A DNA stretch of 33,329 nucleotides from a virus, in the IMG/VR virus record IMGVR_UViG_3300043409_001504, positions 1-33,329 of that record, one strand, 5' to 3'. Below the pieces are notes generated by a model. The model was not told the DNA's origin. It saw only the letters and a program-made list of their open reading frames with translations, and did no database searches. The stretch's first letter is position 1. Each line of letters opens with the position of its first letter. Shown piece by piece: positions 1 to 33,329 of this stretch. The translations under genes and the position numbers were made by a program.

Positions 1-77
1 TTGGAGCTGGAAGTTGAAACTTCAACTTCATCACTTTGCTGTACTTTAGTTCCAGCTTGACTTTTACTATTTTGCAT
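1..77 (-). CDS. Partial attC-encoded leader ORF (MQNS type)
   Basis: An ATG at 77-75 opens 25 codons that run off the left edge, starting MQNSKSQAGT and ending in a Ser/Thr-rich stretch. The same start context (CAAATGCAAAATAGTAA) and similar residues recur in the attC-like sites at 2764 and 5351. It lies in the apical part of the leftmost attC-like site and reads away from the cassette at 168. Whether it is fused to or coupled with a gene further left cannot be seen. Confidence 0.4.
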   Translation of the reverse strand, partial: MQNSKSQAGTKVQQSDEVEVSTSSS

Positions 78-167
78 TTGAATAAATTTTAAACTTTTAA
101 TTATTAATTTGGCTTCGGTTGTCGGCAGACGGAATACTAATCCCCCAACAACGCCAAGCCTTTTTCG

Positions 168-169
<2 letters not shown>
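1..169. repeat. attC-like site 1 (right half only)
   Basis: Only the apical part and the right arm (142-169, core ACAACGCCAAGCC then TTTTTCGTT) are in the window. The left arm lies beyond base 1. The right arm pairs almost perfectly with the left arm of site 8 at 5254-5279, not with any nearer left arm. Confidence 0.65.
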
Positions 170-725
<556 letters not shown>

Positions 726-739
726 TTATATTTTAATTA

Positions 740-820
740 TTAAGAAATATACCCTACTAGATGCATCACAGCTAACATGGGGTTTTGTGCAAGTTGGGCA
801 GACGGATTAAGCCTCAACAT
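740..820 (-). CDS. Possible attC-encoded leader ORF of site 2 (26 aa)
   Basis: An ATG in the apical region reads through the left arm of site 2 in the same frame as the other leaders, giving ...AQNPMLAV across the arm and R box, and stops 17 nt before the exonuclease start. A degenerate remnant (QAGTKAQQ) of the MQNS-type leader lies upstream in another frame. Alone this would be ignored; it is listed because the pattern recurs in sites 3, 4, 5, 7 and 8. Confidence 0.3.
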   Translation of the reverse strand: MLRLNPSAQLAQNPMLAVMHLVGYIS

Positions 821-963
821 TTGTAATACTGTTGTGCTTTAGTTCCAGCTTGACGGAACGCTAATCGTCCATAAAATATATTCTCAACATTTGTTTTTCA
901 ATTTAACTTTTGTAATCGGCAGAAGGAACTCGAAATCCCAACCTGCACAAAGCCCTGTTCGTT
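774..963. repeat. attC-like site 2
   Basis: The left arm 774-798 (AACATGGGGTTTTGTGCAAG, then TTGGG) and right arm 937-963 form an imperfect inverted repeat. The common core is GGG-TTTGTGCA-GTTGGG, with one T/C and one A/G difference at fixed positions that recur in other sites. The outer spacer is 3 nt on the left and 5 nt on the right. The apical part of about 138 nt holds AGCTTGACGG and leader-like sequence shared with site 1. Confidence 0.75.
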
Positions 964-972
964 AGCTGCCAT

Positions 973-1230
973 TTACCGACAACTGCAACCTTGAAAGAAG
1001 TCGTCAACAGACATTTCATTACCATCAGCAAATGAGTTCTTTTCAGTATCCATAAACTTGCCTAATTGCGTTCTTATTTCGTACTCCGTTTTGACTTCAA
1101 TATTTTGCTTGTTTAAGTATTCTTTAAATTCATCTTTACATTCGTAACAGATATAACCTATACCACCACCAACATAAGTATCACACATTATGTTTTCGCA
1201 GCTTTTTCTACTGCAAGACATTACACCCAT
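973..1230 (-). CDS. Small Cys-rich, probably zinc-binding protein, cassette 2
   Basis: The 85-residue reading starts MGVMSCSRKSC. Cysteines are spaced as in a zinc ribbon or knuckle: C-x4-C-x4-C in the first 20 residues, then Cys-Tyr-Glu-Cys about 14 residues later, followed by an acidic and charged tail ending in CSCR. The open frame extends 14 codons further to an ATG at 1272 that is part of the attC R box. I prefer 1230 because the leader ORF of site 3 stops 4 nt before it and because homologous small proteins of this type, as I recall them, begin with the MGVM-type motif. Function is unknown; a structural zinc site is the only supported statement. Confidence 0.65.
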   Translation of the reverse strand: MGVMSCSRKSCENIMCDTYVGGGIGYICYECKDEFKEYLNKQNIEVKTEYEIRTQLGKFMDTEKNSFADGNEMSVDDFFQGCSCR

Positions 1231-1234
1231 AATT

Positions 1235-1333
1235 TTAAAGTTTGCGTCTCGACAAAAAACGGCAGCTAACATTGGGTTTTATGCAAGTTGGGCTTGACGG
1301 AAGTACAATCAACTTTTGTACAAATCCAAGCAT
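1235..1333 (-). CDS. attC-encoded leader ORF of site 3 (32 aa)
   Basis: The ORF starts in the apical loop (MLGFVQKLIV), crosses the left arm as SSPTCIKPNVSC and ends at a TAA (1235-1237) just 4 nt before the ATG of the Cys-rich gene. The spacing would permit translational coupling. The arm-encoded part (Ser-Ser-...-Lys-Pro-Asn-Val) closely matches the leader of site 5. Expression is unproven. Confidence 0.4.
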   Translation of the reverse strand: MLGFVQKLIVLPSSPTCIKPNVSCRFLSRRKL

Positions 1334-1456
1334 CAGTCCCAGCTTGACGTTACCTATTTAGCTTTAGTTCTTTATCTTAACATTTGATTAATAATTTATC
1401 TTTTGTTCCGAGCTTGACGTTGGCTAATTCCAAACCTGCATAAAGCCCTGTACGTT
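1268..1456. repeat. attC-like site 3
   Basis: Left arm 1268-1293 (AACATTGGGTTTTATGCAAG...) pairs with right arm 1430-1456 (...CTGCATAAAGCCCTGTACGTT). GGG-TTTATGCA-GTT-GG is shared, with the same T/C and A/G mismatches as in site 2. The apical part of about 136 nt holds two copies of AGCTTGACGTT. Confidence 0.75.
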
Positions 1457-1532
1457 ATGCGTAATGGCTATATTCCCGTTTCCAAAGACAGTTTCGTGAA
1501 GGAAACAAAAAGAAAAAAGCCCACCGCACATT

Positions 1533-1838
1533 TTAAAAATCAAGGGCGTGATTAGTTAGTTCTGTTGAGTTTTCCAATAGTTCGTTTTTAGTTTTTTCAA
1601 CCTCTGCCAAACTATCTTCATCACACACACCACAACAAGAGCAATGAGCCATAACATAGTTGTTCCAATACTTCCAAGTGGTTTGCCTTAGTTTGCCATC
1701 AACTTTAATAACCATTAAAATACTACTTCTTAATACCTCCATAAGATATTCAGATTGTTCAGTAGTTAATCCTTTTTCTTTTGTAACGTGTAGCGTAATA
1801 TCATACGGCATTGACGTATCAAATACTTGTATTTTCAT
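1533..1838 (-). CDS. Hypothetical protein with CSCCGVC motif, cassette 3
   Basis: This 101-residue protein of unknown function is the second gene of the two-gene cassette 3. It starts MKIQVFDTSMPYDITLHVTK, has a mid-region NNYVMAH followed by Cys-Ser-Cys-Cys-Gly-Val-Cys (about residues 71-77), and a charged helical C-terminal third. The clustered cysteines could bind metal. Its start overlaps the end of the upstream gene by 20 nt, typical of translational coupling. No enzyme motif is recognised. Confidence 0.65.
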   Translation of the reverse strand: MKIQVFDTSMPYDITLHVTKEKGLTTEQSEYLMEVLRSSILMVIKVDGKLRQTTWKYWNNYVMAHCSCCGVCDEDSLAEVEKTKNELLENSTELTNHALDF

Positions 1839-2037
1839 CGTTTAATATTTTGGTAAGTTTTGTATATAAGTTAAGGTAAAAATTGAAGCTGTCAACAAAT
1901 TCAGGTCGCATCCTTATTTTCCTACCAGTAGCTTCATCAAGTGCAGAAAGTCTTTGGTAGTTGTTTATCCCCTCCAATAATATTTCTGTGATTAAATCCA
2001 ACTCTCTATCATCTAATTCAATAATAAATTTTGCCAT
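1819..2037 (-). CDS. Hypothetical 72-aa protein, cassette 3
   Basis: This small acidic, mostly helical protein (MAKFIIELDDRELDLITEIL...) is the first gene of cassette 3. An A-rich stretch with AAAAAAAGG directly precedes the ATG. The N-terminal strand and helix pattern resembles small phage-encoded proteins of unknown function. The product ends inside the start region of the next gene (20 nt overlap), so the two are probably co-translated. No specific family is recognised. Confidence 0.65.
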   Translation of the reverse strand: MAKFIIELDDRELDLITEILLEGINNYQRLSALDEATGRKIRMRPEFVDSFNFYLNLYTKLTKILNDENTSI

Positions 2038-2107
2038 CCTTTTTTTTCTTTTTGTTTCTATCCGTTTTCAATTAAAGTTCATCCTAAATTAACCGCCACA
2101 TACGCAT

Positions 2108-2192
2108 AACATTGGTTTGGCAAAAGTGGGCAGACACATTCTGCTAAAATTGAGCATCCTACAAGCCCACCTTCGCCAAGCCCGAAAACGTT
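2108..2192. repeat. attC-like site 4 (short, 85 bp)
   Basis: The shortest site: left arm 2108-2131 (AACATTGGTTTGGCAAAAGT...), right arm 2165-2192 (...CGCCAAGCCCGAAAACGTT), loop of about 33 nt. The inner 18 bp match at 15 positions. In size it is close to ordinary attC sites. A 22-aa minus-strand ORF (2157 to 2089) starts in the loop and crosses the left arm as AKPMLC, in the same frame as the other leaders. Confidence 0.75.
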
Positions 2193-2202
2193 GTACGAGA
2201 TA

Positions 2203-2625
2203 CTACCAGACAACTTCCAATTCGCTGCCCACTAATGAATAGTAAAGGTTTTGAAGCTGATGCAGATATTTATAATCTAAATGCAAAAAGTCAGTTTTTT
2301 CGACACCTGTGTAATAATCGACAATAGCAATAGCAACAGTATAAATATCTTCATCAAGGTAAACAGCTAATGACTTTAATTTAGTACCGTTTACTTCGTG
2401 CATAACCTTTAAAAAAATGTTAGTTCTATCAATGTTATTGAAACCACATTTCTCTAAAATTTCATCTGTAAGAATAAGCGGCTCTGCTTTTTTATTAGTC
2501 AAGTGGTCATTGTAATTTGTAACAATAAATCCATCGTTTTGTATTTCATTTACTGTTGACGGAATTAAAGGAAATTCGGGGTCAACAATAAAGTTTCCAA
2601 TTCTCAAATCATTTGCTTTAATCAT
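2203..2625 (-). CDS. MIKANDLRIGN-type conserved phage protein, cassette 4
   Basis: The 140-residue protein starts MIKANDLRIGNFI and continues with a small beta-domain, an EPLILTDEILEKCGF motif near residue 50-62 and a C-terminal LHQLQNLYYSLVGSELEV stretch. This N- and C-terminal combination is a frequent hypothetical protein of Bacteroidota phages and prophages; its function is not known to me. It is the only gene of cassette 4. The attC-encoded leader of site 5 overlaps its ATG by 8 nt (ATGATTAA), so translation is probably coupled. Confidence 0.75.
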   Translation of the reverse strand: MIKANDLRIGNFIVDPEFPLIPSTVNEIQNDGFIVTNYNDHLTNKKAEPLILTDEILEKCGFNNIDRTNIFLKVMHEVNGTKLKSLAVYLDEDIYTVAIAIVDYYTGVEKTDFLHLDYKYLHQLQNLYYSLVGSELEVVW

Positions 2626-2764
2626 TATTATATTTTAAAAAGTTTACTAAATTCACCGTACCTCGTACAACATTAGGTTTGGCGTTATAGCTGCTTGACG
2701 TTGTTACATCAGCTTCTGTACTTTGCTGTGCTTCTGCTCCAGCTTTTGAATTACTATTTTGCAT
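2618..2764 (-). CDS. attC-encoded leader ORF of site 5 (48 aa)
   Basis: The ORF starts MQNSNSKAGAEAQQST in the apical loop, crosses the left arm as SSSYNAKPNVVRG and ends in a TAA that overlaps the ATG of the cassette 4 gene (ATGATTAA). Its start context and first residues match the leaders at 77 and 5351. The overlap is the classic stop/start arrangement for re-initiation. No domain is recognisable and expression is unproven. Confidence 0.5.
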   Translation of the reverse strand: MQNSNSKAGAEAQQSTEADVTTSSSYNAKPNVVRGTVNLVNFLKYNND

Positions 2765-2854
2765 TTGTTTTTAATTTTATCAGTTAATCAATATTTTGCT
2801 TTTGTACGGGCTGACGGAATGATATTGCAGCCACAACGCCAAGCCTTTTTCGTT
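2669..2854. repeat. attC-like site 5
   Basis: Left arm 2669-2694 and right arm 2827-2854 share AGG-TTGGCGTT-T-GCTGC (17 of 20). The right arm ends CCTTTTTCGTT. The apical part holds the MQNS-type leader start (CAT at 2762-2764). Confidence 0.78.
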
Positions 2855-2922
2855 GTAGGAAAGCAGTTGACACACCCTAATAATGCAGGGTGGACAAATG
2901 CCGAATAATAAATTGAGGGAAA

Positions 2923-3117
2923 TTATTTTAGTTTGGCAGCAGTATCTTTTGCCATTTCTTTTAAGCCTGCGGATATAGCTTTTTTATCTTCATCTGTAAA
3001 ATCAATAGCTTTCCCATTTCCATCTGTACCACGCATTTTATGGGTAAAGTTTTTTACAGATTTTGCGTAATCGGCAAAGAAATACTTTGCCGATATGTAC
3101 TTTAAAATTTCTTTCAT
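2923..3117 (-). CDS. Hypothetical small basic protein, cassette 5 gene 3
   Basis: The frame is open up to an ATG at 3159 (78 aa), but that would overlap the upstream gene by 41 nt. I choose the ATG at 3117 (MKEILKYISAKYF, 64 aa) because it follows the upstream stop by one base (TAA-T-ATG), the same spacing as between the other two genes of this cassette. The protein has an aromatic-rich N-terminal helix, a short Gly-containing turn (RGTDGNGK) and a Lys/Asp-rich C-terminal helix. No family is recognised. Confidence 0.6.
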   Translation of the reverse strand: MKEILKYISAKYFFADYAKSVKNFTHKMRGTDGNGKAIDFTDEDKKAISAGLKEMAKDTAAKLK

Positions 3118-3118
3118 A

Positions 3119-3328
3119 TTAAAATCGGATTTCTTCAAAACGACCTGTTGTTTGCTCATAACTAAAGTATTGTTCTTTCGTTATTTTGATAGATTTCACA
3201 TCTTCAATTCTTCTATTTTCTTCATGCACTTTTACTTGTTCAATAGCATCGTTTTCAGTTTCTGCCATAACTGCTAATTCTACATTAGCAAAGTTGTAGT
3301 TGCTGTAGCTTACTTTGTAGTAATTCAT
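3119..3328 (-). CDS. Hypothetical 69-aa protein, cassette 5 gene 2
   Basis: MNYYKVSYSNYNFANVELAV... has a beta-alpha-beta look: a tyrosine-rich strand, an acidic helix (AETENDAIEQVKVHEENR) and a second strand, similar in outline to small DpnD/PcfM-like proteins that carry an 'A.T...A...V' helix. That resemblance is only suggestive. It starts one base after the stop of gene 1 and ends one base before the preferred start of gene 3, so the three form a tight operon. Confidence 0.6.
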   Translation of the reverse strand: MNYYKVSYSNYNFANVELAVMAETENDAIEQVKVHEENRRIEDVKSIKITKEQYFSYEQTTGRFEEIRF

Positions 3329-3329
3329 T

Positions 3330-3593
3330 TTAGTTGTATTTTTTAGTTAATAAATCAAAAGTTTTGTTATCGTTTAAGTCTGCTAAAATTTCAGCTACAC
3401 CTCTTTTTTGTTTACCAAAATAACGAGATAAAGTATCGTTAGTGTAAGTAAGTACACAATCAGTAAAACAATATTTTAAACTATCTTCATCAGCTAAAAT
3501 TTGCATAGCTTCTTTAGTTCTTTCAGTAGTTGTATAGTTAGCAATGATTTTTAATATTGCTTCTCTGTTTTCTTTTAAATCTTGAAGTGTCAT
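3330..3593 (-). CDS. Hypothetical 87-aa helical protein, cassette 5 gene 1
   Basis: MTLQDLKENREAILKIIANY... is predominantly helical and acidic/basic mixed, with a central Cys pair (YCFTDC) and a C-terminal RGVAEILADLNDN helix. It is the first of three genes in cassette 5. A TTACTTTG box lies 20-27 nt upstream of the ATG on the minus strand. No functional motif is recognised. Confidence 0.6.
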   Translation of the reverse strand: MTLQDLKENREAILKIIANYTTTERTKEAMQILADEDSLKYCFTDCVLTYTNDTLSRYFGKQKRGVAEILADLNDNKTFDLLTKKYN

Positions 3594-3612
3594 ATCTTTC
3601 AGTTTTGTTACA

Positions 3613-3620
3613 CAAAGTAA
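3613..3620 (-). promoter_or_regulatory. Possible promoter -7 box for cassette 5 genes
   Basis: On the minus strand this reads TTACTTTG, one base from the Bacteroidota consensus TAnnTTTG, 20 nt upstream of the ATG at 3593. No clear TTG -33 element is seen at the expected distance. Confidence 0.35.
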
Positions 3621-3737
3621 ATCATAATTTACTAAACCACCTAATTTTTAGTAAAATTTATTTTACTAAGTTATCCACATTTTTAATTCCCACTCAATTT
3701 CAAAGAACTAAATCAAACACCCTAATTGCCTTCCTAC

Positions 3738-3844
3738 AACATTAGTATTGCTGCAATTAGGGCTTGACGAACAAAGCCAAGCAGATATAAATCCGAACAC
3801 CTGTAACAGTCATTGCCCTACCTGCAAAGCAATACCTGTTCGTT
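3738..3844. repeat. attC-like site 6
   Basis: Left arm 3738-3763 (AACATTAGTATTGCTGCAAT...) pairs with right arm 3825-3844 (...TGCAAAGCAATACCTGTTCGTT) with two extra bases in the right arm. The loop is about 60 nt. The arm sequence AACATTAGTATTGCTGCAA recurs with two differences at the right edge of the window (minus strand, 33329-33311). Confidence 0.72.
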
Positions 3845-3866
3845 AGCAGTCATTGCTACCATACTG

Positions 3867-4334
3867 CTATATAAAGACATATTCTCCATTATCGACACCC
3901 ATAAACAAAAACAACCCATAAACATGATGATACATTCTGTTTACCTTTTTCATTGTAGTTTCAATCATTTCTTCTTTAAGGCTGTCATATAAATAAAGCG
4001 TTCCGTCTTTTGCAATTTTACCACCTACTAAATGATTTTTCCCTTCATCAGAAAATCTCACGTTAATAAGCACAGGTAAAAAATGTATTCCTTCGCCACT
4101 TGGTTTATAATCCAAAGCCGTTTTAGGTAACTTTTTTCCAAAGTGGTTATAGTAAAGTGTATCAATGTAAAATGGGTGTCCATCTTCTTGCATCCATTTT
4201 GAAAGTTGCCCTATTAAATTTCCTGCTTTACTTTTTTCAAGTCTTTCATCTGTAATAAAGTTGTCTAAATTACAGGCATTGGCAACGGCATATAAACCGC
4301 ATCCCCAAGGTTGTTTTTGTTTATGTTTCATCAT
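3867..4334 (-). CDS. Putative papain-like thiol hydrolase, cassette 6
   Basis: This 155-residue protein has the layout of a small papain-fold or C39/Ulp1-like cysteine peptidase. Gln6 or Gln8 precedes the nucleophile motif PWGCGLYAVANA (Cys12) at the start of a helix, His101 sits in a strand (KNHLVGG), and Asp117 follows in the next strand (LYLYDSL). A regulatory or binding segment of about 60 residues lies between Cys and His. No signal peptide is present, so it acts in the cytoplasm, perhaps as a peptidase, deubiquitinase-like or transglutaminase-like enzyme. Family assignment is by motif pattern only. It is the single gene of cassette 6. Confidence 0.6.
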   Translation of the reverse strand: MMKHKQKQPWGCGLYAVANACNLDNFITDERLEKSKAGNLIGQLSKWMQEDGHPFYIDTLYYNHFGKKLPKTALDYKPSGEGIHFLPVLINVRFSDEGKNHLVGGKIAKDGTLYLYDSLKEEMIETTMKKVNRMYHHVYGLFLFMGVDNGEYVFI

Positions 4335-4374
4335 TTTATTGAAATTTATCGTTAATAATCCGCAACGAACTGCT

Positions 4375-4500
4375 AACAGGGGTTTTGCGTAATGGGGGCT
4401 TCTGTACTACTATTTATCATTTGTGCTTTTATTAAACTTTTGTAATTTTATTGAGCTTTTGTGGTTCTATATCCACCACTACGCAAAGCCCCAAAACGTT
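4375..4500. repeat. attC-like site 7
   Basis: Left arm 4375-4398 (AACAGGGGTTTTGCGTAATG...) pairs with right arm 4473-4500 (...CTACGCAAAGCCCCAAAACGTT), again with T/C and A/G differences at the standard places. A 15-codon minus-strand ORF (4420 to 4373, MINSSTEAPITQNPC) starts in the loop and stops at a TAG formed by the R box. Its MxNS start and PIT-x-x-P segment resemble the leader of site 8. Confidence 0.78.
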
Positions 4501-4510
4501 AGCTGCAACC

Positions 4511-4984
4511 CTAAAACGGCAGTCCGTCATCAACAACAGACACAGGTTCTAATGGACGGACACCAGTTTTTATAGTTTCTAAATCGTTTGTATGCTTTGA
4601 AATACCTTGATTGGCATATTTTGTTTTCCAGTAAATTATATCTCTGTATTTTGACACATTGTAACTTACGCCTTCAAATTCAATTACATCAAATGAAGGT
4701 TCAGGACAAACACGAATATCCATTTTAATGTACCAATCATTATCAACATTCTTTTTTATAGCATAGTCAAAATCATTTGCATCGCTTCTTTGCTCATAAT
4801 CTTTTAATGCTTCGTTTTCAAATACAAATTCATCAATCGTAATATCTAAATCTGATTTGCTTAAATCTCTCAAAAGGTTTATACCTCTTAAAAATAACCC
4901 AATACTTCCTCCAACGTGGGCAGTAGGATATTTTTCTTGAAACTCTTTTAAGGTTTCTAATTTTCATTTAATTAATCTGTTCAT
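4511..4984 (-). pseudogene. Nucleotidyltransferase-fold protein interrupted by in-frame TGA, cassette 7
   Basis: The frame from 4873 (120 aa) could begin only with a TTG. Reading further upstream in the same frame gives a coherent N-terminus, KLETLKEFQEKYPTAHVGGS, back to an ATG at 4984 (MNRLIK) with one TGA at codon 7 (4966-4964). The joined protein has the minimal nucleotidyltransferase pattern: Gly25-Gly26-Ser27, SDLDI (Asp45, Asp47) and a third acidic position in KMDIRV (Asp89). The protein ends in DDGLPF, like the acidic tip of SSB proteins. TGA is a normal stop elsewhere in the window, so this is most simply a nonsense mutation; readthrough or a sequencing error are alternatives. The ATG lies 50 nt after the stop of the upstream gene of the same cassette. 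Confidence 0.6.
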
Positions 4985-5033
4985 TTTATATTTATTAAAT
5001 TGTTAGTAATCCGAGAAAGGACAGCCTGACAAT

Positions 5034-5351
5034 TTAAGCCTTTTGGAATGCTTGTGCATTTTTAAGGTCGTTAATTCTCATAATTAAAACACGTTGATAG
5101 GTAAGCATTGCACTGTGTTGTAAATGCAGTAATTCAAATTGAAATAACCCAACTTTTACAACAAAACCATCGCTTGAAATAGCTTTGTTTAAAGCAACAA
5201 TTTTTTCGCCTAATTCTTCATTTTCTACAATCACCCAATTAAGCCCAGCAGCCAACATAGGTTTTGGCGTTATTGGGGCTGACGTAGTTTCAATCGGCTG
5301 TTGTAACTCTGTTGTGCTGTTGTCTAAGCTGGACGGATTACTATTTTGCAT
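5034..5351 (-). CDS. Cassette 7 gene fused in frame to an attC-encoded leader
   Basis: The first 36 or so residues (MQNSNPSSLDNS ... TPKPMLAAG) are encoded by attC-like site 8, including its left arm and R box. The cassette-specific part follows directly (LNWVIVENEELGEK...), with no ATG of its own before a methionine two-thirds of the way along. This core of about 69 residues is helical, with FQFELLHLQHSAMLTYQRVL and RINDLKN segments of a kind seen in small phage proteins; its function is unknown. A GTG within the core (VIVENEE) could serve as a native start. Translation from the attC leader is the simplest reading of the sequence. Confidence 0.6.
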   Translation of the reverse strand: MQNSNPSSLDNSTTELQQPIETTSAPITPKPMLAAGLNWVIVENEELGEKIVALNKAISSDGFVVKVGLFQFELLHLQHSAMLTYQRVLIMRINDLKNAQAFQKA

Positions 5352-5441
5352 TTGTATTTTATTTAACTTTTGAATAATTATTTAGCTTTTGCTCCATCGT
5401 GACGTACTTCGCCATCACACCTGCACAAAGCCCTGTTTGTT
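5254..5441. repeat. attC-like site 8 (hybrid arms)
   Basis: Left arm 5254-5279 (AACATAGGTTTTGGCGTTAT...) and right arm (to 5441, ...CCTGCACAAAGCCCTGTTTGTT) do not match each other well. The left arm is the near-perfect partner of site 1's right arm (TTGGCGTT-TTGGGG), and the right arm is of the site 2 type (CCTGCACAAAGCCCTG). The apical loop carries the MQNS leader start at 5351. The site therefore looks like a recombinant. Confidence 0.7.
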
Positions 5442-5446
5442 GTACG

Positions 5447-5608
5447 CTATTTTGTGGAGACGCCCAAAAACTCATAGCATTGCTTTTGGACTTCTTCTTT
5501 ACCACCTCGTTTATCTAATTCAGATTGACGAATGAATAAGTTTACAACCAGTTTTTTATCTTCAACAGGTTTGCGACCAGCAGGGCTTTTTTTTATTTGC
5601 TTTGCCAT
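5447..5608 (-). CDS. Small basic DNA-binding-like protein, cassette 8 gene 2
   Basis: The 53-residue reading is MAKQIKKSPAGRKPVEDKKL, then a strand VVNLFIRQSE and a helix LDKRGGKEEVQKQCYEFLGV. The N-terminal basic AGRKP is AT-hook-like, and a short strand followed by helices is reminiscent of ribbon-helix-helix proteins. The ATG lies two bases after the stop of the upstream gene (TAA-TA-ATG). The stop (TAG, 5449-5447) falls inside the cassette-start repeat. Function beyond likely nucleic-acid binding is unknown. Confidence 0.6.
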   Translation of the reverse strand: MAKQIKKSPAGRKPVEDKKLVVNLFIRQSELDKRGGKEEVQKQCYEFLGVSTK

Positions 5609-5610
5609 TA

Positions 5611-5841
5611 TTAGTGTGTTTTAATTGTAATGTAATTATCACCTTCTTTGCCTGAGCAAAGAATGAAACCAGCTTTTTTTAAAGCATAACGATTTTTAAT
5701 ATTACTTTCAATTTTTACATCAAAAGTTCTGCCATCGCCTAAATTTTCAGCTTTACAATCAAAACCATTAGATTTTAAAATAGAACTTACTTGAGATGCT
5801 GTTCTTTTACCAAAATTATTACTGTTGTTTACCTTTGTCAT
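5611..5841 (-). CDS. Hypothetical 76-aa protein, cassette 8 gene 1
   Basis: MTKVNNSNNFGKRTASQVSS starts a small, basic, alpha/beta protein with a C-terminal strand-rich part (ALKKAGFILCSGKEGDNYITIKTH). Unlike most cassette genes it has an exact TATATTTG promoter box 25-32 nt upstream, so it can be transcribed independently. It is followed by the basic 53-aa gene in the same cassette. No family is recognised. Confidence 0.65.
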   Translation of the reverse strand: MTKVNNSNNFGKRTASQVSSILKSNGFDCKAENLGDGRTFDVKIESNIKNRYALKKAGFILCSGKEGDNYITIKTH

Positions 5842-5865
5842 TTTGTTTATTGTTTAATTACTATG

Positions 5866-5873
5866 CAAATATA
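5866..5873 (-). promoter_or_regulatory. Bacteroidota promoter -7 box
   Basis: On the minus strand this is TATATTTG followed by C, the exact consensus, 25 nt upstream of the ATG at 5841. It would transcribe both genes of cassette 8 and possibly read on through site 8. Confidence 0.65.
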
Positions 5874-5963
5874 CAACCTTTATTTTAATTTCCAAATAAT
5901 TTTATTAAAATTTAATTATTTATTTTTAGACAGTTTGTAAAGTGCTGAATATCAAATAAAAAC

Positions 5964-6000
5964 AGCGTACAACAATGTAGCTGCCATTTGCGACAGCCCC
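5964..6000. repeat. attC-like half-site 9 at the array/phage junction
   Basis: AGCGTACAAC (5964-5973) is the perfect complement of the cassette 8 start (5439-5448), and AACAATGTAGCTGCC... continues like a left arm ending in GCCCC. No matching right arm or CGTT follows; instead a minus-strand gene ends at 6000. The array is truncated or interrupted here. Confidence 0.6.
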
Positions 6001-6182
6001 TAATTGAATAACCCATTATAAATTTTTTCACTACACCTTTTGTTTTTAAGTACATTTAAAAAGGAAGGTCTGCTAATATTGTAGCGATCTAAAAAATCTT
6101 TTTTTACCCTTTCTTTATCGTATTCTTTTTTTAAAGCATCTAATTGCTTTTTTGTTGGGTACTTTGTTGCTCCGTTTGCCAT
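6000..6182 (-). CDS. Small helix-turn-helix-like protein
   Basis: This 60-residue protein (MANGATKYPTKKQLDALKKEYDK...) is basic and helical. The segment DRYNISRPSFLNVLKNKRC resembles the two recognition helices of a helix-turn-helix. It could be a regulator acting on the divergent promoter pair at 6200-6283. Its stop (TAG, 6002-6000) abuts the attC half-site, so it is either the gene next to the cassette junction or a late-acquired cassette gene. It has its own TATATTTG promoter. Confidence 0.6.
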   Translation of the reverse strand: MANGATKYPTKKQLDALKKEYDKERVKKDFLDRYNISRPSFLNVLKNKRCSEKIYNGLFN

Positions 6183-6199
6183 AATTGTAAATATTTATG

Positions 6200-6207
6200 C
6201 AAATATA
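6200..6207 (-). promoter_or_regulatory. Bacteroidota promoter -7 box (leftward)
   Basis: The minus strand reads TATATTTG followed by C, 18 nt upstream of the ATG at 6182. Confidence 0.65.
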
Positions 6208-6275
6208 GTAAAAGTTATTTACTAAAAAAATATTTCTTTTTTATAAAAAATATTTTTTTATATCAAAACAAGTCT

Positions 6276-6283
6276 TATATTTG
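6276..6283 (+). promoter_or_regulatory. Bacteroidota promoter -7 box (rightward early operon)
   Basis: TATATTTG followed by C lies in a very AT-rich stretch 45 nt upstream of the first plus-strand gene at 6328. It forms a divergent pair with the leftward box at 6200-6207. Confidence 0.65.
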
Positions 6284-6327
6284 CATAGTCAATATGACAA
6301 AAACAAAAAAACTTTAAAGCAAAACAT

Positions 6328-6483
6328 ATGACAACAATAGATATGCAATTTACAATTGCAATTATAGCTGGTATTATTCTCGGCATTTGGATAGGCTGCA
6401 AATTTATGGAACATATTTACAACAAAGACCTCACAGAAATGGCAAAACATATTTTAGAACTTGAAAAAGAATTATCAAAATGA
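6328..6483 (+). CDS. Small single-pass membrane protein (51 aa)
   Basis: Residues 8-24 (FTIAIIAGIILGIWIGC) form one transmembrane segment, followed by a soluble helical tail ending in ELEKELSK. It is the first gene of the early operon. Its TGA overlaps the ATG of the next gene (ATGA). Function is unknown. Confidence 0.6.
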   Translation: MTTIDMQFTIAIIAGIILGIWIGCKFMEHIYNKDLTEMAKHILELEKELSK

Positions 6484-6734
6484 ACCTACAACATTTAATA
6501 AAAACACACGAAACAGCTATTAAAGTACTTCGAGAAATTAACGCAGAAACTTTATTGTTGCAATACAATGTTACCACTAACAATAAGCTGCCAGAGCCTA
6601 GCCGTTACCTTAACGCTGTTATAAAAAGTAAACAATCTACCATTAAGGCACTTTGCAATAAATACGATGTTGTTACGGCTGCCTTTGATAGTTCTATTGA
6701 TAACCCTATATTTGAAAGATATGCCAAAACCTAA
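6480..6734 (+). CDS. Hypothetical 84-aa early protein
   Basis: The protein is helical and basic, MNLQHLIKTHETAIKVLRE..., with no recognised motif. It overlaps the gene before by 4 nt and the gene after by 14 nt, so it belongs to a compact early operon. Early phage genes of this size are often host-takeover proteins, but nothing in the sequence shows that here. Confidence 0.6.
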   Translation: MNLQHLIKTHETAIKVLREINAETLLLQYNVTTNNKLPEPSRYLNAVIKSKQSTIKALCNKYDVVTAAFDSSIDNPIFERYAKT

Positions 6735-6891
6735 AAGAGATTACAACGTAACTTTAAAACTATTTGTACACGATAAGTTAAGGCATGAACAACGTATTAA
6801 CCCTAAACAAATAGCCAACACCCTGCAAAGATGGCTACCTTTATATGGTAGTATTCATAAAATATATTATACAATAACAAGTAAATTTTAA
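6721..6891 (+). CDS. Hypothetical 56-aa basic early protein
   Basis: The frame is open from 6667, but the start is more likely ATG 6721 (MPKPKRDYNVTLKLFVHDKL), which limits overlap with the previous gene to 14 nt. The protein is very basic (many Lys/Arg/His) with a strand-helix outline and a C-terminal aromatic stretch (KIYYTITSKF). It could bind nucleic acid. No family is recognised. Confidence 0.5.
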   Translation: MPKPKRDYNVTLKLFVHDKLRHEQRINPKQIANTLQRWLPLYGSIHKIYYTITSKF

Positions 6892-6985
6892 CCACACCAG
6901 CTCTGGTCATCTGGCAATAATTATGAAACTACAAGTAGCAACAAGAAAAAAAAACTATTGGTAAAAAATGGCAAAAAGTATTTTT

Positions 6986-7100
6986 GGAGATGTGGCGAAA
7001 TTGGTAAACGCTAATGTGGTAAGATGTAAAGCCTTGAACTATTTATAGTTAGGTTGCCAGCAAAGTTTACATCATGCAGGTTCGACCCCTGCCATCTCCG
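6986..7100 (+). tRNA. tRNA-like element with abnormal anticodon region
   Basis: The ends are those of a tRNA: a 7-bp acceptor stem (GGAGATG 6986-6992 with CATCTCC 7093-7099), a D arm GCGAAATTGGTAAACGC with the GGT core, and a perfect T arm GCAGG-TTCGACC-CCTGC (7076-7092). CCA is not encoded. The body resembles tRNA-Leu. Between the D and T stems are 64 nt instead of about 35, with no 5-bp stem plus 7-nt loop at the expected place. Instead GATGTAAA (7023-7030) pairs with TTTACATC (7066-7073) around an inner hairpin (AACTA/TAGTT). The anticodon cannot be assigned. It may be a degraded tRNA, one carrying an insertion, or a structured RNA that mimics tRNA. Confidence 0.6.
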
Positions 7101-7114
7101 CTAAATTAATTTAT

Positions 7115-7270
7115 ATGAGATTATTATTTTTAACAGCGTTCTTTTGCTACATACTTTTTGTTAGGTAGTTTCCCTACATTGCAATTTTATTAACTTGCAT
7201 TACATTGGCATGGTTATTTTATGAGTATAAAAACACAATCTATCAAGATGATAAGATAATTATTGAATAA
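7115..7270 (+). pseudogene. Small membrane protein interrupted by an in-frame amber codon
   Basis: ATG 7115 opens MRLLFLTAFFCYILFVR, then TAG (7166-7168), then the same frame continues with FPYIAILLTCITLAWLFYEY and a charged tail to TAA at 7270. Together this would be a 50-residue two-helix membrane protein. The second part has no ATG. The TAG is either a nonsense mutation or is read through; other genes here end in TAG, so general recoding is unlikely. It is the last plus-strand element before the convergent terminator. Confidence 0.4.
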
Positions 7271-7310
7271 TTTACTTAACTTTGTTTTTTCATATAGCAA
7301 GCAATCGTTT

Positions 7311-7342
7311 AACCAGCATGTTTCTACATGCTGGTTTTGACT
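7311..7342. terminator. Convergent transcription terminator
   Basis: A perfect 10-bp stem (AACCAGCATG 7311-7320, CATGCTGGTT 7327-7336) with a 6-nt loop is followed by TTGACTTTTT on the plus strand. It lies between the rightward early genes and the 3' end of the leftward helicase operon, so it probably ends the early transcript and may shield both directions. Confidence 0.75.
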
Positions 7343-7356
7343 TTTTATAATTGACT

Positions 7357-8580
7357 TTATAACCCTTTCTTATAATGAGTAAGCGTATAATCTTTTTTTT
7401 GCTCCACAGCCTTATAAATCTTTTCTTCTATTCCATCAACAAAAAAAAGCCAATACACAATAGCCTCATCCACTCGATCCTTTGTTTGCATCCTTGCACG
7501 AGCCTGCCAATAACTAACAGCCGAAAAGTCTATGTTATACATAATTAAGCAATCCGCACTACTTAAATTAATACCTTCCCTACCACTTTGCACTTGGCTA
7601 ATAAATACAGCATCATTGCCAGCCTTATTAAATAGCATTGGATCGGTTACTATTCTACCTGCAAAAGCCCATATTAATGCTGTTGCCTCAGCTACATATT
7701 TATAAAAAATAGCTATCTTTTTACCTGCAAACTTTTCTTTTATATACTCTGCTTTACTTGTATCAATTACTAAAGCATTGCCATCCTCTATCTTAACAGT
7801 ACCTCCGCAAAGTTGGTGTACTTTATTCATCTCTTTAACGGCTGTATCTGCTAAAATAACATTGCCATCCTTTGTAGTTATTATCTTATCCTTTTGCAGC
7901 TTCTTTATAGCCCAACTTATTTTATTTGGCATTGGCAGCTTAATTATCCTTTCTTCAACAAACGAAGTAAAGCCTGCTTGTTCCTGTGTGTAGCTAATTA
8001 TTAAGTGTTGTACTTTTTCAAGTACCATTTCTTTTTTAGTTTTAGAATAGTCATTTATTTGCCTATTGTACAAAAACTTTACCGATGGTATGCCATACAC
8101 TTTATGCCATTCATAGAACTTTTTTTCTATAAATGGTGAAAAGCTACTAATAAAAAATTGGTGGTAAAATTGGCTATAACTTTCTGGTGTTGGCGTACCC
8201 GATAAATAAATGATAGACTTATTGGTGCAAATCCTTTTTAGTTCTTTTACTCTTTCTGCTGGTTGTGGGTATTGCCCCAGGCAATGAGCTTCATCTAAAA
8301 TAATCAAATCAAAATCATTCTCACACTTGTGCAAACTTTCATAATTAATGCAGTACATATCAAAAGGTTTGCCAATGGCCTCATAGTCTTTTAAAATGCT
8401 GCTAATTGCTTTTAGCTTAGTTACAAACAATAATTTTTTTGCACCATATAATTTAGCAGTATGCAGCGAAGTAATCGTTTTACCTGTACGTACCTGCATT
8501 GCTAAATAAGCTATCTTAAAATTAACAAGCAGGCTTAAAGCCTGCTCGGATATAGTTGTTTGGTAATCTCTTAGTTGCAT
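7357..8580 (-). CDS. SF2 DNA helicase (phage SNF2/DEAD-like)
   Basis: This 407-residue protein carries the superfamily 2 motifs in order: Q-like LRDYQ at residues 3-7, Walker A QVRTGKT at 29-35 (Lys34), Walker B DEAH at 96-99, motif III SGTPT at 127-131, a REGINLSSAD motif V region, and motif VI QARARMQTKDR near 359-369. Such phage helicases act in replication, recombination-dependent repair or fork remodelling in the cytoplasm. It is the last gene of a minus-strand trio with the exonuclease (10-nt overlap) and the ssDNA-binding-like protein, which supports a joint role in DNA metabolism. Its length is usual for compact phage SF2 helicases. Confidence 0.88.
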   Translation of the reverse strand: MQLRDYQTTISEQALSLLVNFKIAYLAMQVRTGKTITSLHTAKLYGAKKLLFVTKLKAISSILKDYEAIGKPFDMYCINYESLHKCENDFDLIILDEAHCLGQYPQPAERVKELKRICTNKSIIYLSGTPTPESYSQFYHQFFISSFSPFIEKKFYEWHKVYGIPSVKFLYNRQINDYSKTKKEMVLEKVQHLIISYTQEQAGFTSFVEERIIKLPMPNKISWAIKKLQKDKIITTKDGNVILADTAVKEMNKVHQLCGGTVKIEDGNALVIDTSKAEYIKEKFAGKKIAIFYKYVAEATALIWAFAGRIVTDPMLFNKAGNDAVFISQVQSGREGINLSSADCLIMYNIDFSAVSYWQARARMQTKDRVDEAIVYWLFFVDGIEEKIYKAVEQKKDYTLTHYKKGL

Positions 8581-9305
8581 TGTTTTTTATGTGTTAAAGT
8601 GTAAGAAAATTGTTTTGGTTTATCGCCTTCATGTTCGGCAAGCCATAAATTTTGAACGCTTCTAAATAGTTGAAAATCTTTTCGAGTATCTTCTTTTGTT
8701 ACCAACTGCCAACCTATGCCTTGCATATCTTTTTTAGTACGTGTCTTTGCATTGAGCCAAAGGATAGCAACACCATCAACAGCCATCTTTGTTTCTACCA
8801 ATAATGCCTCTCTATAAGCTGCAATTTGCAACCAGTAGCTATTATAAATACCGTTGCTTGTTTTAATATCCAACACATACTTTTTGCCACCTATCTCACA
8901 TACTCTATCAATAGTACCAGCGAAACCTAGTATTGGGCTTAACACTTGCTGCTCGATTAACAGGTGTTGTGGCTTCAATGCAGCCGTAAAATCAACGTAT
9001 CTTTCAAACATTGCCCATTCATCCATTGAGTAATTAGGTTGCCCATTTTCGCCCAATAAATTACATTCTAAACCATTATCATAATCTTCTGTTAATTGGT
9101 GAACGGTTGAACCCCTACGACCTGCTGCATTTCTTATTTCATCTGCCTTGCTGCCTGATTCTTTCATCCATTGTAATAGTGGATAAGGCTTTGGATAGGC
9201 TTCTAATATTGTGGTTGCACTTGGGTAATATTCGCCTGTTTCCCTATCAACGTAGTATCTACCATCTAAAAATGTAAGTTGATTATTTTGAATTGTTGTT
9301 AGCAT
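8571..9305 (-). CDS. PD-(D/E)XK exonuclease (RecB/Cas4-like, phage type)
   Basis: The 244-residue protein has the nuclease core: GSTVH (His69), a preceding-strand Glu/Gln near 118-120, GFAGTIDRV (Asp133), YVLDIKTS (Asp146 and Lys148, the D-x-K motif) and QIAAYREA (Gln160, Tyr164), the last being the RecB-family QxxxY motif. These enzymes degrade or resect DNA ends and commonly act with a recombinase or ssDNA-binding partner in phage recombination modules. The N-terminal YYPSATTIL motif is also typical. The gene lies between the ssDNA-binding-like gene and the helicase and overlaps the latter by 10 nt. A 10-bp hairpin lies in its leader. Confidence 0.88.
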   Translation of the reverse strand: MLTTIQNNQLTFLDGRYYVDRETGEYYPSATTILEAYPKPYPLLQWMKESGSKADEIRNAAGRRGSTVHQLTEDYDNGLECNLLGENGQPNYSMDEWAMFERYVDFTAALKPQHLLIEQQVLSPILGFAGTIDRVCEIGGKKYVLDIKTSNGIYNSYWLQIAAYREALLVETKMAVDGVAILWLNAKTRTKKDMQGIGWQLVTKEDTRKDFQLFRSVQNLWLAEHEGDKPKQFSYTLTHKKQCN

Positions 9306-9325
9306 ATCGTTTTTTTTTTTTATTT

Positions 9326-9353
9326 AAGGGTGTAGTGTTTTTGCTACACCCTT
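9326..9353. promoter_or_regulatory. Intercistronic hairpin before the exonuclease gene
   Basis: AAGGGTGTAG (9326-9335) and CTACACCCTT (9344-9353) form a perfect 10-bp stem around an 8-nt loop, located between the ssDNA-binding-like gene and the exonuclease. On the transcribed minus strand it is followed by an A-rich run, not a U run, so it is not a standard terminator. It may stabilise the upstream transcript or set a ratio between the genes. Confidence 0.5.
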
Positions 9354-9360
9354 GTATGAA

Positions 9361-9972
9361 TTAAAATGGTGCATCCTCTAAATCTTCGCCACCTTCGTCA
9401 TTGGTAGGTGCTGCTGCTATTTTAGCAAAACATTCTTTTGCAATGTTTTCTAAAAACTCTGTCATATCGCTATCATCCCATTTTAATTTACCCTTAACTT
9501 TTATTTGCTTCATTTCTGGTAATCCATTGGGTGAATCCTTTGTAAATGCTGGAGCAATTTTTACAAAGCCATTGCCATCATTTTGATAACAAGTTATACC
9601 TGTAATTTTCTTTATTGCATCTTGTTTGTCATTCATTGACCAAGGCATAAATTTAACTAGCTTTGTCAAGTCAATATTTGGCAAAGCCTTAAAAAAACTT
9701 GCCGAATAACGGCTAGAGTATGGCATGTTAACAATGTAGTTATCTTCGCCATCTTTAAACTTTAAACACCATTGTTTGCCAAAATCGTTTTCCTTTGTTT
9801 CTGCACCTACTAATAATGCAACTAAATCTTTGTACTTTTCTTCGTGTACTAACTTACCTGTTTTAGTTACCCTTTGAACTGTATCGGCTGTTGCTTCTCT
9901 AAAAGAACGCACAAGGTTACCATCGGTAACGGACAAGTAAATAGTGTTACTTGATTGTTTTGAAAGTGCCAT
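9361..9972 (-). CDS. Putative phage single-stranded-DNA-binding protein
   Basis: The frame is open to 10008, but the start at 9972 (MALSKQSSNTIYLSV, 203 aa) is preferred because the TATTTTTG promoter box begins 34 nt upstream of it and would otherwise overlap the coding sequence. The middle is strand-rich (LVALLVGAETK, KQWCLKFKDGEDNYIVNMPYSS), compatible with an OB fold. The C-terminus is EGGEDLEDAPF, the acidic tail ending in Pro-Phe by which SSB proteins contact replication partners. It heads the operon with the exonuclease and helicase. Sequence similarity to known SSBs is otherwise weak, so the call rests on the tail and context; a recombination-mediator role is the main alternative. Confidence 0.6.
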   Translation of the reverse strand: MALSKQSSNTIYLSVTDGNLVRSFREATADTVQRVTKTGKLVHEEKYKDLVALLVGAETKENDFGKQWCLKFKDGEDNYIVNMPYSSRYSASFFKALPNIDLTKLVKFMPWSMNDKQDAIKKITGITCYQNDGNGFVKIAPAFTKDSPNGLPEMKQIKVKGKLKWDDSDMTEFLENIAKECFAKIAAAPTNDEGGEDLEDAPF

Positions 9973-10005
9973 AATTATTAATGTAGTTTGTTTTATTCTA
10001 CTTTG

Positions 10006-10013
10006 CAAAAATA
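10006..10013 (-). promoter_or_regulatory. Promoter -7 box of the leftward DNA-metabolism operon
   Basis: The minus strand reads TATTTTTG followed by C, matching TAnnTTTG, 34 nt upstream of the ATG at 9972. It is divergent to the box at 10061. Confidence 0.6.
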
Positions 10014-10060
10014 GAAATAATAAACTAAATAAAAAAATTAATTTTTAATTTGTTTAATTG

Positions 10061-10068
10061 TATATTTG
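10061..10068 (+). promoter_or_regulatory. Promoter -7 box of the rightward replication operon
   Basis: TATATTTG followed by CAAAAAC lies 15 nt upstream of the ATG at 10083. No well-placed TTG -33 element is seen. Confidence 0.65.
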
Positions 10069-10082
10069 CAAAAACAAACTAT

Positions 10083-10250
10083 ATGCAAGAAATAAATTTT
10101 GAACACTACAACGCTAAATGGTGCGTTATTATTGATGAAGATGGTTGCATTTTAAAAGCCTTTTGCAACGATTTAAAAGTAAGGCTTACACCAATTAGAG
10201 AGGAACTTATTTACTCACACATTAAAAAAAACAAATTATGGATCAAGTAA
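10083..10250 (+). CDS. Hypothetical 55-aa protein
   Basis: The ORF can be extended to 10050, but that would start inside the promoter; ATG 10083 (MQEINFEHYNAKWCVIIDED) is preferred. It is a small alpha/beta protein with an acidic turn (IDEDGCI). It is the first gene of the rightward replication operon and overlaps the next by 13 nt. Function is unknown. Confidence 0.6.
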   Translation: MQEINFEHYNAKWCVIIDEDGCILKAFCNDLKVRLTPIREELIYSHIKKNKLWIK

Positions 10251-10384
10251 GACGTGGACCAAAAGAAAAACCAGCCGAAGAAAAAAAAGTCGCTGTTGTA
10301 TTTTGGGTTAAACAAAAACATTATTTAGAAGCTAAAAAAGATGCCAATGTCATTGAAAGAAAGTATCATACAAAAAAAAGTTAG
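10238..10384 (+). CDS. Hypothetical 48-aa basic protein
   Basis: MDQVRRGPKEKPAEEKKVAV is followed by a strand VFWVKQKHYL and a very basic tail. The start overlaps the previous gene by 13 nt, and the end (TAG) overlaps the VRR-NUC gene by 44 nt. The strand plus helix layout with flanking basic residues suggests DNA binding; no family is certain. Confidence 0.55.
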   Translation: MDQVRRGPKEKPAEEKKVAVVFWVKQKHYLEAKKDANVIERKYHTKKS

Positions 10385-10619
10385 CGACTATTTTAAGCTA
10401 CAAGGCTGGCTTGTTGTTAAGGTTATTCAATGTACTTTAAATGGATTTCCAGATTTAATGCTTTTTAAAAATGGCAAAACTTTTTTTATTGAAACAAAAG
10501 CAGAAGGTGGTATAGTTTCCCCTTTGCAATTTTACCGACATGAGCAGTTAATGAAGGAAGGTTTTGAGGTTTATATTATTTACAATTTAAACGATTTGCA
10601 CAATGTTAAAATCAGCTAA
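10341..10619 (+). CDS. VRR-NUC domain nuclease
   Basis: The 92-residue protein is essentially a single VRR-NUC domain: an N-terminal helix (ESIIQKKVSDYFKLQGW), GFPDLMLF with the catalytic Asp, FIETKAEGG with the E-x-K pair, and SPLQ-x-x-x-x-E-x-L-x-x-x-G. This PD-(D/E)XK subfamily cleaves structured DNA, and stand-alone phage versions act as Holliday-junction or flap nucleases. An alternative start is ATG 10347. The reading overlaps the primase gene by 17 nt, so it is co-translated with the replication protein. Confidence 0.85.
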   Translation: MPMSLKESIIQKKVSDYFKLQGWLVVKVIQCTLNGFPDLMLFKNGKTFFIETKAEGGIVSPLQFYRHEQLMKEGFEVYIIYNLNDLHNVKIS

Positions 10620-13092
10620 ATTCTACGTTCAAAATGAATGTAGCATTATTGCTACTGGCGATAATAAAAGGGCAATTATGCCTTGGAAGGAATACCAAAA
10701 TAGAATAGCTACAATTGATGAACTGAAGGTTCAATTTGAGCATGATAAGTGTAAAGGTTTAGCTGTTATTTGTGGGCAGGTTAGCAGCAACCTTGAGGTT
10801 ATTGATGTTGATTTGAAATATGATATTAGTGGTACTCTTTGGCAGCGTTTAAAAGAAGCTGCACCAATTATTAATGACTTGTATTGTGTTCAAACTAAAA
10901 GCGGCGGTTATCATATTTACTATCGTTGTGAGCATATCGAAGGGAACATGAAGTTAGCGAACCGCCCTGCAACTGATGAAGAAATAAAAGCAACACCACA
11001 TTTAAAAGAAGTTGTACTTATTGAAACAAGGGGCGAAGGTGGTTATGTTATTGCTCCACCAACGGATGGTTACACAAAAGTTAATGAGTTTAAATTAACT
11101 GTAATATCTATTGAGCAACGTGAGGAACTTTTAACCGCTTGCCGTTCTTTTAATGAAGTGGTGCAAGTCCATAAGCCACCAATTCAAACAACTGTTAGTA
11201 ATTCTTTTGACACGACACCTTGGGACGACTACAACAATAAAGCTAATGTAGTTGAACTACTTGAAAGGCATGGATGGAAGAGTATTGATGTACGTGGTGA
11301 AAGAACGGTTATGCTTCGCCCCGGGGTTACTGATAGTAAAAGTAGTGGCGATTACCATCATGGATTAAAGCTATTTAAAGTATTTACTACCAGCAGCCAA
11401 TTTGAGCCTAATAAAGGTTATTCACCTTATGCGGTGTACACTATTTTAGAACACAACGGAGATTACTCTAAAGCTGCAAAACAGCTTATTACAGATGGCT
11501 TTGGGGATGCTGCAAAGTCTTTTGATAAAAGGTTATTGAACAAAGTAAATAAAAGCCTTGGTGCTGGTTTCTCAAAAGAAAAGATAGTCGAACAATTGAT
11601 GGTTGAAAATAGCCTTGCTAAAAATGTTGCTGAACAAACCATAGAAGATATTTTATTGGCTAATGGTGAAAAGGTGCTAACATTTTGGGAGGTTATAGAA
11701 AGTAAAAGCGGAAAAGATATAAAAATTTTAAGGCATAAGTTTATCAACTTTCTTTTTGAAAGTGGCTTTCACTTATTTTTTTATGAAAAGGGCAATAGCA
11801 TTTACAGGATGGTTTACCAACGAGATGGTTTTGTTGAAGAAGCCACAGCAGAAAGTATTAAAAAACATATTAAAAATTATATTCAAAACCTGCCGCCGAA
11901 GTTTGATAGTATTACACCAAATGAACTTTTAGAAATAGTATTGAAAGGCTCTGATAGTTATTTTGGTAAAGGATTAATTGAGTTCTTAGATGCTAAAGAT
12001 ATTGATCTTTTAAAAGATGATGCCGATACTGCTTACTTCCCTTTTATCAATGGGATTGTGAAAATTACAAAGGATGGTGCTAAGCTGCTTAGTTACGGTG
12101 AAGTAGGAAAAGCTGTTTGGAAAAGCCAAGTAATAGACTTTAAAATTGATGTAGATAATGATTTTGATTATCAACTGTGTGAGTTCTATAAGTTTATGGA
12201 AAAGGTATCCGGAGAAGAGGATGAAAAGCTAGTGTATATGATTAGTTTAATTGGCTACCTATTGCACCGATATAAAGACCCCTCCCGACCTTGGGCTGTT
12301 GTTCTTGCAGAAGAAACAGAGGATGAAAAAAATGGCGGTGGCACTGGTAAAGGAATAGCTGTAAAGGCATTAAGCTACATGGCAAATGTTGAAAGGGTTG
12401 ATGGTAAAAACTTTAAGCTAGATAAAAACTTTGCCTTTCAACGTGTGGGGCTAGATACAAAAGTAGTAGCTATTGAAGATGTTAGAAAAAATGTTGACTT
12501 TGAAGGTTTTTACTCTATTATTACTGAAGGTATAACCGTTGAAAAGAAAAACAAAGATGAACTTTTTATACCTTACAAAGACTCTCCAAAAATACTTTTT
12601 ACCACTAACTATACTATCCCTTCAATAGGCAACCATGCAAAACGTAGGCAACGAGTTTTTGAGTTTAGCAACTTTTTTAGTAGCAAATACACACCAGCAG
12701 ACTTATTTGGCCATAAACTATTTGACGATTGGGATCAGGACGAATGGAATAGGTTTTACAATTTAATGTTTACATGCGTTGCTTTCTATTTTAACAATGG
12801 TGTAAAAGAAACTGAAAACGGCAATAAATTAAAGCGTAAGCATATAAAAATTAACTTTGGTGAGGAATTATTGGAATGGTGGGATGGGCAAATAGAGCAG
12901 CTATTTGAGAACCATAAACCATTTAGAGAGCTTTACACTAGCTTCCTTACAATTAATGATTTTGATAAAAAAGATTACTCACAAAAACGATTTAAAAAGG
13001 CTTTAGAGGAATGTTGCGAAAAGTTTGAGTTTACCCTAGATTGTAGGAAAAATATTCAAACTAGGCTATCAGAATATAAGATAATAAAATAA
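10603..13092 (+). CDS. Primase-polymerase/SF3 helicase replication protein
   Basis: This 829-residue protein has two parts. The N-terminal 200 residues are a PrimPol-type bifunctional primase-polymerase: LEVIDVDLK gives the metal-binding D-x-D, SGGYHIYYR the conserved His, and ETRGEGGYVIAPPT the nucleotide-site Gly-rich segment. The C-terminal half is a D5-like SF3 helicase: Walker A GGGTGKG (Lys583), Walker B VVAIED (Glu625, Asp626) and sensor-1 FTTN (666-669). This combination makes primers and unwinds DNA at the phage origin. The gene is followed by a repeat-rich intergenic region that could be the origin. Confidence 0.9.
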   Translation: MLKSAKFYVQNECSIIATGDNKRAIMPWKEYQNRIATIDELKVQFEHDKCKGLAVICGQVSSNLEVIDVDLKYDISGTLWQRLKEAAPIINDLYCVQTKSGGYHIYYRCEHIEGNMKLANRPATDEEIKATPHLKEVVLIETRGEGGYVIAPPTDGYTKVNEFKLTVISIEQREELLTACRSFNEVVQVHKPPIQTTVSNSFDTTPWDDYNNKANVVELLERHGWKSIDVRGERTVMLRPGVTDSKSSGDYHHGLKLFKVFTTSSQFEPNKGYSPYAVYTILEHNGDYSKAAKQLITDGFGDAAKSFDKRLLNKVNKSLGAGFSKEKIVEQLMVENSLAKNVAEQTIEDILLANGEKVLTFWEVIESKSGKDIKILRHKFINFLFESGFHLFFYEKGNSIYRMVYQRDGFVEEATAESIKKHIKNYIQNLPPKFDSITPNELLEIVLKGSDSYFGKGLIEFLDAKDIDLLKDDADTAYFPFINGIVKITKDGAKLLSYGEVGKAVWKSQVIDFKIDVDNDFDYQLCEFYKFMEKVSGEEDEKLVYMISLIGYLLHRYKDPSRPWAVVLAEETEDEKNGGGTGKGIAVKALSYMANVERVDGKNFKLDKNFAFQRVGLDTKVVAIEDVRKNVDFEGFYSIITEGITVEKKNKDELFIPYKDSPKILFTTNYTIPSIGNHAKRRQRVFEFSNFFSSKYTPADLFGHKLFDDWDQDEWNRFYNLMFTCVAFYFNNGVKETENGNKLKRKHIKINFGEELLEWWDGQIEQLFENHKPFRELYTSFLTINDFDKKDYSQKRFKKALEECCEKFEFTLDCRKNIQTRLSEYKIIK

Positions 13093-13103
13093 TATGGGCA
13101 TTT

Positions 13104-13266
13104 TTGAAGCGATTTGCAAAAAATGGATTTGCAGCAAATACAATGGTAGTAAGGGTTGAAGTGATTGAAGCGATTTTTTTATATTTACTAAGGGGGGTAT
13201 AAAAAAAGTAAAATATTCTTAGGGGGGGAAAGTAATAAACAGCGTTAAATCGCTTCACCACTTCAA
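13104..13266. repeat. Repeat-rich non-coding region with G runs (candidate origin or switch)
   Basis: TTGAAGCGATTT occurs at 13104-13115 and 13165-13176 and inverted at 13247-13258. The longer arms 13156-13176 and 13247-13266 form a 20-bp imperfect inverted repeat. Its 70-nt interior contains two similar G-tract elements, CTAAGGGGGG (to 13197) and CTTAGGGGGGG (to 13228), separated by an AT-rich stretch. It sits between the replication protein and the late operon. Confidence 0.6.
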
Positions 13267-13268
13267 TT

Positions 13269-13299
13269 TTGTAGTTTCAAATAAATACTTATAACTTTA
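13269..13299 (+). promoter_or_regulatory. Candidate late-operon promoter
   Basis: TTG at 13269-13271 and TAACTTTA at 13292-13299 are 20 bp apart, fitting the Bacteroidota -33/-7 layout with one mismatch in the -7 box. The ATG at 13315 follows 15 nt later. Confidence 0.5.
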
Positions 13300-13314
13300 C
13301 AAAAACAAAACACC

Positions 13315-13695
13315 ATGAAAAAATTATTAATTATCTTACTACTTGCTGTAAGTGTAACAAGTTACTCTCAGCAAATAAACGTTGAACATATATCAACTGA
13401 CAATTATAGCCACAACGCTGTAACAGCCAAAATAAGGCTGTTTGACAACATTGGTGTATACATTGGTTATTCAAACAAAAATACAGTGCCTATTGGACTT
13501 TATTTAAACGTCCCAATAGATAAAACATTTTTACTTACTTATCGTTTTGGATTAATTACTTCTAAAGGAATTAACTCTTCTTTACTTGGTGGGTATAATG
13601 GTAAATGGTTTACTATTCAAACTGGTATCACAGGTACAGAGGTAAATAGAAATATAAAATCGGGAATTATTGTTAATTTTGGGATAAAGTTTTGA
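13315..13695 (+). CDS. Small outer-membrane beta-barrel-like protein with signal peptide
   Basis: The 126-residue precursor begins with a clear signal peptide (MKKLLIILLLAVSVTSYSQQ). The mature part of about 107 residues is a series of alternating polar/apolar strands with turns (KIRLFDNIGVYIGYS, PIGLYLNV, FLLTYRFGLI, SSLLGGYNGKWFTIQTGITG) and ends in a C-terminal phenylalanine (IIVNFGIKF), the usual signal for outer-membrane barrel assembly. A phage gene making an outer-membrane protein suggests receptor masking or superinfection exclusion, but this is inference. It is the first gene after the candidate late promoter, directly before the terminase genes. Confidence 0.65.
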   Translation: MKKLLIILLLAVSVTSYSQQINVEHISTDNYSHNAVTAKIRLFDNIGVYIGYSNKNTVPIGLYLNVPIDKTFLLTYRFGLITSKGINSSLLGGYNGKWFTIQTGITGTEVNRNIKSGIIVNFGIKF

Positions 13696-13714
13696 ATAAA
13701 CAAAACCTATCATT

Positions 13715-13978
13715 ATGGCAAGAGGTGGTAAAAGAGAAGGTGCAGGGCGTAAACCTGTGCATGACGAAATAAATGCAAGGGAGCTTTGTCAGTCGGCAAT
13801 TAAAAAAAAGTTTGGCTCATTAGAAGCTGGACTGAAATCGCTATTGGATAGTGCTGAACCAACTTTGCAAAAATTTATCTATGAACATGCCATTGGCAAA
13901 CCAAAAGATAAAGTTGAACATTCTGGCGAAATAGCAGGTACACCACAAATTATACTTAATTTCCCTAAAGGTGATTAA
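13715..13978 (+). CDS. Terminase small subunit (putative)
   Basis: The 87-residue protein begins MARGGKREGAGRKP, a basic Gly/Arg start common in phage small terminases. A helical core follows (ARELCQSAIKKKFGSLEAGL), then EPTLQKFIYEHAIGKPKDKVEHSGE and a C-terminal strand IILNFPKGD. In this role it recognises phage DNA and delivers it to the large subunit. Position immediately upstream of the large subunit, with 8 nt overlap, supports the call. It is shorter than many small terminases. Confidence 0.8.
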   Translation: MARGGKREGAGRKPVHDEINARELCQSAIKKKFGSLEAGLKSLLDSAEPTLQKFIYEHAIGKPKDKVEHSGEIAGTPQIILNFPKGD

Positions 13979-15122
13979 CGCCAATTTAACTATTACAGCT
14001 AAAAGGACTTATAAGGGTATTCTAAACAAATACCCTATTATTGTTAATGAAGGTGGCAGTAGTAGTGGCAAATCATTTGGTACAATGCAGATATTGATTG
14101 CATTGGCATTACAAGAACACAGCCAAAGAATAACTGTTGTAAGTCATTCCCTGCCACATCTTAAACGTGGTAGTATTAGAGATTTCGGGTTAATTATGCG
14201 TGATTGGCTTATTTGGAATGATGACGATTGGAGTGCAACAAATTTTATATACACCTTCAAAAATGACAGCTACATTGAGTTCATTGGATTAGAAGATGAG
14301 GGCAAAGCTCGTGGCCCAAGAAGGGATTATTTATTTGTAAATGAAGCCAACCTTATAAGCAAATCAGTATTTGACCAGTTAGCAATGCGAACTGCAAAGC
14401 AATGTATTATTGACTTAAACCCAGCCGACTTTAATTGCTGGTGTTATAGTGTTGCTGATGACCCTAACAACCTACGTATTCATTCTACTTACAAAGATAA
14501 TATTGCCAACCTTTCAGCAAATCAAATAGCTTATATTGAAAGTTATCAGAATTTACCCGATGATTTTATGTGGAAGGTGTATGGTTTGGGTGAACGTGGT
14601 GCAGCTAAAGAATTAATTTATACCAATTGGAAAACATACAACGATGAGCCTAAAGGGGAAGTTATTTATGGGTTAGATTTTGGTTATACGGCACCTATGG
14701 CTATGACTAAAATAATTATATACGATAATTGTGCTTATATTAGTGAAGTGCTTTATCGTAGTGGTATGACTATTTCAGACGTTGGCAATTGGCTAAAAAC
14801 TATTGATGTAAACCGATTACCTATTTATTGTGATAGTGCTGAGCCTAAAAGTATTGAGGAGCTTAACAGATATGGTTTAAATGTACACAAATCTGACAAA
14901 GATGTTTGGGCTGGCATACTTAAATGTAAGTCAATGCCAATTTACATACATGCCAACAGCCACAATCTAAGAAGTGAGATAAGTAGGTATAAGTGGAAAA
15001 AAGATAATAATGATAATATTCTTGAAGAACCTGTTAAGTTAAATGACCACTTATTAGATAGTTTTAGGTATGCTATATTTACCCATTTAACAAAGCCAAC
15101 TAAAGAATGGGTATGGAGTTAA
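13971..15122 (+). CDS. terL: Terminase large subunit
   Basis: This 383-residue DNA-packaging ATPase/nuclease has Walker A GGSSSGKS at 28-35, a Walker B segment YLFVNEAN near 125-132, and the RNase H-like nuclease acidic residues in GLDFGYT, YCDSAEP and DHLLDSFRYA. The arrangement fits the PBSX/Terminase_3 group. The start is GTG at 13971, overlapping the last codons of the small subunit (GGTGATTAA); no ATG exists before residue 39, so GTG initiation is needed. It powers DNA translocation into the prohead through the portal. Confidence 0.93.
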   Translation: MINANLTITAKRTYKGILNKYPIIVNEGGSSSGKSFGTMQILIALALQEHSQRITVVSHSLPHLKRGSIRDFGLIMRDWLIWNDDDWSATNFIYTFKNDSYIEFIGLEDEGKARGPRRDYLFVNEANLISKSVFDQLAMRTAKQCIIDLNPADFNCWCYSVADDPNNLRIHSTYKDNIANLSANQIAYIESYQNLPDDFMWKVYGLGERGAAKELIYTNWKTYNDEPKGEVIYGLDFGYTAPMAMTKIIIYDNCAYISEVLYRSGMTISDVGNWLKTIDVNRLPIYCDSAEPKSIEELNRYGLNVHKSDKDVWAGILKCKSMPIYIHANSHNLRSEISRYKWKKDNNDNILEEPVKLNDHLLDSFRYAIFTHLTKPTKEWVWS

Positions 15123-15156
15123 TAAAATTAATGTAATTTTACTAAAAATATTAATT

Positions 15157-16512
15157 ATGTGGTTATTAGATATTTTCAAAAAGGCATTGCGTAAAACAAC
15201 AACAAGCCAATTTATAAAAGGTGTAGCCATTTATGGCAATAGTTCATTAAAATCTAATATTGATAAAGGTTATTTAGATAATGCCGATGTTTATTCAGTA
15301 GTAAGAAGAATAGCAAAAACGGCTACTACCATACCCATAAGAGTGTATAAAATAGTAAACGAAAAGTCTTACAAAGATTACCAATTTTTATTGCAGCAAA
15401 AAAATTATAGCCCACAACACCTACTAAAGCTGTATAATAAAAAGCAACTTGCTTTTGAATTGGTAAATGATAATAACAACCCTATACAAAAACTATTAGA
15501 TAATCCTAACCCTATTTATGACAAAACAGAGTTTTTAGAAGGATTTTACTCATTTAGATTATTAACTGGCAATAGTTATATTTACCAGTATTTACTTGAA
15601 TTTGGCGCAGATAAAGGCAAACCTTTTGAAATGTGGCTATTGCCTCCACAATATACACAACCAGTAATTACAACTTCATTTCCACACACCATTACAGGCT
15701 ATCAATTACTACTAAATGAAATGATTGAGTTTGATAAAGAAGAAATATTGCATAGTAGGTATTTTAATCCAAATTTTACAGGATACGGGGAGGAGTTAAT
15801 AGGGTTAAGCCCACTAAAAGCAGGTAGTAAAATATTACAAAGGAGTATAGATGAAACTGATTATAGTGTAGCGGCATTTCAGAATAGTGGTATTAGCGGC
15901 ATCGTAAGCAATGAGGATGTAACTAATATTAATACAGAAACACAAGGTAAGCTTAAGAGTGATTTTTACAGTGAGGCAAGTGGTACGAGAAATGCAAGAA
16001 AGTTATTGTTTACCAATGGCAAGGTAAAATACACACAGATAGGTTTAGGCCCTGTTGATATGGATATTATCAATTCGGAAGTAAGAACATTTAAAAGGTT
16101 ATGTAATTTGTTTGGTGTAAGTGATATACTTTTCAATAATTCAGATGCCAGCACAGAAAGCAATGTAAAAGAAATGGTAAAGCAATTGTATGTTAATGCT
16201 GCCCTGCCGGAAGTGTATGCTTTTGTAAATACTTTCAATCAAAATATAGTACCAAAGTTTAATACTGGTGGTGTAAAATATTTTGTTGATTGTGATTTAA
16301 CAGAGATAACGGTTTTGCAAGATGATATGAAGAAACTTGCTGAAACATTTGCACAATTACCGATAATGATACCCAACTTCATACTTGAAACAATGGGTTA
16401 TGGCAAACAAGAAGATCCGTTGCTTGATAAGGTTTATGTTAAGAATGGCTACCAGCCTATTGATGACATGAATATTCAAGATTTACCAATAACAGGCGAT
16501 TATGGAGAATGA
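15157..16512 (+). CDS. Portal protein (HK97-like family)
   Basis: The 451-residue protein has the order typical of HK97-type portals: an early VYSVVRRIAKTATTIPIRVYK segment, PNPIYDKTEFLEGFYSFRLLTGNSYIY in the wing region, YQLLLNEMIEFDKEEILHSRYF, a loop GLSPLKAGSKIL followed by SVAAFQNSG, then the stem segment and the LCNLFGVSDILFN motif. It forms the dodecameric ring through which DNA enters and leaves. Length and its place between terminase and MuF-like gene agree. Its stop overlaps the next gene start by 11 nt. Confidence 0.92.
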   Translation: MWLLDIFKKALRKTTTSQFIKGVAIYGNSSLKSNIDKGYLDNADVYSVVRRIAKTATTIPIRVYKIVNEKSYKDYQFLLQQKNYSPQHLLKLYNKKQLAFELVNDNNNPIQKLLDNPNPIYDKTEFLEGFYSFRLLTGNSYIYQYLLEFGADKGKPFEMWLLPPQYTQPVITTSFPHTITGYQLLLNEMIEFDKEEILHSRYFNPNFTGYGEELIGLSPLKAGSKILQRSIDETDYSVAAFQNSGISGIVSNEDVTNINTETQGKLKSDFYSEASGTRNARKLLFTNGKVKYTQIGLGPVDMDIINSEVRTFKRLCNLFGVSDILFNNSDASTESNVKEMVKQLYVNAALPEVYAFVNTFNQNIVPKFNTGGVKYFVDCDLTEITVLQDDMKKLAETFAQLPIMIPNFILETMGYGKQEDPLLDKVYVKNGYQPIDDMNIQDLPITGDYGE

Positions 16513-16711
16513 AATTGAACTACTTTGCATAAAGGCTTATGCAAGCACAAGTTGCCCAATAAAGCAACAGGAAGTAGTACAAAAAAGAGTTTGGCTTAAA
16601 AGTAAAATAATAAAGTTATTTAATGACTTCAAAGGAAAAGATACAGTATTGGCGAATGTGGGATGCCTTCCAAAAGACCAGGGAGCGAACATGGGCAATA
16701 CCTATCAATAA
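16502..16711 (+). CDS. Hypothetical 69-aa protein between portal and MuF-like gene
   Basis: ATG 16502 overlaps the portal stop, giving MENEIELLCIKAYASTSCPI..., helical and basic in its second half (KRVWLKSKIIKLFNDFKGK). It overlaps the MuF-like gene by 89 nt in another frame, so its real end or the real start of MuF may differ. The tight start overlap with the portal argues for translation. Function is unknown. Confidence 0.45.
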   Translation: MENEIELLCIKAYASTSCPIKQQEVVQKRVWLKSKIIKLFNDFKGKDTVLANVGCLPKDQGANMGNTYQ

Positions 16712-17378
16712 AGCATTGCAGGAACAATATCGGTTATTTATTAAAGCCTATAAACTAGGCTTAACCCCAAGTGTTGCTGCTATGACAATAACACCTGCAC
16801 CATTAATTAATGTGTTAAGTAAATTATATATTAATGTAGGGCTAAGTTGGGCTAATTATACAAGATTGGATTTATTAAAAAAGGAACGTAGGCCAATGGG
16901 TTTTAATGAAGAAATGACGGCATTAATTATTCAATACTTTAATAAAAGCATGTTAGAAGATGTTGATAATATGACTGCTACCACAAAGAAAGACATACTT
17001 AATGCTATTGAAGCTGCTATAAATAACGGTTTTGGTTTTGATGAAATAATAAAGATGCTATCAGATGCCCAGCTAACAAAGATAAGGGCAAGGTTAATTG
17101 CTCGAACTGAAATAGTTACAGCCGCAAATACGGCAAGCATATTGCAAGCTCAAAATAGTGGGTTAAATTTAGAAAAAATATGGATTTCAGCAAAAGATAA
17201 TAGAACCAGATTAGACCATGTTATAGTTGATGGTAAACAGTTACCATTAAAAGAACCTTTTATAGTTGGGGGTTATCCTATGCAACAGCCTGGGGATAGG
17301 GGAAGTAAAGGGAATAGAACACCTGCAAAAGAAGTGTGTAATTGTAGATGTACTATTGCATTTATAAAAATTAAATAG
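16623..17378 (+). CDS. MuF-like head morphogenesis protein
   Basis: The 251-residue protein ends in a MuF-type minor-head domain: LIARTEIVTAAN, KIWISAKDNRTRLDHVIVDG (the R-x-x-H-x-x-x-DG pattern), PFIVGG, and a terminal KEVCNCRCTIAF in which the cysteines and Arg are the usual closing motif. The N-terminal half is helical. MuF proteins sit inside the prohead near the portal and help assembly or are ejected with DNA. The position after the portal fits. An alternative start at 16656 (MWDAFQKTRE) would reduce the overlap with the preceding ORF. Confidence 0.85.
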   Translation: MTSKEKIQYWRMWDAFQKTRERTWAIPINKALQEQYRLFIKAYKLGLTPSVAAMTITPAPLINVLSKLYINVGLSWANYTRLDLLKKERRPMGFNEEMTALIIQYFNKSMLEDVDNMTATTKKDILNAIEAAINNGFGFDEIIKMLSDAQLTKIRARLIARTEIVTAANTASILQAQNSGLNLEKIWISAKDNRTRLDHVIVDGKQLPLKEPFIVGGYPMQQPGDRGSKGNRTPAKEVCNCRCTIAFIKIK

Positions 17379-17401
17379 CCCTGCTAAGAATAGCAAGGCT
17401 A
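17376..17401. terminator. Hairpin between MuF-like gene and antisense gene
   Basis: TAGCC-C-TGCTA and TAGCA-A-GGCTA pair as 5 + 5 bp with one internal mismatch around AGAA. The stem includes the MuF stop codon. No U run follows on either strand, so termination is uncertain; it may separate the convergent transcripts. Confidence 0.4.
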
Positions 17402-17420
17402 TACCCTTCAACAACCAAAA

Positions 17421-17606
17421 CTAAATTAAACCGTTTTTTTGTAATGCTTCAATAATACTTTTGTCTTTTTCTAACTTTTTGTGGTGTTCTTCAACTGCTT
17501 TCTCTATAAATGTTTTTTCAGATTGCTTCATTAATTGGCTTCCAGTAACCACTAATTTCTTTATGTGTTTACCTATTTTAATCGACACATCTTTTTCATT
17601 GGGCAT
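17421..17606 (-). CDS. Antisense small helical, regulator-like protein
   Basis: The frame extends to 17792, but its N-terminal part lies over the protease gene. ATG 17606 (MPNEKDVSIKIGKHIKKLVV, 61 aa) is 18 nt from a promoter box. The protein has a short strand SIKIGK, a basic helix and a long charged helix (KTFIEKAVEEHHKKLEKDKS), compatible with a ribbon-helix-helix fold. It is the only minus-strand gene in the 20-kb late operon, with its own promoter, which is a moron-like or regulatory arrangement. A repressor or antitoxin-like role is inference. Confidence 0.6.
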   Translation of the reverse strand: MPNEKDVSIKIGKHIKKLVVTGSQLMKQSEKTFIEKAVEEHHKKLEKDKSIIEALQKNGLI

Positions 17607-17623
17607 ATTACTACATTTTACTA

Positions 17624-17654
17624 CAAAGTAACACCAAGTAACCAAAATAAACAA
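17624..17654 (-). promoter_or_regulatory. Promoter for the antisense gene
   Basis: On the minus strand TTG (17654-17652) and TTACTTTG (17631-17624) are 20 bp apart, matching the Bacteroidota layout with one mismatch in the -7 box. The ATG follows 17 nt downstream. Confidence 0.5.
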
Positions 17655-17673
17655 ATTTAATTTTACATTTAAC

Positions 17674-18375
17674 ATGATGCAATTCAAAAATATATTGGCT
17701 GATAATATTTTAGATGTTGACACCGAAAAAAAAACGGTTAAAGCAGTTTGGGCTAATATAGGCAATGTTGATTTAGATAATGATGTTATCAACTTAGGGG
17801 CTTTTACTAAAACAATTAATGAACGTGGGCCTAAAGGTAAAAACCTTATCTGGTCATTAATAGATCATGATGCAAGCCTTAAAAGTGCTATTGGTAAACC
17901 CTCAGAGTTATACGTTGATGGCACTCAACTAATTGCCATTACTAAGTTAGTAGATAACGAAGTTGGCGAAGATGTGTTGGCACTTTATAACGAGGGGTTA
18001 ATTAATCAACATAGTATTGGTTTTAGCATACCTAAAGGACGTAGTGAGATAAAAGAAAATGTGCGTTACATCAATGAAGTAATGTTATACGAAGGTAGTG
18101 CTGTTTTGTGGGGTGCAAATCCCGAAACCCCAACATTAGGAATGTTTAAAAACATTGCTAAACCAACACCAGAAAATGCAAATGAAAGGCTAGAAAAGCT
18201 ATGTAAGTTATTGAAGCATGGCAAATTAACCGATGAAACATTTTCATTAATAGAAATTGAGATAAAACAAATTCAATCTGAAATAGCCACTTACGTCGTT
18301 GAAACAACACCTAAGCCGACAAATGATAAAAGTTTGTTAGAAGCAATAAAATTTTTTAATTATTTAAACCCATAA
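17674..18375 (+). CDS. Prohead maturation protease (HK97 U35 type)
   Basis: This 233-residue serine protease has the herpes/HK97-like fold signatures: VDLDNDVINLGAF near 32-44, SLIDHD with catalytic His65, and INQHSIGFSIP with catalytic Ser114, followed by YEGSAVLWGANPETP. It cleaves the scaffold-like N-terminal domain of the capsid protein. The tail after about 165 is helical and linker-like. It is directly upstream of the capsid gene (4-nt gap), the normal order. Either of two adjacent Met codons could start it. Confidence 0.9.
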   Translation: MMQFKNILADNILDVDTEKKTVKAVWANIGNVDLDNDVINLGAFTKTINERGPKGKNLIWSLIDHDASLKSAIGKPSELYVDGTQLIAITKLVDNEVGEDVLALYNEGLINQHSIGFSIPKGRSEIKENVRYINEVMLYEGSAVLWGANPETPTLGMFKNIAKPTPENANERLEKLCKLLKHGKLTDETFSLIEIEIKQIQSEIATYVVETTPKPTNDKSLLEAIKFFNYLNP

Positions 18376-18379
18376 TAAA

Positions 18380-19546
18380 ATGGAAGTAAAAGACATAGTG
18401 GCCGCCTTAGAGCAAACAAAAGCCGCTTTTTTATCAGATGCTAAAAATGCAACTGATATAGCCGTTAAAGAAGCTGTACAAGCAATTAATGCAAAGTTAG
18501 AAAACATTAAAGGCTTACCAGCCGACTTTGATGCAACCAAATTGCAAAGTGATTTAGCCGAAACTGTAAAAGGTTTTAACGAGTTACAAGCAAAACTTTC
18601 TAAAGGTGCAGTTGCATCAACTGAAAAGAAAAGTTTTGGAGTTGCATTGATGGAAGGTGTTGAAAAAGAATATGATGCTATCCAAAAGGCATTAAGTGAA
18701 ACTGGCAAGTACAGATTGAATTTAAAGGCTGTTGGTAACATGACATTAGGTGCAAACCTTACTGGCGATAGTGTTGCTACATACAACCAACGTCAAGCAA
18801 TTTTACCTGCACAAGCGGTAAACTTTAGGGATTTAATACCTACTACACAAAGCCCAACAGGTTTATATGTAACGTACAGAGAAACTGGCAGCGAGGGTGC
18901 AATAGCTGCACAAACTGAAGGCAGTGCAAAAGGACAAATAGATTACGATTTAACAGAGGTAAAAACTGTTAACTCGTACTTAGCAGGTTTTGCAAGGTTC
19001 TCAAAACAAATGATGAAAAGTTTACCTTTCTTTGAAGGTACACTTAGCAGAATGTTGTTAAGAGATTTTTACAAAGCCGAAAACGCTTCTTTTTTCTCTA
19101 CTGTTAGTGCTGCTGCAACAGGTGTAACAACTGTTGTATCTACAAATAATGTAGAGGAGTTAATAGAATTAATTGCAAACCAAAAAACAGCAAACTTTAC
19201 ACCATCGTATGTTTTGGTAAGTGAAGCTCAAATGGCTAGGTTAATTATCGGTACTTTTAACAAAGGATATTATGCAGGTGCTGGAGCTGTACAAATTGTA
19301 GGTCAGGGCTTATTAATTTGGGGTGTGCCAATTATCTCTGCAAGTTGGGTAACTGATGATAAAGCATTAGTGATTGATGCAGGTTATTTAGAGAGAGTAG
19401 AAGTAGAAGGGTTGAATGTACAGTTTAGCCTAGAAGATGGAGATAACTTTACTAAAAACTTAGTAACGGCTAGAATTGAGTGTTACGAAGCAATCAACTT
19501 AATGTTACCTGCTTCTGCTATTTATGCAGACTTTGGAAACGTTTAA
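18380..19546 (+). CDS. Major capsid protein (HK97 fold)
   Basis: In this 388-residue protein, the first 100 or so residues form a helical delta/scaffold domain (AALEQTKAAFLSDAKNATD..., LQSDLAETVKGFNELQAKLS). The mature part has HK97 features: VNFRDLIPTTQSPTGLYVTYRE (E-loop region), GFARFSKQMMKSLPFFEGTL (spine helix), an A-domain with PSYVLVSEAQMARL and IWGVPIISASWV, and a C-terminal YEAINLMLPASAIYADF. The preceding protease presumably removes the delta domain. A strong terminator follows the gene. Confidence 0.93.
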   Translation: MEVKDIVAALEQTKAAFLSDAKNATDIAVKEAVQAINAKLENIKGLPADFDATKLQSDLAETVKGFNELQAKLSKGAVASTEKKSFGVALMEGVEKEYDAIQKALSETGKYRLNLKAVGNMTLGANLTGDSVATYNQRQAILPAQAVNFRDLIPTTQSPTGLYVTYRETGSEGAIAAQTEGSAKGQIDYDLTEVKTVNSYLAGFARFSKQMMKSLPFFEGTLSRMLLRDFYKAENASFFSTVSAAATGVTTVVSTNNVEELIELIANQKTANFTPSYVLVSEAQMARLIIGTFNKGYYAGAGAVQIVGQGLLIWGVPIISASWVTDDKALVIDAGYLERVEVEGLNVQFSLEDGDNFTKNLVTARIECYEAINLMLPASAIYADFGNV

Positions 19547-19568
19547 AGTAGTTTTGTTTTAAATAGGG

Positions 19569-19602
19569 TTAGCCTCTCTCATTTGGGAGGGGCTAATTTT
19601 TT
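19569..19602 (+). terminator. Intrinsic terminator after the capsid gene
   Basis: TTAGCCTCTC (19569-19578) pairs with GAGGGGCTAA (19587-19596), with one G-T wobble and an 8-nt loop, followed by six T. It would partly stop the late transcript after the most abundant product and reduce tail-gene levels. Confidence 0.8.
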
Positions 19603-19614
19603 AAAGTGTATATT

Positions 19615-20127
19615 ATGGCAAATTTTAATGCAGTTTTAGATATTCAATTTGATGAAGGAACAATTACTGAACCAGTTACCTTGCAAGAAGTAAAAGACTG
19701 GTTAAAAATTGATGTTACCGATGAAGATATTTTGTTAGAAGAACTTATTACAAGCGGTCGGCAATTATGTGAATCTTATACAGGGCTAGGATTTATTACA
19801 CGGGATATTGTGGCTGTTTTAAATAATAGTTGCGGCAATATTTATTTGCCTTATTCACCAATTACAAGTGATATTGTTTTAAAAGACGTAGACGATAATG
19901 TAATTACGTCACCATCAATAAGAGGGGTATTAAGCAAGTGGATTAATCAACCAATAATTGATTATATAAAAGCAGAATATACGGCAGGGTATGCAGTATT
20001 ACCTGTACATTTTAAAAATGCTTTATTAACTACTATTGCTTATTTATATGAGCATAGAGGCGATGAAGAAGCTGGTAAACTTTCACCAATGGCTTTGGAA
20101 TTATTAACACCGTATAAGGTAGTATGA
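19615..20127 (+). CDS. Head-tail connector protein (HK97 gp6-like)
   Basis: ATG 19615 (MANFNAVLDIQF, 170 aa) is preferred over an ATG three codons upstream. The helical N-terminal half (TLQEVKDWLKIDVTDEDILLEELITSGRQLCESYTG) is the hallmark of gp6/gp15-type adaptors, followed by a strand-rich insertion and a C-terminal helix pair with ALLTTIAYLYEHRGD. It docks under the portal ring. It overlaps the next gene by 4 nt. Confidence 0.88.
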   Translation: MANFNAVLDIQFDEGTITEPVTLQEVKDWLKIDVTDEDILLEELITSGRQLCESYTGLGFITRDIVAVLNNSCGNIYLPYSPITSDIVLKDVDDNVITSPSIRGVLSKWINQPIIDYIKAEYTAGYAVLPVHFKNALLTTIAYLYEHRGDEEAGKLSPMALELLTPYKVV

Positions 20128-20459
20128 CAATAGGCAAATTAAATATTAAAGTAATTGTTCAACGTTTACAAAGTAGTGTAATTGACGAATATGGCAGCCC
20201 TTTAATTACGGTTGATGATACTTGGAATAAATGGGCAGCAATAGAATACAAACGTGGTGGGCATAGTGTTGCACAAAGTACAGATCAATGGGATTATGAT
20301 TATAAAATAACAATGAGGTTTGAAAAGTCAAGGCCCACAAAAGACAATGATAAAATTATTTATAATGGAATGTTATTACAAATAAATTCTATTCAAGTAA
20401 TCGAAGAAAGTTTTAAGAAATTCGAGGTTTTAAAATGCAGTAATACAAATGTCAATTAA
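20124..20459 (+). CDS. Head-closure/head-tail adaptor protein
   Basis: The 111-residue beta-barrel-type protein contains KVIVQRLQSSVIDEYGSPL and WNKWAAIEYKRGG near the N-terminus and DKIIYNGMLLQINSIQVIEE near the end, the layout of SPP1 gp16-like closure proteins. It seals the capsid after packaging and joins the tail. The call rests on this pattern plus its fixed place between connector and gp10-like gene. It overlaps both neighbours. Confidence 0.82.
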   Translation: MTIGKLNIKVIVQRLQSSVIDEYGSPLITVDDTWNKWAAIEYKRGGHSVAQSTDQWDYDYKITMRFEKSRPTKDNDKIIYNGMLLQINSIQVIEESFKKFEVLKCSNTNVN

Positions 20460-21012
20460 GTTTAATTTTAAGGGATTAGATGCAGCCTTGGCAAATGTTA
20501 AACAAGCAAATAAAACGCAAATAAAACAATTAGAATATGCTTTAGAAAACTTTGGTATAACAACTGTAAGAGAAGCAAAGCAAAGGGCGCCAGTTGATGA
20601 AGGTTATTTAAGAAACTCAATATCTTATCAAAGAAAGAAAGGGTTATTTGTTGAAGTTGTGGCACAAGCAGACTATGCAGCTTATGTTGAATTTGGAACA
20701 CGAAGATTTGCAGCAAAATATGTAAGTAGCTTACCGAATGACTGGCAAACATACGCTGCAACATTTAAAGGCAAAACAAACGGGTCAATTGACGAAATGT
20801 TAATTAGAATAAAGGATTGGGTACTTAGAAAAGGCTTGCAGAATGGCAGCAAAAGAAGTAAAAAAGGCAAAGCAGATGCCGAAAATGTGGCTTACGTTAT
20901 AGCTTTAAGAATTTTACAGAACGGCATTAAAGCACAGCCTTTTTTATTCCCAGCCTACGAGATAGCTAAAAAAGAATTTATTGCAGAAGTAAAAGAAATA
21001 TTTAAGAAATGA
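20449..21012 (+). CDS. HK97 gp10-like tail completion protein
   Basis: The 187-residue protein carries the gp10 family core: REAKQRAPVDEGYLRNSISYQRKKG (about residues 44-68), then VVAQADYAAYVEFGTRRF, and near the C-terminus KAQPFLFPAYEIAKKEF. A lysine-rich insertion (LQNGSKRSKKGKAD) interrupts the usual spacing, making it longer than the typical 130-150 residues. It acts at the head-tail interface during tail attachment. The stop overlaps the next start (ATGA). Confidence 0.88.
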   Translation: MSIKFNFKGLDAALANVKQANKTQIKQLEYALENFGITTVREAKQRAPVDEGYLRNSISYQRKKGLFVEVVAQADYAAYVEFGTRRFAAKYVSSLPNDWQTYAATFKGKTNGSIDEMLIRIKDWVLRKGLQNGSKRSKKGKADAENVAYVIALRILQNGIKAQPFLFPAYEIAKKEFIAEVKEIFKK

Positions 21013-21425
21013 AGGACGTTGAATTACCACTTAGAAAGGCTTATGTTGCTGCACTTGCAGGGATTTCTTGCCCTGTTTACTACCAGCAATTGCCTAGTGA
21101 TATTTCAGTAGATGAATATGTTTTAATTACTATACCAACAAGTGCTGACGATAGCACAAAAACAATTAGCGGAACTGATACAACAGTAAGGGTAGGTATT
21201 TATACTCATTCCGAAAATGGTAATAACGGTGTAGCAAGTGCAACAATTGCAAACGCTATTTATGCTGCTATTTTACCAACACCTTCAGCAACTTTACCAT
21301 TAGATAATTTACAAATGTTAACTACTGTTTTACGTTCCGATAACACCGAAAGTTTTACTATAAAAAATAGTATTGTTTATATTGACAGATTTATTAATTT
21401 TACACATAAAATAAACCACAAATAA
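21009..21425 (+). CDS. Tail terminator protein (DUF3168-like)
   Basis: The 138-residue protein has a helical N-terminus (PLRKAYVAALAG), then CPVYYQQLPSDISVDEYVLIT, an alternating-strand region TTVRVGIYTHSENGN, a helix ANAIYAAIL and terminal strands. This is the alpha/beta layout of gpU/gp17-like tail terminators that cap the tail tube. It is placed between the completion protein and the tube protein, which supports the role. Confidence 0.8.
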   Translation: MKDVELPLRKAYVAALAGISCPVYYQQLPSDISVDEYVLITIPTSADDSTKTISGTDTTVRVGIYTHSENGNNGVASATIANAIYAAILPTPSATLPLDNLQMLTTVLRSDNTESFTIKNSIVYIDRFINFTHKINHK

Positions 21426-21426
21426 A

Positions 21427-21858
21427 ATGGCAAACACAAAAACAAAAAGTAACGAACTATTGCTTTTTATTGATCCTGCTGGGAGTACATCTTACAAGCT
21501 AGTAGTTTGCTTGGAAGAAAACAGTTATAATGTTGCGGCAAATGAAATTGATGCAAATAGTAAATGTGGGCCCGATACCGAAATAGGTATCATTGACACT
21601 ACATTATCATTAAGCGGCCAAGTAATTAAAGACCCTGGGGCAAACGAAGTAAACGACTTAGATATTGAAACTGTTTTGCGTGCAGCTACTAAAGTAGGCT
21701 GGAAATTTAGCAAAGCAACACCAACGACAGGTGATGTTGTAAGAAGCGGCCAAGGTTTGTTTACTTCATTAGAGGTAACTGCTGGGTTAAATGATGTTGT
21801 TAAGTTTTCTGCTGAACTAAAAGCAACTGGTACTGTTACTGTTGTTGAAACTGTATAA
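21427..21858 (+). CDS. Major tail tube protein
   Basis: The 143-residue beta-rich protein starts MANTKTKSNELLLFID and continues with strands YKLVVCLEENSYNVAAN, TTLSLSGQVIKDPGANEVN and VVKFSAELKATGTVTV. This resembles the phi13/TP901-1 type tube protein, a beta-sandwich hexamer. Location before the tail assembly chaperones and the tape measure is the standard place. Expected to be one of the most abundant virion proteins. Confidence 0.85.
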   Translation: MANTKTKSNELLLFIDPAGSTSYKLVVCLEENSYNVAANEIDANSKCGPDTEIGIIDTTLSLSGQVIKDPGANEVNDLDIETVLRAATKVGWKFSKATPTTGDVVRSGQGLFTSLEVTAGLNDVVKFSAELKATGTVTVVETV

Positions 21859-21862
21859 AAGT

Positions 21863-22255
21863 ATGAGTTACATACAAATTGAAATTGGTGGCAAAGCCAG
21901 GGGTTTAAAATTTAACCAAATGGCAGTGGAGGTATTTACACAACATTTAACAGATGTTGGTTTTGATACCTCAACCGTTTATGCAATGATGTATGCTGGG
22001 CTAGTTGCTAATTGTTACCAAAAACAAGAAGAACCATTTTTTACTTTTGCAGATGTAATTGATTGGGTGGATGCCATTGTTGATAGTGGAGATACTTCAA
22101 GTATTGAAAAGGTAAAATTAGTATTTCAAGAAATAACAGCTTACAAAATTTGGGCTGTTAAGTTTCAAGAAAGAATAAAAGAACAACTTTCATCAACGGT
22201 TGATACAACAGATAAAAAAAAAGTAAAGATGAAGAAAAGTTTAGCTGGTTCTTAG
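21863..22255 (+). CDS. Tail assembly chaperone, short form (gpG-like)
   Basis: The 130-residue protein starts at ATG 21863 (MSYIQIEIGGKARGLKFNQM), is helical and ends with a lysine-rich tail and a TAG stop. It is the small chaperone that coats the tape measure during tail assembly. A longer upstream start (21842) would overlap the tube gene. Ribosomes reaching the A run at 22214-22222 can shift to -1 and make the long form. Confidence 0.85.
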   Translation: MSYIQIEIGGKARGLKFNQMAVEVFTQHLTDVGFDTSTVYAMMYAGLVANCYQKQEEPFFTFADVIDWVDAIVDSGDTSSIEKVKLVFQEITAYKIWAVKFQERIKEQLSSTVDTTDKKKVKMKKSLAGS

Positions 22256-22572
22256 TACATAAATTTGCTTTTGGCAAATTAGGTTGGAAGCCTTATGAAT
22301 ATTATACAAGTAGCCCTTATGAGTTCTTTTGTGCTTGTGAGGGCTATTTTGATAAAATAGAAGATGAAGAAAAAATGCAACGAATGGCAAGTTGGCGAAT
22401 ACATCAAAGCCTTGTTGCTAAACCACTAAGTTTAGATAAGTTTTGGCCCATAGGTAAAGTAATACCAGAAATAAAAAAAGAGTTTAGTATTGAATGGTGG
22501 GAGCAAATGAAAATAAAGCACAAAGCAATAGATGCTTTAATAAAAAACAAACAAGAATATGGCAACGCTTGA
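21863..22572 (+). CDS. Tail assembly chaperone, long frameshift form (gpGT-like)
   Basis: After a -1 shift at the A run (22216-22222) the frame reads KSKDEEKFSWFLVHK and stays open to TGA at 22572. The added domain of about 115 residues includes GKLGWKPYEYYTSSPYEF, the helix WRIHQSLVAKPLSLDKFWP and KHKAIDALIKNK. The -1 frame has a TAA just upstream of the run (at the GAT/AAA junction), so entry must be by shifting there. This is the conserved G/GT arrangement of siphovirus tails. The end overlaps the tape measure start by 14 nt. Confidence 0.85.
22216..22222 (+). promoter_or_regulatory. -1 ribosomal frameshift slippery site
   Basis: The heptamer A-AAA-AAA lies in a run of nine A (22214-22222) and is in the correct phase for simultaneous tRNA slippage from the gpG frame into the downstream frame. 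Confidence 0.8.
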
Positions 22573-24808
22573 AGGCTTATCACTTAGTATTAGTGCCGAT
22601 GTTAAAGACTTATTAAAAGGCTTAGACACTGGTAAAAAAAGTATTACGGATTTTGTAAGTACTGGCGAAGCATCATTGCAAACATTAGGGGATGCTTATA
22701 AAGTGTTGCAGCAAAAGCAGCAACAAGCAACCAATCCAACAGAATTAAAAAGGTACAATGCAGCTCTAAAAGAAATTGATGGAGCAAAAAAAGGCTTAGT
22801 TAGTCTTTCTACTGATATGGGTAAGTTTAGCCAATCAACAAATGTTGCTGGGCAATCATTAACCAACTTAGGAAGAATTGCACAAGATGCCCCTTTTGGC
22901 TTTATTGGTATTCAAAATAATATTAATCCATTATTAGAAAGTTTCCAACGATTAAAAGTTGAAACAGGTAGCACTAGTGGAGCTTTTAAGGCTTTAGGTG
23001 CTAGTATGTTAGGGGGTGCAGGTTTAGGGCTTGCAGTAAGTGTATTAACTGGTGTATTAACCGTTCTTTCGCAAAATGGTTTTTTTAAAGCGGCTGAAGG
23101 TGCAGATAAAGCAGCCGAAGCAATAAAGAAAAACAAAGAAGCATTAGAAGCTAATAAAAAAGCTATTGATAGTATTTTTGCATCAACAGCAAAAGAAGTT
23201 GTAAATGTTCAATCTTTGATTGCGGTTTTAAATAGTGAATTGGTTGCGAGGGATAGAAAACTAGATGCACTAAAAGATTTACAAAAAATACAACCAGAAA
23301 TATTTAAAGGCGTTACTTTAGAGGGTAATGCTGTTATCGGTTTAAATGCTGCTTATGCTTCTTATTTGCAGCAAATTAAAGCAGTTATAGCTGTAAAGAT
23401 TAAGCAACAGCAACTAGAGAAAGTTACCGAAGATATATTAAAAAAAGAAGGTGTTACGCTTAGCCAACAAGAAAAAGACTATAAGCAGGCAGGCGATGCT
23501 ATTTCTAAGTCTTTAGAACAAAAAGCAAATGTTGCTGACAAGGCAAATAAGTTTGTTTTGGATAGGGTAAAAAAAGAAAATTCTGCAAACGCATCATTAG
23601 AAAAAGACTATAAAACACAAGCAAGTTTACTGCAAGAAATAACATCATTGCAAGCTGGTATAAAAATACCAGATCAAAAAGAAAAAACAAATAGCTCTGC
23701 AAAAAGCGTTAAAAATTATAGTGATATTATTGAGGAATTTAGAAAGAATATTGCAGGGCTACAAGCCCAATTAACACAAGGTTTAATTAGTAAAGATGCT
23801 TTAGATGAGGGTATTGTAAAAGCACTTACAAGTACCATCGGTAAGTTAGGTGAAATAAAAGCACCTATTAAAATACAAAGTGATTTAGTTTTTGAGTTTA
23901 CCGATAATATTTACAGGCAATCAATTAAAAAATTTACCGAAAGAGTTATAAACAAAACTAAAGAAGAGCCTTTAGAAATACCTTTAGATGTTAAAATTGA
24001 AGCAAATGTAAGTGATGGTGCTTTGACGGCTTTAGCCGAAAGTTTAAATAGGCAAAATTTACAACAAAGATTAGCTGATTTAGGGGTAAGCAATTTAAAG
24101 GCTATTGGCATTAATTTACCTATAACAGTTGCTACCAGTACAAAACAACTAGAGGCAGTTTATGCAGCCGTACAAGCAAAAACATCTGAATTAAATGCAA
24201 ACTTTTCACAGGCTTTTAATGCAGGTTTTCAACAAGTTTTTACAGGGGCTTTTGAGAACTTAGGTAATAGCATTGGTGCAGCTTTAAGCGGTGGTGATTT
24301 TGGCAAAAATTTAGGGCAAGGTTTTTTTGGTTTAATAGGGGATTTTGTAAGTAGTATGGGTAAGCAATTAATACAAGTATATGCTTTAGCTAAATTAACA
24401 CAACTAGCTTTTAAGAACATATTAAAAAACCCAGCATTAACATTAGTAGCAGGTGTTGGATTAGTTGCTTTGGGTGCAGCTATGAAAAATGTTGCTGCTA
24501 AAGGATTTGCAACAGGTGGGTATGTTAGTGGACCAGGTACAAAAACAAGTGATAGCATCCCTGCTAATTTAAGTAGGGGTGAATATGTGATTAAAGCTGC
24601 TGCTGTTGATAAGTTTGGCGTTGGGTTTTTAAACAGCATAAATAGTTTATCAGTACCTAATATACAAGGTAATAGTGTTGGTTCTGGTGCCGCTTCTATT
24701 GAGGCTGGCGGCGGTTCAATTAATCTTGCAGGTGAGTTTTTAATAACTGGTGATACTTTGAGATTACTACTAAACAGAGCAAACCAAACCTATTCAAGAA
24801 ATACATAA
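22559..24808 (+). CDS. Tail tape measure protein
   Basis: The 749-residue protein is largely helical and coiled-coil, with Lys/Gln/Ala-rich repeats (YKVLQQKQQQATN, EAIKKNKEALEANKKA). Hydrophobic segments lie near residues 147-170 (GLAVSVLTGVLTVL) and 620-640 (LTLVAGVGLVALGAAM). The Gly-rich C-terminus GGYVSGPGTKTSDSIPANLSRGEY is a frequent ending of phage tape measures. At roughly 1.5 angstrom per residue it would set a tail of about 110 nm. No peptidase or lysozyme domain is seen. Confidence 0.92.
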   Translation: MATLEGLSLSISADVKDLLKGLDTGKKSITDFVSTGEASLQTLGDAYKVLQQKQQQATNPTELKRYNAALKEIDGAKKGLVSLSTDMGKFSQSTNVAGQSLTNLGRIAQDAPFGFIGIQNNINPLLESFQRLKVETGSTSGAFKALGASMLGGAGLGLAVSVLTGVLTVLSQNGFFKAAEGADKAAEAIKKNKEALEANKKAIDSIFASTAKEVVNVQSLIAVLNSELVARDRKLDALKDLQKIQPEIFKGVTLEGNAVIGLNAAYASYLQQIKAVIAVKIKQQQLEKVTEDILKKEGVTLSQQEKDYKQAGDAISKSLEQKANVADKANKFVLDRVKKENSANASLEKDYKTQASLLQEITSLQAGIKIPDQKEKTNSSAKSVKNYSDIIEEFRKNIAGLQAQLTQGLISKDALDEGIVKALTSTIGKLGEIKAPIKIQSDLVFEFTDNIYRQSIKKFTERVINKTKEEPLEIPLDVKIEANVSDGALTALAESLNRQNLQQRLADLGVSNLKAIGINLPITVATSTKQLEAVYAAVQAKTSELNANFSQAFNAGFQQVFTGAFENLGNSIGAALSGGDFGKNLGQGFFGLIGDFVSSMGKQLIQVYALAKLTQLAFKNILKNPALTLVAGVGLVALGAAMKNVAAKGFATGGYVSGPGTKTSDSIPANLSRGEYVIKAAAVDKFGVGFLNSINSLSVPNIQGNSVGSGAASIEAGGGSINLAGEFLITGDTLRLLLNRANQTYSRNT

Positions 24809-26913
24809 TGAGTTACGGACTTAAATATCGTTGTGAATTTTCATCATATAAAAATATTCAATACAGATTTGATATTGAACAAAAAGACTATTCTGGTGGC
24901 TTTACTACATTGCAAGCATCTGGTAAACCTTTTATACAAAAGTGGGCAACGGATGACCCAAAACCAATTATAAAAGGCTGCAATGTAACATTTAACTACT
25001 TAAATAAAGGCAGTCAACCATTAACTACTTTTTATAGTGAAGCAGATGATACTTTTAAGGGTAAACTTACAAACCTAACAACAAATGAAACTTTATTTGT
25101 AGGGTTTTTAATACAAGACGACTGTAGCGAAATACAAATAGATTATACACATGAAGTTAGTTTGTCATTTAATGACAATTTAGGCTTGCTAAAAGATGTT
25201 ACTTTAGATGCTGCTTTTAATGCTTGGGGGTTTTTACCTTTTGAAGGTAAACAATCTTTAGCAACTGTTTTATTTGCTTGTATTTATGCAACCAATATAA
25301 AGATACCAATAAGGATTTACAGCAACATTTATGAAACAACGCAAACAAAAAGCTGGTCAACTTTTAAAACAACTTTAATAGACACTTCAACATTTTTGAA
25401 AGATGACACCAATTATGAAAGTTGTTATAATTGCTTAGAAAAAATATTTAATACATTAGAATGTACATTGTTACAAAGTAATGGCAGATGGCATGTTATA
25501 AGGTGGTGTGAATTACGATATTACGGTGGTGATAATGTTACTTGTTGGGAATGGAATGAGAATTTTGTACAAGTAGGTGTTAGCTCTTTAGGTGGTGGTA
25601 TTCCTTTTGGTAAAGATGGTACTACTTACCCCGAATTTGGGATGTATAGCCGAATACAAAGGCCATTAAAAAGTGTTAACGAAGTATTTAATTTTGAACA
25701 ACCAAATGGGTTAATTAGAAACGTATCACTTAATAATTTAGGTACTTTAATTTCTGAAAGTATTTCAGGTAATGTAAAAACTAAACTATATAATTTACCA
25801 ACGCCTAGCAATTGGCGTAGGCTTAATGGGGACACTAGCAGTATTGGTATTGATTACGATAATACAACAGGTGCAGAAATTCAAAGGTACATTTTACAGC
25901 CATTTACAAGATATGCGGCAGTTAATCAATATGCGGCTTGTTTATCTTTTAATGAGGTAGAAATGGCAAAGGATGATGTTATTGATTTCTCATTTCAATT
26001 TAAAGCAAATGTAAATACAGGTGTAACAAAAAGATTTAGTATTATAGTAAACATACAAAGGTTATCTGGTACAGGAAGTTCTACAAACCCAGCTTTCGCT
26101 AGTTTAACATTTGCAGGCTCTTATGGTAGTGGAGTTGTAAGGTGGAATAACTTTAGTTTTGGTTACGCTAACCAATACCCAACATCTGGCGAGCCTCCTG
26201 GTAATGAGTACATTTTACCAGTAGATGACAACATTGCAAACTGGCAAAGTTTTAGTTTATTAGATGCTGTAAAAGCCTTTACTGGCAACGATAGTGCTAC
26301 TTTTCCAAAAATGCCTTTTGATGGGTTATTAAAAATATATATTGTTGGATGGAATGCAACAGGTAATTCAACTAATAAAGTAGGTTATATTAAAGGGTTA
26401 AAATTTGATGTTAAGTATAAAATAAATGATACTATAAATGTTGTTGGGCAAAATCATAATCAACTTCAACCAAAAGAAATAAAAAACATTTCTGATACTA
26501 GTATAAAAATTGATGATAGCCCAAGGAATAGTATTTCTGGCACTTTATTTATTCCACAATTAACCGGTATTTTATATACTAGAACAAAACAATGGCAGCA
26601 AGAAAATGCAGCAAAAATTGCTACACTTAGTGCTATTGTTGTTTTTGATAAACTATTTCAAAAAAGAATACCTAGAACAATTTTAGAAGGGTCATTATTT
26701 GGGCTTATTTTTGATGGTGTGAGTACAATTTCGGCTTTATCGGTTTTAACTTCGCCACAATATCCAGCACTTTATTTTGTTTCGGGTAATTTAGAAATTG
26801 ATTATAGAAGTGATAAAATTACTGGCACTTGGTACGAGTTATATAAATTTGGTGAGATTGATGCAGATTTGGGTTCAAATTATTTATTTACTTATCTTTA
26901 CCAAAACAAATAA
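24808..26913 (+). CDS. Tail tip/baseplate protein
   Basis: The 701-residue protein has an N-terminal beta-domain (LKYRCEFSSYKNIQYRFDIEQKDY) typical of Bacteroidota siphovirus tail proteins, then CNVTFNYLNKGSQPLTTFYSE, a cysteine-containing segment YESCYNCLEKIFNTLECTL with GRWHVIRWCELRY, and a carbohydrate-binding-like region in the middle (about residues 320-550). It follows the tape measure directly (1-nt overlap), where distal tail and tip proteins are encoded. The exact role, hub or receptor binding, cannot be separated by sequence alone. Confidence 0.75.
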   Translation: MSYGLKYRCEFSSYKNIQYRFDIEQKDYSGGFTTLQASGKPFIQKWATDDPKPIIKGCNVTFNYLNKGSQPLTTFYSEADDTFKGKLTNLTTNETLFVGFLIQDDCSEIQIDYTHEVSLSFNDNLGLLKDVTLDAAFNAWGFLPFEGKQSLATVLFACIYATNIKIPIRIYSNIYETTQTKSWSTFKTTLIDTSTFLKDDTNYESCYNCLEKIFNTLECTLLQSNGRWHVIRWCELRYYGGDNVTCWEWNENFVQVGVSSLGGGIPFGKDGTTYPEFGMYSRIQRPLKSVNEVFNFEQPNGLIRNVSLNNLGTLISESISGNVKTKLYNLPTPSNWRRLNGDTSSIGIDYDNTTGAEIQRYILQPFTRYAAVNQYAACLSFNEVEMAKDDVIDFSFQFKANVNTGVTKRFSIIVNIQRLSGTGSSTNPAFASLTFAGSYGSGVVRWNNFSFGYANQYPTSGEPPGNEYILPVDDNIANWQSFSLLDAVKAFTGNDSATFPKMPFDGLLKIYIVGWNATGNSTNKVGYIKGLKFDVKYKINDTINVVGQNHNQLQPKEIKNISDTSIKIDDSPRNSISGTLFIPQLTGILYTRTKQWQQENAAKIATLSAIVVFDKLFQKRIPRTILEGSLFGLIFDGVSTISALSVLTSPQYPALYFVSGNLEIDYRSDKITGTWYELYKFGEIDADLGSNYLFTYLYQNK

Positions 26914-27593
26914 TGGCAAAAGTTAATGGCAAAAATGTAGGAGTTTTCTTTTTCATTGATGGAAACTGGATGCTTTTTGGGTGTGCTTTATCGTGCAGCC
27001 TAGAAACCATGACAGATTTTGTTGAAACAACTTTTTTAACAAGCGGAAAATTTAAAGACGTAGAGCCAACGGTAAACAGTTGGCAAGGGTCGTTAAGCGG
27101 TTTGGTTTCATTACAAGATAGCGTTGTTAGTTTAGCCGATTTAAGGGCAATACAATTGCAACAAACTAAGTTAATGGTTACATTTGAGAGGGAAGATAAA
27201 GACGGGGATATTTATAGTGATACAGGATATTGTTTTATATCTTCAGTATCAGACGAATCGAGTTTTAATGGAATGAATACATTTAACTTAAATGTTAAAG
27301 GGACTGGATCTATAACTCAATCATTTACACCAATAATAATAGGAGGTAGCAAAGTGACAAGATTACAATATACATTACCAGCAGGGCTTTTAACTGTTAC
27401 AAAAACAGAGCTGATTGGCAAAGATTTACTTGAAGTAGTAAGAGATGGCATAGGTAATAGTAAAATAATTACAACAGGAAGCCCATCAAGTAAAGAGGTT
27501 TATTTTAATACTACAACAGGGCAGCTTACTTGGGCTATCCCTTTTGCAGATGATGGAACAGAAGAATGTTATAACCTTTATCAAAGCATATAA
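26913..27593 (+). CDS. Tail-tube-like protein with C-terminal extension
   Basis: The first 135 or so residues (MAKVNGKNVGVFFFIDGNWM, then SLETMTDFVETTFLTSGKFKD and VNSWQGSLSGLVSL, ending FNLNVKGTGSI) have the beta-sandwich pattern of TP901-1-type tail tube proteins. The last 90 residues (RLQYTLPAGLLTVTKTELIG...SKEVYFNTTTGQLTW) look like an added Ig-like or tip domain. As the phage already has a tube gene at 21427, this may be a tail-tip initiator or decoration protein. It overlaps the previous stop by one base. Confidence 0.6.
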   Translation: MAKVNGKNVGVFFFIDGNWMLFGCALSCSLETMTDFVETTFLTSGKFKDVEPTVNSWQGSLSGLVSLQDSVVSLADLRAIQLQQTKLMVTFEREDKDGDIYSDTGYCFISSVSDESSFNGMNTFNLNVKGTGSITQSFTPIIIGGSKVTRLQYTLPAGLLTVTKTELIGKDLLEVVRDGIGNSKIITTGSPSSKEVYFNTTTGQLTWAIPFADDGTEECYNLYQSI

Positions 27594-27595
27594 TT

Positions 27596-30500
27596 ATGAG
27601 AAAAGTATTTTTAGTTTTAGCAATTATTTTTAGTGTGACTGCAAATAGCCAATGCGACAGTATTCCATCGGCAAATATTACATTTAGCACTATTGGCACT
27701 ACGTCAATAACAACTAATTGGACGGCTGCAACTGGTGCAATTAGTTATATTTTAGAGGTTGAAAATGATGTTACAGGTTCATTAATTTCTACAACTATTG
27801 GGGCAGGGAATTTATTTTATACTACCAACGGTTTACAACAAAACACTTTATATAATGTAAAAGTTTTAACTGTATGTTCTGGGGGTATAATAAATCAACA
27901 AATTAATTCTGTATTGGTGCGAACTAGATCAACACCAGTAATTTATACACCAATGACTGCAAATGGATACTCATACAAACGTGGTTCGTTTGATAGCACA
28001 TTGCATGTTCCTTTTGTAAATGACACATCATTATATAGAGGGTTACTAAGACCTGGGGCAATAATTTGTTATAGTGCAGATAGTTTATTTTATGGCTGGA
28101 ATGGTAAATATTTCGCTTTAATGGGTGCAGATGTTGCAAGTTTAGTAAATAGAATAGATAGCAAAGTTGATAGCGTAACGGTTAGCGCAGATACACTTTA
28201 TTATTGGGTAAATGGTGTAAGTTATGGTGATGTATTAAGTAATATTTCTGAGTTTGTTCCTTATATTGGGGCAACTGGCCACGTAGATATTCGACCTTAT
28301 AAAATTTCTGCACAGAATGGAATTTTTGAAGGGCCAATAAATTATACAAGTAATATTAATGGGTCGTTAAATGGCAATAAATTAGTAACTGCAAGCTACG
28401 TTGATAGCATATTTGCGGCTGGCGGCACTGTTGACAGCTTAACTTATGCAACGTGGAAAAGGTTGTATAAAACTGTTGATAGTATGAAGGTAGTTAATAA
28501 TAGTACATTCGTTACGTTGGGTACAAATCAAATAATTAGTGGTATAAAAGAATTTCAACAGCCAATTTTGACAAGTGCAATTAATACTGACTACATATTT
28601 CCTTTCCAACTTTCACAAATAACTTTAGGCAGTGATATATTTGTTCAAGGCGGTATTGCAAAACAAGGCGGTACATCTTCGCAATTTTTAAAGGCAGATG
28701 GTAGTGTTGATGCTGCAAGCTATTTGCCTATAAGTAGTGCCAATTCTACCTTTCAAAGGCTCGATAATTTACAAACAGATTTAACACCTAGTGCAACAAA
28801 GTATGCTAGTGTAAATGCTGTTAATACAGGGTTGGGGTTAAAATTAAATACTGGCGATACAACCGATTTACTTCGTAAAACAAGCAATGCACTACTAACA
28901 TTAAACGCTCCAAGTTTAGCAACTACACAAGACTTAACTAAAGGCATTTTACTACAAAATAGCACAGCCGCAACAGTTGGAACACCTGTTCAAATAACAC
29001 CTAGTTTACGATTTAAGTCAAACGGTTGGCTTGAAGCTACAATTGGAGGTGGGGTTGGCAACAACAATGCAGAGTGGATTATGTACCAAAGACCAGTTAG
29101 TGGTAATATTGCCAATTACGATAATGACCTAGTATTTGCCCAAAGGGTAGGTAGTAATGCTTTTTCAGAAGTTGGGCGGTTTACAAAAAATGGTTATTCT
29201 GGCAATATAGCAGTCAATAACTTAACTTTGGGAAGCATAGGTAATAACGGTAGTTTAAGCGTAGCTAGAGATAGCGATGGAGGGATAATGGGTAGCTTAT
29301 CCGCAGGTTCTAGTAGTATGAATTTGCAAAGTAGCGTACTTCTTCTTGAAGGTAGTAGTTACGTGGGCTTTTCTACTAATCCAAACTACGGCATGCGTTA
29401 CGCCTCTAATAGTGGGCTATATGTAACAAATAATTCAAACTTTTCGGCAACTCCTAACAGTATGCTAGTTGTAAACGACGGTGGTGCTTCAATAGGTCAA
29501 AACGTAGCTGCCCCTACAAACGGATTAAGAGTTTTAGGCAATGCGATTTTTGATGCAAATGTAACTGCTGCAAACATAATTAGAAGTGGGGGTACTGCTA
29601 CACAAATATTAGCTGCCAATGGTAGCGTAATAACGGCAGGCACTAACATCACCATAAGCGGTGGCGTAATAAGCTCAACAGGTGGCGGTGGTGGAGTTAC
29701 AAGCGTTACAGGTACAACGAATAGAATTACATCAAGTGGTGGAGCTACACCTGCAATTGATATTTCTGCAACATTTGAAGCATTGTTAGGCAAGGTCGCA
29801 AGTCCACTATCGCAATTTGCCGCAACAACATCTTCTCAATTAGCAGGTGTAATTAGTGATGAAACAGGTTCGGGAAATTTAGTTTTTAATAATTCACCCA
29901 ATTTATTAACCCCGACTATTGGAGCTGCTACAACAGGTGTTCGTCAGTCAATAATAAATGTTGACAATTTAGCAAATTTTGCTCAGGCTGGGTTTTATCC
30001 AAGTACTGGAACAAATATTGGTTCTGCACTTCAAATAATACCTAAAGGCACAGGCTCTTATGGTATTAGGTCGCAGCTTACTTTTGCTAATACAGATATA
30101 ATAGCTGATGCGACAAATATTGAAGTTCTTGTACAAAGAGCAGCAGCAACATCTTATACGTTTAACTCTATTGCAACTGGCACTGGTACACTTAGACCTA
30201 TTGAGTTCCAAATGAATAATACCTCATATTTTAATATTGGGATTACTGGTATTATAACAATACCAACTAGTATTACAACACCTGCTATCAACGGTGGCAC
30301 AGCCGCAAATGACGATATTACTATACAAGGAACTACTAATGCAACTCGTACTACTAGCTACGTTAATTTACAGCCTAATGGTGGCTTTGTTGGCATTGGC
30401 ACAACAACGCCAGTGGTCGATGTTGACCTTGTCGGAAACTCTGTTGATTTAGTAGGCATGAAAGTTACAAATAACGGAACGACTGGGGCTAACCCTAATT

Positions 30501-30874
30501 TTGCAATGTACCAAGGCGGCAGCAATGCCTTTGGTATAACTGCATGGCAAAATTCAGCAATATTCGAGGCACAGTCATCTGGTGGGCTAGCTTTTGGAGC
30601 TTTTGCAGGAGACATTAAGTTCTATGCAACAAGTGCAAGAACTCCACAATTTGTATTAAAAAATTCTACAGGCATTGTAGGCATTGGAACAACAACCCCT
30701 AACGCATCTGCCCAGCTAGATGTTACTAGCACAACTAGAGGCTTCTTGCCGCCACGAATGACAACAACGCAACGTGATGCAATCGTAAGCCCTGCGGCTG
30801 GATTGGTAGTTTACAATACAACAACAAATAAACATCAAGGGTATAACGGCAGCACATGGAATGACTTTTATTAA
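27596..30874 (+). CDS. Tail fibre/adhesin with signal-peptide-like N-terminus and FN3 domain
   Basis: The 1092-residue protein begins MRKVFLVLAIIFSVTANSQC, a typical secretion signal, followed by a fibronectin type III domain (about residues 24-115, SITTNWTAATGAISYILEVE). A repetitive fibre region follows, with QGGTSSQFLKADGSV, GGTATQILAANGSV and SQLAGVISDETGSGNLVFNN units. Two GIGTTTP repeats lie near residues 930 and 1027, and a C-terminal tip contains TTRGFLPPRMTTTQRDAI and NKHQGYNGSTW. These are hallmark elements of host-binding fibres. Why a virion fibre has a signal peptide is unclear. Confidence 0.85.
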   Translation: MRKVFLVLAIIFSVTANSQCDSIPSANITFSTIGTTSITTNWTAATGAISYILEVENDVTGSLISTTIGAGNLFYTTNGLQQNTLYNVKVLTVCSGGIINQQINSVLVRTRSTPVIYTPMTANGYSYKRGSFDSTLHVPFVNDTSLYRGLLRPGAIICYSADSLFYGWNGKYFALMGADVASLVNRIDSKVDSVTVSADTLYYWVNGVSYGDVLSNISEFVPYIGATGHVDIRPYKISAQNGIFEGPINYTSNINGSLNGNKLVTASYVDSIFAAGGTVDSLTYATWKRLYKTVDSMKVVNNSTFVTLGTNQIISGIKEFQQPILTSAINTDYIFPFQLSQITLGSDIFVQGGIAKQGGTSSQFLKADGSVDAASYLPISSANSTFQRLDNLQTDLTPSATKYASVNAVNTGLGLKLNTGDTTDLLRKTSNALLTLNAPSLATTQDLTKGILLQNSTAATVGTPVQITPSLRFKSNGWLEATIGGGVGNNNAEWIMYQRPVSGNIANYDNDLVFAQRVGSNAFSEVGRFTKNGYSGNIAVNNLTLGSIGNNGSLSVARDSDGGIMGSLSAGSSSMNLQSSVLLLEGSSYVGFSTNPNYGMRYASNSGLYVTNNSNFSATPNSMLVVNDGGASIGQNVAAPTNGLRVLGNAIFDANVTAANIIRSGGTATQILAANGSVITAGTNITISGGVISSTGGGGGVTSVTGTTNRITSSGGATPAIDISATFEALLGKVASPLSQFAATTSSQLAGVISDETGSGNLVFNNSPNLLTPTIGAATTGVRQSIINVDNLANFAQAGFYPSTGTNIGSALQIIPKGTGSYGIRSQLTFANTDIIADATNIEVLVQRAAATSYTFNSIATGTGTLRPIEFQMNNTSYFNIGITGIITIPTSITTPAINGGTAANDDITIQGTTNATRTTSYVNLQPNGGFVGIGTTTPVVDVDLVGNSVDLVGMKVTNNGTTGANPNFAMYQGGSNAFGITAWQNSAIFEAQSSGGLAFGAFAGDIKFYATSARTPQFVLKNSTGIVGIGTTTPNASAQLDVTSTTRGFLPPRMTTTQRDAIVSPAAGLVVYNTTTNKHQGYNGSTWNDFY

Positions 30875-30892
30875 ACAAATAAATTATATATT

Positions 30893-31195
30893 ATGAAATA
30901 TTATATTAAACCACTTGTACTAAATGTACTTACAGGCGAAGAAGCTGTTAAAATTAGCATTGGTGGCGATGAAGAATTAGGAACGGTTTACAGAGCTACT
31001 GTAACGCTTTTTACAGCAGAAAACAAAGCTATTTCAAGCGTTGGTTTTGTTATCGAGGGCGAAGATTACAAGGATTGGAAGGGAGATAATCAAACCTTAC
31101 TAAGCAAAGTAACAGCCTATCATCCGTTAATTAAACTAACTGGCGATGTTGAAGAAAACCCTGTTGGTAATATACACAATGGATTAATTAATTAA
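30893..31195 (+). CDS. Hypothetical 100-aa protein after the fibre
   Basis: The protein is MKYYIKPLVLNVLTGEEAVKI..., strand-rich at the N-terminus with an acidic C-terminal half (FVIEGEDYKDWKGD, TGDVEENPVGN). No signal peptide. Its position right after the fibre suggests a fibre-associated chaperone or a small tail protein, by context only. Confidence 0.6.
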   Translation: MKYYIKPLVLNVLTGEEAVKISIGGDEELGTVYRATVTLFTAENKAISSVGFVIEGEDYKDWKGDNQTLLSKVTAYHPLIKLTGDVEENPVGNIHNGLIN

Positions 31196-31201
31196 ACACT
31201 T

Positions 31202-31414
31202 ATGAAAAAACTATTAATCATTTTAGCTTTTTTTGCAACAAAAGCACAGGCTCAAGTAAGCGATAGCATTAGCATTAAACTAGATACTACCACTTACAAA
31301 AATATTTTATTCTTAATACAAGAAAGAATAGATAGTAAAAAAGAAAGTAAGTTCATCTTGGAAGTATTGAGCAAATTTGAGTTTATTGCAACTAAACCAA
31401 AGAAGATTAAATAA
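31202..31414 (+). CDS. Small secreted protein (70 aa)
   Basis: MKKLLIILAFFATKAQAQ is a signal peptide with an Ala-Gln-Ala cleavage site. The remaining 52 residues are helical and charged (LFLIQERIDSKKESKFILEVL) with a basic end KPKKIK. It would act in the periplasm, possibly in lysis, since it opens the lysis gene group. No family is recognised. Confidence 0.55.
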   Translation: MKKLLIILAFFATKAQAQVSDSISIKLDTTTYKNILFLIQERIDSKKESKFILEVLSKFEFIATKPKKIK

Positions 31415-31428
31415 TAAAATATTTTACA

Positions 31429-31671
31429 ATGGATTTACACGAAGAGTTCACCAACGCAGTAGCAAGGTGGAGTGGATTTATAGGAGGGGCTGGTACATGG
31501 TTTACAATATCAGAAAGTGAACTTGGATTTACGCCTGGGCAACAAGTAATGTTAATGGGCGTAAAGGCAGTGTTTAGTATTTTAGTAGCAATAGCCTGTG
31601 GTTTTGCTGGTAAAATGGGGGGCGACATGTATTTACATTTCAAAGAAAAACGTAACAATAAAAATAAATAA
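31429..31671 (+). CDS. Small membrane protein, holin-like (80 aa)
   Basis: The N-terminal amphipathic half (MDLHEEFTNAVARWSGFIGG) may contain a first weak membrane segment. A clear transmembrane helix (VKAVFSILVAIACGFAGKM, about residues 47-65) follows, and the tail is very basic (HFKEKRNNKNK). This is the profile of small phage holins that permeabilise the inner membrane. It is the first of two holin-like genes; its stop nearly touches the next ATG. Confidence 0.6.
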   Translation: MDLHEEFTNAVARWSGFIGGAGTWFTISESELGFTPGQQVMLMGVKAVFSILVAIACGFAGKMGGDMYLHFKEKRNNKNK

Positions 31672-31672
31672 T

Positions 31673-31885
31673 ATGAGTTTATCTATTAAAAATGCAAATT
31701 TACCAACACCAGCAAATGTTGGTAAATTTGTTGCGGCTGTAACTTTTATTTGTCAAGGAGTTCCGCCAATTATTGAAAGTAGTGGAATTATTACGTCACA
31801 CACGAAAGAGTTAATTAGCCTAGTATTTGACCTTATAAACGTTGCCGTTGCTGCTATTGCAGTAATGTATGGCAGTAAAGAATAA
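31673..31885 (+). CDS. Second holin-like membrane protein (70 aa)
   Basis: The frame is open from 31598, but ATG 31673 (MSLSIKNANLPTPANVG) follows the previous stop by one base. Two hydrophobic segments (FVAAVTFICQGVPPII and LISLVFDLINVAVAAIAVMY) flank a short hinge, as in two-helix holins. It lies with the preceding one-helix gene and the spanin-like genes in a lysis group, so the pair may be a holin and antiholin or pinholin combination. Confidence 0.55.
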   Translation: MSLSIKNANLPTPANVGKFVAAVTFICQGVPPIIESSGIITSHTKELISLVFDLINVAVAAIAVMYGSKE

Positions 31886-31888
31886 ACT

Positions 31889-32218
31889 ATGAGTAAAAAC
31901 TTCATCATAGCAGTACTATTAGGCATGTTGGCGATTAGTATGTTTACCAAAAGTTGTAATAATAACGCACAACAAAGCAATCGTTTAGAAGATAGTTTAG
32001 GCATTGAGTTAATGCTAAAGAGAGACAGCATTAATGATTTACAATTGCAATTAAATAATATTGATACAGCTTTTAGTATTCTTAAAAAACAAAGACAAAA
32101 AATAAAATATGAAACGAAATTTATTTGGAAAACTAAAGATAGTGTTAATAGTATTATTTACAATGATAGCGACACAGAAACTGTACGCAAATTCATCGAG
32201 CGATACAATACCTACTAG
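31889..32218 (+). CDS. Inner-membrane spanin-like protein
   Basis: The 109-residue protein has an N-terminal membrane anchor (FIIAVLLGMLAISMFT), a Cys at residue 23 (TKSCNN), and a charged coiled-coil domain (LMLKRDSINDLQLQLNNIDTA...KKQRQKIK). This resembles Rz-type i-spanins. The Cys could instead be a lipidation site, although the preceding TKS is not a good lipobox. The next gene starts inside it (110-nt overlap), a layout familiar from spanin pairs. Confidence 0.5.
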   Translation: MSKNFIIAVLLGMLAISMFTKSCNNNAQQSNRLEDSLGIELMLKRDSINDLQLQLNNIDTAFSILKKQRQKIKYETKFIWKTKDSVNSIIYNDSDTETVRKFIERYNTY

Positions 32219-32519
32219 GGCATTAAAGAACGCTTTAGTAGCTGCCGATAGTTTAGATAGGTTGGTAAAAGAAAATGCAGCATTGAAGCGTTTAGATAGC
32301 ATTTCAGATAAAATTATTGATACCTTGGTAAAGGCAGTTAAATTAAAGGATAAGCAATATAAACTATCAATATCAATGTACCAAGATTGCACCAAATTAA
32401 ACGAGGTATTAGGTGTTAAAAACAGTACAAGTGCAAAAGCTTATCGAAAAGAAAAGTTTTGGAAACGGTTTTTTCAATTAACAACAGTTGCAGCTATAAC
32501 GGTTGCGGCTATTAAATAA
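32109..32519 (+). CDS. Signal-bearing coiled-coil protein overlapping the spanin-like gene
   Basis: The 136-residue protein begins with a basic N-terminus and a hydrophobic stretch (LKIVLIVLFTMIATQKLYAN) that could be a signal peptide, then a heptad-like helical region (ALVAADSLDRLVKENAALKRLDSISDKI) and a C-terminal hydrophobic helix (FFQLTTVAAITVAAI). The 110-nt overlap in another frame with the upstream gene recalls nested spanin genes. A partner spanin or a structural membrane protein are both possible. Confidence 0.5.
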   Translation: MKRNLFGKLKIVLIVLFTMIATQKLYANSSSDTIPTRALKNALVAADSLDRLVKENAALKRLDSISDKIIDTLVKAVKLKDKQYKLSISMYQDCTKLNEVLGVKNSTSAKAYRKEKFWKRFFQLTTVAAITVAAIK

Positions 32520-32520
32520 T

Positions 32521-32640
32521 ATGTTCAAAAGTTACCGTTTAATAAGCAACTTAACAAAAGACTACCAAGCAGGTAGTTACTGTTTGCGTGGGTGGGGTAG
32601 AAAGAAAACAGTTTACAGAAATAGAGTTAAATGTTATTAA
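32521..32640 (+). CDS. Hypothetical 39-aa basic protein
   Basis: ATG follows one base after the preceding stop. The peptide MFKSYRLISNLTKDYQAGSY continues with CLRGWGRKKTVYRNRVKCY, very basic and aromatic with two Cys. Tight spacing supports translation; function is unknown. Confidence 0.4.
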   Translation: MFKSYRLISNLTKDYQAGSYCLRGWGRKKTVYRNRVKCY

Positions 32641-32652
32641 ATAAAATTATAT

Positions 32653-33111
32653 ATGTTAACCACAGCACAATTAACAGCAAAATATGGCAAGCCTAATATT
32701 ACAGGTGAAGGCTATTTAACACAAATAACATTGCCCTACCCTATGTTTTACGAGGGTAAAAAAGTAACTAAAATGAGTTGTCATAAATTAGTTGCTCAAA
32801 ACTTCTTAAATGTGTTCAATGATTTATTGGAACACTATGGCATTGATGAAATCCACAGGCTACAAATAGACGATTTTGGCGGCTGCTTTAATTATCGTTT
32901 AATGCGTGGAGGTACTCAATTAAGTACACATAGTTGGGGTGTTGCAATAGATTTAGACCCCGACAGAAATCAACTAAAAGAAACGTCTAAGACAGCAAGG
33001 TTTGCCCGACCAGAATACAAGCCAATGATTGATATATTTTACAAGCATGGCTTTGAAAGTTTAGGACGTGAGGAAAACAGAGATTGGATGCACTTTCAAA
33101 TATCTAGTTAA
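32653..33111 (+). CDS. Endolysin, M15-family peptidoglycan peptidase
   Basis: The 152-residue protein is a compact peptidase M15 (VanY/Ply500-like) domain. Zinc ligands are in THSWGVAIDLDP (His93, Asp100) and DWMHFQ (His147), with the catalytic acid expected at Asp144; RLMRGGTQLS precedes the first motif as in L-alanyl-D-glutamate peptidases. It cuts the peptide crosslink of peptidoglycan at lysis. There is no signal peptide, so it relies on the holin-like proteins upstream. The minus-strand gene at 33306 overlaps its last 51 nt. Confidence 0.9.
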   Translation: MLTTAQLTAKYGKPNITGEGYLTQITLPYPMFYEGKKVTKMSCHKLVAQNFLNVFNDLLEHYGIDEIHRLQIDDFGGCFNYRLMRGGTQLSTHSWGVAIDLDPDRNQLKETSKTARFARPEYKPMIDIFYKHGFESLGREENRDWMHFQISS

Positions 33112-33306
33112 CGCATTTTTTATTTGTTCATAACTCACTCTTACATTCCCAATTTTCCAGTAAAGAATAGCCTTTTGTTTTGGTACGAAAGGCTTTATTA
33201 TTTTAAACCCTATACCTAAAGCCATTGGTTTACAGCAAAACCAACACTCTATACCATCAATAACAATGGTAAACGATTTGTGCTTATAATCAATTACTTG
33301 TATCAT
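33061..33306 (-). CDS. Hypothetical 81-aa protein convergent with the endolysin
   Basis: MIQVIDYKHKSFTIVIDGIE begins a strand-rich protein with a WFCCKPMALGIGF segment and a KIGNVRVSYEQIKNAL helix. The amphipathic pattern continues until about residue 66 and then enters the overlap with the endolysin, so the true C-terminus may be real or just lack an earlier stop. The ATG lies next to an attC-arm-like sequence at the window edge. Function is unknown. Confidence 0.55.
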   Translation of the reverse strand: MIQVIDYKHKSFTIVIDGIECWFCCKPMALGIGFKIIKPFVPKQKAILYWKIGNVRVSYEQIKNALTRYLKVHPISVFLTS

Positions 33307-33310
33307 GTTG

Positions 33311-33329
33311 TTGCGGCAATACTATTGTT
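33311..33329 (-). repeat. attC-arm-like sequence at the right edge
   Basis: On the minus strand this reads AACAATAGTATTGCCGCAA, 17 of 19 identical to the left arm of site 6 (3738-3756). On the plus strand it ends GCAATACTATTGTT, so it can also be seen as a right arm with R-box GTT at the last bases. The rest lies outside the window. Confidence 0.5.

Follow-up and report, generated by a model that had tools for sequence, protein, structure and literature searches.

A putative attI-like docking site for integron cassettes at the end of a tailed-phage contig

What does the right edge of this viral contig represent? The window, by which we mean the whole stretch of DNA that was analysed, is an entire IMG/VR record of 33,329 nt that is classed as linear. 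As it is the complete public record, its right edge is the end of the data. An array of small genes separated by attC sites occupies positions 1 to ~5990, and the remaining sequence is the core of a tailed phage, encoding helicase, exonuclease, primase, terminase, portal, tape measure and endolysin. A first-pass annotation of the sequence read the last 19 bases (33,311–33,329) as an attC arm and suggested that the phage region might be one giant insert within or between cassette sites.

The array consists of eight cassettes (c0 to c7), all on the minus strand and separated by attC sites A0 to A7. These sites have the form RYYYAAC ... GTTRRRY with pairing arms, share one orientation and lie between small genes. 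The first, A0 (1–169), is cut by the left contig edge. It is followed by cassette c0 (167–776), with a 3'-5' exonuclease-like gene (168–722; PF16473, phrog_2259); attC A1 (774–963), identified by profile and by a partner-arm test; c1 (961–1270; phrog_22735); A2 (1268–1456); c2 (1454–2110), with two small ORFs; A3 (2108–2192); c3 (2190–2671; phrog_10066); A4 (2669–2854); and c4 (2852–3740), with a DUF5053 ORF and others. The remainder comprises A5 (3738–3844), c5 (3842–4377), A6 (4375–4500), c6 (4498–5256), A7 (5254–5441; a profile match for which the partner-arm test was not significant) and c7 (5439–5973). Several of the cassette genes belong to phage protein families (the phrog_2259 exonuclease and phrog_22735, phrog_10066, phrog_3343 and phrog_774). 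No homologues of the window cassette genes were found in the fetched chromosomal arrays, and the DNA of attC A1 had no match in annotated phages (INPHARED). In 7 of the 8 cassettes the start (TTRRRY...) is complementary to the cassette's own end (...RYYYAA) over 9–14 nt, including the GTT, and none of the 40,320 ways of pairing starts with ends does better than the true one. Matched ends were seen in 212 cassettes in all, counting the window together with the other chromosomal and viral loci. Complementary ends of this kind are the signature of integron cassettes.

The boundary between the array and the phage core at the left is formed by a further minus-strand site, A8 (5964–5991). The first-pass annotation had treated this sequence, at 5971, as a half-site forming the left arm of a pair completed at the right edge. 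In A8, GCGTACAACAATG is fused directly to TAGCTGCCATTT, placing both outer attC parts within ~30 bases. The first part corresponds to the outer portion of one arm. The second, which comprises the outer portion of the opposite arm and some flank, occurs also after attC A1 (AAATGGCAGCTA). A8 looks most like an attC remnant that would have lost its interior by deletion. Because it holds both outer attC parts, it needs no partner 27 kb away, and for the same reason a 27-kb insert inside one attC was rejected. The two ends do have AACAAT and TGCC in common, in inverted orientation, as had been reported, and this favours the notion that the phage is a single insert with arms at 5971 and 33,329. Besides the composition of A8, however, related phage genomes stand against it: one that is exactly circular (G027) and one that is nearly so (G001) carry such an array inside the genome. 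Thus, the array is cargo of the phage, the reverse of the relation first proposed, and we consider the giant insert extremely improbable.

The right edge itself reads TTGCGGCAATACTATTGTT on the plus strand and AACAATAGTATTGCCGCAA on the minus strand. Its best match elsewhere in the window is AACATTAGTATTGCTGCAA at 3738–3756, the arm of attC A5 (site 6 of the first-pass annotation). The two agree at 17 of 19 positions with the AAC in register, exactly as had been claimed. Agreement of this quality with any attC region of the window is reached at only 4 of the 27,111 positions beyond 6200 (~1.5e-4 per fixed position). The exact edge sequence is absent from all other IMG/VR contigs searched, and the folding of the edge alone is unremarkable (z -1.4). 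The 19-base match by itself would not decide the nature of the right edge. The last bases could be ordinary sequence upstream of a small ORF that resembles an attC arm by chance, as 1.1% of random 19-mers from the window have some 17/19 match elsewhere in it, and the ORF (33,061–33,306) begins only a few bases away. Set against this are the register of the AAC, the fit to an array-end motif made without the window (see below), the fact that the contig stops exactly at GTT and the similar gene order of the phage genome G027/L365. We therefore regard coincidence as unlikely.

An attC arm should have a complementary partner within ~250 nt, and none was found for the right edge within the next 300 nt, where the gapped partner score equalled the null (p = 0.57). 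By comparison, 6 of the 7 local attC sites have a partner arm: A1 to A6 were detected by this test (p < 0.002) and one real attC, A7, was missed (p = 0.30). Given the lack of a complementary second arm nearby, the right edge is probably not an attC arm.

We then compared the edge with the ends of other arrays. Cassettes with matched ends were gathered from chromosomal and viral loci whose attC sites are of the same family, and those without a following attC were taken as array ends (gene-3' side). Many of these ends, in Bacteroidota chromosomes and in other phages, carry the motif RYYYAAC-N6-ATTNNCGCA or close variants. Chromosomal examples are AACGTGTGTATTTACGCA (L272) and AACGTTTGCATTGACGCA (L312) and viral ones are AACATCTGCATTGCCGCA (L369) and AACTCTCTTATATACGCA (L365); the corresponding sequence at the window edge is AACAATAGTATTGCCGCA. 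The motif is short. Because its chromosomal and viral sites had been chosen by eye from a scan, each set was tested on the other. A phage-only motif that excludes the window, with a threshold at 99.9% of background, accepted 4 of 17 array-terminal chromosomal cassettes and none of the 132 that have an attC after them. Eleven of the 17 chromosomal array ends fall within the top 2% of background and the other six are not matched by the motif. For the window edge, the phage-only motif gives a score at the 0.1% background level. The combined chromosomal and phage motif places the edge first of the 1,509 AAC sites in the window, and a position-specific scoring matrix (PSSM) built from chromosomal sites only places it fifth of 66,620 positions; these rankings are stronger evidence than the 17/19 match. 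The same matrix places the arm of A5 at 3738, a genuine attC, first and above the edge, which indicates that attC arms and docking sites are related and not cleanly separable by sequence alone; the array end of L367 scores poorly with it. Docking sites are told from attC arms by their position and by the missing partner arm. The right edge fits the motif and has no partner arm, and the bases that follow GTT in a complete site (RRRY, belonging to the next cassette) lie outside the record. We thus annotate 33,311–33,329 on the minus strand as the core of a putative attI-like docking site (...TTGCGGCAATACTATT G|TT on the plus strand). The right edge is probably an integron-type recombination half-site, and the earlier suggestion that it bounds the phage block stands; its identification as an attC arm and its pairing with 5971 are not supported.

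Both the attC family and the terminal site are also present in host chromosomes (Chitinophagaceae and relatives). Directly beyond the terminal site, four chromosomal loci (L268, L273, L289 and L306) have a gene for a tyrosine recombinase or for its C-terminal part, oriented with the C-terminus toward the site, and short C-terminal recombinase remnants lie beyond the site at two others (L256 and L264). No recombinase gene was present within the flanking DNA examined at the remaining array-terminal loci, so adjacency is frequent, not universal. At the Bacteroidota loci the cassette genes and the recombinase are convergent, both pointing at the docking site. The enzyme of L289 reaches 188 bits against NF040815 (site-specific tyrosine recombinase/integron integrase; cut-off 220) and 161.9 bits against TIGR02249 (cut-off 265). 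As both values are below the curated thresholds, it is not a canonical IntI; no TIGR02249 match above 265 bits was found in any of 13 host genomes. The chromosomal recombinase scores as much like XerA/XerC/XerD as like IntI, and the docking site can be divided into an 11-base arm, a spacer of 6 bases and a GTT arm. Both features would suit a Xer/dif-like site worked by host XerC/XerD rather than an attI proper. We find this improbable given that the site has hairpin attC sites as partners and the cassettes have cognate ends, as in integrons, and that the recombinase gene is local to the array. In the window, G001, G027, G028 and L366, tblastn gave no match to the chromosomal recombinase, suggesting that the attI-like site of the phage is probably served by a recombinase supplied by the host.

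The first-pass annotation had called for a check for a circular junction. The window record is not circular; of its relatives, G027 is, and G001 is nearly so. G027 (32,157 nt) has an exact terminal repeat of 127 nt, indicating a complete circular genome. Its array ends at AACTTGCGTATATAAGAGAG|TT, adjoining a small minus-strand ORF and a lysozyme gene. The order in G027/L365 is lysozyme, small minus-strand ORF, docking site and minus-strand cassettes, and the first three elements match the right edge of the window. There, an endolysin-like gene (32,653–33,111, plus strand; phrog_6584/17001) is the last core gene before the docking site, and an 81-aa ORF (33,061–33,306, minus strand), placed as in L365, lies between the two. 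We found no relatives of the 81-aa ORF. The endolysin-like gene is absent from the terminase relatives tested, and the fetched stretches around its own relatives contain no arrays.

G001 is the closest relative by terminase (71%) and has a longer array. Its contig ends, which make it near-circular, overlap over 124 nt through the docking site and then diverge, one into cassette a and the other into cassette c. Within the contig, cassette c is two cassettes further on than a; one junction variant thus lacks two cassettes. The sample probably contained both junctions, which would follow if excision of cassettes a and b is possible, and the polymorphism suggests gain or loss of cassettes. The two junctions rest on one assembly and have 14 nt in common around the cut, so the exact crossover cannot be read and homologous recombination could also explain them. 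For the gene beside the docking site of G001, the only relative found was G001 itself. Cassette a (L163 113–637) encodes a Dam-like methylase, which is therefore in one junction and missing from the other.

These genomes also bear on whether the window records a prophage junction, with positions 1–5973 being host chromosome and the phage adjoining a host attI. The presence of the same attC family and terminal site in chromosomes of Chitinophagaceae and related bacteria, together with the non-circular record, would agree with such a junction. However, circular G027 and near-circular G001 bear arrays at the same kind of site, the cassette cargo matches phage protein families, and the record has no match to the array recombinase. 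A host/prophage junction is thus very unlikely.

We conclude that the right edge is probably the phage core's own attI-like docking site, at which cassettes would be exchanged by a recombinase supplied by the host. The computed support consists of the motif, its location at phage and chromosomal array ends, and the recombinase beyond it in four loci, and further of the cognate cassette ends, the lack of a detectable phage recombinase and the two junctions in G001. The phage is presumably circular. Its plus-strand order would then be endolysin, small minus-strand ORF, docking site, at least one unrecorded cassette, c0 to c7, A8 and the replication genes. Cassettes would enter or leave when the docking site recombines with a cassette attC at G|TT, with the cut predicted between G and TT and a host tyrosine recombinase catalysing the exchange in trans. 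The variable cassette that comes next would start past G|TT, outside the record. The contig may stop exactly at GTT because this cassette varies among phage individuals, by analogy with G001.

The array has no integrase gene and so falls among the clusters of attC sites lacking an integron integrase (CALINs). Such clusters have been described in phages, including virulent ones, by Qi et al. (2023; PMC9892861), who demonstrated IntI1-mediated recombination of phage attC sites with attI1 in E. coli. They reported GTTRRRY motifs at CALIN boundaries and suggested off-target homologous or illegitimate recombination. The phage arrays described here resemble the published phage CALINs (PMC9892861), which include that of the virulent Polaribacter phage P12002L, in having attC sites and cassettes without an integrase gene and methyltransferase cargo. 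They differ in that the boundary fits an attI-like motif common to host arrays and that one relative has two junctions. A cryptic Shewanella prophage, M16-3 (PMC9892861), similarly has an attI site and a cassette array inside phage DNA, but that site is of the Shewanella type and the prophage also has a complete integron, whereas here the motif is different and apparently complete phages lack an integrase. The reverse integrons of Treponema denticola (PMC7691350) likewise have a non-canonical orientation of the integrase relative to the cassettes; in these, integrase and cassettes have the same direction, unlike the convergence on the docking site in the Bacteroidota loci, a layout that differs also from the usual divergent one. 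We found no Bacteroidota integrons with this layout in the literature covered (open papers, titles and abstracts). Phage cassette clusters are thus already published; a defined docking motif common to phages and chromosomes, a local non-IntI recombinase in a convergent layout, and the junction polymorphism go beyond Qi et al. and look new.

The entry of CALINs into phages has hitherto been ascribed to accidental recombination. If phages and chromosomal arrays have a docking site in common, phages would take part in cassette exchange regularly, and genes such as those for DNA methylases could be swapped quickly in a simple way. Such a site would also account for phage contigs of this kind breaking at array ends, and the findings point to an integron type of Bacteroidota whose recombinase is not IntI and whose layout is convergent. 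More tentatively, Bacteroidota phages may keep an attI-like site with a changing library of cassettes (methyltransferases, nucleotide-metabolism genes and small phage genes), which a XerA-like array recombinase of the host, not a canonical IntI, could swap between phage and chromosome, giving many cargo versions per population.

Other viral loci show related features. The exonuclease family of c0 (168–722) recurs at 76–77% identity as a cassette in L172 and next to a docking-like site in L171, which suggests that phages exchange it. L171, a single viral contig, has two near-identical docking-like sites (at 1739 and 2841), and the same AT-rich leader follows each of them. Half of an attC and a docking-like sequence (L162, 9570–9604 and ~9990) occur on a viral contig with transposase-like genes. 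On L366 (5128 nt), one array holds genes for ThyX, a DUF3310 protein, two methyltransferase-like proteins and one PAPS-reductase-like protein between its attC sites. Frames of cassettes frequently begin inside the upstream attC and cross its arm and the G|TT (5034–5351 in the window; 2219–2935 and 4148–5026 in L366; 3330–4163 and 4816–5253 in L367; 2086–2688 and 2802–3704 in L365), so that attC sites may supply a start codon and leader peptide. Finally, a tRNA with a long insertion or variable arm, which ARAGORN missed, is encoded in the window at 6986–7100 on the plus strand (Rfam RF00005, 38.2 bits, above the gathering score).
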